DNA of 64,000 nt. Source: Rhizobium acidisoli. GTDB taxonomy: Bacteria; Pseudomonadota; Alphaproteobacteria; Rhizobiales; Rhizobiaceae. This document shows, piece by piece, positions 1 through 64,000 of this stretch (position 1 is its first letter; each line of letters starts with the position of its first letter). The notes under the pieces are model-generated. The model was given only the letters and a program-made list of their open reading frames with translations, did not search any database and was not told the origin of the DNA. The DNA is taken from positions 558,001 to 622,000 of the forward strand of contig NZ_CP034998.1 in NCBI RefSeq assembly GCF_002531755.2, read 5' to 3'. The position numbers were made by a program, and so were the translations under genes.

Positions 1-843
1 AAGTCCGTCGGCCAGAGCTTCCGGTCGGCGATCGAGAAAGAGCATCGCGGCAAATATTACAATTCCAACATCGGCTACACCACCGGCGGCATCGCGCTCA
101 GCGCCGCCGCCTTGGTGGCGCTGTTCGTTTTCGGCTCGCTGCAGCCGGACACGATCGCGCTGATGCTGGTCCCGACGGCGATCTCGGTTTTCGTTGCTGT
201 CTTCTTCGCGGGTTTCATGAGGTCGATGCATCGCGGCAACTCGCTGTTCGGCAAGATCGTCGCCATCATCGCCACGGCGGTCGGCGTTTTCGTCGGCATC
301 AGCATTCTGGCCGTCGTCGTCCTGGCGCTTGCCTCGTCGCTGGTGCAGCTGCACGAAACGCCGATGCTCTTTGCCGTCGGCGGCATCGTGCTGCTCAACA
401 TCCTCTATTTCTTCATCATGGGCGCGCCGACGCCGCTTGGCGCCCGGATGATGGACGGTATAGACGGCCTGCGCCAATATCTGACGCTGGCCGAAAAAGA
501 CCGGATGAACACGGCAGGCGCGCCTGAAATGTCGCCGCAGCATTTCGAGACGCTGCTGCCCTACGCCGTGGCGCTCGGTGTCGAGAAACCCTGGTCGCGC
601 ACCTTCGAGACTTGGCTTGCGGCAGCCGCGGCCGGTGCGGCCGCCGCCTATGCGCCCGCCTGGTATTCCGGCAATTTCAACAGCGGCAGTTTCTCCGACC
701 GCGTCGGCGGCTTTTCCTCGTCGATGGCCTCGACCATCGCCTCGACCATACCCTCACCGCCGCCGTCGAGCTCGTCCTCCGGTTTTTCCGGCGGCGGTTC
801 GTCCGGCGGCGGCGGTGGAGGCGGGGGAGGCGGGGGCTGGTAA
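1..843 (+). CDS. DUF2207-like membrane protein, 3' part only
   Basis: The frame is open from base 1, so the start lies outside the window and about 280 C-terminal residues are visible. Two pairs of hydrophobic segments (about residues 31-60 and 90-135 of the visible part) indicate an integral membrane protein. A soluble stretch with a Trp-Ser motif follows, and then a Ser/Gly tail ending in an almost pure glycine run plus a terminal Trp. This layout is typical of the C-terminal half of DUF2207 proteins, whose function is not known. It ends 65 bases before purD on the same strand. Family assignment is from the tail and the membrane layout only. Confidence 0.7.
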   Translation, partial: KSVGQSFRSAIEKEHRGKYYNSNIGYTTGGIALSAAALVALFVFGSLQPDTIALMLVPTAISVFVAVFFAGFMRSMHRGNSLFGKIVAIIATAVGVFVGISILAVVVLALASSLVQLHETPMLFAVGGIVLLNILYFFIMGAPTPLGARMMDGIDGLRQYLTLAEKDRMNTAGAPEMSPQHFETLLPYAVALGVEKPWSRTFETWLAAAAAGAAAAYAPAWYSGNFNSGSFSDRVGGFSSSMASTIASTIPSPPPSSSSSGFSGGGSSGGGGGGGGGGGW

Positions 844-908
844 GCTTTCCCGCTTGACCTTTCGCCCCTTGGCCCTTAACCGCCAGAGGCAAAAGGAAAG
901 GGTGGCGC

Positions 909-2192
909 ATGAAGGTTCTGTTGATCGGATCGGGCGGACGCGAGCATGCGCTCGCCTGGAAGCTGTCGCAATCGCCGTTGATGACGGAATTCTACGCCGC
1001 GCCCGGCAATCCCGGCATTGGCGAACACGCCGTGCTCGTGCCCGTCAACATCGAGGATCATGAAGCGGTCGCCGCCTTCTGTAAGGACAAGGCGATCGAT
1101 TTCGTCGTCGTCGGCCCCGAGGCGCCGCTGGTGGCCGGCCTTGCCGACCGGCTGCGCGCCGATGGCCTTGTGGTTTTCGGACCCTCGGCAGCCGCCGCCC
1201 AACTCGAGGGCTCCAAGGGCTTCACCAAGGATATCTGCGCCCGCTACGGCATTCCGACAGGGGCCTATCAGCGCTTCAACAATGCGCCGAAGGCCAAAGC
1301 CTATATTCGCGATCAGGGCGCGCCGATCGTCGTCAAGGCCGACGGCCTTGCCGCCGGCAAGGGCGTGACGGTGGCGATGACGCTGGATGAAGCTTTGGCC
1401 GCCGTCGATGGCTGTTTCGAAGGCGCCTTTGGCGCGGCCGGCGCCGAAGTCGTCGTCGAAGCCTATCTCGACGGCGAGGAGGCGAGCTTCTTCTGCCTCT
1501 GCGATGGGAAGAATGCGCTGCCGCTCGCAACCGCCCAGGATCACAAGCGGGTGGGCGAGGGCGATACCGGCGTCAATACCGGCGGCATGGGCGCCTATTC
1601 GCCGGCGCCCGTGATGACCGCCGAAATGGTCGAACGCACCATGAAGGAGATCATCGAGCCGACGATGCGCGGCATGGCCGAGAGCGGCCATCCCTTCTCC
1701 GGCGTGTTTTTCGCCGGGCTGATGATCACCAGCAAGGGGCCGGAGCTGATCGAATACAATGTCCGCTTCGGCGATCCCGAATGTCAGGTGATGATGATGC
1801 GGCTGAAGAGCGATCTGCTGCCGCTGCTGCTCGCCACCGCCAACGGCACGCTTGATCAGGTCAGCGCCGAATGGAGCGACGATCCGGCCCTGACGGTGGT
1901 CATGGCCTCGAAGGGCTATCCCGCCGCCTACGAGAAAAACACGCCGATCCTCTCCCTGCCTGAGGCAGGCGAGGGGGAGAAGGTGTTTCATGCCGGCACG
2001 GGCCTGAAGGACGGCGCGCTGGTTGCGACCGGTGGCCGCGTGCTGAACGTCACCGCGTCAGGCGGCACGGTCGCCGAGGCCAAGGACCGCGCCTACGCGC
2101 TGCTCGACAGGGTCAGATGGGAAAACGGCTTCTCCAGGCGCGACATCGGCTGGCGGGCGATCGAGCGTGAAACAGGCTCGGACATAGTATAA
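909..2192 (+). CDS. purD: Phosphoribosylamine--glycine ligase (GARS)
   Basis: This ATP-grasp enzyme joins phosphoribosylamine and glycine to give GAR, the second step of de novo purine synthesis, in the cytosol. The 427 residues are the normal family length. The N-terminus has the family signature [16 protein letters not shown]. The ATP-grasp region includes [14 protein letters not shown], and the metal-binding segment [11 protein letters not shown] lies near residue 285. The ATG is preceded by a purine-rich AAAGGAAAG at a suitable distance. It is a single-copy housekeeping gene and supports a chromosomal location. Confidence 0.98.
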
Positions 2193-2285
2193 ACCGCCGC
2201 GTTCTTTAAATTTTTACCCTTTCCCCTGACGGGATGGAAACAAAGCTGCGCTATACCGCTCTCATAGTGAGACGGAGGTGCATTG

Positions 2286-2747
2286 ATGCGTCAGATTTTC
2301 CTCGGTGCGGCAGTCCTGCTGATGGCAGGTTCGGCGATGGCCTCCTCCATCGAGGTGATCGGCAAGACCGCGGCGCCGGCTGACGGCAGCATCGTCACCG
2401 AAAGCTGTGCCGCTTGCCCGCCGCTCCAGGCAGAACTCATCAAGAAGGACTACACGGTACCGGAGCTGAAGCCCGGTGTCCTCCAGGCGAGTGAAGTCCG
2501 CGATGTCGGCGGTGAAAAGAAGATCTATCGCACCGAAGGCTGGATGGGCGGCTCGCCCGTCGTCTTCGTCAGCAAGGCGACCCCGGAAGCGATGATCGCC
2601 GCCGCGCCTTCAGCCCCATCCGCGGATGGCATCGATATGAGCGCGACGACCGCAGCCGTTATCGGCGGCGATGCCAAGCCCGTTGTGGCCGGCATGGCGG
2701 AACAATCGGCAGCCCTGAACGTTTCCGAATTCAAGCTGCGGTTCTGA
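2286..2747 (+). CDS. Small exported protein, HPE1-like
   Basis: This is a 153-residue protein with a clear signal peptide (about residues 1-20, cleavage after SAMA). The mature part has a CxxC pair (ESCAACPP) and an Ala/Pro-rich middle. It resembles rhizobial proteins annotated as plant virulence effector HPE1-like; that label is from memory and its function is unproven. An in-frame TTG lies one codon upstream, but GACGGAGG is better spaced for the ATG at 2286. A strong terminator follows, so it is probably monocistronic. The product is likely periplasmic or secreted. Confidence 0.75.
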   Translation: MRQIFLGAAVLLMAGSAMASSIEVIGKTAAPADGSIVTESCAACPPLQAELIKKDYTVPELKPGVLQASEVRDVGGEKKIYRTEGWMGGSPVVFVSKATPEAMIAAAPSAPSADGIDMSATTAAVIGGDAKPVVAGMAEQSAALNVSEFKLRF

Positions 2748-2832
2748 AGCAATTTCAGCAAGCGCAAGTTAAAGTTCCCTGCCCCTGCCCGATCAAGGTT
2801 TCGATCGCTTGGGGTTCCACCTCGGGTGGACC

Positions 2833-2872
2833 GAATGCACCCCCGAAGAGAAGCGGGGGTGCATTCTCTTTT
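2833..2872 (+). terminator. Rho-independent terminator
   Basis: A perfect 12-bp stem (GAATGCACCCCC at 2833-2844 with GGGGGTGCATTC at 2855-2866) and a 10-base loop are followed by TCTTTT. It lies 86 bases after the stop of the small exported protein. Confidence 0.85.
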
Positions 2873-3179
2873 GTGGGTGATACCGAGGGCGGTTTGCCTC
2901 CGGATGGCGGAAAATAAATCTTAAGAACGTTAAACAGTTGAGACCCAGCTATCGGTGAAAATCCGACGGGTTTGCTTCGGGCGCGACCCCTGAAATTTTA
3001 GGGAAATTCATGGCATTTATAATAAAATTAAAGCTTTCTTATTGGGTGAGCCTCAATTGTTCATCGCCGGTCGCAGCATGTTGTTTGAGCAGCGGTAGAT
3101 GCGTCGCCGTTTTGGCGCGCTCGCACAGGCGGTAGGAAACCGCACCGGACTGCACACACCGTTCCCGTTGCGAGGCGTC
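2873..3179. other. Upstream region of the chemoreceptor gene
   Basis: About 300 bases without a convincing gene, visibly more AT-rich than its surroundings. A TATAAT hexamer at 3018-3023 could be a -10 element, but no good -35 is present. An in-frame ATG at 3099 would add 27 non-hydrophobic residues ahead of the first membrane segment of the receptor and has no ribosome site. Confidence 0.4.
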
Positions 3180-5000
3180 ATGAAAAATCTGAAAATATCC
3201 AAGCAGCTCATCCTGCTGGTCGTCGGCCTGATGATCGCCTTCGCGGTCGCCACATCCCTGCAGATCCGCTCGTCGGTCGATGCGATCTACAAGGAGCGTT
3301 ATGACATGCTCCGCGCCGAAGTTCAGTCGGCGGTCTCCGTTCTCAAGCTTTACCAGGCCAAGGTCACCGCGGGCGAAATGACGCTCGAAGAGGCGCAGAA
3401 GCAGGCCTACGCCACCGTCAACGCGATGAAATACGATCCCGATGGCTATTTCTTCGGCTATAGCTACGACATCCAGATGATGTTCCACTTTGATGCCTCG
3501 AAAATCGGGCAGGTCAACAAGGGGCAGCCGGACAGCAAAGGTAAGCTCTATCGCGAAGAGCTGGTCAGGCTCGGGCAGCAGGGCGGCGGTCTCGTCGAAT
3601 ATTATTCCACAGCCAAGCCGGGCCAGCCGGCCGGCGATTTTCGTAAGACGGCCTATGCGCAGGCCTTCGACCCCTGGAAGGTCGTGGTCGTCACCGGCGT
3701 CTACATGGAGGATCTCGATGCCCAGATTAACAGCACGATCCTGACCGCCCTGTCCGGCAGCATCATACTGTTCTTCCTGGCTATTGCGGCCGCTTATCTC
3801 GTCATCCGCGGCATTTCCGGCCCTCTCAACAACGTCCATGCCGCCCTGAAGGCTGTGGCCGAAGAGGACGTTTCCATCGCCATTCCGCATACCGGCATGA
3901 ACAACGAAGTCGGGATGATGGCCAAGGCGACGCAGTCGCTGCAGGAAAAGATCCGCGAACGCCATGCGATGTCGGATCGCGAGGCGGCCCAGCAGCTGGC
4001 GCTGGAAAACGAGCGCGAAAACAATCAGCGCCAGCAGCAGGACGAGACGGCGCTCCAGGCCCGTGTGGTGGCGACGATCGGCCAGGCGCTGGAGATGATC
4101 GCCCGCGGGGATCTGACTGTCCGCTGCGCCGATCTCGGCCAGAAATATGCTGCCCTGCGCGACAACTTCAACGATGCGCTGTCGCATCTCGAAGCCGCCA
4201 TGGCCAAGGTCAGCGCCAAGGGCACCGACATCGGCACCAGCAAGGAAGAAATCCGCCGCGCCTCCAACGAGCTGTCGCAGCGCACCGAGCGCCAGGCGGC
4301 AAGCCTCGAGGAAACCTCGGCAGCCCTCGACGAACTCACCGTCGCCGTCCGCCAGACGGCCGATGGCGCCCATGAGGCGAGCAAACGCGTCCACTCGGTC
4401 AGCAACGAGGCCACCCACAGCGATGCGATCGTCGGTCAGGCGATCGAGGCGATGAGCGGCATCGAGAAGTCGTCGTCGGAAATCACCAAGATCATCGGCG
4501 TCATCGACGAAATCGCCTTCCAGACCAACCTCCTGGCGCTGAATGCCGGCGTCGAGGCGGCCCGCGCCGGTGATTCCGGCAAGGGGTTTGCCGTCGTCGC
4601 CCAGGAAGTGCGCGAACTCGCCCAGCGCTCCGCCGCCGCGGCCAAGGAGATCAAGGACCAGATCGCCCGCTCCTCCAGCCAGGTCGAGCACGGCGTCCGC
4701 CTGGTCGGCGAGGCAGGCGAGGCGCTGAAGCGCATCTCCGACCAGATCAAGGCTGCCAACGAGATCGTCGCCAAGATCGCCCACAGTGCCTCCGAACAGG
4801 ACACGACGCTGCGCTCGATCTCGTCGTCGATGAACCAGCTCGACGCCGCCACCCAGCAGAACGCCGCCATGGCCGAGGAAACCACGGCATCGGCCGAAAC
4901 GTTGGCCAGCGACACCGACGAGTTGATCAATCTGATCCGCGGCTTCCGCGTCGGCAGTGCCGGCTTGGCTCCGGCCATGCAGGGACGCCGCGCCGCTTAA
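3180..5000 (+). CDS. Methyl-accepting chemotaxis protein with Cache sensor
   Basis: This is a 606-residue membrane chemoreceptor. Membrane segment 1 covers about residues 8-28, and a periplasmic single-Cache-type sensor (DPDGYFFGYS near residue 85, DPWKVVVVTGVYMEDLD near 165) extends to about 185. Membrane segment 2 is at about 187-210, followed by HAMP and the long signalling coiled coil whose tip reads [20 protein letters not shown]. Start 3180 is chosen because GCGAGG is well spaced and membrane segment 1 then sits at the N-terminus. The C-terminus lacks the xWxxF tether for CheR/CheB seen in the second receptor of this window. The ligand is not predictable; Cache domains of this type often bind small carboxylates. 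Confidence 0.93.
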   Translation: MKNLKISKQLILLVVGLMIAFAVATSLQIRSSVDAIYKERYDMLRAEVQSAVSVLKLYQAKVTAGEMTLEEAQKQAYATVNAMKYDPDGYFFGYSYDIQMMFHFDASKIGQVNKGQPDSKGKLYREELVRLGQQGGGLVEYYSTAKPGQPAGDFRKTAYAQAFDPWKVVVVTGVYMEDLDAQINSTILTALSGSIILFFLAIAAAYLVIRGISGPLNNVHAALKAVAEEDVSIAIPHTGMNNEVGMMAKATQSLQEKIRERHAMSDREAAQQLALENERENNQRQQQDETALQARVVATIGQALEMIARGDLTVRCADLGQKYAALRDNFNDALSHLEAAMAKVSAKGTDIGTSKEEIRRASNELSQRTERQAASLEETSAALDELTVAVRQTADGAHEASKRVHSVSNEATHSDAIVGQAIEAMSGIEKSSSEITKIIGVIDEIAFQTNLLALNAGVEAARAGDSGKGFAVVAQEVRELAQRSAAAAKEIKDQIARSSSQVEHGVRLVGEAGEALKRISDQIKAANEIVAKIAHSASEQDTTLRSISSSMNQLDAATQQNAAMAEETTASAETLASDTDELINLIRGFRVGSAGLAPAMQGRRAA

Positions 5001-5364
5001 ACGGCCCCGCGAGTTCCATCACCAGAGCCTGTGCGGCCGCCGGTTTCCGGCGGCCGTGCTGTTTTGGAAGGCGGCCGCAGCCGAACAAAGCAAGCGAGGC
5101 GCCCGCGGCATGGATACTCGGGTCAAGCCCGAATATGACGGAGAGTGGGGGACGCGATCGGCAGGAGGCGAGACGTTTGGAGGAATTCCAGCAAAATGCG
5201 CGGGCGGGAAGACTCTAAACAAATGGCGGCAATTCCAACAAAACCGCTACGCTTGCGGTTCTTGCAGCATGCATTCCCCCACCCTCTGTCGTCCTCGGGC
5301 TTGACCCGAGGACCCACGGCCGTAAGCACTCCGTCACCCTCATGCACCCGGCCAAAACCGGCTC
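5001..5364. repeat. Intergenic palindromic repeat pair
   Basis: This gap between convergent genes holds two inverted copies of one motif. Bases 5109-5152 contain ACTCGGGTCAAGCCCGA followed by TGACGGAGAGTGGGG. Bases 5272-5316 contain the reverse form, CCCCCACCCTCTGTCGTCCTC followed by a GGGCTTGACCC hairpin. The same family recurs at 36661-36761. No gene is evident in the gap. Confidence 0.7.
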
Positions 5365-7548
5365 TCACCCCGAGATCTTCGAGAAATCCGCCACCGTTCC
5401 CGTCGCTTCGCGGATCAGCCGCAGCAGAGCCAGGCGGTTGGCGCGAATGGCGGCGTCCTCGTCGTTGACGAGCACGTCTTCGAAGAAGCGGTCGACCGGG
5501 CCGCGCAGCTTGGAAAGGGCGGCCATTGCCGAGCGGAAATCTTCGCTGGCGACGGCATCGGCCGCTTCTTTCGATGCGCCTGAAATCGCCGCGAACAGCT
5601 CCTTCTCGGCGTCGAGTTTCAGCAGCGCCGGTGAAACGGCATCGGCGATCACGGTGCCCTTTTTCTCCTCGGCGGCGAGCAGCTGCGTGGCGCGCTTGGT
5701 GCCGGCAAGCAGGTTCTTGCCGTCTTCCGAGGTGATGAAGGCCGTCAGCGCTTCGACGCGGCGCGCGACCATCAACAGGTCGTCGGCATCTGAAGTCAGC
5801 ACCGCGTCGATCAGATCGTGGCGGGCGCCCTGGTCGCGCAGATAGACCTTGAGGCGGTCGTGGAAGAAGGAGAGGATGTCGAAGAAAGTCTCGGCCGGAT
5901 CGCCTGCGAATGCAAACACGGTGTCGCCGCCTGTCTTGGCGAGCAGCAACGTCCGGCTCATGATCGTCAGCAGCGGCAGCCTGACATTGCGCTCCAGCAG
6001 GATCCTGACGACGCCGAGGGCGGCACGCCGCAGCGCAAAGGGGTCCTTCGAACCCGTCGGCTTTTCGCCGATCGCCCAGAAGCCGATGAGCGTGTCCAGC
6101 TTGTCGGCGAGCGCGACGGTGATCGCGACCTTGTCGGCGGGAACGCGGTCCGACGGACCTTGCGGCTTGTAGTGGTCCTCGATCGCGGCGGCGACCGAGG
6201 CGTTCTCGCCCTGCAGCCCCGCATATTTGCGGCCCATCAGGCCCTGCAGCTCGGGGAATTCGCCGACCGCTTCGGTGCGCAGATCGGCCTTGGCAAGTAC
6301 CGCGGCGCGATCGGTGAGGGCGGCATCTGCGCCGGTGATCCTTGCCAGTTCCTCCGCCAGCGCGCGGATGCGGGCGACGCGTGCGCCCTGCGTGCCGAGC
6401 TTGGCATGGAAGGTCACGTCAAGCGCGTCGAGCTTGGCCATGCGCTGGTCGAGTGGCTTCTTCAGGTCGAGACCGAATTTTGCCGCCGACGCCGTCAGCG
6501 TCTCCGGATCCGGCAGGTCGCCCTGGTCGCGCTTCCAGAAATGCAGCGCATCCGAAAGCCGGGCTCGCACCACCTTGCCGTTGCCGTGGACGATTTCCTT
6601 GCCGCCGTCATGCGCCTGGATATTGGAAACCAGGATGAACTTGTTCGACAGCGTTTCCTCGCCCTGCTTGCGGGTGACGAAGCACTTCTGGTTGGTCTTG
6701 ATGGTCAGTCGGATGATCTCGGAGGGGATCGACAGATAATCTTCCTCGAAAGAACCCATCAGCACCTGCGGCCATTCCACGAGGCCGGAGACTTCCTCCA
6801 GCAGGCCCTCGTCCTCCACCAGTTCGAGCCCGTTGGCGAAGGCGATGTCGCGGGCGTCGTGCAGGATGATGTCCTTGCGCCGCTCGGCGTCGAGGATGAC
6901 CTTGGCCTTCTCGAGGTTTGCCGCATAATCGTCGAAACGGCGGACGGTGATCGCCTCGGGCGCGTGGAAACGATGGCCATAGGTGATGTTGGAGGCGGTG
7001 ATGCCGTCGATCTCGAAGGGGATGACAACGGTCTCTTCATGCTCCGGGCCGAAGGTGCAGACGATTGATTGCAGCGGCCGCACCCAGCGCATCGCCCCGG
7101 GCTTGGAGGAGGCCTTGCCCCAGCGCATCGACTTCGGCCAGGGAAAATCGCGGATGATGCCAGGCATCACTTCTGCGACGATCTCTTCGGCAGCGCGGCC
7201 GGGTTTGGAAATCACCGCGACGTAGAAATCGCCCTTCTTCGGATCGCTGACCACCTGTGCCTCGGAGACCGACGAAAGGCCGGCGCCGCGCAAAAAGCCT
7301 TCGATCGCCATCTCATTGGCGTCGGTGCGCGGGCCTTTGCGCTCCTCGCGCACGTCGGCCGAGCGCGCCGTCAACCCGTGAATGTCGAGCGCCAGACGCC
7401 GCGGCGTCCAGTATTCGCGGGCGCCCTCATAGGAAAGACCCGCTTCGACAAGCGCATCGGTGACGAGCTTCTTCAGGTCGCCGGCAGCCTTGCGCTGCAT
7501 GCGGGCCGGAATCTCTTCGGAGCGAAGTTCGAGAAGAAGGTTTGGCAT
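5365..7548 (-). CDS. glyS: Glycine--tRNA ligase beta subunit
   Basis: This 727-residue beta subunit of the tetrameric bacterial glycyl-tRNA synthetase charges tRNA-Gly together with GlyQ. The N-terminal [14 protein letters not shown] and the internal [10 protein letters not shown] are family signatures. The C-terminal part carries the anticodon-binding-like region and [10 protein letters not shown]. The start at 7548 is chosen at [12 protein letters not shown]; a longer frame to 7626 adds a non-conserved leader. The alpha-subunit gene glyQ is not next to it here: a repeat-rich gap and the oppositely oriented tex gene lie upstream, so glyQ must lie elsewhere, possibly beyond the left edge. Confidence 0.97.
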
Positions 7549-7974
7549 GTCACTCTTTTCCTTGCGCCCGCGGGCAGGGCGATCCAAAAACGTTGCTTCT
7601 GCTATCAAAGAATGCCGCATCTGCACAACCGCAAAAACGGCGGAGCGCGAAGGGTGGATGGTGGGTAGGCGTTGTGCCGCGTGGCCCCCTCATCCGCCCT
7701 GCCGAGCACCTTCTCCCCGATGGGTAGAAGGGGAGGTGCGGCAGCGACCCATTCTTGCCGCTGCCGTTGTGATAGAGGAAACCAGTGCGGCATGTCCCTT
7801 CTCCCCTCGGGGAGAAATGCCGGCAGGCAGATGAGGGGGCCACACGGCAACACGTCTGCCGATCCCCAATCACTCAACTTCCGTTGTGGAAACCACAGTC
7901 GGGCATTGCCTTGCCGCTTTTCGCCGCTATGGTCCCGCAACTTTCGTCGAAACAGGAAATCCCCAGGAAACCCT
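7549..7974. repeat. Gap holding a large imperfect inverted repeat
   Basis: Between the divergent glyS and tex genes, bases about 7671-7855 form a long inverted repeat. GTGGCCCCCTCATCCGCC at 7681 is answered by GCAGATGAGGGGGCCAC near 7827. Nested hairpins of the CTTCTCCCC/GGGGAGAA type lie inside. A related element is at about 36820-36995. Because the gap is divergent, promoters of both genes must lie in or beside this repeat. No coding gene is supported. Confidence 0.7.
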
Positions 7975-10284
7975 ATGGCCGCTGACCTCCGTTTTCTCGC
8001 AGCCCGCATCTCGGCCGAAATCAACGCCCGTCCCGACCAGGCCAAAGCCGCAATCGAGCTGCTCGACGAGGGCGCCACTGTGCCCTTCATCGCGCGCTAC
8101 CGCAAGGAAGTGACGGGCGGGCTTGACGATACGCAGCTGCGCAATCTCGCCGAACGGCTGGTTTATCTGCGCGAGCTCGAGGCGAGGCGCGCCGCGATCG
8201 TCGAATCGATCACCGGCCAGGGCAAGATGACCGACGAGCTGATGGGGAAGGTGGGCGGCGCCGAAACCAAGGCCGAGCTCGAAGACCTCTACCTGCCCTA
8301 CAAACCGAAGCGCCGCACCCGCGCCGAAATCGCCCGCGAACGCGGCCTCGGGCCGCTTGCCGAGGCGATCCTTGCCGAGCGCGGCCGGGAGCCGGCGGCG
8401 CTCGCCGAAGGCTTCGTCACGGCTGACGTGCCTGATGTGAAGACGGCGCTCGAAGGGGCGCGCGACATCATCGCCGAAGGCATTGCCGAAAATGCCGATC
8501 TGCTCGGCCGATTGCGCGCCCATATGCGCCAGGCGTCACTGCTGAAGGCCAAGGTCGTCGACGGCAAGCAGGCGACGGGCGAGAAGTTCTCCGATTATTT
8601 CGACCATTCCGAACGCTGGGCGACCGCCCCCGGCCACCGCGCGCTCGCCATGCTGCGCGGCTGGAACGAAGAGGTGCTGACGCTGACGATCGAAGCCGAC
8701 GCCGAGACCGCCTCGCCGAACAAGCCGGTCGAACGGATGATCGCTGTGGCCTATGAGATCGGCGCGAGCCGGCCCGGCGACCGCTGGCTGATGGAGGTCG
8801 CCAGCTGGACCTGGCGCGTCAAGCTTTCCATGTCGCTGTCGCTCGACCTGATGCGGGAGCTGCGCGAGAGGGCCGAAGAGGAGGCGATCCATGTCTTCGC
8901 CCGCAATCTCAAGGATCTGCTGCTGGCCGCCCCCGCCGGCTCGCGCGCCACCATGGGCCTCGATCCCGGCATCCGCACCGGCGTCAAGGTCGCCGTCGTC
9001 GACGGCACCGGCAAGGTCGTGGCCACCTCGACCGTCTATCCCTTCCAGCCGAGGAACGACGTGCGCGGCGCCCAGATCGAGCTCGCATCGCTGATCCGCA
9101 AGCACAATGTCGAACTGATCTCGATCGGCAACGGCACCGGCAGCCGCGAAACCGAAAAGCTGGTGGCCGACATGCTGGCCGAACTGCCGGCGCCGAAGCC
9201 AACCAAGGTGATCGTCTCGGAAGCCGGCGCCTCGGTCTATTCCGCCTCGGCGACCGCAGCGGCCGAGTTTCCCGATCTCGACGTCTCGCTGCGCGGCGCC
9301 GTCTCCATCGCCCGGCGCCTGCAGGATCCGCTCGCCGAACTGGTCAAGATCGAACCGAAGTCGATCGGCGTCGGCCAGTATCAGCACGATGTCGACCAGC
9401 AGAAGCTGTCGCGATCGCTCGATGCCGTGGTCGAAGACGCAGTGAACGCCGTCGGCGTCGATCTCAATACCGCCTCGGCGCCGCTGCTCTCCCGCGTCTC
9501 CGGCCTTGGCCCCTCGATCGCCGACGCCATCGTCCGCCACCGCGACAGCGAGGGCCGTTTCGAGACGCGCCGCGATCTGTTGAAGGTTGCCCGCCTCGGC
9601 GGCCGCACCTTCGAGCAATGCGCCGGCTTCCTGCGCATCCCGAACGGCAAGGAGCCGCTCGACGCCTCCTCCGTCCACCCGGAGGCCTATGGCGTCGCCA
9701 AGAAGATCGTCGCCGCCTGCGGCCGTGATCTGCGCGCATTGATGGGCGACAGCGCCATGCTGAAATCGGTCGATCCGCGCCAGTTTATCGACGAGAAATT
9801 CGGTCTGCCGACCGTCAGGGACATCATCTCGGAACTGGAAAAGCCCGGTCGCGACCCGCGCCCAAGCTTCAAGACCGCCACCTTCGCCGAGGGCGTCAAC
9901 GAAATTTCCGACCTCAAGCCCGGCATGATGCTGGAGGGCACGGTGACCAACGTCGCCGCCTTCGGCGCCTTCGTCGATATCGGCGTGCACCAGGATGGTC
10001 TGGTGCATGTCTCCCAGCTTGCCGACCGCTTCGTCAAGGATCCGCACGAGGTGGTCAAGGCGGGCGATGTCGTCAAGGTGCGGGTCGTCGAGGTCGACGC
10101 CAAGCGCAAGCGCATCGCTCTTTCGATGAAGCGCGACGACGGTTCGACAGCGCCGCCGCCGCGTGGTGATTCTCGCGGAAACCAGGGCTCGCGACCGCAG
10201 AACGAGCGCCGGCCTGCCGCTCCCAAGCCGGAGAGCCAGGGTGCTTTTGGCGCAGCGCTGGCTGAGGCGATGAAGCGAAAATAA
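7975..10284 (+). CDS. tex: Tex-family RNA-binding protein
   Basis: This 769-residue protein belongs to the Tex/Spt6-like family, which binds nucleic acid and influences transcription. The order is an N-terminal helical region, a YqgF/RNase H-like domain ([18 protein letters not shown] near residue 325), a helix-hairpin-helix region ([20 protein letters not shown]) and a C-terminal S1 domain ([21 protein letters not shown], about residues 655-725). A basic, Pro-rich tail follows. The start at MAADLRFL is preceded by CCCAGGAAA and matches the usual family start; the frame is open about 100 codons further upstream through the repeat, which is not conserved coding sequence. Confidence 0.95.
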
Positions 10285-10385
10285 GGGTTTAGCCGGTATT
10301 TCGGCAAAAATGCAACAGTTTGGCAACGTTCTGAACGGAGTGCTAAATCCGGCGCTTGTAAGGCGAAGGAGAGTTATTAAGTTGA

Positions 10386-10403
10386 TGTGACCATCCTGTC
10401 ACA
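10386..10403. promoter_or_regulatory. Palindrome TGTGAC-N6-GTCACA before cfa
   Basis: A perfect 6-bp inverted repeat with a 6-base spacer ends 14 bases before the cfa start codon. It could be an operator or a hairpin close to the ribosome site. The half-sites are two bases further apart than in a consensus CRP site (TGTGA-N6-TCACA). Confidence 0.35.
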
Positions 10404-10417
10404 TTTGCGAGGCGTCC

Positions 10418-11677
10418 ATGGCGTCGGCTTTCCTTTCGATCGTCCAGCAAATCATCCGCAAGGGTTCGTTGAAACTTACCCTTGCCAATGGCGACACCTA
10501 CATGATCGGCGACGACACCGGCGACATGGTCGCCGCCCGCCTTGCCGATCAGGAGGCCGAGGACGCCATCCGGCGCGACCCGACGATGAAGCTCGGCGAG
10601 ATGTACATGCAGGGCCGGTTCATTCTCGAACAGGGCAACATCTACGATTTCCTGTCGCTGGTGAAACAGAACACCACCAATGAAATCTTCGATTTCAAGA
10701 TGGCGGCACTGCTCGTCGGCCGTATTGCTTGGCAGCAGTTGAAGAGCCGCGTGCCGGTTAATCGCAACAAGCACAATGTCGCCCATCATTACGACCTGTC
10801 GGCCAAGCTGTTCGATCTCTTCCTCGATGAGGACTGGCAATATTCCTGCGCCTATTTCGAACCGCCGGGCATCGGGCTCGACGAGGCGCAGCTCGCCAAG
10901 AAACGCCATATCGCCGCCAAGCTGCTGCTTGAGCCGAACCAGCGCATCCTCGAGATCGGCTCCGGCTGGGGCGGCATGGGCATGTATCTGACGGAGGCGA
11001 CCGAAGGCGCCGAATTCACCGGCATTACGCTGAGCGAAGAGCAGCTCAAGGTTTCCCGCAGCCGTGCTGAAAAGCGCGGCCTTGCCGAGCGCGTGCGTTT
11101 CGAGCTGCAGGATTACCGCACCCTGACGGGCAGGAAATTCGACCGCATCGTTTCGGTCGGCATGTTCGAGCATGTCGGGATCGGCAATTACCCCAATTTC
11201 TTCCGCAAGGTGTCGGATCTGCTCGACGACAACGGCGTCATGGTGCTGCATTCGATCGGCCGCCCGAAGCCGAGTTTCGGTACCAATGCCTTCATCGAGA
11301 AGTATATTTTCCCCGGCGGTTACATCCCTTCCGTCGGCGAAGTCTTGCCGCCGCTCGAAAAGGCCGGGCTCCTGGTCAGGGATGTCGAAATCCTCCCGTT
11401 GCATTATGCCTATACGCTGCGTCACTGGCGCGAGCGCTTCGTGGCGCGCAAGGCCGAAGCGGTGGCGCTTTACGACGAGCAGTTCTTCCGCATGTGGGAA
11501 TTCTACCTGGCCGGCTCGGAAATGGGCTTCCGCTGGGACGAACTCTTCATCCTGCAGATCCAGATCGCCAAGAACCAGTTCACCGTTCCCGACAACCGCA
11601 ATTACATCGCCCGTAACGAGGCCAGGCTGAAGGAATTCGAGGCGAGGCGCGCACCGCTGGAAAAGGTGACGTTCTGA
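10418..11677 (+). CDS. cfa: Cyclopropane-fatty-acyl-phospholipid synthase
   Basis: This 419-residue SAM-dependent enzyme adds a methylene group across the double bond of unsaturated membrane phospholipid acyl chains, usually in stationary phase or under acid stress. An N-terminal lipid-binding region precedes the methyltransferase fold. The SAM motif ILEIGSGWGG lies at about residues 177-186. VGMFEHVG and the Tyr-rich C-terminal segment (LHYAYTLRHWRERF) are typical of the CFA family. The ATG follows GCGAGG, and the phosphatase gene 29 bases downstream is probably cotranscribed. Confidence 0.94.
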   Translation: MASAFLSIVQQIIRKGSLKLTLANGDTYMIGDDTGDMVAARLADQEAEDAIRRDPTMKLGEMYMQGRFILEQGNIYDFLSLVKQNTTNEIFDFKMAALLVGRIAWQQLKSRVPVNRNKHNVAHHYDLSAKLFDLFLDEDWQYSCAYFEPPGIGLDEAQLAKKRHIAAKLLLEPNQRILEIGSGWGGMGMYLTEATEGAEFTGITLSEEQLKVSRSRAEKRGLAERVRFELQDYRTLTGRKFDRIVSVGMFEHVGIGNYPNFFRKVSDLLDDNGVMVLHSIGRPKPSFGTNAFIEKYIFPGGYIPSVGEVLPPLEKAGLLVRDVEILPLHYAYTLRHWRERFVARKAEAVALYDEQFFRMWEFYLAGSEMGFRWDELFILQIQIAKNQFTVPDNRNYIARNEARLKEFEARRAPLEKVTF

Positions 11678-11706
11678 GCGGCAGCAACCGGACGTGATAA
11701 AAGGAC

Positions 11707-12294
11707 ATGCCGATGAGCAGTGCGTTTCCCGAGATCTACCTGGTTCGGCACGGCGAAACCGAATGGAGCCTGTCCGGGCGCCATACCGGCCGCAGCGATA
11801 TTCCGCTGACGGGGAACGGCGAGGCCGCCGCCAGCAAGCTCGCCGATCGGCTTTCAGGTCTTTCTTGCTCGGCCGTCTGGTCGAGCCCGTCGGCGCGGGC
11901 CCGCAAGACCTGCGCGCTCGCCGGCTTCGGATCGGGTGCAGTGATCCGCGACGATCTCGCCGAATGGGACTATGGCGCCTATGAGGGCGTGACCACCAAG
12001 GCGATCCTGGCTGAGCGCCCGGGATGGCAGCTCTTTCGCGACGGCTGCCCGCACGGCGAAACCGCCGCCGATGTCGGCGCCCGCGCAGACGCCATCATCC
12101 ACGCGCTTCGCGAGGCGGCGGCCCCCATCCTGGTTTTCTCCAGCTCGCATTTCCTGCGCGTGCTCGCCGCCCGCTGGCTCGGCCTGCCGCCCGAAGGCGG
12201 CGCGCATTTCGTGCTCGATACCGCTTCTATCAGCGTGCTTGGTTATGAACACGATCTGACGGAGCCGGTCATTCGCCGGTGGAACCAGAGATAG
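11707..12294 (+). CDS. Histidine phosphatase family protein
   Basis: This 195-residue phosphoglycerate-mutase-fold protein has the RHG catalytic motif near the start (YLVRHGETEW). The first Arg/His pair is followed by a conserved ETAADVGARAD segment and a second catalytic His in FSSSHFLRV. Proteins of this size are usually broad phosphatases acting on sugar phosphates or similar substrates, not glycolytic mutases, so the substrate is open. It lies 29 bases after cfa. A second ATG two codons downstream is also possible. Confidence 0.88.
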   Translation: MPMSSAFPEIYLVRHGETEWSLSGRHTGRSDIPLTGNGEAAASKLADRLSGLSCSAVWSSPSARARKTCALAGFGSGAVIRDDLAEWDYGAYEGVTTKAILAERPGWQLFRDGCPHGETAADVGARADAIIHALREAAAPILVFSSSHFLRVLAARWLGLPPEGGAHFVLDTASISVLGYEHDLTEPVIRRWNQR

Positions 12295-12466
12295 GGCATC
12301 TGGGGGTGGGTTTGCGGAATTCGATAGCAGATGCCATCAGCCGTGTGGCACCACTTTCATTCGCTCCCTTTGTTCCCCGTGGTTAACATTGGGGTAACGA
12401 CCTCGCGATAAATGTAACTGTCGCCGCTCTCCGCGGCTTTGTTTTTGCGTTTTCTGGAGTGCGGAC

Positions 12467-13279
12467 GTGTCTCATCGATCAGTCGTATCGATCTCTTTGG
12501 CTATTGCCTTTTTATCTTTCGGTTCAGCGGCGGCGCAGGAAAGCGGCCAGCATTTCTGGTCGGGCGACTGGTATCTGAACGTCGGCGTCGCCGGCTTCTC
12601 GGCGCCGAAATTCGAAGGCTCGTCGCACAATGAATTCAAGTTCAGCCCGCTGATTTCGGTCGGTCGCCAAGGCGCCGGCCCGCGCTTTTCCTCGCGCAAC
12701 GACAACCCCTCCTTCGCCCTGATCGACAAGGGCGCCTTCCGCGCCGGCATCGTCGGCAAGTTCGTGCCGTCGCGTGACGACGGCGACGGCCATGAGCTGA
12801 AGGGCTTGAGAAAGGTCAAATGGGGGGCTGAGGCCGGCGGCTTCGTCGAAGTCTACCCCACGAATTTCCTGCGCGCCCGCGCCGAAGTCCGCCAGGGCAT
12901 CCGCTCCCATGACGGCGTTGTCGCCGATCTCGCGATCGATGCCTTCACCGATATCGCGCCCGACTTGCAGCTGTCGGGCGGCCCGCGCGCGACATTTGCG
13001 ACAAGGGGCTATTACGATGCCTATTACGGCGTCAGCGCCAAGCACGCCGCCGAAAGCGGCCTTGATCCTTACAAGCCGACGGCGGGCATGCAGTCTTATG
13101 GCGCCGGCGCGGCCCTGACGTGGAAGGCGACCGAAAATCTCTCGGCAAGCTCTTTCCTCGAATATAAGCGGCTGGCCGGTCCCGCCGCCGACAGCAGCCT
13201 GGTGCGTGACCGCGGCTCGAAGAACCAGGTGCTGATCGGCGTCTCGGCGACCTACAAGTTCAATTTCTCCCTGCAGTGA
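12467..13279 (+). CDS. MipA/OmpV family outer-membrane protein
   Basis: This is a 270-residue exported beta-barrel protein. A GTG start opens a signal peptide ending near AAAQ (about residue 23). The mature part is rich in alternating hydrophobic/aromatic strands, has PKFEGSSHNEF near the N-terminus as in MipA/OmpV proteins, and closes with a terminal beta-strand (LIGVSATYKFNFSLQ). Family members act as murein-hydrolase scaffolds or porin-like proteins; the role here is not known. It is probably monocistronic, followed by a tandem palindromic repeat. Confidence 0.85.
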   Translation: MSHRSVVSISLAIAFLSFGSAAAQESGQHFWSGDWYLNVGVAGFSAPKFEGSSHNEFKFSPLISVGRQGAGPRFSSRNDNPSFALIDKGAFRAGIVGKFVPSRDDGDGHELKGLRKVKWGAEAGGFVEVYPTNFLRARAEVRQGIRSHDGVVADLAIDAFTDIAPDLQLSGGPRATFATRGYYDAYYGVSAKHAAESGLDPYKPTAGMQSYGAGAALTWKATENLSASSFLEYKRLAGPAADSSLVRDRGSKNQVLIGVSATYKFNFSLQ

Positions 13280-13283
13280 TCCA

Positions 13284-13389
13284 ATGCATGTCGCCCGGAA
13301 GTGTGCAGCGGTTCCGGGATAACGACATGCATCAACTCCAACGCATGTCGCCCGGAAGTGCGTAGCGGTTCCGGGATAACGACATCCAT
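13284..13389. repeat. Tandem pair of 49-bp palindromic repeats
   Basis: Two adjacent copies (13284-13332 and 13342-13389) begin with GCATGTCGCCCGGAAGTG and end with GGTTCCGGGATAACGACATSCAT. The ends of each copy are complementary, so each can fold into a hairpin. A third copy in reverse orientation lies at 43134-43182, and a degenerate member may lie at about 39016-39065. Confidence 0.85.
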
Positions 13390-13443
13390 GAGACAGAGAG
13401 ATCGCTTCTTGACCGGATCGCCGGCCGGTCGCTAGATGGCGGC

Positions 13444-14403
13444 ATGCAAGATACCGGCGACTTCAACGATCGCGTTTCCGACGCACCTTCCGATAACTGG
13501 GTCTATCGGATCCTGCCGCCATGGCTGTGGCCCTACGCACAGCTGGCGCGATGGGATCGGCCGATCGGCTGGCAGTTGCTGATGTGGCCGTGTTTCTGGT
13601 CGGCAACCCTTGCCGCCAATGCGGCGATCGGCGAGGGGCTCTATTCCGGCAGCCTGCTGGTGTCCCACCTTTTGCTCTATTTCATCGGCGCCGTCGCCAT
13701 GCGTGGCGCCGGCTGCACCTATAACGATCTCGTCGACCACGAGATCGACATGGAAGTGGCGCGCACGCGCTCGCGTCCGCTTCCCTCCGGCCGCGTCACG
13801 CGCGCCCACGCGAAGATCTTCATCGGCCTGCAGGCCCTCGTCGGGCTTTTCGTGCTCTTGCAGTTCAACTGGTTCACGGTCTTCCTCGGCGTGCTCTCGC
13901 TCGGCATCGTCGCGCTTTATCCCTACGCCAAACGCTTCACCGACTGGCCGCAATTCTACCTGGGACTTGCCTTCTCCTGGGGCGCGCTGATGGGCTGGGC
14001 CGGCATTTTGGGCGGGCTCTCCTTCGCCGCCGTCCTGCTTTATGCCGCCTCGGTCGCCTGGACGATCGGTTACGACACGATTTACGCCCATCAGGACAAG
14101 GAGGACGACGAGCTGATCGGCGTCCGTTCCACCGCGCGCCTGTTCGGCGACAGGACGCGGGTATGGCTGATCGGCCTCTATGGGCTGACGCTGGTGCTGA
14201 TGTTTGCCGCTTTCGCGCTTGCCGGCGCCAATCTGATCGCTTTCCTGGCCCTGTTCGGCGCCGCCGGCATGTTCGCCTGGCAGATCGTTCGGCTCGATAT
14301 CAATGATGCCGCCCAATGCCTGGCGCTTTTCAAGTCGAACAATCGCGTCGGCCTGATCATCTTCTTCGGCCTCTTCGTCTCGCTGCTTTTCGCCATTCCC
14401 TGA
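13444..14403 (+). CDS. ubiA: 4-hydroxybenzoate polyprenyltransferase
   Basis: This 319-residue integral membrane enzyme attaches the polyprenyl tail to 4-hydroxybenzoate in ubiquinone synthesis. Both Asp-rich Mg-diphosphate motifs are present: NDLVDHEID starting at residue 94 and DTIYAHQDKEDD starting at residue 211. About eight or nine hydrophobic segments surround them, and the length is normal. It converges on the DUF6101 gene, with a shared hairpin between them. Confidence 0.96.
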   Translation: MQDTGDFNDRVSDAPSDNWVYRILPPWLWPYAQLARWDRPIGWQLLMWPCFWSATLAANAAIGEGLYSGSLLVSHLLLYFIGAVAMRGAGCTYNDLVDHEIDMEVARTRSRPLPSGRVTRAHAKIFIGLQALVGLFVLLQFNWFTVFLGVLSLGIVALYPYAKRFTDWPQFYLGLAFSWGALMGWAGILGGLSFAAVLLYAASVAWTIGYDTIYAHQDKEDDELIGVRSTARLFGDRTRVWLIGLYGLTLVLMFAAFALAGANLIAFLALFGAAGMFAWQIVRLDINDAAQCLALFKSNNRVGLIIFFGLFVSLLFAIP

Positions 14404-14425
14404 ATGGAGCGACGAGCGAAACGAC

Positions 14426-14449
14426 AAACCCGGCGCGGGCGCCGGGTTT
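14426..14449. terminator. Bidirectional terminator-like hairpin
   Basis: AAACCCGGCG and CGCCGGGTTT can pair over 10 or 11 bp with a very short loop, between the convergent ends of ubiA and the DUF6101 gene. The stem ends in A/T pairs, so either strand gives a short U run. Confidence 0.7.
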
Positions 14450-14484
14450 CAAATGTGTGCGAAAACGAAGTGTCGCGAAATCGC

Positions 14485-15051
14485 TCAGTTACGGGCGATG
14501 ATTTCCTTGCCTTCGATCTTCATGGCGACGCCGAGCCGGCCGGTGGTGCGGCGCACGAGGAAGCGCGGGCGGCGGTTGGCGAAGTAGGAATGGCGGCGGC
14601 GCGGCTTGAGATCGCTGGTGCGCAAGCCGCCGATATGGTCTTCGAGCGGCCGGGCGACGCCGTCGGCCTCGACCATCAGCATCGGAATGCGGAAGGCTTC
14701 CGACCAGCCGCGCCAGTCGGCTGCGATATCGCTGAGATCATGGGCGACGAGCAGCGGAATGCAGAGTTCCGGATCGGCATGATGCAGTTCGAGGGTGACG
14801 GTAACCTCGCCGTCGCCATGGTCGATGGCGCGGGCGGCGACACCTTGGAAGACGCGCTTCGGCAGCGCAATCGAGAGCGGCAGGCCGCTGGAGGGGAGGA
14901 CCTTGCGCAGGACCGCGCCGCGTTCGTCTATGGTGATATTCACGTCATCCGAACAATCATGGATGGCGTAGCTGACCTGCTGCGGAAAGCGGGACGGATC
15001 GAGGCGTAACGTCGTGCCAGCCCAGGCGGGCTTCATTACGGGATTGTTCAT
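14485..15051 (-). CDS. DUF6101 family protein
   Basis: This is a 188-residue soluble protein with no signal peptide or membrane segment. It matches, from memory, the Rhizobiales-restricted DUF6101 family, which has a conserved N-terminal LRLDPSRFPQQVSYAI and a basic C-terminal part (KPRRRHSYFANRRPRFLVRR). No function is known. It is convergent with ubiA and divergent from the DUF1217 gene, with a 297-base upstream gap. It is probably monocistronic. Confidence 0.7.
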   Translation of the reverse strand: MNNPVMKPAWAGTTLRLDPSRFPQQVSYAIHDCSDDVNITIDERGAVLRKVLPSSGLPLSIALPKRVFQGVAARAIDHGDGEVTVTLELHHADPELCIPLLVAHDLSDIAADWRGWSEAFRIPMLMVEADGVARPLEDHIGGLRTSDLKPRRRHSYFANRRPRFLVRRTTGRLGVAMKIEGKEIIARN

Positions 15052-15348
15052 GTCATTCTACCCTTGTCTTACCTGAGAGCCGATTTCCGGTCTTCTCCTT
15101 GGGACTTTTCGTCCTCTATGGCCGACAATAGGGGCCTGCCGTTCCGTACAGCTTAAAAATTGCGGTTAAGAAAACTTTGCGTCCTCTGATGGTTATCAAA
15201 ACCGAATCCCGCAGGGTTTCCGGAAGGTGAACGCCAAGCTGTGCTGAAGTGATGCATCCTGAGGTAAGGCTCAGGTAAGTTTTTCGTGGCAAAATATGCT
15301 TACCAGCAGTTCGTTCTTTTAGAGATTTTGCCGAAAAGGGCGCATTTG

Positions 15349-18300
15349 ATGATTACGGCCTCCCTCGCTTACACGATCCTGTCGAAGGATATGACGTCGA
15401 GCCTGAACAAGGTGGCGTCGCAGGCGACGGTCAAGAAGGACGCCGAATACTACGCCGACCATATCAACAAGGTCACCTCGGTCGACGACTTCCTCGGCGA
15501 TTACAAGCTCTACAGCTATGCGATGAAGGCCTATGGTCTCGAGGACATGACCTATGCCAAGGCCTTCATGAAGAAGGTGCTGGAAAGCGATCTCACCGAC
15601 CCCAACAGCTACGCCAACAAGCTCTCCGATACGCGCTATCGCGAATTCGCGTCCGCCTTCAATTTCAATGCGCCCGAGAAGGACGTGCAGACGGACGCGC
15701 AGGAGGACGATCTGATCGGCCTCTACAAGCAGTCCTTCATCGATGCCGACAAGGCGACGACTGCCGAGAGCACTTATTACGGCAACAATATCGACAGCGT
15801 GACGACCGTCGACGATCTGGTCAACAATACGAGGCTTCGCACCTACGTGCTGAAGACCTTCAACATCGATCCCACCTATGCGTCGAAGGATTTTCTGCGC
15901 CAGGTGCTGACGAGCGATCTGAGCGACCCCACGAGCGTCGTCAACACGCAAGGCGGCGACAAGTACAAGGCGCTTGCCGCCCAGTTCAGCTTCAACGCCG
16001 ACGGCACAGTCACCGGCACGGCTCAGACAGCGGCCCAGAAGGCTTCGGTCATCGAGACCTACACGCTGAACTCCCAGTCGGTCATCATCGACAATTCGGT
16101 CGGTTCCGACGTCGTCTACGTCAACAAGACGGCGGCCGACTATAACCAGGCCTATTATACCGCCAAGATCGGCACGATCACCAATGTCGACGATCTGGTC
16201 GCCGACAAACGTCTGACTTCCTACATCAAGACGGCCTACAGCATGGGCGCCGATTTCACCGCGGCAGCACTGCGCACGGTCCTGACCGATCCCGGTTATG
16301 CCCAGCTGATGGGCTTTACCAATGTCTACAACGCCTTCAACTTCAAGTCCGACGGTTCGACCTCGAGCACGGCGCGCGTCCGGACGCTCGATCAGGCAAA
16401 CAAGCTGTCGTCGGCCGCATCGCAGACCGCCAACTACTATAAGGTGACCTCGCAATCGAGCAGCATCACCAATGTCGACGCCCTGCTCGCCGACGGAAAC
16501 ATGGCGCGCTATATCAAGGATGCCTATGGTCTCGGCACCGGTTTCAGCAATGCCGATCTGAAGAACATCCTGACCGACTCCGCCTATGCCGCCGCGCAAG
16601 GCCATGCCGATCTCAATGCCGATTTCAACTTCCAGGCGGATGGATCGATCAACGGGTCGGTGATCCAGACGGACACGCAGCGCAAGTCGACCACCGACAA
16701 ATCGGCAGCGAACGCGGCCCACTTCAACGCCATGATCGACAGTGTCACCAGTGTCGACGACATCATGTCCGATCCCGTTGCGGTCAGCTATCTCAGAACC
16801 AGCATGCAGGTCGCCGACAGCGTCTCCGATGCGACGTTGAGGACCTTCCTCGTCGATCCCGCCGCCGCCAGCGCCCAGGGCTATAGCGACGTCCACGATC
16901 TCTTCAATTTCAAGACCGACGGTTCTGTCGCCACCCTCTACGCCTCGCAGACCGCCGCGCAAAGTGCCAGCACATCAAGCAAGGCCGACAATGCTGCCGT
17001 CTATTACCAGGCGACCATCGCCGGCATCGCCAATGTCGATCAGCTGCTATCGGACCAGAAGCTCAACAATTTCGTGCGCAACGCCTTCGGCATCCCGTCC
17101 ACCGTGACCGACGTCGCCCTTCGCGGCATCCTGACCGATCAGAGCGGTACCGGCACCTATGCCGACGTCGCCGCCGCCTTCAATTTCAAGGCCGACGGCT
17201 CTCTCAAGGACGGCCTGGCGGCGCAGACGGACACCCAGATCCGCAACACGAAATTTGCCGCCGGAGCGCGCACCGACGATTATTCCGCCCGGATGGCGAC
17301 GATTGCCAATGTCGACGATCTCATCGCCGATCCCGCCATCACCAATTTCCTGAAGAGCACCTATAATCTGCCGTTGAACATTTCGAACGCCGACCTGAAG
17401 AGCTACCTGACCGATGCGACGGCTGCCTCGGCCGCCGGTTATGCCGATCTCAACGCCGATTTCAACTTCGCCGCCGATGGATCGCTGCCGGTCGTCAGCT
17501 CCGTCCAGACGGCGGATCAGGCCCAGACCACCAATGACAACTATATGGCGCGCTATGACGACGAGCGCGAAGAGGCGATCGACGAGGTTGCCTCCAACTA
17601 CTCGAGCATGATGGCCGACAGCACCAGCCTGCTCGACACGGCCGAGATCAAATCCGTCAATGATTTCATGCGCACCAATGCCACGGCCGATTTCAAGAAG
17701 AGCAACGACAATCTGCCGGACCCCTATCATGTGGCGTTGCAGGCCTTCGGCCTGACCGAGCAGGACGTGCCGCGCTCGATGATGCGCAAGATCCTGACGA
17801 GCGATGCCTATGATCCGAACGGCTATATCGCCTCGCTGAAGGACGAACGCATCACCAATATGGCCCGCGCCTTCAATTTCGGCCCGGACGGCAAGGCGGC
17901 GTCACCCTTCCAGGCGCTGCCCGACGCGACTCTGGCCAAATACGCCACCGACTACAAGGCGCATATGACCATGCTGCTGAAGGCCGGCCCGGTGAAGGAC
18001 AAGGCATCGAAGGACGCGACCACCGAAGTCGATTATTTCGCCAAGGGCATGGCCAAGGTAAAATCCCTCGACGATTTCCTCGACGACAGCCGCCTGACGG
18101 ATCTGGTGCTGAAAGCCAACAATCTCGACCCGAAGGATTACGACAAGGCGACGCTGAAGAAGATCTTCACCTCCGATCCCGACGACAAGAAGAGCTACCT
18201 GAACGCCAAGGCCGATGCGCGCTTCCAGGATATTGTTGCCGCCTTCAACTTCGACAAGGACGGCAATCTCACCCGCGCCAAGATGGGCACCATCCAGAAC

Positions 18301-18684
18301 AAGGCCGCCGAGGAGCACACCCAGGAGCTCTACGTCCAGCAGACGATGGAAGCCCAGCAGGGCGAAAGCAATGATGGTGTGCGCCTGGCGCTCTATTTCA
18401 GCCGCAAGGCCCCGAGCATCACCTCGATCTATTCGATCCTCGGCGACAAGGCGCTCTATCAGGTCGTCACCACAGCCTACAGCCTGCCCTCGCAGATGTC
18501 GGGCATGGATGTCACCAAACAGGCCGACCTCCTCAACCGCTTCGTCAAGCTCGAGGATCTCCAGGATCCGAAGAAGGTCGACAAACTGCTGCGCCGCTTC
18601 ACCGCCATGTACGACGTCCAGAACAGCACCCAGCAATCGCCGGCGCTACAAATCCTGACCGGCGGCGGCACCCAGTCGTCTTAA
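15349..18684 (+). CDS. Giant multi-repeat DUF1217 protein
   Basis: This 1111-residue protein consists almost entirely of about ten related units. Each opens with a Tyr-rich helix (YYADHI, YYGNNI, YYTAKI, YYQATI), continues with xxVTSVDDFLxD, an LxxYVxxAYxL segment and LRxxLTD, and closes with FNF plus DG. The closing triplets fall near bases 15656, 15986, 16334, 16622, 16901, 17177, 17460, 17871 and 18242. The last unit has the family C-terminus (RKAPSITSIYSILGDKAL). DUF1217 proteins are usually about a third of this length and one is encoded in rhizobial flagellar clusters; no flagellar gene is visible here. No signal peptide or membrane segment is seen. ATG 15349 has AAAAGGG 8 bases upstream; a GTG at 15286 is less likely. 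Confidence 0.88.
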   Translation: MITASLAYTILSKDMTSSLNKVASQATVKKDAEYYADHINKVTSVDDFLGDYKLYSYAMKAYGLEDMTYAKAFMKKVLESDLTDPNSYANKLSDTRYREFASAFNFNAPEKDVQTDAQEDDLIGLYKQSFIDADKATTAESTYYGNNIDSVTTVDDLVNNTRLRTYVLKTFNIDPTYASKDFLRQVLTSDLSDPTSVVNTQGGDKYKALAAQFSFNADGTVTGTAQTAAQKASVIETYTLNSQSVIIDNSVGSDVVYVNKTAADYNQAYYTAKIGTITNVDDLVADKRLTSYIKTAYSMGADFTAAALRTVLTDPGYAQLMGFTNVYNAFNFKSDGSTSSTARVRTLDQANKLSSAASQTANYYKVTSQSSSITNVDALLADGNMARYIKDAYGLGTGFSNADLKNILTDSAYAAAQGHADLNADFNFQADGSINGSVIQTDTQRKSTTDKSAANAAHFNAMIDSVTSVDDIMSDPVAVSYLRTSMQVADSVSDATLRTFLVDPAAASAQGYSDVHDLFNFKTDGSVATLYASQTAAQSASTSSKADNAAVYYQATIAGIANVDQLLSDQKLNNFVRNAFGIPSTVTDVALRGILTDQSGTGTYADVAAAFNFKADGSLKDGLAAQTDTQIRNTKFAAGARTDDYSARMATIANVDDLIADPAITNFLKSTYNLPLNISNADLKSYLTDATAASAAGYADLNADFNFAADGSLPVVSSVQTADQAQTTNDNYMARYDDEREEAIDEVASNYSSMMADSTSLLDTAEIKSVNDFMRTNATADFKKSNDNLPDPYHVALQAFGLTEQDVPRSMMRKILTSDAYDPNGYIASLKDERITNMARAFNFGPDGKAASPFQALPDATLAKYATDYKAHMTMLLKAGPVKDKASKDATTEVDYFAKGMAKVKSLDDFLDDSRLTDLVLKANNLDPKDYDKATLKKIFTSDPDDKKSYLNAKADARFQDIVAAFNFDKDGNLTRAKMGTIQNKAAEEHTQELYVQQTMEAQQGESNDGVRLALYFSRKAPSITSIYSILGDKALYQVVTTAYSLPSQMSGMDVTKQADLLNRFVKLEDLQDPKKVDKLLRRFTAMYDVQNSTQQSPALQILTGGGTQSS

Positions 18685-18706
18685 TTGCTCTTCACGCTTT
18701 AAGATT

Positions 18707-18847
18707 GCCCCTCACCCTAACCCTCTCCCGTAAAAACGGGGCGAGGGGACGTGCCCTGCGCTACGTTGGCGAGGGACGGAGAGGTAGCGGCTTGTCCCCT
18801 TCGCCCCGTTTACGGGGAGAAGGTGCCGGCAGGCGGATGAGGGGCTG
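18707..18847. repeat. Dispersed intergenic repeat, copy 1
   Basis: This palindromic element starts with CCCTCACCCTAACCCTCTCCC and ends with GGCAGGCGGATGAGGGGCTGC, with internal TCCCCGTT/ACGGGGAGA hairpins. It lies between the convergent DUF1217 and FAD-oxidase genes. The same element is at 24804-24946, and a shortened version is at 24276-24321. Confidence 0.85.
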
Positions 18848-18863
18848 CCCCCAACCGTCACCC

Positions 18864-20300
18864 TCAAATCTCGAGGCTGACCACCTTTCCCGGGTTCATA
18901 ATATTTGCCGGATCGAAGGCGCGCTTGATGCGGCGCATCAGTTCGATTTCGATTGCCGGGCGGATTGCCGCAAGCTCGTCGCGCTTCAGCTGGCCGATGC
19001 CGTGTTCGGCCGAGATCGAGCCGCCATGCGCCAGCACCAGCCCATGGACGATATGGTTCATTTCGCGCCAGCGGCCGATGAAGGCGGCCTTGTCGGCACC
19101 GACCGGCTGGGAAATATTATAATGGATATTGCCGTCGCCCATATGGCCGAAGGCGCAGATGCGGGCTCCGGGCATTGCCGCCAGAACCGCTTCGGCGGCC
19201 TCGGCCATGAAGTGCGCGATCCGCGACACCGGCACGGAAACATCGTGTTTGATCGACCCGCCTTCGGGCTTCTGGGCATCCGACATGCTCTCGCGCATGT
19301 GCCAGATCGCCTGCTGCTGCGCCACCGATGAGGCAATCGCCGCATCGAGCACCAGTCCGGCCGCAAAACCCTGTTCGAGCACGCCGTTCATCATCCGCTC
19401 CGCCGTTTCGGCGGAATCCGATGTCGAAATGTCGATCAGCACATACCAGGGATAGGCCGCTTGCAGCGGATCGCGCACGCCATCGATATGGCGCGTGGTG
19501 ATTTCGACGCCGAAACGCGGCATCAGCTCGAAACCGGTGAGCGAGGTGCCGCAGAGGCTGGAGGCAAGGTTGAAGAGACCAAGCGCGTCCTCGACCGAAT
19601 TCAGGCCGGCGAATGCCACTTGATGGCCGAGCGGCTGGGGAAACAGCTTCAGCACCGCGCCGGTGATGATGCCGAGCGTGCCTTCGGCGCCGATGAAAAG
19701 GTCGCGCAGGTCGTAGCCGGTATTGTCCTTCTTCAGGCGGCGCAGGCCGTCCCAGATCTCGCCGGTCGGCAGCACCACTTCGAGGCCGAGGCAGAGCTGG
19801 CGCATATTGCCGTAGGCCAGCACCGCCGTGCCGCCGGCATTGGTGGAAAGGTTGCCGCCGATGCGGCAGGAGCCCTCGGAGCCGAGCGACAGCGGAAACA
19901 GCTGCCCATGCGCCTCGGCCGCCTTCTGGACATCGGCGAGAATGGCGCCGCCATCGGCGACCAGCACGTTCGCCACCGGATCGACATCGCGGATCCGGTT
20001 CATGCGCTCGAGCGACAGGATGATATCGGACTTGCCGGCGCGCGGCGTCTGGCCGCCGACAAGGCCGGTATTGCCGGTCTGCGGCACGATCGCCGTCCCG
20101 GTCTCCGTCGCAAGCTTCATGATAGCCGAGACGTCCTCGACCGAGCCGGGTTTCAGCAGGAGAGGGGAGGAGCCATGATAGAGGCCGCGGTTTTCGACCA
20201 GATGCGGCGCAAGATCGGCCTCGCCCCGAAGCGCGTATTTATCGCCGACGATGGCTGCGAAACGGTCGAGAAGTTCGGTGGAAATGCCGGTGCTGCTCAT
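18864..20300 (-). CDS. FAD-binding 2-hydroxyacid oxidase/dehydrogenase
   Basis: This is a 478-residue flavoprotein of the GlcD/D-lactate/D-2-hydroxyglutarate dehydrogenase type. The N-terminal PCMH-type FAD domain has VPQTGNTGLVGG and GSEGSCRIGGNLSTNAGG. The C-terminal FAD-oxidase cap ends with the family motif SAEHGIGQLKRDEL, followed by KRAFDPANIMNPGK. It probably oxidises a D-2-hydroxyacid and passes electrons to the respiratory chain; the exact substrate cannot be read. The start at 20300 follows GAGGACC. It is 34 bases downstream of the Sua5-type gene on the same strand, so the two are likely cotranscribed. Confidence 0.9.
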   Translation of the reverse strand: MSSTGISTELLDRFAAIVGDKYALRGEADLAPHLVENRGLYHGSSPLLLKPGSVEDVSAIMKLATETGTAIVPQTGNTGLVGGQTPRAGKSDIILSLERMNRIRDVDPVANVLVADGGAILADVQKAAEAHGQLFPLSLGSEGSCRIGGNLSTNAGGTAVLAYGNMRQLCLGLEVVLPTGEIWDGLRRLKKDNTGYDLRDLFIGAEGTLGIITGAVLKLFPQPLGHQVAFAGLNSVEDALGLFNLASSLCGTSLTGFELMPRFGVEITTRHIDGVRDPLQAAYPWYVLIDISTSDSAETAERMMNGVLEQGFAAGLVLDAAIASSVAQQQAIWHMRESMSDAQKPEGGSIKHDVSVPVSRIAHFMAEAAEAVLAAMPGARICAFGHMGDGNIHYNISQPVGADKAAFIGRWREMNHIVHGLVLAHGGSISAEHGIGQLKRDELAAIRPAIEIELMRRIKRAFDPANIMNPGKVVSLEI

Positions 20301-20334
20301 CGGGGTCGGTCCTCGGTCGATTTGATCGTGTCTG

Positions 20335-21309
20335 TCAGTCGCGCGGCGCCGCCGCCCGCTGCAGGCGGTCGTTGATCGCTTCGCCGAGCCCCTCTTCGGG
20401 AATGGCCGAGAAGGCGATGCTCGAAGCCCCGCTGGCATCGGCCCGCTTCATATAGTCGAAAAGATTGGCCGCCGCCTCGGCAAGGTCGCCGCGCGGGCTG
20501 AGATCAAGCACGATCCGGGCGCCGTTTGTGCCGGAGACGGCAGCCCCGCCAAAGGCGATCAGCGCTTCGCCGGGTTCGACCGCCGTCGCATTGAGCCGCA
20601 CGGCGGCGCCCGGCGCATAGTGCGAGGCAAGCATACCAGGCGCTTCGATCGCCGCCGACGCCGTTTTCGCCCTGAGCAGCGGCCGGCCTGCGACACGCTC
20701 GATCTCGCGCGCTGCCAGGCCGCCGGGCCGCAGCAGCCTCACCCGGTCGCCCTCCACCTTGACGATCGTCGATTCGACACCGACGGTGCTTGGCCCCGCA
20801 TCGAGGATCAACGGGACCTTCGCGCCGAGATCGGCCTCGACATGGGCCGCACTCGTCGCGCTGATTGCGCCAGACGTATTGGCGCTCGGGGCTGCGAGCG
20901 GCCGCCCGAAGGCGCCGATCAACGCGCCCGCAAAACCTTTCGGCACGCGCACGCCGACGCTGTCGAGCCCGGCGGTTGCCAGCGAATGGATCGGGCTTTG
21001 CGGTTTCAGCGGCAGCACCAGCGTTAGCGGGCCGGGCCAGAAGGCTGCGGCGAGCGCCCTGGAGACGGGGTCGAATTCGGCATGTTCTTCGGCCATGGCA
21101 AGATCGGCCATATGGCAGATCAGCGGGTTGAAACGCGGCCGGCCCTTGGTCTCGTAGATGCGGGTGATGGCCGCCGGATTGGTGGCGTCGGCAGCAAGGC
21201 CGTAGACGGTTTCGGTGGGGATGGCGATGGCAAAGCCGTCGGCAAGAGCGGCTGAGGCCGCCTCAAGTGCTGCCCGCCTGTCTGCCTCTATATCGATGAT
21301 GCGTGCCAT
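20335..21309 (-). CDS. L-threonylcarbamoyladenylate synthase (Sua5 type)
   Basis: This 324-residue enzyme makes threonylcarbamoyl-AMP, the precursor of t6A37 in ANN-decoding tRNAs. The YrdC-fold domain (about residues 10-205) has AIPTETVYGLAADA and KGRPRFNPL, and a C-terminal Sua5 domain (about 225-324) distinguishes it from short TsaC proteins. ATG 21309 is chosen because the YrdC domain starts directly after it (MARIIDIE). The frame is open further upstream but does not look conserved there. It is the first gene of a probable two-gene unit with the FAD oxidase. Confidence 0.93.
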   Translation of the reverse strand: MARIIDIEADRRAALEAASAALADGFAIAIPTETVYGLAADATNPAAITRIYETKGRPRFNPLICHMADLAMAEEHAEFDPVSRALAAAFWPGPLTLVLPLKPQSPIHSLATAGLDSVGVRVPKGFAGALIGAFGRPLAAPSANTSGAISATSAAHVEADLGAKVPLILDAGPSTVGVESTIVKVEGDRVRLLRPGGLAAREIERVAGRPLLRAKTASAAIEAPGMLASHYAPGAAVRLNATAVEPGEALIAFGGAAVSGTNGARIVLDLSPRGDLAEAAANLFDYMKRADASGASSIAFSAIPEEGLGEAINDRLQRAAAPRD

Positions 21310-21397
21310 GTGCTGCCCGATGCTTTGGTCCCGGCAGTCATTAGGCTTTCCGCTGCCTGCGATCAATCGCGTTGTTGACCTCACCCATCGGTGCGCG

Positions 21398-22006
21398 TCA
21401 CAGCTGGCGGATGATTTCGCGCAGCTGTTCGTTGCGGGCGCCGAGCAGCAGGATGTTGCGGATCGCCGCCTGCGGATCATGGGTGCGGAACAGCAGGCCG
21501 TTGCCGCGCACCGACCGGTCGATGGTCATCTTATCCTGGGAATTTTCGCCGGCTTTGATGGCGACGGCGAAATACATGCGGGAATAACCGACATCGATCC
21601 GTTCGAAGAAGTTGTCGTTCTCGCCGATGTCGGAATAGAAATTGGCGATGTAGAAGGCCCAGCTGACCTCTTCGTAGTGAGCGAATTTCGTCCGTGCCGC
21701 GGTGACGTGGCAATAGCCGAGATGCGGGCTGTCCTCCAGCGTCCGGTGGAAGATGATCTTCGGAAACTGGATCGAGTGGTGAAAGCCGTTGATGTGCTGA
21801 TGCGTCTTCTCGCCGGCCACCTGCAGCTTGCGGCCGGTTTTGGCGGCGACCTCGTCATGGGTGAAATAGCGCTTTTCCTCGGCCAGCCAGTGCCGCCGTT
21901 CGCGGGGGATGCGGCCGGTTCGCAGGAATTCGGAATGCGCGGCAACCAGCTGCGGCTCCTGCGATCTGCTTGCATCTTTCGCGTCGAAATAACGGAGTTT
22001 GGCCAT
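21398..22006 (-). CDS. Conserved hypothetical protein (possibly DUF6656)
   Basis: This is a 202-residue soluble protein of unknown function. It contains GEKTHQHINGFHHSIQFPK, a His-rich stretch, and several Tyr/Phe-rich segments (WAFYIANFYSDIGEND). No signal peptide, membrane segment or catalytic motif is recognised. From memory it resembles a Rhizobiaceae family labelled DUF6656. The start at 22006 (MAKLRYFDAK) follows AACGCGAACC, and an upstream TTG-type start is also open. It is divergent from the Rieske oxygenase gene across a 403-base structured gap. Confidence 0.6.
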   Translation of the reverse strand: MAKLRYFDAKDASRSQEPQLVAAHSEFLRTGRIPRERRHWLAEEKRYFTHDEVAAKTGRKLQVAGEKTHQHINGFHHSIQFPKIIFHRTLEDSPHLGYCHVTAARTKFAHYEEVSWAFYIANFYSDIGENDNFFERIDVGYSRMYFAVAIKAGENSQDKMTIDRSVRGNGLLFRTHDPQAAIRNILLLGARNEQLREIIRQL

Positions 22007-22409
22007 GGTTCGCGTTCTTCGGTCGGTCTGAATCAACAACAGGATAGGGCGGTATGCTTAAGGCGGTGTTAAAATCACCCGGCAGCCGGCCGGCCAAAAA
22101 GCAAATGCCGACAGATGTCGCAAACGCGACGGACATCTATGCCGGCCGGCTTACCTCTTTGCGCAACGGGTCTTTACGCCATGTCGCAATTGACGATAAT
22201 TGCTGCATAGTCGGGAGATGCGATCGACCGGGACGAGCCGCTTGCATCCTGTCGTCAATTTCGAAGCCGATGTCGCATTACAACCGAGCGGCAGCCAGCC
22301 CAGATGATTAAATGGCTGCCATGAACAATTCTCCCGAAGGAGAAGGAAGCGGGCGCGCTTCCGCCGACCTTCAGTGTAAGGCGGCAACCGGGTGCACGAG
22401 GACATGAAG
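22007..22409. other. Divergent gap with nested inverted repeats
   Basis: No gene is seen. Arms AGCCGGCCGGC (22084-22094) and GCCGGCCGGCT (22141-22151) enclose a second hairpin, GTCGC-AAAC-GCGAC, flanked by AGAT and ATCT. Further on, AATTGACGA (near 22188) and TCGTCAATT (22252-22260) form another inverted pair. The region separates two divergent genes and may hold regulator sites or a structured leader of the oxygenase mRNA. Confidence 0.55.
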
Positions 22410-23654
22410 ATGGATATTCGCAGCAACGTTTTGCGTCAGCTCAAGAGCCGCCGGGAGGGCTTCAGCCTCGAACGGCCGTTCTACATCGACGAGGATTATT
22501 TCCAGCTCGACATGGAGATGATCTATTATCGCGACTGGCTGTTCATCGGCCATGATTGCGAACTGCCGAAGGCCGGCGCCTATTTCACCGTCCAGATCGG
22601 CAGCTATCCCGTCGTCATCGTTCGCGGCAAAGACAATGTCATCCGCGCCTTCCACAATAGCTGTCGTCATCGCGGCTCGCGCGTCTGCACCAAGGAGCAT
22701 GGCTCCTCCGTGCGCCTCGTCTGCCCCTATCACCAATGGACCTACGACCTTGAAGGCAAGCTCGCCTTCGCCCGCCACATGGGCGATGATTTCGACAAGA
22801 CCGGCTTCAACCTGAAGCCCGTCCATTGCGAAGTCGTCGCAGGCTATGTCTTCATCTGCCTTGCCGACACCGCCCCGAACTTCCAGCCGGTGCGCGACAA
22901 GATCGAGCCCTATGTCGCGCCGCACCGGATCAGCGAGAGCAAGGTCGCCTTCCAGAGCACGATCATCGAGAAGGGCAACTGGAAGCTCGTCTGGGAAAAT
23001 AACCGCGAGTGTTATCACTGCGCCGCCAACCATCCCGAACTCTGCCGCACCTATCCCGAAGCCCCGAGTGTCACCGGCACGGATGGCGGCGCCGACGATC
23101 CGGAGATTGCCGGCCATTGGGCGCGCTGCGAGGCCGCCGGCCTGCCGAGCAAATTCCAGATATCGCCGGACGGCCAGTTCCGCACCGCCCGCATGCCGCT
23201 GATCGAAGATGCCGAAAGCTACACCATGTCGGGCAGGCCCGCCGTCAAGCGTTCGCTCGCTGAAGATATCTCGATCAGCCATATCGGCACCATGCTGCTC
23301 TTCCACTATCCGACGACGTGGAACCACCTGCTCGGCGACCACGCCATCTCCTTCCGGGTGCTGCCGCTCAGCGCCAACGAGACGGCGGTGACGACCAAAT
23401 GGCTGGTCCACAAGGACGCCGTCGAAGGCGTGGATTACAATCTCGAGGAACTGACCCACGTCTGGACCGAGACCAACGACCAGGATCGCCGCATCGTCGA
23501 AGAGAATGCCTTCGGCATCCACTCTCCGGCCTATGAACCCGGCCCCTATTCTTCCCTGCACGAGGGCGGTGTCATGCAGTTCCTCGAATGGTACTCGAAC
23601 TTCATGGTCAACCGTCTGCAGGGTGATCAGACGAAGATCTCCGCCGTGGCCTGA
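22410..23654 (+). CDS. gbcA: Rieske oxygenase, glycine-betaine demethylase type
   Basis: This is a 414-residue aromatic-ring-hydroxylase-type alpha subunit. The Rieske cluster ligands are C85-x-H87 and C105-x2-H108 (CPYHQWTY). The mononuclear iron site lies in NNRECYHCAANHPE with H203 and H208. Overall it matches GbcA, the oxygenase that removes one methyl of glycine betaine to give dimethylglycine, including the C-terminal KDAVEGVDYN and TNDQDRRIVEEN segments. No ferredoxin-reductase partner (gbcB) is adjacent, so the reductase must be elsewhere. Stachydrine or another N-methyl compound is an alternative substrate. ATG 22410 has GAGG 8 bases upstream; GTG 22392 and ATG 22404 are in frame. 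Confidence 0.85.
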   Translation: MDIRSNVLRQLKSRREGFSLERPFYIDEDYFQLDMEMIYYRDWLFIGHDCELPKAGAYFTVQIGSYPVVIVRGKDNVIRAFHNSCRHRGSRVCTKEHGSSVRLVCPYHQWTYDLEGKLAFARHMGDDFDKTGFNLKPVHCEVVAGYVFICLADTAPNFQPVRDKIEPYVAPHRISESKVAFQSTIIEKGNWKLVWENNRECYHCAANHPELCRTYPEAPSVTGTDGGADDPEIAGHWARCEAAGLPSKFQISPDGQFRTARMPLIEDAESYTMSGRPAVKRSLAEDISISHIGTMLLFHYPTTWNHLLGDHAISFRVLPLSANETAVTTKWLVHKDAVEGVDYNLEELTHVWTETNDQDRRIVEENAFGIHSPAYEPGPYSSLHEGGVMQFLEWYSNFMVNRLQGDQTKISAVA

Positions 23655-23791
23655 TGCCTCCCGGTTAATGCCCGGTTCAGATCGATTTCTTTAAAAATGC
23701 GAGAGCAGCCGGACCCCGGCCGCTTTCGGAACCATTCCGGCACGAAAGCGTTGCTGAGCAGGCGGTTATCGCTGCTGAATGGGAGAGAAGA

Positions 23792-24262
23792 ATGTTCGGT
23801 TTGAGTAACAAGATCGCGACTGCAGTTCTGGCTGCCGCCGTCGTTCTGACAGGCTTCGTGCCGTCGCAGGCAATCCAGATGCCCACCGCCCCGCAGGTGG
23901 AAAAATCCTCCACCGTCGGGAACGTCCAATACCGCCGCTACTATCGCGGCGATTATTACCGGCCAGGCTATCGCCCCGGCGCTTATTACCGCCCCGGCTA
24001 CTACGGCGGCTATCGTGGATATTCCTATTACCGCCCGGGATATCGCCGTTATAACGGCTACTGGTACCCGCTCGCCGCCTTCGGCGCCGGCGCGGTCATC
24101 GGCGGCGCCATTGTCGCTCAGCCGCGCTATGTCGCGCCCGCGCCCCGCATGGGTTCAAGCCACGTCGCCTGGTGCGCCAACCGCTACCGGTCCTATCGCG
24201 CCTACGACAATACGTTCCAGCCCTATAACGGCCCGCGCCAGCAGTGCTATTCGCCGTATTGA
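23792..24262 (+). CDS. BA14K family exported protein
   Basis: This is a 156-residue protein with a signal peptide (about residues 1-28, ending near PSQA). It has a Tyr/Arg/Gly/Pro repeat region (units like YYRPGYR, about 47-90), a hydrophobic segment (about 92-110) and a C-terminal BA14K domain with HVAWCANRYRSYRAYDNTF and the terminal QCYSPY. BA14K proteins are cell-surface lectin-like antigens first known from Brucella; their role in rhizobia is not settled. GGGAGAG precedes the ATG. A damaged second copy of its 3' end lies 400 bases downstream. Confidence 0.9.
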   Translation: MFGLSNKIATAVLAAAVVLTGFVPSQAIQMPTAPQVEKSSTVGNVQYRRYYRGDYYRPGYRPGAYYRPGYYGGYRGYSYYRPGYRRYNGYWYPLAAFGAGAVIGGAIVAQPRYVAPAPRMGSSHVAWCANRYRSYRAYDNTFQPYNGPRQQCYSPY

Positions 24263-24275
24263 TGGCTCTCGAATG

Positions 24276-24321
24276 CTGCCCGTCACCCTAACCCTCTCCC
24301 CGCAAAACGGGGAGGGGCTGC
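24276..24321. repeat. Dispersed intergenic repeat, shortened copy
   Basis: CACCCTAACCCTCTCCCC is joined directly to CGGGGAGGGGCTGC, so the middle of the roughly 140-bp element found at 18707 and 24804 is missing. It lies between the convergent BA14K and DUF982 genes and may act as their hairpin terminator. Confidence 0.7.
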
Positions 24322-24326
24322 GAAAC

Positions 24327-24590
24327 TCAGTGAACGGCGGTGATCACCGAAATGCCGGCTTCGTCGGCGGCGCGGATAAGCGCTGCTCGTGCGTCTTGCG
24401 CTGAAATTTCCCCATGGATTGCGGCCCGGCACGCCCTGATCGCAATCAGATATTCGTCTCCGTCGTCGATCGGCCAGCCAACCGTCAGCATCTCGGCAGC
24501 CTGCACAAGGCTTGCAACAAGCTTGTATTTTTCCGGCCCACTCACTACGAGCATCAGAGGGGTAAACTCTTCGGATGTGCACCATTTCAT
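24327..24590 (-). CDS. DUF982 domain protein
   Basis: This is an 87-residue soluble protein of the rhizobial DUF982 family. It shows the usual pattern: a beta strand (FTPLMLVVSG), SLVQAAEMLTVGWPIDDGDEYLIAIRACRAAIHGEIS, and an Ala-rich helix. Families of this kind occur in many copies in rhizobial genomes and have no known function. The start at 24590 (MKWCTSEEF) follows GGGGAGACC. It sits between an intact BA14K gene and its decayed duplicate. Confidence 0.8.
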   Translation of the reverse strand: MKWCTSEEFTPLMLVVSGPEKYKLVASLVQAAEMLTVGWPIDDGDEYLIAIRACRAAIHGEISAQDARAALIRAADEAGISVITAVH

Positions 24591-24664
24591 GACATTAGGT
24601 CTCCCCACGGTAAATATATTAGTAACCGTGCAAGAACCGTTCCGGGTCGTAAGACTGAAAGTGG

Positions 24665-24791
24665 CCGCCCCCCCCCCGCATGGGTTCGAGCCAGGTGGCC
24701 GGGTGCGCCGATCGCTACCGGTCCATCGCGCCAACGACAACATGTTCCGGTCCTAACGGGCTGCGCCGGCAGTGCTACTCGCTGTATTGAT
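24665..24791 (+). pseudogene. Decayed duplicate of the BA14K gene 3' end
   Basis: Bases 24677-24791 align with the end of the intact BA14K gene (about 24148-24262). Shared stretches are GCATGGGTTC, GATCGCTACCGGTCC versus AACCGCTACCGGTCC, GCAGTGCTA and the final TATTGA. The copy has a one-base loss, then a two-base loss, many substitutions, an in-frame change disrupting the C-terminal motif, and a run of ten C (24668-24677) at its left edge. No start or signal peptide remains. The same repeat that follows the intact gene follows the copy, so the repeats may have mediated the duplication. Confidence 0.8.
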
Positions 24792-24803
24792 AGGGCCGAA
24801 AGC

Positions 24804-24946
24804 TGCCCCTCACCCTAACCCTCTCCCCGTAAAAACGGGGAGAGGGGACATGCCCTGCGAGAGGTAGATGGGGACGGAGAGGTTGCGGCTATCCTCCTTC
24901 TCCCCGCAAGCGGGGAGAAGGTGCCGGCAGGCGGATGAGGGGCTGC
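24804..24946. repeat. Dispersed intergenic repeat, copy 2
   Basis: This is the same element as at 18707-18847, beginning CCCCTCACCCTAACCCTCTCC and ending GGCAGGCGGATGAGGGGCTGC. The CTCTCCCCGT/ACGGGGAGAG arms make a strong hairpin at its left end. Confidence 0.85.
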
Positions 24947-24977
24947 GCTACGCCCGCCTTGCCCCCACCACTCCCAT

Positions 24978-25973
24978 TCAAAGAATATCCACCCGCCGCA
25001 GCAGCCACCAGGCAAAGGCAATCGAGGCGACGATGAGGGCGACGGCGTATTCGGTGCCGTAGTCGCCGACGGCGAAGGGCAGGTTGGCGGTGTTCATGCC
25101 GAAGAAACCGGTCACCAGGGTCGGCGGCAACAGGAAGGCCGTCATGATCGACAGCAGATAGAGGTGGCGGTTGGTTTCGGAGGATTGTTTCGAATCGATT
25201 TCTTCGTGCAGCAGGCGGGCTCGGTCCTGCAGCGCGTAAATATCGTGGTCGACCGTTTCCAGCCGGCTCGTCAGCCGCCGCGCCACGTCGTCGAAGCCGA
25301 AGGGCATCTCGTCTTCGTCGGCCGCTGCCGCCCGACGCATCAGCGCCAGCACCGTGCGCAGATGCCGATGCAGCCTGACCACGGTTCGCCGCACCGGTGC
25401 CAGCCGCCGGCGTTCGTCGCGCGGCGCATTGTCGTAGACGAAATCCTCAATCAGGTTCAGCTCGTCGGTGAGCTCGATGACGATCGCGATCAGCGTGCGC
25501 TGAAACTCGATCACCAGCAGTTCGAACAGATCGACCGGCCGCGAGAATTTGCCCGGATTCTTCTCGATCAGCGCCCGCGCCCGCTCGACGCTGCGCAGCG
25601 GCTGCAGCCTGGTGGTGATGATGAAGCGGTCGGACATGGCGAAATGCAGCCAGCCGAGATTGTTGGTATCCTCAGCGAAATCGCGCTGGCAGTCGATGAG
25701 CGTGCCGTAGAGCATCTGCTCGTCGACGGTTATGGTCGCATGCGTGTCGCGCGTCGTCAGCGCCGATTTCGCGTCCTCCGTCAGCCCGGTGAGGGTTTCG
25801 AGCAATGCCGGCACGCGGGCGTCGACAAGGTTGAGGTGCAGCCAGTAGAAACAATTGTCGGCGGTCAGATCCGCCACCGTCGCGCTGTTGTTCAGCCGCA
25901 CCGCGGTCTTTTCGTCCGGGGAGAAGCGATAGGCCCAGACGAAACCGGGTATGTTGACGGGCAATGTATCCAT
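24978..25973 (-). CDS. CorA/ZntB-type divalent cation transporter
   Basis: This is a 331-residue inner-membrane transporter. The large cytosolic N-terminal domain is rich in charged helices. Two C-terminal membrane segments are joined by the signature FFGMN (GMN at about residues 292-294), and the acidic/aromatic loop after it reads TANLPFAVGDYGTEY. The N-terminal half (FVWAYRFSPDEK, FYWLHLNL) fits the ZntB subgroup (zinc efflux or uptake) better than Mg-specific CorA, but the ion cannot be decided from sequence. It is divergent from the acyl-CoA dehydrogenase gene. Confidence 0.9.
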   Translation of the reverse strand: MDTLPVNIPGFVWAYRFSPDEKTAVRLNNSATVADLTADNCFYWLHLNLVDARVPALLETLTGLTEDAKSALTTRDTHATITVDEQMLYGTLIDCQRDFAEDTNNLGWLHFAMSDRFIITTRLQPLRSVERARALIEKNPGKFSRPVDLFELLVIEFQRTLIAIVIELTDELNLIEDFVYDNAPRDERRRLAPVRRTVVRLHRHLRTVLALMRRAAAADEDEMPFGFDDVARRLTSRLETVDHDIYALQDRARLLHEEIDSKQSSETNRHLYLLSIMTAFLLPPTLVTGFFGMNTANLPFAVGDYGTEYAVALIVASIAFAWWLLRRVDIL

Positions 25974-26115
25974 TGGTCGCCGATCCTTTGCGAAGGCGAT
26001 GTGGTTTTCGGAGGTTTCCCCCCTAGAGAGTCTTCATGACGGCTATTTGTGCGAGGGTGCAAGAGCCCGGCACCGTTTCAGGCGAATTATGGCATGACAG
26101 GCCGGCAAATCGAAA

Positions 26116-26131
26116 TTGACGTTTACGTAAA
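26116..26131. promoter_or_regulatory. Possible LiuR-type operator
   Basis: TTGACGTTTACGTAAA is nearly palindromic (TTGACGT against ACGTAAA, one mismatch). It resembles the site recalled for LiuR, a MerR-family regulator of branched-chain amino acid and fatty acid catabolism. It lies 66 bases before the acyl-CoA dehydrogenase start. No liuR gene is in the window. Confidence 0.4.
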
Positions 26132-26196
26132 AATCAATTAGCCCTTTGCCCCGGAGGGCTTTGCGCGGGATGCAGGCCGGTTCTGCGGAGGAAACA

Positions 26197-27975
26197 ATGT
26201 ACAAGGCGCCCGTCGAGGAAATCGCGTTCACGTTGAAGCATGTAGCCGGCATGGGCGAAGCGATTTCAAATGGGCTTCTCGCCGATCTCAGCGAAGATCT
26301 GGTCGATGCCGTGCTCTCCGAGGCGGGACGTTTTGCCACAGAGGAAGTGGCGCCGCTCGCCGACATCGGCGACCGCCAGGACGCCCGTCTGGAAGGCGGC
26401 GAGGTCAGGCTGCCGGACGGCTGGCGCGATCTCTATCGCAACTGGATCGCCGGCGGCTGGAACGGCCTGACGGCGCCCGAAGCCTTTGGCGGCCAGGCCC
26501 TGCCGCATATGCTGAACGTCGCGGCGCTGGAAATGTGGAATTCCGGCTCCATGGCCTTCGCGCTCGCCCCGACGCTGACGATGGGCGCCATCGAGGCGGT
26601 CAGCACCCATGGCAGCGCCGCGCTGAAGGAAAAATATCTGGAGAAGATGGTCTCAGGCGAATGGACCGGCACCATGAACCTGACGGAGCCGCATGCCGGC
26701 TCCGATCTCGGCGTGCTCAAAGCCCGCGCCGAGCGCCGCGCCGACGGCAGCTACCGCATCTTCGGCCAGAAGATCTTCATCACTTGGGGCGAGCATGATG
26801 CGGCCGACAACATCATCCATCTGGTGCTCGCCCGCCTGCCGGATGCGCCGGCCGGCACCCGCGGCATTTCGCTCTTCCTGGTGCCGAAATTCCTGGTGAA
26901 CGAGGACGGCTCGCTCGGCGCCCGCAACGATCTGTTCTGCCACTCGCTGGAGCACAAGCTCGGCATCCACGGCTCGCCGACCTGCACGATGATCTATGGC
27001 GACGGCCGGTTCGGCGACGAAAAGGGGGCTGTGGGATGGCTGGTCGGCGAGGAGAACAAGGGCCTCGCCTGCATGTTCACGATGATGAACAATGCCCGCC
27101 TGGCCGTCGGCATGCAAGGCGTGGCGATCGCCGAGGCGGCCACCCAGAAGGCTGTCGCCTATGCCAAGGAACGCACCCAGGGCAGGGCGCCCGGCTGGAG
27201 CGGGCCCGGCATGAGCCCGATCGTCGAACATCCCGATGTCGCCCGCATGCTTCTCACCATGAAGGCGCTGACCCAAGGCGCGCGCGCCATCTCCTATGCC
27301 TGCGCCCACGCGATCGACATGTCCCACCGGGCAGGCGACGTCAGCCGCCACTGGCAGGAGCGCGCCGCGCTTTTGACCCCGATCGCCAAATCCTTTTCGA
27401 CCGATGCCGGCGTCGACGTCGCCTCGCTCGGCATTCAGGTGCATGGCGGCATGGGCTTCATCGAGGAGACCGGTGCGGCGCGTTACCTGCGCGACGCCCG
27501 CATCGCGCCGATTTACGAAGGCACCAACGGCATCCAGGCGATCGACCTCGTCACCCGCAAGCTGCCGCTTTCCGGCGGCGAACAGGTGAAGGGCTTCATC
27601 GCCCAGCTGAAGGAGATCGCCGAGAGCGTCCGCCGCTCCAATCTCGATGGTTTCGGCGAGACATCAGTCAGGCTCGACGCAGCGATTTCAGATCTCGAAG
27701 CGGCGACAGACTGGCTCACGAAGATGCTTGCCGATGGCAAGGCGGCCGAGGCGCTTTCGGGCGCGACGCCCTATCAGCGCCTGTTCGGCCTCGTGCTCAC
27801 CGGCTGTTATCTCGCCAAGGGCGCGCTCGCCGAAAGCGGCGATGGCAGGGGTGAGGGCCGCGTCGCGCTCTGCCGCTTTGCCGCCGAAAACCTGCTCGCC
27901 GAGACCGCAGCCCTTCGCGACCGCGTCGTCAATGGCGCGGCAAGCCTTGCCGCCGCCCGCATCCTGCTCGCTTGA
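26197..27975 (+). CDS. Acyl-CoA dehydrogenase, long C-terminal form
   Basis: This is a 592-residue flavoprotein that introduces the alpha-beta double bond in acyl-CoA degradation. The N-terminal helical domain and the central beta domain (MNLTEPHAGSDLGVLKARA, then FITWGEHD) precede the C-terminal helical domain with IQVHGGMGFIEETGAARYLRDARIAPIYEGTNGIQ, which holds the catalytic-base region. An extra C-terminal domain of about 120 residues is typical of the FadE-like/DmdC subgroup. ATG 26197 follows GCGGAGGAAA. The enoyl-CoA hydratase gene starts 29 bases after its stop and is likely cotranscribed. Confidence 0.94.
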   Translation: MYKAPVEEIAFTLKHVAGMGEAISNGLLADLSEDLVDAVLSEAGRFATEEVAPLADIGDRQDARLEGGEVRLPDGWRDLYRNWIAGGWNGLTAPEAFGGQALPHMLNVAALEMWNSGSMAFALAPTLTMGAIEAVSTHGSAALKEKYLEKMVSGEWTGTMNLTEPHAGSDLGVLKARAERRADGSYRIFGQKIFITWGEHDAADNIIHLVLARLPDAPAGTRGISLFLVPKFLVNEDGSLGARNDLFCHSLEHKLGIHGSPTCTMIYGDGRFGDEKGAVGWLVGEENKGLACMFTMMNNARLAVGMQGVAIAEAATQKAVAYAKERTQGRAPGWSGPGMSPIVEHPDVARMLLTMKALTQGARAISYACAHAIDMSHRAGDVSRHWQERAALLTPIAKSFSTDAGVDVASLGIQVHGGMGFIEETGAARYLRDARIAPIYEGTNGIQAIDLVTRKLPLSGGEQVKGFIAQLKEIAESVRRSNLDGFGETSVRLDAAISDLEAATDWLTKMLADGKAAEALSGATPYQRLFGLVLTGCYLAKGALAESGDGRGEGRVALCRFAAENLLAETAALRDRVVNGAASLAAARILLA

Positions 27976-28004
27976 GGCGACCCTAAGACTTCTGAGGACA
28001 CCCA

Positions 28005-28760
28005 ATGACCAATCACATCATCGTCGAGCAGCCTTCCGCCCATCCCGGCGTTCAACTCATCCGCTTCAACCGGCCGGAGAAGAAGAACGCCATCACCCGC
28101 GCCATGTATCGCACCATGGCCGAGGCGCTGAAGGCGGCCGATGCCGATACGACCATCCGCGCCACCGCCTTCCTCGGCACCGAAGGCTGCTTTTCTTCAG
28201 GCAATGATCTGAACGACTTCCTTGCCGCCGCAGTCGGCGGCGGCGGCCTCGAGCAGGAGATTCTCGATTTCCTCTATGCGCTGGTGAAGGCCGAAAAACC
28301 TGTAATCTCCGGCGTCGACGGTCTGGCGATCGGCATCGGCACGACGATCCACCTCCATTGCGACCTGACGATCGCCTCGAGCCGCAGCCAGTTCCGCACC
28401 CCCTTCGTCGATCTGGCGCTGGTGCCGGAGGCGGGGTCGAGTCTCGTTGCGCCGCGGTTGATGGGCCAGCAGCGCGCCTTCGCCCTGCTGGCGGCCGGCG
28501 AAGCCTTCTCGGCCGCCGAGGCCAAGGACGCCGGCATCATCTGGAAGGTGGTCGAACCCGGTGAGGTCGATGCTGTAACGCTGGCGACTGCCGCCCGGCT
28601 CGCCGCCAAACCGCCGGAAGCGCTGCGTATCGCCCGCGATCTCATCCGCGGCGACAGCGGCGAGATCATCGCCCGCATCGACGAGGAGGCCCGCCACTTC
28701 TCCGCCCGCCTGAAAAGCGCCGAGGCCCGCGCCGCCTTCGAAGCCTTCATGCGTCGCTAA
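28005..28760 (+). CDS. Enoyl-CoA hydratase/isomerase family protein
   Basis: This 251-residue crotonase-fold protein probably hydrates the product of the upstream dehydrogenase. The oxyanion-hole segments GCFSSGNDLNDF (about residues 61-72) and GVDGLAIGIGTTIHLHCDLTIAS (about 101-123) are present. The catalytic acidic position in FVDLALVPEAGSS is conserved. The length is normal. The start follows TTCTGAGGAC. Its stop overlaps the stop of the convergent MBL gene by a few bases. Confidence 0.92.
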   Translation: MTNHIIVEQPSAHPGVQLIRFNRPEKKNAITRAMYRTMAEALKAADADTTIRATAFLGTEGCFSSGNDLNDFLAAAVGGGGLEQEILDFLYALVKAEKPVISGVDGLAIGIGTTIHLHCDLTIASSRSQFRTPFVDLALVPEAGSSLVAPRLMGQQRAFALLAAGEAFSAAEAKDAGIIWKVVEPGEVDAVTLATAARLAAKPPEALRIARDLIRGDSGEIIARIDEEARHFSARLKSAEARAAFEAFMRR

Positions 28761-29761
28761 AGCATGGGCACATCGAAGACCTCGCCGGCCCTGAGCGGCC
28801 GGAACCGGTCCGCGGCAATATCGTGCTCGCGCATCGCCTCTTGCAACGCCTTCACCGGTGCGTCGACCGCCTCATCCGTCAGTTGGAACGTTGCGAAGTG
28901 ATGCCCGGCCACATAGGCCGCATTTGCCAGCTTCATCCCGATCACCGCTTCCTGCGGATTCTGGTGCTGGCCTTTCATGAACCATCGCGGCTCATAGGCA
29001 CCGAAAGGTAAGATCGCCAAGCGAAAGCCGCCATGCTTCTGCTGTGCCGCTTTGTAATTGATGCCTTGGTGGAAGCCCGTATCGCCGATGTGATAGATCT
29101 TTCCGGCCGGAGTCGACAGGACGAACGATGCCCAGAGCGCCATCCGACGATCGGCGCCGCCGCGGGCGGACCAATGATGTGCAGGCTCGGCATCAATGCT
29201 GATTCCGGCGTGCGCGATGCGTTCGCCCCAGTCCATCGACGTCATCTCCATATCGGGCACGGCGCGGCGAATGATCGTGTCGTTGCCGAGTGGCGTCACC
29301 ACACGCGGCCGATGCTTCGCATGCAGCCGCTTGAGCGTCGCGATATCGAGATGATCATAATGATTGTGCGAGACCAGCACGAGATCGATCGGCGGCAGAT
29401 CATCGAACGCGATGCCCGGTTGGACGACGCGTTTCGGGCCGGCAAAGGTGAAAGGGCTGACGCGCTCCGACCACACCGGGTCGGTGAGGATATTGAGCCC
29501 GGCGACCTGCACCAGCATGGTTGCATGGCCAACCATGGTCACCCGCAGATCCTCACCGTCGACACGTGCATCCGGCTTGGCCGCCGCATATGGGCTCGGG
29601 ACCGACTTCGGCCAGGGTTGACGGCCGCCGCCGAATTGCCACCGCAGCAGATCGCGAAAACCAAGCGGCTCAATACCGTCGGGATTGAAAAAATGCGAGC
29701 CGTTGAAGTGATCGGACACCGGGCCATTATAATAGGGATTGCGGCTTTTGGTCTTGCGCAT
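28757..29761 (-). CDS. MBL-fold metallo-hydrolase
   Basis: This is a 334-residue metallo-beta-lactamase-fold protein of the NAPE-PLD/UlaG-like group. The zinc motif HxHxDH is present as SHNHYDHLD. Further metal ligands are in HIGDTGFH and GHHFATFQ, and TMVGHATMLVQ opens the fold at about residue 75. Members hydrolyse phosphodiesters or lactones; the substrate here is not known. Its 3' end overlaps the convergent enoyl-CoA hydratase gene. A hairpin separates it from the SDR gene upstream on the same strand. Confidence 0.88.
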   Translation of the reverse strand: MRKTKSRNPYYNGPVSDHFNGSHFFNPDGIEPLGFRDLLRWQFGGGRQPWPKSVPSPYAAAKPDARVDGEDLRVTMVGHATMLVQVAGLNILTDPVWSERVSPFTFAGPKRVVQPGIAFDDLPPIDLVLVSHNHYDHLDIATLKRLHAKHRPRVVTPLGNDTIIRRAVPDMEMTSMDWGERIAHAGISIDAEPAHHWSARGGADRRMALWASFVLSTPAGKIYHIGDTGFHQGINYKAAQQKHGGFRLAILPFGAYEPRWFMKGQHQNPQEAVIGMKLANAAYVAGHHFATFQLTDEAVDAPVKALQEAMREHDIAADRFRPLRAGEVFDVPML

Positions 29762-29785
29762 TCGGAAGCGGTTTCCTTTGCCTGT

Positions 29786-29831
29786 AACAGGTTCAGATTT
29801 TAGGCCAGGTCGACCGGGATCCGAACCTGTT
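29786..29831. terminator. Hairpin between SDR and MBL genes
   Basis: AACAGGTTC (29786-29794) and GAACCTGTT (29823-29831) form a 9-bp inverted repeat just after the end of the SDR gene and before the MBL start. The minus-strand T run is poor, so terminator function is tentative. Confidence 0.35.
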
Positions 29832-29843
29832 CCAAATTAAAGA

Positions 29844-30662
29844 CTACACGGAGGCAGGAAACTCGTTGACCTTGCGCAGGAGGCTGTCGACCAGCCGCTC
29901 CGGCAGGAATCGGCGAAGCGAGCGGACCTGGCGTGACTGCTTGCCGGCGGAATAGCGCAGCTTCGGATTCTTGGCGGTTGCGGCTTTCACGACCATGTCG
30001 GCGACGACCTCAGGTGCATCGCCCGCCTCCATCCACTTGCGCATCAGGGCCTCGCTCCGGGTCCGCTCCGAGTCGTAGACGGGAAGCGGTTGATCGACGC
30101 GTGTCAGGTTCTCCTCGAAGGATGTTTTGGTGACGCCGGGTTGGACGAGAACGACACGAATGCCGAAATTGCGGACTTCATGATCGAGGGATTCCGAATA
30201 GCCCTCGATCGCATGTTTGGTCGAGGCATAGAAGGCGTTGTACGGAGATGGGATAAGTCCGAGGATCGAGCTCATATTGACGATCCGTCCGCTCTTCTGC
30301 TTGCGCATGATGGGCAGCACGGCGTTGACGACGCGGGCGACGCCGAAAAGATTGACGTCGAAAAGGCGCTGGGCCTGGTCGATCGACGACTCTTCCGCGC
30401 CGCCGAGCAGGCCGATCCCGGCATTGTTGACGACGAGGTCGATCCGGCCGGCCTGTTGCATGATCTCGGCAATCATCGCCTCCACCGAGGCCTTATCCGT
30501 CACGTCGCAGACCAGCATGGTAATCCCGGGCTTGCCGGCAACCTGTTTGCGGCTGGTCCCATAGACGCGATATCCGGCCTTCACCAGCGTTTGGGCGGTG
30601 ACGAGGCCAATGCCGGAGGAAGCACCGGTGACCAGGGCGATGTTTTTGGTTCTGTCGATCAT
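29844..30662 (-). CDS. Short-chain dehydrogenase/reductase
   Basis: This is a 272-residue classical SDR. The cofactor motif TGASSGIG lies at residues 12-19, NNAGIG at about 85, a catalytic Ser in NMSSILGLIP, and YASTK as the YxxxK pair. It has a 50-residue C-terminal extension typical of oxidoreductases acting on larger hydrophobic substrates. The start at 30662 is chosen because GAGAGCTG is correctly spaced. It is divergent from an HxlR regulator whose palindromic operator lies in the shared promoter, so it is the likely regulated target. Confidence 0.9.
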   Translation of the reverse strand: MIDRTKNIALVTGASSGIGLVTAQTLVKAGYRVYGTSRKQVAGKPGITMLVCDVTDKASVEAMIAEIMQQAGRIDLVVNNAGIGLLGGAEESSIDQAQRLFDVNLFGVARVVNAVLPIMRKQKSGRIVNMSSILGLIPSPYNAFYASTKHAIEGYSESLDHEVRNFGIRVVLVQPGVTKTSFEENLTRVDQPLPVYDSERTRSEALMRKWMEAGDAPEVVADMVVKAATAKNPKLRYSAGKQSRQVRSLRRFLPERLVDSLLRKVNEFPASV

Positions 30663-30709
30663 GCTGTCAGCTCTCATTTGAAGTGGATCATTGGCTGACG
30701 CTGTGTTAC

Positions 30710-30744
30710 TATCTTTTCGATATCATGTCACTATCGAAAAGATA
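30710..30744. promoter_or_regulatory. Perfect palindromic operator, HxlR promoter
   Basis: TATCTTTTCGATA (30710-30722) and TATCGAAAAGATA (30732-30744) are exact reverse complements with a 9-base spacer, giving 22 bp between arm centres. The site ends 4 bases before the HxlR start codon and about 48 bases from the SDR start. Confidence 0.8.
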
Positions 30745-30748
30745 CCAA

Positions 30749-31198
30749 ATGAAAAATGGTTCAATTCCGCAGTGCCCGGTCGCCCGGGGCCTTAAATCTG
30801 TGGGCGATGCGTGGAGCATTCTGGTCTTACGGGACGCACATACCGGCCTTACCCGGTTCGACCAATTCAGGAAGAGTCTCGGCATCGTGCCGACCATGCT
30901 CACCAAGCGCCTCAAAGCGCTGACCGACGACGGCCTGCTGGAAAAGCGCCTCTATTCCGAGCGGCCGCCGCGCGAGGAGTACGTGCTGACCGAGGCGGGC
31001 CGGGATTTCCTGCCGGTGCTGATGATGATCGGGGCGTGGGCCCATCGCCACTGCGATGGCGAACTCGCCCGCTATGTCGATGTCGAAACGGGCTCGGAGA
31101 TCGAGCCGATCGCAATCGATGCGGTGACAGGTGCCAAACTCGGAACCCGGGCAATGCGGCTGAGTGCCGGTCAGGAACGGGACTCCGGCGACCAATAG
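30749..31198 (+). CDS. HxlR-family transcriptional regulator
   Basis: This is a 149-residue winged-helix regulator. The HxlR core runs from a conserved Cys-Pro (QCPVARGLKSVGDAWSILVLRDA) through FDQFRKSLGIVPTMLTKRLKALTDDGLLEK to the wing YSERPPREEYVLTEAG. Proteins of this family often sense electrophiles or aldehydes through the N-terminal Cys, which is present here at residue 8. The start at 30749 is chosen because an exact palindrome ends 4 bases upstream. A longer frame starts at 30683 or 30725 but would run through the operator. It probably represses itself and the divergent SDR gene. Confidence 0.88.
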   Translation: MKNGSIPQCPVARGLKSVGDAWSILVLRDAHTGLTRFDQFRKSLGIVPTMLTKRLKALTDDGLLEKRLYSERPPREEYVLTEAGRDFLPVLMMIGAWAHRHCDGELARYVDVETGSEIEPIAIDAVTGAKLGTRAMRLSAGQERDSGDQ

Positions 31199-31223
31199 CG
31201 GGGGGCAGCCGACGGCGGCCCGC

Positions 31224-32474
31224 CTATTTCTCCAGCGTCGCCACCACCTCGACATGCGAGGTCCAGAGGAACTGGTCGATCGGCGTCACGCCGGTGATCC
31301 GGTAGCCGCCCTCGACGAGGATCGCGAGGTCGCGCGCCAGCGTCAGCGGGTTACAGCTGACGGCGGCGATCTTTTTCACGCTCGAGCGGGCAAGCTCCTT
31401 GCACTGGAACTCGGCGCCGGCGCGTGGCGGATCGAAGATGACGGCGTCATAGGGCTTGAACTCCTGCGTCATCAACGGGCGGCGGAAGAGATCGCGCCTC
31501 TCGATGCTCACCGGCTTCAATCCAGGAGTGTTGCGGGCGGCATGATCGAGGGCAGCGAGCGCCTTTGCTTCGGCTTCGACGGCATGCACGCGGCCAATCC
31601 GCGCCAGCCGCAGCGAAAACGTGCCGGCGCCGGCAAAAAGATCGGCAATCCGCTTGGCCTTGCCGGCATGGGCAAGCACCAGCTCGGCCATCGCTTCCTC
31701 AGCCGGCTTGGTCGCCTGGGTGAAGCCGCCCGGCGGCGGGGAAACCTGGATCCCGCCGAAATCGACGAGCGGCTTCGACGGCTCGATGAGGATTTCGCCG
31801 TTCAGCGAAACACGGGCAATGCCGCGCAGGCCGAGCACGATCTCGACCGCTTTGCGCCGCTGCGCATCGGAGAGTTTTTTCACCTCGTCGACCGCGATAT
31901 CGAGGCCGGACAGTGTTTCGAGCACCGAGACGCGAAAGGGCTCGGCATTGGTCGCCAGTGCTGCGGCAATCGCCCGGATCGCCGGCAGCCGGGCGATAAT
32001 CCCCGCCGACGAGATCGGACATTCCTCGATCGCGACGATATGATGGCTTTCCGCCTGGTTGAAACCGATCAGCATGTCCTTTTCGGTCTTGCGCGCCGCA
32101 AACACCACGCGCCGGCGCTCGCCCGGCCGGGCCGGCACGATCTCGCCGACCTCAGGCGTCAGCCCCTTCGATTTCAGCGCATCGATGACCAACTGGCGCT
32201 TGAAGGCGCGGTAGGGGCTATCGGTCATATGCTGCAACGTGCAGCCGCCGCAGGTGCCGTTGACGCCATCCGGGCCGAAATGCCGGCAGGGCGGCTCCTG
32301 CCGGTCGGGAGAGGGCGTTGCGATCGACATGATCGTGCCCTGGCTTTTGACGCGGGCGATTGCCACCGTTTCCCCCGGCAGGGAGAATGGCACATAGATT
32401 GGCCCGCCGGCGCTGCCGGCAATGCCGTCGCCCTGGGCGCCGAGCTTCTCGATGGTGACGGTTTCGGTGCTCAC
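31224..32474 (-). CDS. RNA (uracil-C5) methyltransferase, TrmA/RlmD type
   Basis: This is a 416-residue SAM-dependent RNA m5U methyltransferase. An N-terminal TRAM-like domain (about residues 1-55) is followed by an Fe-S cluster region (C63 and the GTCGGCTLQH segment). The Rossmann methyltransferase domain has ADLFAGAGTFSLRLA, FDPPRAGAEFQCKEL and the catalytic-Cys region VSCNPLTLARDL. Substrate (23S rRNA or tRNA) is not decidable. Its GTG start overlaps the tlyA stop by four bases, so translation is probably coupled. Confidence 0.92.
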   Translation of the reverse strand: MSTETVTIEKLGAQGDGIAGSAGGPIYVPFSLPGETVAIARVKSQGTIMSIATPSPDRQEPPCRHFGPDGVNGTCGGCTLQHMTDSPYRAFKRQLVIDALKSKGLTPEVGEIVPARPGERRRVVFAARKTEKDMLIGFNQAESHHIVAIEECPISSAGIIARLPAIRAIAAALATNAEPFRVSVLETLSGLDIAVDEVKKLSDAQRRKAVEIVLGLRGIARVSLNGEILIEPSKPLVDFGGIQVSPPPGGFTQATKPAEEAMAELVLAHAGKAKRIADLFAGAGTFSLRLARIGRVHAVEAEAKALAALDHAARNTPGLKPVSIERRDLFRRPLMTQEFKPYDAVIFDPPRAGAEFQCKELARSSVKKIAAVSCNPLTLARDLAILVEGGYRITGVTPIDQFLWTSHVEVVATLEK

Positions 32475-33217
32475 GGTTTCGATCCTGCCAGAAGATATTC
32501 CTGATTGCCGTCGCCGCCGGCAATCGGGGAGGGGATGAGGCCGAGGCTTTTCCAGCCCATATCCTCGATGAACCAGCGCTCCAGTTCCGCAGCGACGGCG
32601 GGCGCGGACGAGGGGTCCTTCAACAGTCCGCCCTTGCCGATCGCCTCGCGCCCCGCCTCGAACTGCGGCTTGACCAGGAGTACGGCGACCGCACCCGCTT
32701 CGGCAATATCGAGAGCCGGCGCCAACGCCAGCTTCAGCGAGATGAAGGAGACGTCGGAGACGATGAAATCGGCGGGCTCGCCGATATCGTCGGCCGTCAG
32801 ATGGCGGGCGTTGAGGCCTTCCTTGTTCGTCACCCGTGGATCAGCTGCAATGCGCGGATGCATCTGCCCATGGCCGACATCGATTGCCGTGACATGCGCA
32901 GCGCCGCGCTGCAGCAGCACCTCGGTAAAGCCGCCGGTGGAAGCGCCGATATCAAGACAGTGATGGCCGGCGGGATCGAGCCGGAAATGCTCGAGGGCGC
33001 TAGCAAGCTTCAATGCCGCGCGCGAGACATAGTCCTGCGCCGGGTCGTCGATCTCGATGGCGGCATCGTCGCCGATGAGCGCGCCGGCTTTCGTCACCAC
33101 CTGGCCGGCGATCCGGACGGTGCCGCGTTGCACGGCGTCGCGGGCCCGCGAGCGGCTGGCGAAGAGGCCGCGGGAGACGAGAAGTTGGTCGAGGCGTTGG
33201 CTGTTTTGATCGGACAT
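32471..33217 (-). CDS. tlyA: TlyA-family rRNA 2'-O-methyltransferase
   Basis: This is a 248-residue protein with an N-terminal S4 RNA-binding domain (RLDQLLVSRGLFASRSRARDAV, about residues 8-65) and an FtsJ-type methyltransferase domain (CLDIGASTGGFTEVLLQRGA near residue 92, DVSFISL, VKPQFEAG). TlyA proteins methylate ribose positions in 16S/23S rRNA and affect capreomycin sensitivity in mycobacteria. The start at 33217 matches the usual family N-terminus; an ATG at 33256 is possible and the ribosome site is weak for both. It is followed by the overlapping RNA methyltransferase gene. Confidence 0.93.
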   Translation of the reverse strand: MSDQNSQRLDQLLVSRGLFASRSRARDAVQRGTVRIAGQVVTKAGALIGDDAAIEIDDPAQDYVSRAALKLASALEHFRLDPAGHHCLDIGASTGGFTEVLLQRGAAHVTAIDVGHGQMHPRIAADPRVTNKEGLNARHLTADDIGEPADFIVSDVSFISLKLALAPALDIAEAGAVAVLLVKPQFEAGREAIGKGGLLKDPSSAPAVAAELERWFIEDMGWKSLGLIPSPIAGGDGNQEYLLAGSKP

Positions 33218-33348
33218 CGGCTGTGAATGACCGGCAAAGCCGCCGGTTGCAAGCATTTTGTTCCAGACAGCGTCATTGACCCTCGAAAGCTTTCGGCGAT
33301 AATCCTGCCGCGGCGATTACGGGGCGGCCGCAGACACGGGGGTGTTTT

Positions 33349-34341
33349 ATGCTGAAGCTCTTCACTCTTCTTGTCGCGGCAGGGATCGCATCGCCGGCGC
33401 TGGCGAACGACACCATGGCCGAGGTCAAGACCGGCGGGCTGATCTTTGCCCAATCCGACGATGTTAGCATGGTGCAAGAGGATCTCTTCATTTCCGCTGC
33501 TGAGGTGCGGGTCGATTACGTGTTCGAGAACACGTCCGACAAGGATGTCGAAAGCCTGGTTGCCTTCCCGATGCCCGACATATCGGGCCAGGTCGACAAC
33601 AACTCCGCCATCGCGGATTATGACAGCGACAATTTCCTGCATTTTTCCACCGTCCAGGACGGCAAGCCGATCACCGCCAAGCTGCAGCAGCGCGTCGTCT
33701 CGCTCGGCATCGACGTCACCGACGAACTCGCCAAAAATAACATTCCGGTCCTGCCTTACAGCGACAAGACCCGCGACGCGCTTGCCAAGCTTCCCCAAAC
33801 CATCCGGAAGGACTGGATCGCCCGTGGCCTGATCTATCCGATGGCAGAGGCCGATCTGGTGCCGCTGTGGACGCTGCGCTCGACCTATTGGTGGCGCACC
33901 ACCTTTCCGGCGAAGAAGAAGGTCAGCGTCGAGCACCGCTACCAGCCGGCCGTCGGCGGCACCGTCGCCATTAGCTTTCTCGAAAACGGCCAGCCGAAGG
34001 GCGAGCGCTTCGAGGAATATTCCCGCAAATACTGCCTGGACGCAGACTTCATCAGGGTCGCGCAGCAGCGTGCCGCGGAAGCCGGGACGAACGGCGCCAA
34101 CTACACAGAAAGCTGGATCTCCTATGTGCTGTCGACCGGCGCCAACTGGGCGGGGCCGATCCGGCGCTTCCAGCTGACGATCGACAAGGGCAAGCCCGGC
34201 AGTCTCATCAGCTTCTGCGGCAGCAATGTCGAGAAGATCGGCCCGACGACCTTTCGGATGACGGCTGAGGATTTCGATCCCGCCAAGGACTTCGACATCC
34301 TCATCCTCAATCCGCCGGAAGCGGAACCGAAGACGCCGTAA
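33349..34341 (+). CDS. DUF4424 exported protein
   Basis: This is a 330-residue protein with a signal peptide (residues 1-19, ending PALA). The mature part starts NDTMAEVKTGGLIFAQSDDVSMVQEDLFIS and contains VDYVFENTSDKDVESLVAFPMPD, the usual opening of DUF4424 proteins. Family function is not known; the beta-rich body suggests a periplasmic binding or scaffold role. GGTGTTTT precedes the ATG. It is divergent from tlyA and about 230 bases ahead of a chemoreceptor on the same strand. Confidence 0.85.
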   Translation: MLKLFTLLVAAGIASPALANDTMAEVKTGGLIFAQSDDVSMVQEDLFISAAEVRVDYVFENTSDKDVESLVAFPMPDISGQVDNNSAIADYDSDNFLHFSTVQDGKPITAKLQQRVVSLGIDVTDELAKNNIPVLPYSDKTRDALAKLPQTIRKDWIARGLIYPMAEADLVPLWTLRSTYWWRTTFPAKKKVSVEHRYQPAVGGTVAISFLENGQPKGERFEEYSRKYCLDADFIRVAQQRAAEAGTNGANYTESWISYVLSTGANWAGPIRRFQLTIDKGKPGSLISFCGSNVEKIGPTTFRMTAEDFDPAKDFDILILNPPEAEPKTP

Positions 34342-34574
34342 TTTAAGCATTTTAATCAGGGCCTGGGCCCGTGTTGCGGCGCACAATTTAAGCAAATCTA
34401 AAGCTCGCCCGCATAGCTTCGCCCCGATTGCAGCGGTCCGTCCGGACTGCTCGGCGCCATGACGGCGCAAGCGTTTCAACGCCGATCATGTTCTCAGTTT
34501 CAAACATCCCTGCGGTTGCGCCTCAAGCGCGACCCGCTTTCGCCGCGTCGACTGTCGTCAGGAGAAATTCACCG

Positions 34575-36512
34575 ATGTCCGCCAAAAACATATCCTTGAA
34601 CGGGAAGCTTGCGGCCACCTTCGCAGCCCTCATTCTTATTTTCGTCGCCGTTTCCGCCTTCGTTTATTCCAAGGCGACGGCGTCGGCCGCCGCCTCCGCC
34701 GAGCAGGAAAAGTCCGAGCTGCTCGTCAACCAGATCGACGATGCGCTGCAGGCGATGCTCGAGCAGGCCGTCAACCTGCGCGGCTTCATCCTCTTCCGCA
34801 GCGACAGCACCTATGGCGATGTCTTCGCCAACCGCGAGCGCATGCTGAAGGCGATCGCCGCCGCCAGGCAGACGGCCGCGGCAGAGCCGCAGCTGGTCGA
34901 GATGATCGACGGCATGCAGACGGCCGCCGACCTCTACTTCCATGAACTGGCCGAGCCGCAGACCAAGGCGCGCAAGGAAACCGACATGCCGATCGCCGAC
35001 GTCGTCAAGATCGGCGTCAACGCCACCAAGGGTCAGCTCGACGGGTTCCGCCAGGCTTCGGCCAAGATCAAGGCCAGCGCCCGCGAAAAGTCCGAAGCGC
35101 TTGCTGAAATCCGCGCCGATGCCAACAGCGATCTGAAGACGACGCTGCTGGCCGGCGGTATCGTCGCCTCGTTTGCCGCCGCCGTGCTCGCCTGGCTGAT
35201 GTCGCGCACCATCGTCCGCCCGATCGTCGGCATGACGAGCGCCATGGATCGCCTTGCCGGCGGTGAAAACGACATCGAGGTTCCGGCGACCGACCGCGGC
35301 GACGAAGTCGGCCGCATGGCCCAGTCTGTGCTGGTCTTCAAGCAGGCGGCGATCGAGAAGCTGCGTCTTGCCGGCGAGACCGACCGCATGCGCGGCGACG
35401 CCGAACGCCAGCGCCGGGCGACCGACGAGCAGAAGGCCCGCGAGGAAGGCGAGATCCGCCATGCCATCGACGCCTTGGCCGGCGGCCTTGCCGAGCTTGC
35501 CAATGGCGATATGGCCGGCCGTATCCAGACGCCGTTCGCGCCGCAATATGACAGCCTGCGCAATGACTTCAACCATGCCGTCGAAAAGCTGCAGGCAGCC
35601 CTGCAATCGGTCGGCCGCAACGCCTCGGCGATCAATGCCGGCGCCGGCGAAATCCGCTCGGCCGCCGACGATCTTGCCCACCGCACCGAACAGCAGGCCG
35701 CCGCCGTCGAACAGACCGCAGCAGCGCTCGAGCAGGTGACGACGACTGTCCGCGACAGCGCCAAGCGCGCCGAGGATGCCGGCAATCTCGTCGAGCGCAC
35801 CCGCCTCGGCGCCGAAAAATCCGGCGAGGTCGTCCGCAGGGCCGTCTCGGCCATGCAGCAGATCGAAAAATCCTCGGGCGAAATCTCCAACATCATCGGC
35901 GTCATCGACGACATCGCCTTCCAGACCAACCTCTTGGCATTGAACGCCGGCGTCGAAGCCGCCCGTGCCGGCGATGCCGGCAAGGGTTTTGCCGTCGTTG
36001 CCCAGGAAGTGCGCGAACTCGCCCAGCGCTCGGCCAAGGCGGCGAAAGAGATCAAGGCGCTGATCACCACATCGGGCGAACAGGTCGTTGCCGGCGTTTC
36101 GCTTGTCGGCGAGACCGGCAAGGCGCTGGAAGCAATCGTCGCCGAGGTGCAGGAGATCAACCACCACGTCAGCGCGATCGTCACCGCCACCCGCGAACAG
36201 TCGATCGGCCTGCAGGAGATCAACACCGCCGTCAACAATATGGACCAGGGCACCCAGCAGAATGCGGCGATGGTCGAGGAGCAGACGGCGGCAAGCCATG
36301 CGCTCGCCCAGGAGGCAAACGCGCTGGACGAATTGCTGCACCAGTTCAAGCTCGGCCAGACCAGGCCGGATGCCGCACCGCGCGCCGCCGTTGCGAACGC
36401 CCGCCCGGTCGCTTCTCCGGCCCGCGCGCTCGCCAACAAGGTCACCAAGGCCTTCAGCGGCCGCCAGGCAAGTGCCGCGGTTGCGGTTCAGGAAGACTGG
36501 ACGGAGTTCTGA
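34575..36512 (+). CDS. Methyl-accepting chemotaxis protein with C-terminal CheR tether
   Basis: This is a 645-residue membrane chemoreceptor. Membrane segment 1 is at about residues 13-32, the periplasmic part is helical (four-helix-bundle or CHASE3-like, about 33-190), and membrane segment 2 is at about 193-212. Next come HAMP, a second HAMP-like stretch, and the signalling domain with [20 protein letters not shown] near residue 453. The last residues are DWTEF, matching the xWxxF pentapeptide that docks CheR/CheB, so this receptor can assist methylation of receptors that lack it, such as the one at 3180-5000. ATG 34575 follows AGGAGAAA. Confidence 0.93.
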
Positions 36513-37005
36513 GGGGGCGTTTCTGAGGAAGCGGATGTCAAACGACGAGGGTGGCGCAATGGATGCGCCGCCCTTTTTCGTTGAACGGGCCGATATCATA
36601 AACACGAAAAATGTAACGTTATCCGCTGTTTCGACGGCGAGTTTGGCTGAGGCATCTCTTCACTCTCCGTCATCCTCGGCCTTGAGCCGAGGATCCATGC
36701 CACCCGCACTGGTGGATGCGGTGTGGATGCTCGGCTCAAGGCCGAGCATGACGGAGGGTGGGGTGGCTGCTGGAGCAAGTATCGCGATGGGCGGCGGATT
36801 ACGAAGTACCGCACAGGTCCGCGGCCCCCTCATCCGACCCTTCGGGCCACCTTCTCCCCGCCGGGGAGAAGGGGTGATGCCGCGACCTCTCGATTCCCTC
36901 TTCTCCCCAGCGGGGGTCCGAAGGACGGGTTGAGACCAGTGGCTCAACCCCGGTCGGTGCCCGTAGGGCGGATGAGGGGGCCTCACGGCACACCCTCACC
37001 AATCA
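36513..37005. repeat. Gap with two palindromic repeat elements
   Basis: Bases 36661-36761 form a large palindrome: CTCCGTCATCCTCGGCCTTG is answered by CAAGGCCGAGCATGACGGAG. Bases about 36820-36995 hold a second element, with GGCCCCCTCATCCGACCC at the left and GGGCGGATGAGGGGGCC at the right and CTTCTCCCC hairpins between. The gap separates convergent chemoreceptor and dxs genes. No gene is seen. Confidence 0.8.
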
Positions 37006-38922
37006 TTATCCAGCAACCCCGACCGCAACCCCGCGCCCAAGCGCCCGGAACACGGTCGAAACAATCCCGGCGCGATCCAGCCCGGCATGGGCGTTCATCG
37101 CCTCGGGTTTCGCCTGCTCCATCCAGATATCGGGCATCACAAGCGAGCGGATCTTCAGGCCGTTGTCGAGCAGGCCTTCGCTTGAGAGATATTGCATCAC
37201 CTGGCTGCCGAAGCCGCCGACCGAGCCTTCCTCGACGGTGATCACCATCTCGTGGTGGCGGGCAAGCTGGCGGATCAGGTCGTGGTCGAGCGGCTTGGCG
37301 AAGCGGGCATCGGCAACCGTCGTCGAAAGGCCGGCGGCATCGAGATCTTCGGCGGCAAGCAGACAATCGGCAAGCCGGGTGCCGAAGGAGAGCAGCGCCA
37401 CCTTGGTGCCTTCCTTGACGATGCGGCCCTTGCCGATCTGCAGGATTTCGCCGCGCACCGGCATGTCGACGCCGACACCTTCGCCGCGCGGATAGCGGAA
37501 CGAGATCGGCCCGGCATCATAGGCGACAGCGGTGCGCACCATGTGCTTGAGTTCGGCCTCGTCGGCCGCCGCCATCACCACGAAGCCGGGCAGGGTGGTG
37601 AGGAAGGCGGTGTCGAAGGAGCCGGCATGCGTCGGCCCGTCGGCGCCGACGAAGCCGGCACGATCGATCGGAAAACGCACCGGCAGTCCCTGGATCGCCA
37701 CATCGTGAACGACCTGGTCGTAGGCCCGCTGCAGGAAGGTGGAATAGAGCGCCGCGAACGGCTTGTATCCCTCGGCCGCAAGGCCGGCAGCGAAGGTGAC
37801 GGCGTGCTGCTCGGCGATGCCGACATCGAAACAGCGCGACGGAAAGGCTTCGGCGAGCTTGTCGAGGCCGGTGCCGTTCGGCATGGCCGCGGTGATGCCG
37901 ACGATCTTGTCGTCGAGGGTGGCTTCCTGCACCAGCGCTTCGGCAAAGACGCTGGTATAGCTCGGCGCATTCGGCTTGACCCTGGCCTGGGCGCCGGTGA
38001 TGACGTCGAACTTGTTGACGCCGTGATATTTGTCGGCGGCAGCTTCGGCCGGCGGATAACCCTTGCCCTTCTGGGTGACCACATGGATCAGCACCGGTCC
38101 GCGCGCATTGTCGCGCACGTTGCGCAGCACCGGCAGCAGATGGTCGAAGGAATGCCCGTCGATCGGCCCGATATGATAAAAGCCCATCTCCTCGAACATG
38201 GTGCCGCCGGTGACGTAGCCGCGGGCATGCTCGACGGCGCGGGTGATGGCGCGATCGATATTCTTGCCGAGATAGGCCGTCAGCTTCTTGCCGAAGTCGC
38301 GGAAGCCCATATAGGTGCGGCCCGAGGCGAGGCGGGCGAGATAGGCGCTCATGGCGCCTGTCGGCGGCGCGATCGACATGTCGTTGTCGTTGAGAATGAC
38401 GATGAGGCGCGCATCGAGCGCGCCGGCATTGTTCAGCGCCTCATAGGCCATGCCTGCCGACATCGCCCCGTCGCCGATGACGGCGATGACGCGCCGGTCG
38501 TTCTTGTCGAGATCGGCGGCGATCGCCATGCCGAGGCCGGCCGAGATCGAGGTCGAGGAATGCGCCGCCCCGAAGGGGTCGTATTCGCTCTCGGCCCGGC
38601 GGGTGAAGCCGGAAAGTCCGTCTTCCTGGCGCAGCGTGCGGATGCGGTCGCGTCGGCCGGTGAGGATCTTGTGCGGATAACATTGATGGCCGACATCGAA
38701 GATCAGCCGATCATCAGGCGTGTCGAAGACGCTGTGGATGGCGATCGTCAGCTCGACGACGCCGAGACCAGCGCCGAGATGGCCGCCGGTGCGCGACACC
38801 GCATCGATCATTTCGTCCCGGACTTCGCGGGCAAGCTGCGGCAGGTCGCGATCCTCAAGCTTGCGCAGGTCGGCGGGGTAAGTGACCTGATCGAGCAGGG
38901 GGGTCTTCGGCAGTTGTGTCAC
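37006..38922 (-). CDS. dxs: 1-deoxy-D-xylulose-5-phosphate synthase
   Basis: This 638-residue thiamine-diphosphate enzyme condenses pyruvate and glyceraldehyde 3-phosphate in the first step of the MEP isoprenoid pathway. The ThDP motif is [18 protein letters not shown] (about residues 150-167). The transketolase-like Pyr domain has [18 protein letters not shown], and the C-terminal domain contains [15 protein letters not shown]. The length is normal. The start is GTG, preceded by AAGAAAGAG. In many rhizobia dxs sits next to xseB and an HDAC-like gene; here other genes intervene. Confidence 0.97.
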
Positions 38923-39210
38923 GGGCGGGCGCTCTTTCTTACTTTTCCTTGTACCGCTTTATTCGATTAGAACGAGGCAAAACAAGTGATTTTCAGGAAC
39001 CGAAGGTTTTCACCTTAGAGCATGGCGGAAAAATGTGTGAGCGGTTTCGGGAGATATCACATTCTATTTCTGCGCGTTGCATTCGCCTGATCTTGCCCGG
39101 TTCCGCCCTGTTTTTCCGAACGGCGATCGAGCGCGCGAAGGCGCCGGCGAGCCGCTTGAATATGACACGGAATGGTAGCAGAGTTGCCGCGCTCACGGGG
39201 GAGACGGGCC

Positions 39211-41190
39211 ATGGGAACGATTGTTGCAGCGCATGCCTATGTGAACAACGAGGTCGCCTATGTGGCCTGGGACATAGACGCCAAGATCGACGGATGCCTC
39301 GGGTTCGAGGTCGTTCGCGTCTATCTCGACGAACAGGGAAACGTGTCGAAAAGACCCGATGGCAGCGAGGACCGGGTGACGTGCGCCGCCTGGGTCGCCT
39401 TCAAGGGACAGCGCAATCCGCATTGGCTGCCGCAGACGACATCGCTCTGGCCGGTGCAGAAGCTCTCCTGGCGCGACTTGACGCTGCGCAAGCGGCGCAA
39501 CGAAATGAAACGGCGGCCGGACGAGGTGCGGGTGCGTTACGAGATCCGTCCGCTCGGCGATTTGAAGCCGGGCATGCAGGCTGCGCCCGATCCGACGCCT
39601 GCGCTTGTCGAGATCAACAAGCGGGACGCCAACGGCAAACCGATCGAGAAGGCAGGCGGCACCTTTGAGAAAGTCGCGGTCAAGGCCTATGACGGGCCGC
39701 CGCGGCCGCTCGGTTATCTCGGGCCGGCCGTCGCCTCCAACCCTGTCCATGTGACGCGCAAGCGCGGCCAGTTCGAGTCCACCTTCACCAATGGCATTCT
39801 CGCCGCCCAGTGGTTGCGCAACGTCCTGCTCGAGGACGGGGTGAAACAGCCGAACGAGCTGATCGACATGATTTCCACTCCGTCGAACGGCATCCGCAAA
39901 TATCTTGCCGGCGATGTCATTCCGATGCTCAAGGAATTCATGAATGCGCCGGGCCGTTTTCTCCTCGCGCTTTACGAGCTGGAGGACGAGGAACTGCTGG
40001 AGCTGCTGCTTGCCAACAAGGACAGGCTGCGCATCATCCTCGCCAATACCGGAAAGGTCGGGGATGCCTGGGATGTGCGCAATGCGCCTGCCCGCAAGGC
40101 GCTGATCGATGCAGGCGTCGAGATCCACCACCGGATGTTCAACAATTCGAGCCAGATCGGCCACAACAAATTCGTCGTGCACCTACCGCCGGATGGCACC
40201 GAGCGCAGCGTTTTCACCGGCAGCACCAACTGGACGGCGACCGGACTTGCCGGCCAATCCAACAACGCGCTGATCGTCAGGAACGACGCGGTCGCCGCGG
40301 CCTATCTCGCTTATTGGGGGCGGATGCTGGAAGACAATGCGACGCTGGAAGCGCCCGTCGAATTCGATGACGGCATGCCCGACAACCAGCAGAGCAAGAA
40401 ATTCCGCCGCTCCAACGAGACGCCTTCCATTATACCCACAGGCAACGGGGCTTCGCTTGAAACCTGGTTCTCACCGAACATGCAAAGCCGCCGAAAAGGC
40501 AAGGCAATTCCGCCCGACCTTCGCGAGGTCTATCGCATGATGCGCCGTGCCGAGCATGCGGTGCTGTTTCTTGCCTTCTATCCCGGTCAGTCGGGCAAGG
40601 ATTGCATCGTCGGCGAGGCGATCGATATCGGCCTCAAGGATCAGAAGCTGATCGTCACCGGCGCCGTTTCCAGCCCGCAGGCCATGCCCAATTACGTCCC
40701 CGGCAAGGACAACGATCCCGACGATCCGGATGACGATGAAGAGGGCGTCTCGCCCCATACCTTCGACGAGGCCAATGTTTCGATCGTCCGGGCGTCGCGC
40801 ATCGATGACCGCCAGTTGCTGGCGGATTTCGGCGCGGAGGAACTGACGGCCAAGAAGGTGGGCGCCATCATTCACGACAAGGTTCTGGTGATCGATCCTC
40901 TGTCGGACGAGTGCGTCGTCGTCCTCGGCAGCCACAATCTCGGCTTCAAGGCCTCCTACGCCAATGACGAAAACATGCTGATCGTCAAAGGCGACCGGGC
41001 GCTGGCCGAGGCCTATGCCGTCCACATCCTCGATGTCTATGACCACTATCGCTTCCGCGCCGTCGAGGCCGAATTGAAGCGCCAGGGCAAGAAGGGCTGG
41101 TCGGGCTTTCTCAACGTCGACGACAGCTGGCAGGATGGCTATGTCAACCGCACGAAGGGTGCGCTGACGCGCTATTTCGCGGCGGGTTGA
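39211..41190 (+). CDS. Phospholipase D-like protein with one degenerate HKD motif
   Basis: This is a 659-residue soluble protein with two PLD-like halves. The first active-site segment, HNKFVVHL starting at residue 318 followed by GSTNWT, keeps His and Lys but has Leu where the motif HxKx4D expects Asp. The second, HDKVLVID starting at residue 555 followed by GSHNLG, is complete. An acidic linker (DNDPDDPDDDEEG) precedes the second site. No signal peptide is seen. The substrate could be a phospholipid or nucleic acid; nothing nearby decides. ATG 39211 follows GGGGGAGACGG. The gene is plus-strand inside an otherwise minus-strand block. Confidence 0.85.
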   Translation: MGTIVAAHAYVNNEVAYVAWDIDAKIDGCLGFEVVRVYLDEQGNVSKRPDGSEDRVTCAAWVAFKGQRNPHWLPQTTSLWPVQKLSWRDLTLRKRRNEMKRRPDEVRVRYEIRPLGDLKPGMQAAPDPTPALVEINKRDANGKPIEKAGGTFEKVAVKAYDGPPRPLGYLGPAVASNPVHVTRKRGQFESTFTNGILAAQWLRNVLLEDGVKQPNELIDMISTPSNGIRKYLAGDVIPMLKEFMNAPGRFLLALYELEDEELLELLLANKDRLRIILANTGKVGDAWDVRNAPARKALIDAGVEIHHRMFNNSSQIGHNKFVVHLPPDGTERSVFTGSTNWTATGLAGQSNNALIVRNDAVAAAYLAYWGRMLEDNATLEAPVEFDDGMPDNQQSKKFRRSNETPSIIPTGNGASLETWFSPNMQSRRKGKAIPPDLREVYRMMRRAEHAVLFLAFYPGQSGKDCIVGEAIDIGLKDQKLIVTGAVSSPQAMPNYVPGKDNDPDDPDDDEEGVSPHTFDEANVSIVRASRIDDRQLLADFGAEELTAKKVGAIIHDKVLVIDPLSDECVVVLGSHNLGFKASYANDENMLIVKGDRALAEAYAVHILDVYDHYRFRAVEAELKRQGKKGWSGFLNVDDSWQDGYVNRTKGALTRYFAAG

Positions 41191-41233
41191 AATTCGGAGG
41201 CAAGTGACCGGCGGCGGCCGATCATTGCCGCCG

Positions 41234-42157
41234 TCAGCCTTCCGGCAAAGGCACGAATTCCTCTTCGTCGCCGGGGACGATATCGAAGCGGCCGCTGCGC
41301 CATTCCTCCTTGGCTTTTTCGATCCGCTCCTTCGAGGAGGAAACGAAATTCCACCAGATATAGCGTTTCGAATTCAGCGCCGCACCGCCGAACAGCATCA
41401 GATGACAGCCGTCGCTGCCGGCTTCGAGCGTGATCGGATCGCCCGGCCGGAAGACCAGCAGCTGATCGGCGGCGAAGCGGTCGCCTGAGATGACGACCTC
41501 GCCTGACAGTACGTAGACGGCGCGCTCTTCATGTGCTGCGCCGAAAGGAAACTTGGCGCCCGGCTGCAGGCTGAGATCAACATAAAGCGTGTCGGAGAAA
41601 ACCCCGACCGGCGATGTCATGCCTTCGAACGAGCCGATGACCACGCGCCCGCGCACGCCTGCAGTCTCGATCAGCGGCATGTCTGACTTTTCCGTATGGG
41701 CGAAGGAAGGATCGATCTCTTCCTTGTCGTCGGGCAGCGCCAACCAGGTCTGCAGCCCCGACATCAGCAGCGGATGGCCGCGCAGATTGTCGGGCGTGCG
41801 CTCCGAATGCACGATGCCGCGGCCTGCCGTCATCAGGTTGATATCGCCGGGACGGATGACCTTTTCGGTGCCGAGGCTGTCGCGATGGCGGATCTCGCCG
41901 TCGAAGAGATAGGTGACCGTCGACAGCCCGATATGCGGATGCGGTTTTACGTCGAGCGCTTCATTCGGCTTCAGGATCGCCGGTCCCATGCGGTCGAAGA
42001 AGATGAACGGCCCGACCAGCCGCCGCTGCCGCGTCGGCAGCGCCCGCCGCACCTGGAAGCCGCCGATATCGCTGGTGCGCGGAATGATCAGGTTCTCGAT
42101 CGCATCACAGGCGAAGGCATCGCCGGGCAGCGGATCTTTACCGGGAAAGAAGGACAT
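41234..42157 (-). CDS. Pirin family protein
   Basis: This is a 307-residue bicupin. The N-terminal pirin domain contains the metal-binding pattern PHPHIGLSTVTYLFDGEIRHRDSLG and GRGIVHSE. The C-terminal cupin runs through GAKFPFGAAHEERAVYVLSGEVVISG. Bacterial pirins may act as quercetin 2,3-dioxygenases or as redox-sensing partners of enzymes; the role here is not known. The start at 42157 follows GGAGAG. The frame stays open to 42721 but that part overlaps the SDR gene and is not pirin-like. It lies 116 bases downstream of the SDR gene on the same strand. Confidence 0.92.
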   Translation of the reverse strand: MSFFPGKDPLPGDAFACDAIENLIIPRTSDIGGFQVRRALPTRQRRLVGPFIFFDRMGPAILKPNEALDVKPHPHIGLSTVTYLFDGEIRHRDSLGTEKVIRPGDINLMTAGRGIVHSERTPDNLRGHPLLMSGLQTWLALPDDKEEIDPSFAHTEKSDMPLIETAGVRGRVVIGSFEGMTSPVGVFSDTLYVDLSLQPGAKFPFGAAHEERAVYVLSGEVVISGDRFAADQLLVFRPGDPITLEAGSDGCHLMLFGGAALNSKRYIWWNFVSSSKERIEKAKEEWRSGRFDIVPGDEEEFVPLPEG

Positions 42158-42273
42158 GATGGAACTCTCCGATCTGAGGCGCCGCTGCAGCAGTTTGAAC
42201 GATGCAGCTTTGCACTGCCCACAGATAGCGCTTGGAGCGCCGCGCGTCCAATCGGGCGCTGAGCCCGCCCTAT

Positions 42274-43041
42274 TCAGATCGCCGTAAAACCGTTGTCGAC
42301 GAAGAGATGGGCGCCGTTGACGAAATTCGACTCGTCGCTGGCGAGGTAAAGGGCGGCCCGGGCCACGTCTTCGGGTTCGCCGATCCGACCCTGCTGCGCG
42401 GCGATAGCGGCGTCCGAAACGTCGACGCCGAGCGCCTGCAGGTCGGCCACCTCGCGCAGGCCGTGCGGCGTGCGGATGAAGCCGGGGCAGACGGCGTTGC
42501 AGCGGATGTTGCGGTCGCGAAATTCCACCGCGATGGCGCGGGCAAACATGTGCACGGCGCCCTTGGTCGTATCGTAAAGCACTTCCATCGGCGTGGCGGC
42601 GACCGCCGAGATCGACGAGGTGCAGACGATCGACCCGCCGCCCGCGGCAATCATTTTCGGCAGCACCGCCTTGGTCATCAGGAACATCGAGCGCACATTG
42701 ACGGCGTGCAGCCAGTCCCATTCCTGGAGCGTCGTTTCCAGGAAGGGTTTGATGACGATCGTGCCGGCGTGGTTGAAGAGCACGGTGACAGCGCCGTAAC
42801 GGTCCTCGACGCCGGCGACGGCTGAATTGACCGCCTCTTCATCGGAGACATCGGCCGTCCAGCAGTCGGCCTCGCCGCCGGCATCACGGATCTGCTTGAC
42901 GGTCTCATCAGCCGCCTGGCCGTTGCGGTCGATGATCGCGACACGCGCGCCTTCCGCCGCAAAGAGCTTCGAGGCTGCACCGCCCATACCGGTCGCGCCG
43001 CCCGAGATGATGGCGACCTTGCCCTTCAATCTGTCCGTCAT
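42274..43041 (-). CDS. Short-chain dehydrogenase/reductase
   Basis: This is a 255-residue classical SDR. The cofactor loop is GGATGMGG (residues 14-21), with Asp (IIDRNG) after the second strand suggesting NAD preference. FNHAGT replaces the common NNAG. CTSSISAVAATPMEVLYDTTKGAV holds the catalytic Ser and YxxxK. The length is standard, and a BlastP would be needed for the substrate. It is upstream of pirin on the same strand and may be cotranscribed. Confidence 0.9.
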   Translation of the reverse strand: MTDRLKGKVAIISGGATGMGGAASKLFAAEGARVAIIDRNGQAADETVKQIRDAGGEADCWTADVSDEEAVNSAVAGVEDRYGAVTVLFNHAGTIVIKPFLETTLQEWDWLHAVNVRSMFLMTKAVLPKMIAAGGGSIVCTSSISAVAATPMEVLYDTTKGAVHMFARAIAVEFRDRNIRCNAVCPGFIRTPHGLREVADLQALGVDVSDAAIAAQQGRIGEPEDVARAALYLASDESNFVNGAHLFVDNGFTAI

Positions 43042-43133
43042 TTTTCTGACCCCTCATGATATTGGAACGGGATCATAGATCGGCCGCCAGCCGATCGCCA
43101 AGCGCCAAAAGGCAGCTTTAGCGACTTGTTTTC

Positions 43134-43182
43134 ATGCATGTCTTTATCCCGGAACCGCCGCACACTTCCGGGCGACATGCAT
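43134..43182. repeat. 49-bp palindromic repeat, reverse copy
   Basis: Read on the minus strand this is almost identical to the copy at 13284-13332 (GCATGTCGCCCGGAAGTGTG, then GGTTCCGGGATAA and ACATGCAT). It sits just after the end of xseB and may act as an mRNA 3' hairpin. Confidence 0.85.
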
Positions 43183-43188
43183 CAAGCC

Positions 43189-43440
43189 TCAGGCCCCGTC
43201 GAGCGGTTCGACGCCCTGCGGCTTGCCGGCGCGGTCGAGCCTGATCTTCTCGATGCGGTTTTCGGCGGCCGAAAGCAGCGTCTCGCAATGTTTCTTCAGC
43301 GCTTCGCCGCGCTCATAGATCTCGATCGATTCATCCAGCGCCACGTCGCCGCGTTCCAGCCGGGCGACGATGCTTTCGAGTTCGGCGACCGCCTTTTCGA
43401 AGGAAAGCCCGGATACCTCCGGCTTGGCGCTGTCAGTCAT
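43189..43440 (-). CDS. xseB: Exodeoxyribonuclease VII small subunit
   Basis: This 83-residue small subunit of exonuclease VII partners with XseA to degrade single-stranded DNA. The typical pattern [44 protein letters not shown] is present. It starts 2 bases after the stop of the HDAC-like gene on the same strand, so the two are cotranscribed. The large-subunit gene is not in the window. Confidence 0.95.
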
Positions 43441-43442
43441 TC

Positions 43443-44378
43443 TCAACCCTTCATCATTCGCAGAATATGCATGCCCGCCGATTCGGCGAGCCCCTCGAGA
43501 TCATAACCGCCTTCGAGCAGGCTGACGACCCGGTTCTTCGCGTGCCGGTCGGCCAGTTCGAGCACGCGGCCGGTCGCCCAGTCGAAATCCTCGCCCGTCA
43601 GGTTGATCTGCGCTAAGGGATCGCGGTGATGCGCGTCGAAGCCCGCGGAGATGATGATGAGATCCGGCCGGAAATCGGCGACGGCCGGCAGCACGCGCGA
43701 TTTGAACGCCTCGCGGAAATGGTCGCTGCCGACATTCGGCGAAAGCGGCGCATTGACGATGGTGTTGTGCTTGCCCTTCTCGTCCTTGGCGCCGCTACCG
43801 GGATAAAGCGGCATCTGATGCGTCGAGCAGAACAGCACCGAAGGGTCGTCCCAGAATATATCCTGGGTGCCGTTGCCGTGGTGCACGTCCCAGTCGATGA
43901 TGGCGACGCGCTCGGCGCCATGTCGCTTCTGCGCATGGCGGGCGGCGATCGCCGCATTGTTGAAGAAGCAGAAGCCCATCGCCGTCATCTTCTCGGCATG
44001 GTGGCCCGGCGGACGGGCGGCGACGAAGACATTGTCGGCGGCGCCTGAGAAGACGTCGTCCACCGCCGCCATCGCCCCGCCGATGCCGGTCAGCGCCGCC
44101 TGCAGGCTCTTTTGGCTGGCATAGGTATCGGCTTCGAGCTGGTTGATGCGGTCTTCTTCGTCGGGGATCTCCCGCATGACGGCTGTCAGATGCTCTTCCG
44201 GATGGGCCAGCAGCACCGCATCCTCGCTTGCTTCAGGCGCCTGCCGACGCTCCAGCCGCTCGAAATTCGGATGTTCGAGTGCGACATTGATGGCGCGGAT
44301 TCTGTCCGATCGCTCCGGATGACCGGCGGGCGTGACATGTTCCAGGAAGATCGGATGCTCATAAAGACGGGTGCTCAT
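43443..44378 (-). CDS. Histone-deacetylase family amidohydrolase
   Basis: This is a 311-residue HDAC/acetoin-utilization-fold enzyme. The active-site segments [37 protein letters not shown] and [12 protein letters not shown] supply the zinc Asp/His ligands and the charge-relay His pair. Bacterial members deacetylate polyamines or protein lysines. It heads a minus-strand unit with xseB, and is divergent from a thioesterase gene. Confidence 0.94.
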
Positions 44379-44566
44379 GGAGACACTCTATCGGTCGCTT
44401 ATGTCATGTTCCACAGCAGATGGGGCATCGCCCGACGATTTCAACAAGCGCGCCTGCGCCCCATCTCGCCGCCGCCGGCATTATAAATTCCTGTCATCTC
44501 AGCGGTTTACTTCGAAAAACCCCGTGCTACTGTCGTCAACGGGGAATTTTGTAGGCAGAGTTGTTG

Positions 44567-44968
44567 ATGAGTCAGTCGAAACGCCCGGGTGTAACGGAAA
44601 TACATGTGCCGTTTCGCGATGTCGATATGACCGGCCAGATGTTTCTGGCCTCCTATATTTCCTATGCCGAGTCCGTCATTGCGAGCTTCTGGTTAGCGCG
44701 GCCCGAGGTCGAGGGCGAACCGGTCTATATCGCCAGCAAGATTACCTGCGTTCTCCACCGCCCGCTGCATTACGACGAGCCGGCCCTTTTTACCGCCGCC
44801 GTCGACAAGATCGGCGTGCGCTCCATCGGCTTCATCGTCTCGATCGATACAGGGGAGGAACGCGCCGCCGAGGTGGAGATCATCTGGCAGGCCCGCGCCC
44901 AGGAGGATCAGCAGCCGGTGTCGCTGCCGGAGGAGACGCGGGACTGGCTTTATGGGTTCTTGGATTAG
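44567..44968 (+). CDS. Hotdog-fold acyl-CoA thioesterase
   Basis: This is a 133-residue single-domain hotdog protein of the 4HBT/YbgC type. VPFRDVDMTGQMFLASYISYAESVIASFW matches the first strand, catalytic Asp region and central helix. In YbgC the tail of this motif is His-containing (DxDxxGHVxxxxY), whereas here it reads DVDMTGQMFLASY, so the canonical His is replaced by Gln. The substrate is unknown. ATG 44567 is preferred over a TTG two codons upstream. It converges on matR. Confidence 0.85.
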   Translation: MSQSKRPGVTEIHVPFRDVDMTGQMFLASYISYAESVIASFWLARPEVEGEPVYIASKITCVLHRPLHYDEPALFTAAVDKIGVRSIGFIVSIDTGEERAAEVEIIWQARAQEDQQPVSLPEETRDWLYGFLD

Positions 44969-44974
44969 GAGATC

Positions 44975-45625
44975 CTATCTCGCCGCCATACTTGCCACCA
45001 GATCGCTGAACCTTTCTCCCTGAATGCCGACATGTGTTCGCAGCAGGCGGCGGGCTTCATCTCCATCGCCGGCGAAGATCGCATCGACGATGGCGCAATG
45101 TTCCGAAAAGGAGGTCGACAGGCGATTGCGTACCCGCAGCTGGAGACGGCGATAGGGGCGCAGGCGTCGATGCAATTGCACGCATTGCTCCTGCAGAAAA
45201 TCGCTTCGGCTTGCGGCGTAGATGGCCTTATGGAATTCCTCATTGTCGTAGTAATAGGCATCGCTGTCGCCGGCGGCGGCGGACTGCTCGCAGCGGCTGT
45301 GGGTGGCGGTGATCGCTTCCCGGGAGGTCTTGTCCAACCGGCGTGCGGCGAGCGCTCCCGCAAGGCCCTCGAGCTCCGCCATCACCTCGAACATCTCGTA
45401 AATGCGGTGCGGCCCTGGATCGATCACGACAGCGCCCCGGCGCGGCCGGATTTCTATCAATCCGATCGCGTCTAACTGCATCAAAGCTTCGCGCACCGGC
45501 GTTCGCGACACGCCGAAACGATTGGCAAGCACGGTTTCATCCAGCCGTTCGCCGGGCGCGAACTCGTAGGAAAGTATTGCATTTTCAATCTCATCCCGTA
45601 GCCACCGGCCGACATTCTCGGACAT
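44975..45625 (-). CDS. matR: MatR, GntR-family regulator of malonate use
   Basis: This is a 216-residue FadR-type GntR regulator. The N-terminal winged helix has LDETVLANRFGVSRTPVREALMQLDAIGLIEIRPRRGAVV (about residues 28-68). The C-terminal FCD ligand domain carries the metal/ligand His pattern (EFHKAIY, SEHCAIVDAI, RRLLRTHV). It is divergent from matABC with a palindromic operator between them, as in R. leguminosarum bv. trifolii, where MatR responds to malonate. ATG 45625 has AAGGA upstream; ATG 45643 is in frame but lacks a ribosome site. Confidence 0.93.
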   Translation of the reverse strand: MSENVGRWLRDEIENAILSYEFAPGERLDETVLANRFGVSRTPVREALMQLDAIGLIEIRPRRGAVVIDPGPHRIYEMFEVMAELEGLAGALAARRLDKTSREAITATHSRCEQSAAAGDSDAYYYDNEEFHKAIYAASRSDFLQEQCVQLHRRLRPYRRLQLRVRNRLSTSFSEHCAIVDAIFAGDGDEARRLLRTHVGIQGERFSDLVASMAAR

Positions 45626-45656
45626 GTCTCTCGTATCCTTCATACATAAATGGCAT

Positions 45657-45691
45657 TCTTGTATACAAGATTGTTGACTTCGTGTACGAAG
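45657..45691. promoter_or_regulatory. MatR-type operator pair
   Basis: TCTTGTATACAAGA (45657-45670) is a perfect 14-bp palindrome. It differs by one base from the site TCTTGTATACACGA that I recall for MatR of R. leguminosarum bv. trifolii. A related imperfect palindrome, CTTCGTGTACGAAG, lies at 45678-45691, with its centre 21 bp (two helical turns) away. The pair lies between the matR and matA starts. Confidence 0.85.
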
Positions 45692-45787
45692 AATGACAAC
45701 CTACATACTACAGACGAAGCCCTTTGATGGGAAGCAGGGTCCAAGGCGCGCATAATGCGGCCGGCCTTCAGGAGAGGGGAGAATGGC

Positions 45788-47212
45788 ATGCCTGAAGCTT
45801 CTTTCTTCACCGACATGCTGCAAAGCATTACCGATCACGGACGCCAGCTTCTGTTTTCCGGCTCGCGCAACACCCAGGCCGCAGCCAAAGCCGATCTGCA
45901 GACTCTCTGCGAGATGCTGTTGTCGAGCCGGGGTGAAGCATCCGGCATGGCCCTTGCGGCCGAGATACTCGATCGCTGGGGCGGGCTCGAAAGCGCGGGC
46001 GCGCAGCAATTCTTCCATATGCTTCACGAAACGTTCGGGCCCGACACGGTGCGGCTCGACCAGGCGATGGAAAATTACCGCACTGACAAAAGCTCTGGCG
46101 CCGTCATCGCGCTCCATCAGGCCGCGGAGCCGCGGCGGCAGGAGCTCCTGCGCCGCTTGAATCAGGCGCCGAACGGCACCGCCAGGCTGGTCCGCATGCG
46201 TCAGCAGCTGCTTGCTTCCAAGGACCGGTCCGAAGCCTATCACGCGCTCGATGCCGATTTCACGCATCTGTTCGGCTCCTGGTTCAATCGTGGCTTTCTG
46301 ACGCTGCGGCCGATCGACTGGTCGACGCCGGCAAACATCCTCGAAAAGATCATCAAATACGAGGCCGTGCATGAGATCGCCAGCTGGGAGGAGTTGCGCC
46401 GCCGACTGGCGCCGGCCGATCGTCGATGCTTTGCCTTTTTCCATCCCCGATTGGCCGAAGAACCGCTGGTGTTCGTCGAGGTGGCGCTCACCCGATCCGT
46501 GCCCAACGCGATCGCAGATGTCCTCGACGAGGGGAGGGAGCAGATCAATGCCGATGAGGCGACGACGGCTGTCTTCTATTCGATCTCCAACTGCCAGGAT
46601 GGCCTGCGCGGAATCTCGTTCGGCAATTTCCTGATCAAGCAGGTCGTGGAAGACCTGCGCCGGGACCTGCCGGGCCTGAAGAATTTCGTCACGCTGTCGC
46701 CTGTCCCGGGCTTTGCCCGCTGGCTTGCCAAGGCGCGCGATCCGGCCGGCGGCCGGTCCTTGTCCAAGGCGGCCCTGGAAACGCTGAGCCTGCTGGACGA
46801 CCCGAACTGGCCCGACAAGGAGAAGAGCAGGGCCGAATTGGAGCGCGTGCTGCTGCCGCTTGCAGCGCGCTACTTCCTGAGCGAACGAACGCCGGAGGGC
46901 CGCCCGGTCGATCCCGTCGCCCGCTTCCATCTCGGCAACGGCGCCCGGCTTGAAAGAGTGAATTTTCTTGGCGACCGGTCGCCGAAGGCAGTCCAGCAGG
47001 CCCACGGCCTGATGGTCAACTACCTCTATAAGCTCGACGACATCGTGGCCAATCACGAGGCCTTAGCGCAGCGCGGCGAAGTGATCGCCTCGCCAGCCGT
47101 CAAAAGCCTGCTCAACCAGAATGACGACGGCCGTCGCGGCGGCAACGGCCAGCAAGGCTCTCGAGCCTTCGCGCAGATCATGAACTCAACGCTTGGAGGA
47201 GGGCGAAAGTGA
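45788..47212 (+). CDS. matA: Malonyl-CoA decarboxylase
   Basis: This 474-residue enzyme converts malonyl-CoA to acetyl-CoA and CO2. The N-terminal helical domain (about residues 1-180) is followed by the GNAT-fold catalytic domain with CFAFFHPRLAEEPLVFVEVALT and TAVFYSISNCQDGLRGISFGNFLIKQV, where the catalytic Ser region lies, and TLSPVPGF. The ATG follows GGGAGA. Its stop overlaps the matB GTG start by four bases, showing translational coupling. It is the first gene of matABC, downstream of the MatR operator. Confidence 0.96.
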   Translation: MPEASFFTDMLQSITDHGRQLLFSGSRNTQAAAKADLQTLCEMLLSSRGEASGMALAAEILDRWGGLESAGAQQFFHMLHETFGPDTVRLDQAMENYRTDKSSGAVIALHQAAEPRRQELLRRLNQAPNGTARLVRMRQQLLASKDRSEAYHALDADFTHLFGSWFNRGFLTLRPIDWSTPANILEKIIKYEAVHEIASWEELRRRLAPADRRCFAFFHPRLAEEPLVFVEVALTRSVPNAIADVLDEGREQINADEATTAVFYSISNCQDGLRGISFGNFLIKQVVEDLRRDLPGLKNFVTLSPVPGFARWLAKARDPAGGRSLSKAALETLSLLDDPNWPDKEKSRAELERVLLPLAARYFLSERTPEGRPVDPVARFHLGNGARLERVNFLGDRSPKAVQQAHGLMVNYLYKLDDIVANHEALAQRGEVIASPAVKSLLNQNDDGRRGGNGQQGSRAFAQIMNSTLGGGRK

Positions 47213-48723
47213 GCAACCATCTTTTCGACGCCATGCGGGCCGCTGCGCCCGGCAACGCACCGTTCATGCGGGTCGGCGGCGCTCAGACTTGGACCTATGG
47301 CGACGCTTTTGCCCTTTCCGGTCGCATTGCCAGCGCGATGGACACGCTCGGCATTCGCCCCGGCGACCGGGTTGCGGTGCAGGTCGAGAAAAGCGCCGAG
47401 GCATTGATCCTTTACCTCGCCTGCCTGCGAAGCGGCGCGGTCTACCTGCCGCTCAACACCGCCTATACGCTGGCCGAGCTTGATTACTTCATAGGCGACG
47501 CCGAGCCGCGTCTGGTGGTGGTTGCCTCGGCTGCGCGGGAGGGCGTGGAGAAAATCGCCAGGCAGTACGGCGCGATCGTCGAAACGCTCGACGCGGACGG
47601 CAGCGGCTCGTTGCTCGATCTGGCGCGTGACGAGCCGGCCGACTTTGTCGACGCCTCGCGCTCGGCCGATGATCTGGCCGCGATCCTCTACACCTCGGGA
47701 ACGACGGGACGGTCCAAAGGGGCGATGCTCACGCATGGGAACCTGCTCTCGAACGCTCTGACCTTGCGAGACTACTGGCGTGTCATCGCCGACGATCGGT
47801 TGATCCATGCCTTGCCGATCTTCCACACACACGGGCTGTTCGTCGCCACCAACGTCACGCTGCTCGCCGGCGCCTCGATGTTCCTGCTGTCGAAGTTCGA
47901 CGCCGAGGAGGTCGTTTCCCTGATGCCGCAGGCAACCATGCTGATGGGCGTGCCGACCTTCTATGTCCGCCTCCTGCAAAGCCCGCGCTTCGGCAAAGAG
48001 GCGGCAGCCAGCATCCGCCTGTTCGTTTCCGGCTCGGCGCCGCTGCTTGCAGAAACACATAGCCAGTTCCAGGCGCGGACCGGCCACGCGATTCTCGAGC
48101 GCTACGGCATGACGGAGACCAATATGAACACCTCAAACCCCTATGAGGGCAAACGCGTCGCCGGCACGGTCGGCCTGCCGCTGCCTGATGTGACGGTGCG
48201 CGTCACCGATCCCGCCACGGGACAGGTGCTGCCGGCTGAACAAACCGGCATGATCGAGATCAAGGGACCGAACGTCTTCAAGGGCTATTGGCGCATGCCG
48301 GAAAAGACCGCGGCCGAGTTCACCGCGGACGGCTTCTTCATCAGCGGCGACCTCGGCAAGATCGACCAAGACGGCTACGTGCACATCGTCGGCCGCGGCA
48401 AGGATCTGGTGATCTCGGGTGGATACAACATCTATCCGAAAGAGGTCGAGAGCGAGATCGACCAGATCGAGGGCGTCGTCGAGAGCGCCGTGATTGGCGT
48501 GCCGCATCCCGATTTTGGAGAAGGCGTAACGGCCGTCGTCGTCTGCAAGCCCGGCGCCGGCTTGGATGAAAAGAGCATTGTCAGCGCCCTTCAGGAGCGT
48601 CTCGCGCGCTATAAGCAGCCCAAACGCATCATTTTCGCCGAGGACCTGCCGCGCAACACGATGGGCAAGGTTCAAAAGAACATCCTGCGGCAGCAATACG
48701 CCGATCTTTACACCGGGACGTAA
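47209..48723 (+). CDS. matB: Malonyl-CoA synthetase
   Basis: This 504-residue acyl-adenylating enzyme activates malonate with ATP and CoA to malonyl-CoA. The ANL-superfamily motifs are present: YTSGTTGRSKGAMLTHGN (about residues 159-176), RYGMTETNMNTSNPY, GYWRMPEKTAAEFTADGFFISGDLG, and the C-terminal-domain Lys in PRNTMGKVQKN. GTG start, with GGAGGAGGG upstream; it overlaps matA by GTGA. Its product is the substrate of MatA, so together they turn malonate into acetyl-CoA. Confidence 0.97.
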   Translation: MSNHLFDAMRAAAPGNAPFMRVGGAQTWTYGDAFALSGRIASAMDTLGIRPGDRVAVQVEKSAEALILYLACLRSGAVYLPLNTAYTLAELDYFIGDAEPRLVVVASAAREGVEKIARQYGAIVETLDADGSGSLLDLARDEPADFVDASRSADDLAAILYTSGTTGRSKGAMLTHGNLLSNALTLRDYWRVIADDRLIHALPIFHTHGLFVATNVTLLAGASMFLLSKFDAEEVVSLMPQATMLMGVPTFYVRLLQSPRFGKEAAASIRLFVSGSAPLLAETHSQFQARTGHAILERYGMTETNMNTSNPYEGKRVAGTVGLPLPDVTVRVTDPATGQVLPAEQTGMIEIKGPNVFKGYWRMPEKTAAEFTADGFFISGDLGKIDQDGYVHIVGRGKDLVISGGYNIYPKEVESEIDQIEGVVESAVIGVPHPDFGEGVTAVVVCKPGAGLDEKSIVSALQERLARYKQPKRIIFAEDLPRNTMGKVQKNILRQQYADLYTGT

Positions 48724-48816
48724 GACGACCGCCCTCTGGGAGGAGGGCGCGTCGTTATCCGCATCAATAAAGCAAACAGCAGCGACGGCGCCGGAGGCGT
48801 CGGAGGGAGGGGAATC

Positions 48817-50166
48817 ATGGGTATTGAAATTCTGGCCATAGGCCTGCTGGTCGCCATGTTCATCATTGCGACGATCCAGCCGATCAACATGGGCGCGCTC
48901 GCCTTTGCCGGCGCCTTCGTGCTTGGCTCCATGACCATCGGTATGAAAACCACCGACATTTTTGCGGGCTTTCCGAGTGACCTGTTCCTGACGCTCGTCG
49001 CCGTCACCTACCTCTTCGCCATCGCGCAGATCAACGGCACCATCGACTGGCTGGTCGAATGCGCCGTCCGCCTGGTGCGTGGACACATAGGCTTGATCCC
49101 CTGGGTGATGTTCCTCGTTGCCGCCGTCATTACCGGTTTCGGCGCTCTTGGGCCTGCCGCCGTCGCCATCCTTGCGCCGGTCGCGCTGAGCTTTGCCATC
49201 CAGTACCGCATTCACCCCGTCATGATGGGCCTGATGGTGATCCACGGCGCACAAGCGGGTGGCTTTTCGCCAATCAGCATCTATGGCGGCATCACCAACC
49301 AGATCGTCGCGAAGGCCGGCCTGCCTTTCGCTCCGACCTCCTTGTTTCTCTCCAGCTTTTTCTTCAACCTGGCGATCGCGGTGCTGGTCTTCTTCGTTTT
49401 CGGCGGCGCAAAGGTCATGCGGCAGGTGCCCGCATCGTCCTTTGGCCCCTTGCCGGAACTGCATCCCGAGGGCGTGTCGGCGTCGATCAGAGGTCACGGC
49501 GGCACGCCGGCAAAACCCATCCGCGACCATGCCTATGGCACGGCGGCCGATACCGCTGCGACGCTGCGCCTGAACAATGAGAGAATTACCACCCTGATCG
49601 GCCTGACGGCGCTCGGCATCGGCGCCCTGGTTTTCAAGTTCAATGTCGGCCTCGTCGCCATGACCGTCGCCGTCGCCCTCGCGCTATTGTCCCCGAAAAC
49701 CCAGAAGGCGGCTATCGACAAGGTCAGCTGGTCGACCGTGCTGCTGATCGCCGGCATCATCACCTATGTCGGCGTCATGGAGAAGGCCGGTACGGTCGAT
49801 TACGTGGCGAACGGCATATCCAGCCTCGGCATGCCGTTGCTGGTGGCACTGCTGCTTTGCTTTACCGGTGCCATCGTCTCGGCCTTTGCATCCTCGACCG
49901 CCCTGCTCGGCGCGATCATCCCGCTTGCCGTGCCGTTCCTCATGCAGGGCCATGTCAGCGCCATCGGCGTGGTCGCCGCCATCGCGATCTCGACGACGAT
50001 CGTCGATACCAGCCCGTTCTCCACCAATGGCGCGCTTGTGGTCGCCAATGCCCCGGATGACAGCCGGGAGCAGGTGCTCAGGCAATTGCTGATCTACAGC
50101 GCGCTGATCGCCATCATCGGCCCGATCGTCGCCTGGCTGGTGTTCGTCGTGCCGGGGCTGGTTTGA
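48817..50166 (+). CDS. matC: Malonate (dicarboxylate) carrier
   Basis: This is a 449-residue inner-membrane transporter with about eleven to twelve hydrophobic segments, placed 93 bases after matB. The N-terminal half carries QPINMGALAFAGAF and VTYLFAIAQINGTIDWLVECAV. A duplicated motif (GGFSPISIYGGITNQIV and TIVDTSPFSTNGALVVANAPDD) is typical of the MatC/ion-transporter superfamily. It imports malonate for MatB and MatA. A strong ribosome site GGAGGGAGGGG precedes the ATG. Confidence 0.96.
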   Translation: MGIEILAIGLLVAMFIIATIQPINMGALAFAGAFVLGSMTIGMKTTDIFAGFPSDLFLTLVAVTYLFAIAQINGTIDWLVECAVRLVRGHIGLIPWVMFLVAAVITGFGALGPAAVAILAPVALSFAIQYRIHPVMMGLMVIHGAQAGGFSPISIYGGITNQIVAKAGLPFAPTSLFLSSFFFNLAIAVLVFFVFGGAKVMRQVPASSFGPLPELHPEGVSASIRGHGGTPAKPIRDHAYGTAADTAATLRLNNERITTLIGLTALGIGALVFKFNVGLVAMTVAVALALLSPKTQKAAIDKVSWSTVLLIAGIITYVGVMEKAGTVDYVANGISSLGMPLLVALLLCFTGAIVSAFASSTALLGAIIPLAVPFLMQGHVSAIGVVAAIAISTTIVDTSPFSTNGALVVANAPDDSREQVLRQLLIYSALIAIIGPIVAWLVFVVPGLV

Positions 50167-50188
50167 CGACGGGCAGCCGCACCCATTG

Positions 50189-50222
50189 CTTGACGCCGCG
50201 GGGCATCACCCGTGGCGTCAAG
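50189..50222 (+). terminator. Hairpin after matC
   Basis: CTTGACGCC-G-CGGG and CCCG-T-GGCGTCAAG pair over 13 positions with one mismatch, about 23 bases after the matC stop. No T run follows, so it may be an mRNA-end stabiliser or a weak terminator. Confidence 0.5.
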
Positions 50223-50444
50223 ATATCCACGTGGTGCGCGGGCATTCCAAGTTCCATGCATTTCCCGGCTGGAAGGCGCCAGTCGCCAAATTTAACGCCG
50301 CTCTAAGATGAAACATGCTCCGGTTGTAGTATCGGGCGCAGCCGGCAACGATCGGATATTCACGTGCGAATTCCGTTGCATTTCCGAATTCAACGCTATT
50401 GATTATTCGAAGATGCTTTCATTCGCTGAAGTTGAAAATCGATC

Positions 50445-51548
50445 ATGGTTCAATCGACTGACGTTTCATCTCATTTGACGGATTTGATTTATGGAAGTCT
50501 CTTCGGCGAGTGCAGCTGGCAGGATTTCCTCGATAGCGTTGCGCAAACGTCGCCGGGCGGCAAGGCCGCGCTGCATTACCACGATCTGACCTCGTCCGTT
50601 GCCCATGTTCCTTTCATGTCGGGCTTCTCGCAGGCCGAGGTCGACCAGTTCAGCAGCCACTTCGCCGCGGTCAATCCTTGGATCCCGAGATTGGGTCTCG
50701 TGCCCGTTGGCCAGGGCCTTTGCGGCGACGAGATCTTTCCGCGCGAAGAGCTGATCAAGTCGGAATTTTACAATGATTGGCTGAAGCGGCAGGCCGGATG
50801 CGAAACAAGCGTTGGTGTTTCCATCATTCGCGAGGAAAACCGCACCTTCATCCTGTCGACCTCGACATCTTCGGCCGACCCCGATCTCAACAGGGAAGCG
50901 GCCGAACGGTACACGATCCTCGCGCCGCATCTGAAGAGGGCGTTCGATTTCATTCGCAAGCGGGATCTGTTTGCGCCGCACGAGCACGCAAGCCAAACCC
51001 TGTTCGACAGCATCGGGGTCGGTCTGATCTACGTTTCGGAGCAAGGGAAAGTCCGTCGCTGGAACAAGAGCGCGGAGGCCTTGATGGAAGCCGGGCTGCC
51101 TGTGCGGATCACCGCAGATGGCAAGCTCGGACTGCAATGCCAGAAGTCGGCTGCCGTTCTTGAATTCCTGACCTCCCGAAACGGCATGCAGACCAAACCG
51201 CACACGGCAATCGTCAAGGGCAGGAACCAGGATAGTTACCGCCTCACGCTCGTCCGGCTTCAGTCCGATGCGTTTACCGAGTTTCTGGAGGGGCCGACCG
51301 TGGCTCTCATCGCCGAGCCGATGATGGCGAGCCCCCTCGGTGAGCGGCGCGATTTGCTGATGCAGCTCTACAAGCTGACCGCAACGGAAGTCCGGATCGC
51401 ATCGAGCATCGCATCGGGCCATTCCGCCAGGGAAGTGGCTGTAGCCGACGAGATCAGCTACGAGACCGTCAGAACCCATCTGCGGAACATCTATTCCAAG
51501 CTGGGGGTCAACTCGCAGGCCGGCCTGGTGTCGCTGCTGATGCGCTGA
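50445..51548 (+). CDS. LuxR-type helix-turn-helix regulator
   Basis: This is a 367-residue protein. The N-terminal two thirds is a sensor-like region without a recognisable autoinducer or receiver domain (a PAS-like part around ASQTLFDSIGVGLIYVSEQGKVRRWNKSAEALM, about residues 182-215). The last 65 residues are a LuxR DNA-binding domain (LTATEVRIASSIASGHSAREVAVADEISYETVRTHLRNIYSKLGV). It follows matC by 278 bases with its own upstream region. No link to malonate control is shown. Its target is unknown. Confidence 0.85.
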   Translation: MVQSTDVSSHLTDLIYGSLFGECSWQDFLDSVAQTSPGGKAALHYHDLTSSVAHVPFMSGFSQAEVDQFSSHFAAVNPWIPRLGLVPVGQGLCGDEIFPREELIKSEFYNDWLKRQAGCETSVGVSIIREENRTFILSTSTSSADPDLNREAAERYTILAPHLKRAFDFIRKRDLFAPHEHASQTLFDSIGVGLIYVSEQGKVRRWNKSAEALMEAGLPVRITADGKLGLQCQKSAAVLEFLTSRNGMQTKPHTAIVKGRNQDSYRLTLVRLQSDAFTEFLEGPTVALIAEPMMASPLGERRDLLMQLYKLTATEVRIASSIASGHSAREVAVADEISYETVRTHLRNIYSKLGVNSQAGLVSLLMR

Positions 51549-51590
51549 ACGGCATTCGCCAAACCAGAGCCGCTCGACCAGCCGGAGTTG

Positions 51591-52205
51591 CTATTCCGCG
51601 CTTTTGCCGCGAAGGACCGGTTCGCTGAGGATATTGATCTCGACGTTTGGATAAACGTGCTCTTCCAGCAAGGTGAGGGACCCAGCCCGCACTCCCACGG
51701 GTAAACAGCCTGCGTCGAAACTGACCGCCGGCACCGGCTCTTCGGCGAAAAACCTGAACAGTGTTATATGCGCTATGCTGGGCGGGGTTGGACGCCACTC
51801 TTCGAAGCAGATGGCCTGCGAAATGGCCGAGCGAAGTCTGTGCAATTCCGCCGGCTCCTCGGCTTTTACGAAGATAGCCGCTTCCGAAACCGCCACCTCG
51901 TGAAGATGAACGTCAAAAGGCGGGGTCTCGTCAATCAGTCTCTCGACGATCTCCGTCCATCTTTCCCCGTTCCGCCTCCAGACCTCCTCGTTCGGAATGC
52001 CGAATTGGGCCGCCGCCTTGACGAGGGTGACGACCGTCATATGCAGGCTTGCGGCCGGGACGCGTGATAGGGACGCGGCGCTGTCTCGCTCGATGCTGTC
52101 TTGCAGGAGGCAGAGCTTTGACAGCGCCTCGGGATCGGGAAGGAACTGCAGGTGAAACGCGCAGCACCGCTTGAACCACAGCGTATCGATCTTCGTGCGG
52201 ATCAC
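51591..52205 (-). CDS. 2H phosphoesterase-like protein
   Basis: This is a 204-residue soluble protein with the two H-x-T motifs of the 2H phosphoesterase/2'-5' RNA ligase superfamily: LHMTVV in the first half and AHITLFRF in the second, about 90 residues apart. Superfamily enzymes cleave or form 2'-5' or cyclic phosphodiesters, but this sequence is diverged and no substrate is suggested. The GTG start at 52205 has GAAGGG about 10 bases upstream; an in-frame GTG at 52244 lacks a ribosome site. Confidence 0.65.
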   Translation of the reverse strand: MIRTKIDTLWFKRCCAFHLQFLPDPEALSKLCLLQDSIERDSAASLSRVPAASLHMTVVTLVKAAAQFGIPNEEVWRRNGERWTEIVERLIDETPPFDVHLHEVAVSEAAIFVKAEEPAELHRLRSAISQAICFEEWRPTPPSIAHITLFRFFAEEPVPAVSFDAGCLPVGVRAGSLTLLEEHVYPNVEINILSEPVLRGKSAE

Positions 52206-52383
52206 TGGCAGCAGACCCTTCCACCCAACGGGGGCACGCCGCACCGAGAGCGTGCAATTCCGATACGTGCTATCACATCGCCAAACTGTTCGCCAAGGAC
52301 GGCAGGCCCTGCCGGAGATCGGCAGATGATGAAGATCTTGAGCCGCTCAGGAAGATTGCAGCACCCCGCCGCGTCGCTGGGCC

Positions 52384-52770
52384 TCAGTATTCGGAACCGC
52401 TTCTGTTGTTCAGATCGTGACGTTCCGTCCCTTTCAGAGGTGGATTGAAGATGCTGACGAGAATGAGGTCCTTGTCCTTGCCGCCCCGCAAATAGTGGCG
52501 ATCATGTTTATCGAGGACGTAGATGTCGCCGACGCCGATAGGGAAGACGTTGCCGTCCATATCCTCGACCTCGCCTTCTCCCTGGATGCAGTAGCAGGCT
52601 TCCAGGTGGTTGCGGTACTGCAGCAGGGCTTGCGTGTTGGCGCGAACGACCGTGTGGCAGACCGTGAACCCCATCCCGTCATCATTGGTCAGCAGGCGAT
52701 GGCTCGTGCCATTGCCCCAATCGACGAAGCGCTCGGTCTGCTCCACTTCCTTTAGACTTCTCACAAACAT
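52384..52770 (-). CDS. ectC: L-ectoine synthase homolog (orphan)
   Basis: This is a 128-residue single-cupin protein with the EctC pattern: [64 protein letters not shown] and [12 protein letters not shown], including the iron-binding Glu/Tyr/His positions of EctC as far as recalled. EctC cyclises N-acetyl-diaminobutyrate to ectoine, a compatible solute. No ectA or ectB is present here, so it is an orphan of uncertain substrate. ATG 52770 follows AGAGGAAAG. It is divergent from a LysR regulator. Confidence 0.85.
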
Positions 52771-53019
52771 GTTCTTTCCTCTCGCAAATGACGGAGACGT
52801 CTTTGATCTCCGTGATCCCAATAGGCACCGGAATTCACGCTTGCTTCAAATGATCAAAATTGAGAAAGTTGTTAGAATAAGTTACATATGGCGTCTGAAT
52901 TCGGCGCGCGGTTAGTTTGATGCGAGAATTCCACAGAGCCAATATAAGCAAGTTTTGACTAGGTTTTGACATTTCTGGTGGCGAATAAACCCTGCCGCTC
53001 ATGTAAGGAATACGAACAT

Positions 53020-53913
53020 ATGCAACTGCCGCCGCTGAACGCCTTGAGAGCCTTCGAAGCGACCGCTCGGCTGATGAGCCTCTCAAAGGCCGGAGACGAA
53101 TTGCATGTGACGCACGCGGCCATCAGTCATCAGCTCAAACATCTGGAGGCGTGGCTCGGCCGCAAGCTGCTGCAAAAATCCGGGCGCGGCGTGGCGCTGA
53201 CCCCGGCGGGCAGCGAATATTATCTGGCTGTCTCGGGCTCACTGGCAGCCATCGCCCACGCCACCGGCAACATGCGCAGAGACCACAATATGCGGTCGAT
53301 CACCGTTGGATGCATTCCTTCGATCGCGTCGCGCTGGCTGGTTCCGGCGCTGCCGTCTTTCCGGGAGAGCGAACCCGATCTCGACGTCAGGATCGTCTAT
53401 GCAAAGGCGGAAGAGCGCTTCGACGACGAAAGCCTGGACGTCCTGATTACCATGGGAGAAGACCTGTCGGGGGGACGGGAGAGCCGCCTGCTTTTCTCCC
53501 GCCGCAACCAGCCGGTGGCCAGCATTCATTATCTGGCCAAGCGGAATTGGACTGTCGGCAGCGTTCCCTTTGCCGCGGCCGACCTGCTGCACGACGAGTC
53601 CGTCGACGGCTGGAAAGAATGGTTCCGGAAGACTGAGATAAAGGCACCCGAGCCGGTTCGCGGGCCGGTATTTCAGGACTTCAACATTCTTGCCACGGCG
53701 GTGATCGCCGGGCATGGGGTCGCATTATGCCCGGTCGAAGTGTTTCGGCGCGAGATTGATCGCGGCGACCTCGTCGTGCTGTCGGACATCTCGACCGCCG
53801 AGACCCAGGGATATTACCTGATCACCAGCGCCTGGGCAAAAAAGCCGGTGCGTCGCTTTACGGAGTGGTTCACGAAGGAATGCCGATCCGCCGGCTCGCC
53901 GATCATTGAATAA
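53020..53913 (+). CDS. LysR-family regulator, GcvA subgroup
   Basis: This is a 297-residue LysR-type regulator. The N-terminal winged helix starts LPPLNALRAFEATARLMSLSKAGDELHVTHAAISHQLKHLEAWLGRKLLQKSGRGVALTPAG, the GcvA-like form. The rest is the periplasmic-binding-protein-like effector domain with ITVGCIPSIASRWLVPALPSF. ATG 53020 follows AAGGAA. It is divergent from the orphan ectC across a 249-base AT-rich gap, so ectC is its likely target. Confidence 0.9.
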   Translation: MQLPPLNALRAFEATARLMSLSKAGDELHVTHAAISHQLKHLEAWLGRKLLQKSGRGVALTPAGSEYYLAVSGSLAAIAHATGNMRRDHNMRSITVGCIPSIASRWLVPALPSFRESEPDLDVRIVYAKAEERFDDESLDVLITMGEDLSGGRESRLLFSRRNQPVASIHYLAKRNWTVGSVPFAAADLLHDESVDGWKEWFRKTEIKAPEPVRGPVFQDFNILATAVIAGHGVALCPVEVFRREIDRGDLVVLSDISTAETQGYYLITSAWAKKPVRRFTEWFTKECRSAGSPIIE

Positions 53914-54020
53914 GCTTCGCCAAGGCGGACGATCAATGCCCAGATGAGAACGTTGAGGGAAGCGGCCGGCGTCAAGGGACACCCATTGATCTCCAGATGT
54001 TGACGATCCAATGTGAGCTA

Positions 54021-55088
54021 ATGACCAAATCCGATATTTTGCCACCCGATCTTCGAGAAACGCTCGCTGCCGTTGGTGGACGCCTGCATCGTGGCCGAAG
54101 CGTCGAAGCTGAGCTTCGCGCCGTTTTGGCCCACATATCCGCTCTCCCGGCTGCATCGATCAGCCAAGCTGATCCGGCGATCGCGACAGCCGCAAATCTC
54201 TCTCGTTGGCGTCCTGAGCCTGCGTGGCATGACAAACTATTTTGGCCTTATCTCTCCGATAAGGAGCAGTTGTTGAGATTGCCCGATCTTCGTTACCTGT
54301 TCATATTTCATCGCGATGGGCGAATGAGGGAAGCTGCCCTCCATAGGATAACCGGGGCACTGGAGAGTCCTTTTCTGTTTGCTGCAGTCGCCATGCGTCT
54401 GAATGACTGGGCTCAGCCAGTTCGCGCTGCAGCGCTTACCTGTGCGAAACGCTGTTTCCCGCTCACGTCGGCTGACGTAATCGCCAACGCCGCGACCTCC
54501 CTGGTTCTGCACCAGGACAGTTGGGGACGATGGGGTGTTGAGCGGGAAGCGATGGAAGCGACGCTGGCAAGGCCTGATGTCGCCGAAGAGCTCGCCCGTA
54601 TCCTCTGCGAGGGACAAACCGGGGCCCTTTCTCGGGTTTTTCGTCTCGCGCTGAAGAATAGCTCGATAGATCATCATTTGCCGCTGTTGGCGGCGAACGC
54701 GAGACAACCGTGGGTCCGTGCCCTGGCGGTTCAAACCATCGCGGATATGCGTGCTGTTTGGCTCGTCGGCAGGGAGTGGCAGTGGATAGATAAGTCTATG
54801 GGACGAAGGGCGCGGGTGCCTAAATTCGACTTTCGTGATGTAAGGCTCTCATTCGACAAAGCGGGTGTCATTAGAGCTGCCGCATCAGATGCGTCGCCAA
54901 TCGTTCGGCGCGCTGCACTGACGGCGGTTATTCAGCATTGGCGCGGACGCGACGAGGCTCACGAACTTGCGTTGACGTTGAGATCTGATCCGAGCCCTTC
55001 AGTGAGAGAACGGGCTGCTTTTATCTTATCGAATATAAGTGAATCTGTAGCTCCGCATGGCGCCGTCGGGATACATCCTTCACAATAG
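54021..55088 (+). CDS. HEAT-like repeat protein of unknown function
   Basis: This is a 355-residue protein composed of paired helices. VRAAALTCAKR, WVRALAVQTIADM, ASPIVRRAALTAVIQHW and DPSPSVRERAAFILSNI are the usual HEAT/PBS-like Arg-Ala patterns, and there is no signal peptide or membrane segment. It does not match a family I recognise. Codon choice looks more AT-rich than in the neighbours, suggesting transfer. ATG 54021 is tentative because the ribosome site is weak; ATG 53997 is also in frame. Confidence 0.6.
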   Translation: MTKSDILPPDLRETLAAVGGRLHRGRSVEAELRAVLAHISALPAASISQADPAIATAANLSRWRPEPAWHDKLFWPYLSDKEQLLRLPDLRYLFIFHRDGRMREAALHRITGALESPFLFAAVAMRLNDWAQPVRAAALTCAKRCFPLTSADVIANAATSLVLHQDSWGRWGVEREAMEATLARPDVAEELARILCEGQTGALSRVFRLALKNSSIDHHLPLLAANARQPWVRALAVQTIADMRAVWLVGREWQWIDKSMGRRARVPKFDFRDVRLSFDKAGVIRAAASDASPIVRRAALTAVIQHWRGRDEAHELALTLRSDPSPSVRERAAFILSNISESVAPHGAVGIHPSQ

Positions 55089-55491
55089 ACGGGCAAAGGT
55101 TGGGCGGATACCGTTGAAAAACTTCGGCGCCCGACATTAGCTTATTTTGAGCTATGGCCTGCACCTCGCCAAATGGTGCGCGTCATTCGACCTACTGATC
55201 GCATGTGGAGTTTTCGGTGAGAGACGAGCGAGAGAAAGGGCGGTGGGACACCGATGACGTGGTAACGTTCATGTACGGAAAATACAACGGCGCACTCCTA
55301 CTGGCGTTACGGGATTTCTGGAAAGCACTTCGTTCAGCTTGGCCCGACAAGCGAAATCCTCCCCGGTCTCCCGATCGTCGAGAAGAACCCTAGGACTAAG
55401 AACCCGTTTGATGCTCAGCGGACCGGGGGCAAAGTGCACCGGCTCAAACGGCGCGCTTGTTCGAAATCACCCTTGATGCTAGAAAAGTGGT
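55089..55491. other. Gap without a convincing gene
   Basis: About 400 AT-richer bases. A 62-codon frame from a GTG at 55205 to 55393 has no ribosome site and no recognisable product; it may be a gene remnant. The right end holds the promoter region of the Met leader: TTGTTC at 55457-55462 and TAGAAA at 55480-55485, 17 bases apart, are weak candidate -35 and -10 elements. Confidence 0.4.
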
Positions 55492-55542
55492 ATGGACAAC
55501 AACGTGATCAGCACTTTCGTGATGATGATGCCGCGCTCATAG
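55492..55542 (+). CDS. Met-rich leader peptide
   Basis: Sixteen codons encode MDNNVISTFVMMMPRS, then TAG. Three consecutive Met codons (55522-55530) lie just before a hairpin and upstream of a terminator in front of a methionyl-tRNA synthetase gene. The ribosome site is weak (AAAAGTGG). A leaderless start would be consistent with the trp leader of rhizobia, where the transcript is reported to begin at the leader AUG. Inference: a ribosome starved of Met-tRNA stalls on the Met codons and favours the antiterminator. Confidence 0.75.
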   Translation: MDNNVISTFVMMMPRS

Positions 55543-55599
55543 CGTGGCGGGTTTCGTGCGTCCATAATGCACCAGCAACCGCCCTCGAGGCGGTTTTTT
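55530..55599 (+). promoter_or_regulatory. Attenuator: pause hairpin and antiterminator
   Basis: The 1:2 hairpin pairs GCCGCGCT (55530-55537) with AGCGTGGC (55541-55548), 8 bp including one G-U. It begins on the last Met codon. In the 2:3 alternative, GGC and GGTT (55546-55553, one bulged G) pair with AACCGCC (55577-55583), and GTGC (55556-55559) pairs with GCAC (55569-55572). The 2:3 pairing uses strand 2 of the first hairpin and the left arm of the terminator, so the structures exclude each other as in known amino-acid attenuators. Confidence 0.75.
55577..55599 (+). terminator. Attenuator terminator before metG
   Basis: AACCGCC (55577-55583) and GGCGGTT (55589-55595) form a 7-bp GC-rich stem with a 5-base loop, directly followed by TTTT (55596-55599). 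It lies 52 bases before the synthetase start codon and after the leader stop. Confidence 0.85.
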
Positions 55600-55650
55600 C
55601 ATGGGTCGATCCGTCTCGCCGGCAATAACAGCCTTCGAAAGGAAACACCG

Positions 55651-57216
55651 ATGAACAAGACGGACATCTATATCACCACCTCCATCCCTTATGTGAATGC
55701 CGCGCCGCATGTGGGCTTTGCCCTCGAACTCGTGCAGGCCGATGCCTATGCCCGTCATCTCAGTCTTCTCGGCCATGACGTCAGGTTCCAGTGCGGAACC
55801 GATGACAACAGCTTGAAGAATGTCAGGGCGGCGGAAGCCAGGGGACTGCAGGTGAGGGACTTCGTCAATGCCAACGCCGACAGGTTCGAGCGTCTGGGCG
55901 GCCGGCTCGATATCTCCAACCAGGAATTCGTCCGCACCTCCCGCGATGCCAGGCACGTCGCCTGTGTCCACGCCTTATGGCGGGCCTGCGCTGAAAACGG
56001 CGACCTCTATCGCAAGGCCTATGAGGGCCTCTACCGCGTCGGCTGCGAGCAATTTTACGAGCCATCGGAACTCGACGACGGGCGCTGCCCGGAACATGGG
56101 ATCGCTCTTGAGGCCGTCCGTGAGGAGAACTGGTTCTTCCGTCTCTCCCGATACGGCGGCAAGCTCCTCGAACTCATCGAGACCGGTGCGCTTCGCATCG
56201 TTCCAGCCCATCGGCGCAACGAAATCCTTGCCCTGCTGCGGCGTGGCCTGACCGACATCAGCGTGTCGCGCAGCGCCGAACGGGCGAGAGGCTGGGGCGT
56301 TCCGGTTCCCGATGGGGGTGGTCCCGATGCGGGTGACGTTGTCTATGTCTGGTTCGACGCCCTGGCGAACTATCTCACAGGCCTGGGGCACGGATCCGAT
56401 CAGGCGCTCCTGCAGCGCTATTGGAACGGCGGAGAACGCATCTACGTCGTCGGCAAGGGCATCTCCAAGTTCCACGCCATTTACTGGCCGGCCATCCTGC
56501 TGTCCGCCGGCCTGCCGCCGCCATCGTCGCTCCTCGTGCACGGCTACGTCACGGTGGACGGCAGGAAGATCGGCAAGTCGGCCGGCAACGGCATCGACCC
56601 GGAAGGCATCATCGACGCCTACGGAACGCCGGACGCGCTGAGATATTACCTGCTCCGGCATATACGCTCGGGAGACGATGGCGACTTCGCGGGCGAGCGT
56701 CTCGAAGCCGCATGGTCGGGAGAGCTCGCAGGCCAGCTCGGCAATCTCGCCAACCGAGTGCTTGCTCTTCTGTCCACATCTTTCAACGGCATCGTACCGA
56801 ACGTGCCGGATAGCGAGTTCGTTCAGCAAGCTCAACGCCTTCCGGGCAAGGTGGCGGCGGCCTTCGATGCCTACGAACTCCATGTCGGCCTCGCCGACAT
56901 TTTCGAGTTTGTTGGTGAGGCGAACCGGCGGTTTACGAAAGGTGCACCATGGGCGGATGCGAAAGCGCTGCTTGGCGATCCCGCTCCGGAGGATCGCAAA
57001 GTGACCGCCGAACGTCTTGGCGCTTGCCTGGCCGAGCAGATCTACGGCCTTGCGACCGTTGCCCGCTGCCTCCTCCCGTTCCTGCCCGGCTCGGCCGCAA
57101 CGCTGCATTCCAGGCTGGGAATACCGTCTCCCCGGCTCTATCGGGATCCCCTGATCGTGACTGGGGCCAAGGCTGCCCCGCAAGCCGTGCTCTTCCCACA
57201 AAGAGCGGCAGCTTGA
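55651..57216 (+). CDS. metG: Methionine--tRNA ligase, diverged second copy
   Basis: This is a 521-residue class I synthetase. Its HIGH-type motif is H20-V-G-F23 instead of HIGH, and the KMSKS loop is K306-I-G-K-S310. It keeps GTDDN where housekeeping enzymes have GTDEHG, the Cys-containing insert CEQFYEPSELDDGRCPEHG, ENWFFRLSRY, and the anticodon-binding C-terminus. The N-terminus (TTSIPYVNAAPHVGF) is MetRS-like throughout. Housekeeping rhizobial MetRS is expected elsewhere, so this is probably a second copy, for example a resistant form against a methionine-analogue inhibitor. The ATG follows AAAGGAAA. A Met-rich leader and terminator precede it. Confidence 0.85.
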   Translation: MNKTDIYITTSIPYVNAAPHVGFALELVQADAYARHLSLLGHDVRFQCGTDDNSLKNVRAAEARGLQVRDFVNANADRFERLGGRLDISNQEFVRTSRDARHVACVHALWRACAENGDLYRKAYEGLYRVGCEQFYEPSELDDGRCPEHGIALEAVREENWFFRLSRYGGKLLELIETGALRIVPAHRRNEILALLRRGLTDISVSRSAERARGWGVPVPDGGGPDAGDVVYVWFDALANYLTGLGHGSDQALLQRYWNGGERIYVVGKGISKFHAIYWPAILLSAGLPPPSSLLVHGYVTVDGRKIGKSAGNGIDPEGIIDAYGTPDALRYYLLRHIRSGDDGDFAGERLEAAWSGELAGQLGNLANRVLALLSTSFNGIVPNVPDSEFVQQAQRLPGKVAAAFDAYELHVGLADIFEFVGEANRRFTKGAPWADAKALLGDPAPEDRKVTAERLGACLAEQIYGLATVARCLLPFLPGSAATLHSRLGIPSPRLYRDPLIVTGAKAAPQAVLFPQRAAA

Positions 57217-57235
57217 ATCACCCCAGGGCCGGATA

Positions 57236-57264
57236 CCCTGCGCTGCAGCGACAGCAGCGCAGGG
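57236..57264 (+). terminator. Hairpin after metG
   Basis: CCCTGCGCTGC (57236-57246) and GCAGCGCAGGG (57254-57264) form a perfect 11-bp stem with a 7-base loop, 19 bases after the metG stop. Only a TTGGG follows, so termination may be partial. Confidence 0.55.
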
Positions 57265-57408
57265 TTGGGAGGGCGGTGACAAGAGAGCATTTGACGCGAT
57301 CCTGGATGTCATAAAAGTTTCATACTGAAGCAATTGCCCGGAGCGAGAAAATAATCTATTATTTCAATAGGGAAACAAGATTTCTCGGTGCAAACGAAAG
57401 GATACTGA

Positions 57409-57582
57409 TTGGATACATTTTTCTCGGATGCCATGCCCTTCGCATGCTTCATCTTGGTTTTTGCCCTGATAGTCGCGAGTGGCAAGCGCAGTTCAGCAAG
57501 CTCCGGCGATGGCGGTGGAGGCTGGTTCGACGCCTCGGACGACTGTGGCTGTGACGGCGGCGACGGAGGTGGAGGAGACTAA
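57409..57582 (+). CDS. 57-residue membrane-anchored Gly/Asp/Cys peptide
   Basis: This is a small protein starting with TTG. Residues about 9-24 form one hydrophobic segment (PFACFILVFALIVASG), followed by basic KRSS and then a tail of Gly, Asp and two Cys (GDGGGGWFDASDDCGCDGG, ending GGGGD). AAAGGA lies 7 bases before the start, an excellent ribosome site. A terminator follows 28 bases after the stop. The sequence resembles short Gly-rich tails seen on other rhizobial membrane proteins, but no function is known. Confidence 0.6.
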   Translation: MDTFFSDAMPFACFILVFALIVASGKRSSASSGDGGGGWFDASDDCGCDGGDGGGGD

Positions 57583-57609
57583 ATCAAACTGAAATCGATA
57601 GAATGCCCG

Positions 57610-57630
57610 ACCGCCTCAAGGCGGTTTTTT
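57610..57630 (+). terminator. Rho-independent terminator
   Basis: ACCGCC-TCAA-GGCGGT is followed directly by TTTTT (57626-57630). Its stem sequence is nearly the same as that of the metG attenuator terminator at 55577. It ends the small-peptide transcript. Confidence 0.85.
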
Positions 57631-57800
57631 GTTGCCCGGATTCCAGGTCATGCCGGTGCGGCATGGGAGAAGTTGCGGCTCTCTGACGGGCAGTGGGCGA
57701 ATTGACCTGCCATGCAATCAATGATTGCCACACCGAGCGCGAGTGTCTTGCCTCCATATCCAAGTCAAGGTAGTACTTGATGAGGTTCTGGGGGATCATT

Positions 57801-58946
57801 ATGGTAAAATCCGAAGCTGGCAGTCCGTATATTTACGGTATCGACGCATTGCGATTTGTGTGTGCGTTAATGGTAACGATGTTTCATCTTGGATTTGCTT
57901 CCTGGGCTTCGCCCTTATATCTCAGACCCTACGAAATGCCCGTGATTGAGAATATTGCCCAACCCGGTTGGGTTGGTGTCGAACTGTTCTTCGTCATATC
58001 AGGGCTCGTCATCATCAACTCTGCCGCTTCGGCTACCGCGATGTCGTTTCTGAAGGGGCGAATTCTGCGGCTATATCCGGCGGTATGGATATGTGGGTCA
58101 CTGACACTCCTCTTCATCGCAACGCAGGATGTTAACAGGCGGATTATCAAGAACTATCTTCGGTCGATCACGCTGTACCCCGGGGGCCCATGGATAGACG
58201 GTCAATATTGGACGTTGGCCTGCGAGATCTGTTTCTATGCCCTTGTCTTCATCCTGTGTGCGGCCGGTCAAAGGGCGAGGATGCCAGCGCTGGCGCTCGG
58301 CCTGTCGTTGGCAAGCACCGGTTTCATCGCTCTGTTGAACGCCTTTCCCGATTCAGAGGTGCTGGCGATATTCACCGATACCGCCTGGCGGGCCGTTCCC
58401 TTTTACTACGGCTGCCAATTTGCCATCGGCATCTACATCTACATCTGGCTTTTGTCTCAAACCCGCATGAGCAGGGTTTCGTGGGTGGGTTTCGTCTTCG
58501 CGCTGGCAGCGGGTGCCACTCAGATTTACATGGCAGCCGGCAGCACCAGCGAGCGAACGCTTGCCGCAGCTGGTCACTCGTTCTCGCCGTTTCCGGCAAT
58601 CGTCCTCTGGGTGGCGGGGCTGATATTCATCGCCGCGAGCGTCGCTTATGGCCGGCAGATCAGTCGCCTGCCGAAAGCCTTTCTCCAAGCGGTCAAGACC
58701 CTCGGTTCAATGACCTATCCGCTCTATCTTCTGCATTTTGCGATAGGCATTCAGCTTCTCGATTGGTTGACCGATCTGGGAATGACACCGCTGCCGGCAC
58801 TCGGTTTGGCCATTGCGATCGTCTGTCTGATGTCGCTCGTCGTGTGCAAATGGGGAGAGCCTCCCATCCGAGGCGCTTTGCGCATGGTTTTCGAGAGGCT
58901 TGGCGAATGGGCTCCTGGTTTTCAGGCAAAGGAGTCTCGGGTTTAG
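57801..58946 (+). CDS. Acyltransferase 3 family membrane protein
   Basis: This is a 381-residue integral membrane protein of the OafA/NodX-like acyltransferase family, with about ten hydrophobic segments. The N-terminal GIDALRFVCALMVTMFHLGF contains the conserved His/Arg region. WVGVELFFVISGLVI and GRILRLYPAVWIC follow, then WIDGQYWTLACEICFYALVF. Such enzymes O-acetylate surface polysaccharides. ATG 57801 follows GGGGGATC; an ATG 8 codons upstream is less likely. It converges on the aconitase gene. Confidence 0.88.
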   Translation: MVKSEAGSPYIYGIDALRFVCALMVTMFHLGFASWASPLYLRPYEMPVIENIAQPGWVGVELFFVISGLVIINSAASATAMSFLKGRILRLYPAVWICGSLTLLFIATQDVNRRIIKNYLRSITLYPGGPWIDGQYWTLACEICFYALVFILCAAGQRARMPALALGLSLASTGFIALLNAFPDSEVLAIFTDTAWRAVPFYYGCQFAIGIYIYIWLLSQTRMSRVSWVGFVFALAAGATQIYMAAGSTSERTLAAAGHSFSPFPAIVLWVAGLIFIAASVAYGRQISRLPKAFLQAVKTLGSMTYPLYLLHFAIGIQLLDWLTDLGMTPLPALGLAIAIVCLMSLVVCKWGEPPIRGALRMVFERLGEWAPGFQAKESRV

Positions 58947-59028
58947 GTGCTGCGTGCCTTGGATGTTTCGGGTTCCGCTCGCTCGTCTGCGCAGGCGGTT
59001 TTGATGCTGCTTCGGTTAGTCCAAGCTC

Positions 59029-61605
59029 TCACGCGTTCAAGCGCCGGCTGAGGATCTGCGGGATCATGCCGCCCCGGCGCAGGGTTTCGACTTCCTGCTC
59101 GGTTTCCACGGCTGCGCGACCGGCGATCAGTTGCGGCTCGCCGAGGTGCTTTTTCCAAGTGAGCCTGATTTGTCCGCGGGGAACGACAATGTCGGCCTCG
59201 ACATCAATCAGATCCAATGCGCTGACGTGGAGTGATTGATCTGCCGGCAGAACGATGGGAAGGACGCCCATCCCGATCAGGTTGGTTCGATGAATTCGCT
59301 CAAAACTTCTGGCGATCACCGCCCGCACGCCGAGCAGGGCCACGCCCTTGGCTGCCCAGTCGCGGGATGAGCCGGCGCCATAACGTTCGCCGGCGATAAT
59401 AACGACCGAACGGCCTTCGCGCCGGTAACGCTCTGCGATATCCCACAAGGCGCCCTCCTCAAGCGTTGGTGCAAAAATCGTCGTCGACGCTGCCCTGCCG
59501 TCCAGAAGCAGATTGCCGGCGGTTCGATTGTCGAAAAGTCCACGCACCATCGCTTCCCAGTTGCCGCGTCTGGCGGCATAGACGTTGAGATCATCAGGGG
59601 AGTCTCCGGCGGCAACGAGATGGCGGCCCGCATGGCTTTCCGCACCGATCTGGCCCGCGGGCGAGATGTGGTCCGTCGTCATGTCGTCGCCCAGAACGAG
59701 CAGGGGATGCGCGCTATAGGTGCCGAGCCGGTTGGTCATGCCGGCCGCGGCAAACGGCGGCCGCCTGATGTAGGTGGAGGCTTGGTCCCAGGGAAATGTC
59801 GGTGACGTCGGAGCGGCGAGTTCATGCCATGCCTTGTTTTCCGCAGCCTGGCGAAAGGCCAGGCTGAAATCCTCCGGCCGCGAGAATTCACGGACAACGG
59901 CATCGATCTCTTCGTCGGACGGAAGGAGATCGCGAAGATAGACGGCGGCGCCATCGGCTTTGCTTGCCATTTCGCGGTTCATCGGCTCGGGCGAAAATTT
60001 GCCGATCAGGGAAAGGGCAACGACGAGCGGGGGAGAGGCCAGGAAGCCGAACTGCAGGCTCGAATGGACACGACCCGGGAAGTTGCGGTTGCCGGACAGA
60101 AGAGCAGCGGCAACCGTTCCTTCGGCAATCGCCTTTTCCATGTCAGGCTGAAGCGGGCCGGAATTGCCGATACAGGTGGTGCAGCCATGCCCGACAATGC
60201 CGAAGCCGATGGCGTCGAGTTCTGCCAGGAGCCCGCTTCGCTTGAGAAACAGCTCCGCAGCCGGCGATCCCGGCGCCAGCGACGTCTTGACCCAATGGGG
60301 TGGGCGTAAACCAAGGGCGTTCGCCTTGCGGGCAATCAGACCGGCGGCGGCCAACAGCCGCTGATCCGACGTGTTCGTGCAGCTGGTGACGGCGGCGATG
60401 GCGATGGCGCCGTCCGGAATGCCGCCGGTCCCGCCCTTGAACTCCCGCCCGGATGCAAGCTCAAGTGCGCCGGCTGCCTGTTCGAGAGGCAGCTTGTCTT
60501 GCGGGCGCCGCGGCCCGGCAAGGAGAGGCCGAACCTTTGCAAGATCGAGCTCGATCAATCTGGTATAACGTGGCGCGGCCTGAGGATCGAACCAAAGCCC
60601 CATCGCTTTGGCGGCGTCTTCGACCAGTGTGCAATGCTCGTTGGTGCGGCCGGTCTGGCTGAGATAGGCGATCGTCTGCGCGTCGATCGGGAAGAAGCCG
60701 GTCGACGCTCCGTATTCCGGCGCCATATTGGCAATCACCGCCCGATCGCCGGCGGTGAGCGTCGAGACCCCCTCGCCGAAGAATTCAACGAATTCTCCGG
60801 ATATCTGATGCGACCGCAGCAGGTGGGTGACCTCGAGCGCCAGGTCGGTCGACAGAACGCCCGCAGGAAGCCGTCCCTGCAACTGCACTCCGACGACATC
60901 CGGCAGCCGGATGGCGACCGGAAATCCGAAAAACACACTTTCCGCCTCGAGCCCGCCGACACCCCAGGCAAGCACCCCGATGCCGTTGATCATCGGCGTA
61001 TGGCTGTCCGTGCCGATCAATGTGTCGGGAACGGCCCATCTCTCGCCGTCGCGCTCTTCCAGCCGGATGACTGTTGCCAACTGTTCGAGATTGATCGTGT
61101 GCATGATGCCGGTGCCTGGCGGATGGACGGTGACACCGGGCAGGGCGGCCGTTGCCCATTTCATCAGGCGGTAGCGCTCGCTGTTGCGCTCCATCTCGCG
61201 CCGCATGTTGAAGCTTCGGGCATCCGTCGACCCGTAACGGTCGACCCCGACACTATGGTCGACGGAGACGTCGACGGGCAGCACGGGTGTCAGGCGCGAC
61301 GGGTCGCCGCCGGCCTCGGCAATCGCTTCGCGCATGGCGGCAATATCGACGAGCGCAGGAACACAGGTCGTGTCGTGCATCAGCACCCGCGACGGGTGAA
61401 AGTCGATCTCGGCGTCACTGGTGCCGCTGACGAGCCAAAGCTTCAAGGCTTCGATCGCCGCGGGCAGGCGGTGAGGAGCGCGTCTTGCGATGTTCTCGAG
61501 CAAGATACGGTGGACGAAGGGCAGGCGCGGGAAATCGGGACCAAAGGCCGCGGACAAATCGACGGCGTTCACAAACCCGTCTGCCGTCGCAATCCGCAAA
61601 ACCAT
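59029..61605 (-). CDS. Diverged aconitase (AcnA type)
   Basis: This is an 858-residue aconitase-superfamily hydro-lyase. The [4Fe-4S] ligands are in TSCTNTS and GHGCTTCIGNSG. RVLMHDTTCVPALVDIAAMR, TDSHTPMINGIGVLAWGVGG and the swivel-domain GERYGAGSSRDWAAKGVALLGVRAVIARSFERIHRTNLIGMGVLP segments are intact, so it should be active. It appears to be a second aconitase next to a dehydrogenase of the isopropylmalate/isocitrate type, suggesting a dedicated hydro-lyase for another tricarboxylate or C4-C7 acid. The start at 61605 follows AGGGAGA. Confidence 0.88.
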   Translation of the reverse strand: MVLRIATADGFVNAVDLSAAFGPDFPRLPFVHRILLENIARRAPHRLPAAIEALKLWLVSGTSDAEIDFHPSRVLMHDTTCVPALVDIAAMREAIAEAGGDPSRLTPVLPVDVSVDHSVGVDRYGSTDARSFNMRREMERNSERYRLMKWATAALPGVTVHPPGTGIMHTINLEQLATVIRLEERDGERWAVPDTLIGTDSHTPMINGIGVLAWGVGGLEAESVFFGFPVAIRLPDVVGVQLQGRLPAGVLSTDLALEVTHLLRSHQISGEFVEFFGEGVSTLTAGDRAVIANMAPEYGASTGFFPIDAQTIAYLSQTGRTNEHCTLVEDAAKAMGLWFDPQAAPRYTRLIELDLAKVRPLLAGPRRPQDKLPLEQAAGALELASGREFKGGTGGIPDGAIAIAAVTSCTNTSDQRLLAAAGLIARKANALGLRPPHWVKTSLAPGSPAAELFLKRSGLLAELDAIGFGIVGHGCTTCIGNSGPLQPDMEKAIAEGTVAAALLSGNRNFPGRVHSSLQFGFLASPPLVVALSLIGKFSPEPMNREMASKADGAAVYLRDLLPSDEEIDAVVREFSRPEDFSLAFRQAAENKAWHELAAPTSPTFPWDQASTYIRRPPFAAAGMTNRLGTYSAHPLLVLGDDMTTDHISPAGQIGAESHAGRHLVAAGDSPDDLNVYAARRGNWEAMVRGLFDNRTAGNLLLDGRAASTTIFAPTLEEGALWDIAERYRREGRSVVIIAGERYGAGSSRDWAAKGVALLGVRAVIARSFERIHRTNLIGMGVLPIVLPADQSLHVSALDLIDVEADIVVPRGQIRLTWKKHLGEPQLIAGRAAVETEQEVETLRRGGMIPQILSRRLNA

Positions 61606-61638
61606 GATCAAATCTCCCTAATTTGATTTTTAACATCT

Positions 61639-61650
61639 AAAAAGCCAATA
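61639..61650. promoter_or_regulatory. Shared motif, site A (aconitase promoter)
   Basis: AAAAAGCCAATA reads on the plus strand 33 bases before the aconitase start. Identical copies lie at 61682-61693 (reverse) and 62739-62750. A and B face each other with 31 bases between. Confidence 0.75.
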
Positions 61651-61681
61651 TTTGCGGCGTGTCAATGCAATTATCTCGGCT

Positions 61682-61693
61682 TATTGGCTTTTT
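61682..61693. promoter_or_regulatory. Shared motif, site B (GntR gene promoter)
   Basis: TATTGGCTTTTT is the exact reverse complement of site A. It lies 99 bases before the GntR start. Together with site A it covers the divergent promoter. Confidence 0.75.
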
Positions 61694-61792
61694 GATCGGG
61701 AGGCTGTCCAAAATTCCCGCTCCATTGGTTCCATTCGCCGGGGGCATGCACTAGTGTGCCTCACACCGTTTCCGTCACCGGGATAGCAACAC

Positions 61793-62719
61793 ATGCGCTC
61801 CAGCCAGTTAGCCCAAACCATCGCGAATGAAATCACTCTGCTCGTCACCTCAGGCGAACTTCCCGTCGGCGGGCATGTAAAAACCCAGCAGCTCGCCGAC
61901 CGCTTTGGCGTCTCAAGATCGCCGATACGCGAGGCGATGGACATGCTGGCAAGCCAGGGGGTGCTGGAGCAGAAGGAAAACCGCGGCTTCTTCGTCAAGG
62001 AGGTCGCGGGCGGCATCGCCGAGCGCGTGCGCGACGACGCGGAGCCTTTCGAGGTCGTGAACGATTATCAGCGGCTTGCCGAGGACTGGCTGACGGATCG
62101 GATTCCGGCTGAGGTCACGGAGCAGATGCTGCGCGAGCGCTATGAACTGACGAAATCGCAGGTCAACGACGTACTGATGCGCGCGACCCGCGAAGGCTGG
62201 GCCGAGCGCAAGCAGGGGTATGGTTGGCGCTTTCTCCCCGTGGCGAAGACCCCTGAGGCCTTCGAGCAGATCTATCGCTTTCGCATGCTGATCGAGCCGG
62301 CCGCGATGCTGGAGCCGGAGTTCAGTCTCGACCGGAAGATCATCGAGGAGCAGCGACGAATCCAGATGCGCATGCTGGAGACCGACATCGAGCGCCTGCC
62401 GGCCGAACGTCTGCTGCACAATGGCGCGCTCTTCCATGAAGAGCTCATCAAGATGTCGAACAATCCGTTTTTCCACCTTTCGCTGGTTCGGGTGAACCGC
62501 ATGCGCCGCCTTTTGGAATATCGCTCGCGCGTCGACCGCAGCCGCACGGTGCGGCAGTGCCAGGAACATCTCGATATCCTTGATCTTCTCGAGCGTGGCG
62601 AGGTCGTGGAAGCGTCCTATGCCATGCGCCGGCACCTGGGTGGTGCGCTGTCGAAAAAGTCTCCGGTGACCTGGTCGTGGTCGCATCAGGCGCATGAAAA
62701 AGAGGTTCTCGAAAAATAG
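61793..62719 (+). CDS. GntR-family regulator with two apparent winged helices
   Basis: This is a 308-residue regulator. Residues about 5-70 form a GntR winged helix (VKTQQLADRFGVSRSPIREAMDMLASQGVLEQKENRGFFV). A second winged-helix-like stretch (about 100-150) follows, with ERYELTKSQVNDVLMRATREGWAERKQGYGWRFLP. The C-terminal FCD-like domain has HNGALFHEELIKMSNNPFFHLSLVRVNRMRR. Two HTH-like units in one FCD-type regulator are unusual. It is divergent from the aconitase gene and upstream of the dehydrogenase gene; both promoters carry the shared 12-base motif. Confidence 0.85.
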   Translation: MRSSQLAQTIANEITLLVTSGELPVGGHVKTQQLADRFGVSRSPIREAMDMLASQGVLEQKENRGFFVKEVAGGIAERVRDDAEPFEVVNDYQRLAEDWLTDRIPAEVTEQMLRERYELTKSQVNDVLMRATREGWAERKQGYGWRFLPVAKTPEAFEQIYRFRMLIEPAAMLEPEFSLDRKIIEEQRRIQMRMLETDIERLPAERLLHNGALFHEELIKMSNNPFFHLSLVRVNRMRRLLEYRSRVDRSRTVRQCQEHLDILDLLERGEVVEASYAMRRHLGGALSKKSPVTWSWSHQAHEKEVLEK

Positions 62720-62738
62720 GGATTGCATTTTTAGATTT

Positions 62739-62750
62739 AAAAAGCCAATA
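62739..62750. promoter_or_regulatory. Shared motif, site C (dehydrogenase promoter)
   Basis: AAAAAGCCAATA, identical to site A, lies 20 bases after the GntR stop and 56 bases before the dehydrogenase start. The preceding TTAGATTT resembles the AACATCT flank of site A. Confidence 0.75.
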
Positions 62751-62806
62751 ATCTCCCCGTGACATTGTGCGGCGATATCGCTCGTCGCCTCATGGGAGAT
62801 TGTCTG

Positions 62807-63901
62807 ATGAAAATATTCGTGACGCCGTGTGATGGGATTGGTCCGGAGATCACCGCGGCAACAATGGAAGTCATGAAGGCCACGGATGCGGCTTTCGGTT
62901 TGGGCCTCGAATACCAGTTCGAGGACACCGGCTTCACCAGTCTCGAAAAATACGGCTCGACCCTTCGCGATGAGACGATCGAGCTTGCCCGCACCTTCGA
63001 CGGCATCATTCTCGGGCCGCAGTCCCATATGGACTATCCGGCTCGCGACAAGGGCGGCGTCAACGTCTCGGCCGGCTTCCGCGTCAAGCTCGATCTTTAC
63101 GCCAATGTCCGTCCCGCCCGGTCCCGTCCGTTCCTGAACGACGCCAAGACGATGGACCTCGTCATCATGCGCGAGGCAACGGAAGGCTTCTATCCCGATC
63201 GCAACATGTATGCCGGCACCGGCGAGTTCATGCCCACCCCCGAGGTGGCGCTGTCCGTGCGCAAGATTACCGCATCGGCCTGCGAACGCATCGCCCGCCA
63301 GGCCTTCCTGCTTGCCATGAAGCGCAACAAGAAGGTGACTGCGGTCCACAAGGCCAACAACTTTATCCTGACGGACGGTCTCTTCCTGCAGCAGGTGCGC
63401 AAGGTTGCCGCCGAGTTTCCCGATGTCACGCTCAACGAGTTCATCATCGACGCGATGGCAGCGCATCTGGTGCGCGATCCCTCCCGTTTCGACGTGATCG
63501 TCGCGACGAATTTCTATTCGGACATCCTCTCGGATCTGGCGAGCGAACTCTCCGGCAGCCTCGGGCTTGCCGGCTCGATCAATGCCAATGCCGAGACCGG
63601 CCTCGTCTGCGCCCAGGCGCAGCATGGCTCCGCCCCCGATATTCAAAACCGGAATATCGCCAACCCCACCTCGCTCATCCTGTCGGCCGCGATGATGCTG
63701 AGCTGGCTCGGCGAGCAGCGGGGTCTTCCGCAATTCGAAGCCGCCGGCGCCGAAATCGAGCGTGCCGTCGATGAAATTCTGGCCGATCCGGCGGCCCGCA
63801 CCCGCGATCTTGGCGGCAGCACCAACACCGACGCCTTTGGCTCCCTTGTCGCCAAGGCAGTTCGAAACAGCGGCGGCGAACGGAAGGCCGCCACCGCGTA
63901 A
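62807..63901 (+). CDS. Isopropylmalate/isocitrate-type dehydrogenase
   Basis: This is a 364-residue beta-decarboxylating NAD(P)-dependent dehydrogenase. FVTPCDGIGPEI opens the fold, LYANVRPARSRP is the substrate-loop Arg region, and VHKANNFILTDGLF and DVIVATNFYSDILSDLASELSGSLGLAGSINAN hold the catalytic Lys/Asp region. GSAPDIQNRNIANPTSLILSAAMML is the usual GSAPDI motif. It could be an isocitrate, isopropylmalate, tartrate or D-malate dehydrogenase homolog. Pairing with the diverged aconitase suggests sequential isomerisation and oxidative decarboxylation of one substrate. ATG 62807 follows GGGAG. Confidence 0.88.
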   Translation: MKIFVTPCDGIGPEITAATMEVMKATDAAFGLGLEYQFEDTGFTSLEKYGSTLRDETIELARTFDGIILGPQSHMDYPARDKGGVNVSAGFRVKLDLYANVRPARSRPFLNDAKTMDLVIMREATEGFYPDRNMYAGTGEFMPTPEVALSVRKITASACERIARQAFLLAMKRNKKVTAVHKANNFILTDGLFLQQVRKVAAEFPDVTLNEFIIDAMAAHLVRDPSRFDVIVATNFYSDILSDLASELSGSLGLAGSINANAETGLVCAQAQHGSAPDIQNRNIANPTSLILSAAMMLSWLGEQRGLPQFEAAGAEIERAVDEILADPAARTRDLGGSTNTDAFGSLVAKAVRNSGGERKAATA

Positions 63902-63910
63902 CTCTTTGCA

Positions 63911-63933
63911 CTTTGGCTTTTGTAAATCCAAAG
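63911..63933. promoter_or_regulatory. Inverted repeat with degenerate shared motif
   Basis: CTTTGG (63911-63916) and CCAAAG (63928-63933) form an inverted repeat after the dehydrogenase stop. The reverse strand of 63912-63921 reads AAAAGCCAAA, matching most of the AAAAAGCCAATA motif, so a fourth, weaker site is possible. Confidence 0.4.
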
Positions 63934-63983
63934 TTCGAAGCTGGAGGAAGCGAGGGCAGGGAGTGGCCCTCGCGCAATTGCCC

Positions 63984-63990
63984 GGAGGAG
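63984..63990 (+). promoter_or_regulatory. Likely ribosome site for the next gene
   Basis: GGAGGAG lies 10 bases from the window edge, and the window ends with GAGCA. If TG follows, a start codon would begin about 8 to 9 bases from this site, so another gene of the same operon probably starts right at the edge. Confidence 0.4.
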
Positions 63991-64000
63991 CTTTCGAGCA

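Follow-up and report, generated by a model that had tools for sequence, protein, structure and literature searches.

A conserved Met-codon leader and predicted attenuator in front of an accessory methionyl-tRNA synthetase gene in Rhizobium and distant bacteria

The window analyzed here (the whole stretch of 64,000 nucleotides, G000:C1:558001-622000) lies within a 7.5-Mb Rhizobium-type genome and carries a methionyl-tRNA synthetase (MetRS) gene preceded by a short open reading frame with three consecutive Met codons. The question raised by this locus is whether ribosome-mediated transcription attenuation, sensing scarce Met-tRNA, controls the accessory MetRS. As judged from the sequence and its relatives, this control appears highly likely, and the Met-codon attenuator in front of the gene is real and conserved and very probably functional.

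The leader locus and its predicted switch

The features of the locus are as follows.
55456..55461, + strand: −35-like CTTGTT; CTTG occurs at the corresponding distance in 39 of the 40 rhizobial leaders
55477..55481, + strand: extended −10-like TGcTA, its TA 11-12 bases 5' of the leader AUG; TGNTA occurs at the corresponding position in all 40 rhizobial leaders
55491-55497/55560-55566, + strand: candidate long-range helix between leader start and antiterminator loop; suggestive, with complementarity retained through changed sequences in several lineages
55492..55542, + strand: leader ORF of 16 codons, MDNNVISTFVMMMPRS, ending VMMMPRS; ATG at 55492, stop codon TAG at 55540-55542; predicted leaderless
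55522..55530, + strand: three Met codons (55522-55524, 55525-55527, 55528-55530), putative sensor codons; tandem Met kept in most orthologues
55530..55548, + strand: hairpin 1:2, GCCGCGCU (55530-55537) with AGCGUGGC (55541-55548), 8 pairs including one G-U; predicted to form when its 5' arm is free of a stalled ribosome
55546..55583, + strand: antiterminator 2:3, two helices, GGCGG 55546-55550/CCGCC 55579-55583 and GUGC 55556-55559/GCAC 55569-55572
55577..55599, + strand: intrinsic terminator 3:4, AACCGCC 55577-55583 with GGCGGUU 55589-55595, followed by a T tract
55582-55593/55611-55622, + strand: candidate post-terminator helix 4:5; suggestive, 8 inner pairs folding as a block in the window together with two outer ones, with the T tract in the loop
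55639..55643, + strand: ribosome-binding site AAGGA of the synthetase, preceding ATG 55651
55651..57216, + strand: accessory MetRS, 521 aa, start ATG 55651

The elements described in an earlier note on this DNA were recovered where it had placed them, namely a 16-codon leader with three consecutive Met codons (55492-55542), an 8-bp hairpin beginning on the last Met codon (55530-55548), an alternative pairing of 55546-55559 with 55569-55583, which resolves into two helices, a terminator with T tract (55577-55599), and a start at 55651 of a gene that encodes a MetRS. A terminator consensus scan of 55300-55700 returned 3:4 as its single site (shuffle expectation 0.3), and a U-tract intrinsic terminator is accordingly present between the leader and the synthetase gene. 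The synthetase frame is open upstream from 55567, but this in-frame extension is unlikely to be coding because the spacing between leader stop and synthetase start differs between orthologues by non-multiples of three (−100 to −108).

A generic sigma-70 scan of 55300-55700 found no promoter site. Transcription is predicted to start at the leader AUG or 1-2 bases upstream, and since the AUG sits at this predicted start, the leader ORF is predicted to be leaderless; a Shine-Dalgarno-like word lies 5' of the leader AUG in 7 of 40 rhizobial leaders. The Sinorhizobium meliloti trp leader is likewise leaderless (PMC10117765, PMC7298713).

The order of the elements, which the earlier note had described as that required for attenuation, is supported by masked-ribosome folding and by a three-stem comparison across loci (see below). 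The fold of 55480-55660 that it had proposed as a check reached −61.3 kcal/mol (z = −2.11; 4 of 200 shuffles equally low), and the masked folds switch between antiterminator and terminator. A ribosome whose A site holds either the first or the third Met codon was represented by masking the RNA to 55536 or 55542, and a ribosome at the stop codon by masking to 55554. With the ribosome stalled at either Met codon, the RNA to 55586 folds as the antiterminator (−16.1 kcal/mol), and with the ribosome at the stop codon only the GUGC:GCAC hairpin is left and the terminator forms (−17.0, RNA to 55600). Without a ribosome, the fold contains both hairpin 1:2 and the terminator (−39.3). In these models, pairings 1:2, 2:3 and 3:4 are placed so as to be mutually exclusive, a stalled ribosome blocking region 1 and a terminating ribosome blocking region 2. 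The best fold of the complete transcript with a stalled ribosome contains the terminator (−18.4 or −17.4, versus −16.1 for the antiterminator in the shorter RNA), and the switch must therefore be kinetic and decided by the order of transcription, as is usual for attenuators.

In the proposed mechanism, RNA polymerase would initiate on the leader AUG or beside it, and the leaderless ORF would be entered by a ribosome. With ample Met-tRNA, the ribosome would reach the stop codon and cover region 2, and terminator 3:4 would halt transcription near 55600. If the supply of charged elongator Met-tRNA falls short, through methionine shortage or inhibition of the housekeeping MetRS, the ribosome would stall on a Met codon and cover region 1, allowing region 2 to pair with region 3 and transcription to proceed into the accessory MetRS gene, which would restore charging. 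The target gene serves the charging of the same amino acid that the leader codons specify. On the other side, methionine shortage starves initiation too, which could blunt a Met sensor.

Conservation of the leader and its layout

Tandem-Met leaders were counted as short ORFs that contain two adjacent internal ATG codons and end at least 30 nt before the synthetase, with dinucleotide shuffles as a control; loci were classed by the identity of their best tblastn piece, and the accessory MetRS group was defined by a piece at least 43% identical. Such a leader precedes 55 of the 63 distinct loci of this group (shuffles about 1.0), comprising 40 of 43 in the class of at least 65% identity (shuffles 0.80), 12 of 17 at 46-65% (0.21), and all three at 43-46% (0.03). 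Below 43%, housekeeping MetRS included, there were none among 76 loci (0.35). The three misses in the highest class are L011 (MVM), L104 (MTM), and L194, which was put there by a short piece although the gene itself is more distant (about 50% identical); L195 and L196 (about 53%) were similarly classed at 62-63% by their best piece. The Met run is reduced to two Met in L097 and reads MMV in L026, and no Met leader is present at L032, L033, L035, L046, L163, or L194. The leader of L193 was read by eye and stands outside these counts. Orthologues keep both the Met run and the alternative stems, the two features on whose loss the earlier note's reading would have foundered.

A leader RNA model (R1), for which many of the matched sequences also served as the training set, matches 37 of 148 genomes of the genus, 34 of them strongly (E < 1e-18). 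Thirty-two of the strong matches stand immediately before the synthetase and come from the 36 genomes of the genus in which it is present (E ≤ 1e-140), and the other two belong to genomes with synthetase remnants (G310 and G312). The remaining four holders consist of G298, G331, and G392, which have diverged MM leaders, and G355, which has no leader. Weak matches in G369 and G302 were unlike Met leaders and were dropped. The leader counts against shuffles, the comparison of orthologues, and the R1 matches rule out chance or a coding artefact.

Outside the genus, the leader is distributed unevenly. Among 26 Pseudonocardiaceae loci, 7 have tandem Met (four sharing one peptide), 5 have a single-Met leader-like ORF (by eye), and 14 have neither. 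The single-Met ORFs (L210, L216, L217, L219, L229) stand, again by eye, before a terminator-like hairpin and are perhaps weaker sensors or leaders being lost. Seven loci of this family without a Met leader (L221, L223, L224, L227, L228, L230, L232) have in common the word GATAAGCTTGG about 30-40 bases 5' of the start, which suggests some other control. In a Gemmatimonadota search, the leader was found in three of six new loci, the other three being at most 42% identical, and additionally at L037. On plasmids, it precedes four of the five loci examined, and the fifth is a distant Bacillota gene outside the clade. In a MetRS tree of 101 rows, for which close (≥80%) and distant (<42%) rows had been thinned, 8 changes account for the leader label, versus 33 in shuffles. 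The leader-bearing rows are all on the accessory side, which also has rows without a leader. L030 and the upstream-only L191-L194 were excluded from the tree by hand, and rows with a short reading from the projected start were removed by script; L037 was among the latter, and the Gemmatimonadota leader is therefore absent from the tree.

The close rhizobial RNAs are nearly invariant from the Met codons through the terminator, and covariation of 1:2 and 2:3 is therefore uninformative there. The earlier note had looked to an alignment of upstream regions for conserved Met runs and covariation; the former were found, and the latter is nearly absent in this set. Alignment A2 omitted identical rows and L102 (a leader with one extra base in the 1:2 loop), and alignment A3 comprised 33 of 36 listed references after L031, L088, and L092, whose listed ends fall short of the start codon, were dropped. 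Support for the predicted design rests instead on unrelated leaders that keep equal logic. The layout persists, in other sequences, among diverged relatives from rhizobia, actinobacteria, Gemmatimonadota, and Armatimonadota, the sequence-unrelated Met leaders including MTCLPLNTLSRMMMPLSIREADPFA (L085), MIEKFKSLMKFRMMRRFAMKR (L195), MSNAIHILKSMMRPC (L196), MQRRREPMMRPFPGFLGVR (L164), MCMMSSFPFGNPAAEHPLT (L037), and ..VGMMMSRVWS.. (L042). In L195, CCGCUUC occurs in both regions 1 and 3 and region 2 is GAAGCGG, and in L193, the CGGGGG of region 2 pairs first with CCCCUG and then with CCCCCG.

Sets of three overlapping stems were sought downstream of the last Met codon and scored against shuffles in 23 chosen representative loci; the rhizobial rows are non-independent tests, and the stacking energies, like those of the start-loop, cross-lineage 4:5, and Tyr-leader searches, come from an approximate nearest-neighbour table. 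The arrangement reached p ≤ 0.05 in 19 of the 23, with misses at L014 (0.056), L034 (0.16), L165 (0.09), and L037 (0.91). Canonical stems were found in 15 of 23, including the sequence-unrelated L085, L195, L193, L038, L049, L162, and L042, and the best triple is non-canonical in five (L026, L164, L165, L166, L167).

Two additional helices are suggestive. Pairing of the leader start with the antiterminator loop is often restored at another register (CAGAAGC:GCUUCUG in L047, ACUGGA:UCCAGU in L026, ACAAGC:GCUUGU in L021) and is absent in L022 and L024. Its mean energy over 33 distinct pairs is −9.79 versus −8.12 (sd 0.29) with permuted loops, and over 12 divergent loci −8.53 versus −6.15, neither value being reached in 2000 permutations, although relatedness inflates both comparisons. 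This helix may keep the RNA off when the leader is untranslated. For the second helix (4:5), the conserved segment 55611-55622 lies 3' of the terminator and is complementary to the terminator loop and 3' arm. Pairs form in 92.4% of alignment cells versus 33-58% in slid controls, with no covariation excess over shuffles. A contiguous-duplex test across 13 lineages gives a Fisher p of 0.017, carried by the rhizobial L085, L195, and L193 and by L167, and p = 0.36 for the window itself. A hairpin over the ribosome-binding site is paired in 95% of cells, without covariation.

The accessory synthetase and parallel Tyr-codon leaders

The window genome holds a second MetRS, 38% identical to the 521-aa copy, and the gene behind the leader is thus a second copy beside a housekeeping synthetase, as in accessory synthetases of the trpRS1 type. 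Its most similar counterparts among named relatives are in R. redzepovicii, R. hidalgonense, and R. laguerreae. Relatives were found in 36 of 148 genomes of the genus and in 4 of 297 evenly drawn genomes of the family (both at E ≤ 1e-140), and in 1 of 385 genomes of the class, the window's own (E ≤ 1e-115, with the best three candidates per genome scored). Two MetRS genes were present in all hosts checked in this respect (four rhizobial-type and one Gemmatimonadota), and seven actinobacterial hosts of a relative carry a separate gene with a much stronger MetRS Pfam match, taken as the housekeeping MetRS. Matches on plasmids comprise 32 records, 10 of them at 60-80% identity.

In G310 and G312 (L235 and L236), the leader is intact, but all that is left of the synthetase is a C-terminal remnant, followed, as in the window, by an acyltransferase-like ORF. 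Locus L237 (G367:C30) holds a decayed second leader copy with no recognisable synthetase after it. The flanking ORFs of seven loci were listed, without a family search, for biosynthetic-cluster context, and no recurrent partner stood out.

When 13 accessory MetRS rows were aligned with 5 others, the accessory enzymes were seen to have a Cys-rich knuckle, KIGKS, KISKS, KVAKS, or KLAKS in place of KMSKS, and F, W, Y, or T in place of V in YVWxDAL. The window MetRS has Arg129 (56035-56037) at the first knuckle Cys position, which is Cys in the 12 other accessory rows. These changes fit altered inhibitor sensitivity, and the accessory MetRS is probably a backup, perhaps one that would tolerate an inhibitor of the housekeeping enzyme.

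A parallel arrangement was found for tyrosine, as a weak R1 match in G333 is a Tyr-codon leader, MNNTAIIAAIYYATLP, preceding a TyrRS gene. Searching 40 genomes of the genus with this TyrRS gave 46 matches, two of them in each of six genomes, and all six additional copies have Tyr-Tyr leaders (L241, L242, L245, L246, L247, L278). The TyrRS locus that served as query, L239 (L239:1048-1278), makes the seventh with a Tyr-Tyr leader, its genome lying outside the second-copy search. None was present in the 25 other TyrRS loci examined, with 15 of the 46 matches outside the leader examination. A stem search made without shuffles found the 1:2, 2:3, 3:4 arrangement in six of the seven Tyr leaders.

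Alternative readings, known systems and significance

Among other explanations, an arrest like that of erm leaders, in which the nascent ..VMMMPRS stalls the ribosome on a small molecule or drug and thereby induces a resistance-type synthetase, is quite improbable. MMM(P/L)RS is retained in most close rhizobial leaders and the target resembles an accessory, patchily held gene, as such an arrest would have it; however, the residues flanking the Met run vary by lineage (MMRPF, MMMPLS, MMAPP, MMSR, MMSSF), the P-R-S codons double as the 1:2 stem, and we know of no arrest motif of this kind. We give somewhat less credence still to a ligand- or tRNA-binding RNA of the T-box or SAM riboswitch type with an incidental short ORF. 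Downstream of the stop codon, the non-coding core hardly varies among the 40 rhizobial leaders, and SAM-II riboswitches serve S. meliloti metA and metZ (PMC9373788). Nevertheless, no Rfam family reached its gathering threshold in the window, unrelated leaders share the Met run in an ORF and the order of stems rather than a sequence core, and the TyrRS leaders exchange Met for Tyr codons. The least probable reading, action in trans by the leader RNA or peptide once released, as for S. meliloti rnTrpL/peTrpL, with attenuation secondary, draws on the trans products of the likewise leaderless rhizobial trp attenuator (PMC7298713, PMC10117765), and is itself compatible with attenuation.

Attenuation by a ribosome sensing Met-tRNA remains the preferred reading, and several known systems resemble it. 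Vecchione and Sello reportedly described in 2010 that trpRS1 of Streptomyces coelicolor, encoding an auxiliary antibiotic-resistant TrpRS, is under ribosome-mediated transcriptional attenuation. Like the Met locus, it is an accessory synthetase under this type of control; it differs in its Trp codons and its Streptomyces host, and in that resistance of the enzyme is said to be established there and is here a hypothesis that fits the sequence differences at conserved motifs. The pheST operon of gamma-proteobacteria is likewise a synthetase operon under an attenuator, although it encodes a housekeeping synthetase, its leader has Phe codons, and this leader has a ribosome-binding site, unlike the leaderless Met leader. 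Streptococcus pneumoniae reportedly has a second MetRS linked to inhibitor sensitivity (Gentry, in 2003), which is comparable as an additional MetRS beside another but is of a different MetRS type; it is not known to have a leader attenuator.

Resistance of the S. coelicolor trpRS1 type is named in PMC9437257. In PMC1262725, attenuators are predicted at Streptomyces trpS and leuS, and pheST of gamma-proteobacteria is also named; the leuS and trpS2 cases resemble the Met locus in having classical predicted attenuators directly before a synthetase gene, for other amino acids. Ahead of methionine operons, the same paper saw no RNA structure that was conserved in the Actinobacteria it covered. The S. 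meliloti trpLE(G) attenuator, as outlined in PMC7298713 and PMC10117765, is a rhizobial attenuator with a leaderless ORF (14 codons) like the Met locus, but precedes a biosynthetic gene and has Trp codons. PMC7916415 discusses inhibitors of MetRS and the danger that a resistant type of the enzyme spreads by transfer.

The earlier note had stated that no Met-codon leader attenuator was known for a MetRS, and titles and abstract starts in the literature searched, which left most subscription journals outside, described none before a MetRS or an auxiliary MetRS. As a kind, synthetase attenuators are not novel outside Firmicutes (pheST; Streptomyces trpS, leuS, and trpRS1). The Met version of synthetase attenuation thus appears to be new, and ribosome-mediated attenuation of synthetase genes was already known.

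A broader reading can be offered tentatively, in which attenuation by cognate-codon leaders would serve generally to control spare aminoacyl-tRNA synthetases and would have been assembled repeatedly, with Met codons before the accessory MetRS clade of Alphaproteobacteria, Actinomycetota, Gemmatimonadota, and Armatimonadota and Tyr codons before accessory TyrRS in Rhizobium. Because the leaderless start would pair with the antiterminator loop, the Met leader RNA could in this scheme sense both initiation, through the supply of fMet, and elongation at Met codons, and helix 4:5 would lock the transcript after read-through. With the TyrRS leaders as a parallel, runs of cognate codons become usable as a search signal for further spare synthetases.

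The Met leader would extend ribosome-mediated attenuation to methionine, the sole amino acid whose shortage also halts initiation, and would for that reason offer a direct test of how a Met sensor works at all. Induction of a patchily held spare MetRS, borne in part on plasmids, when charging fails would follow the logic of an inducible resistance gene, and the leaders of the spare synthetases hint at natural inhibitors of MetRS and TyrRS in soil.
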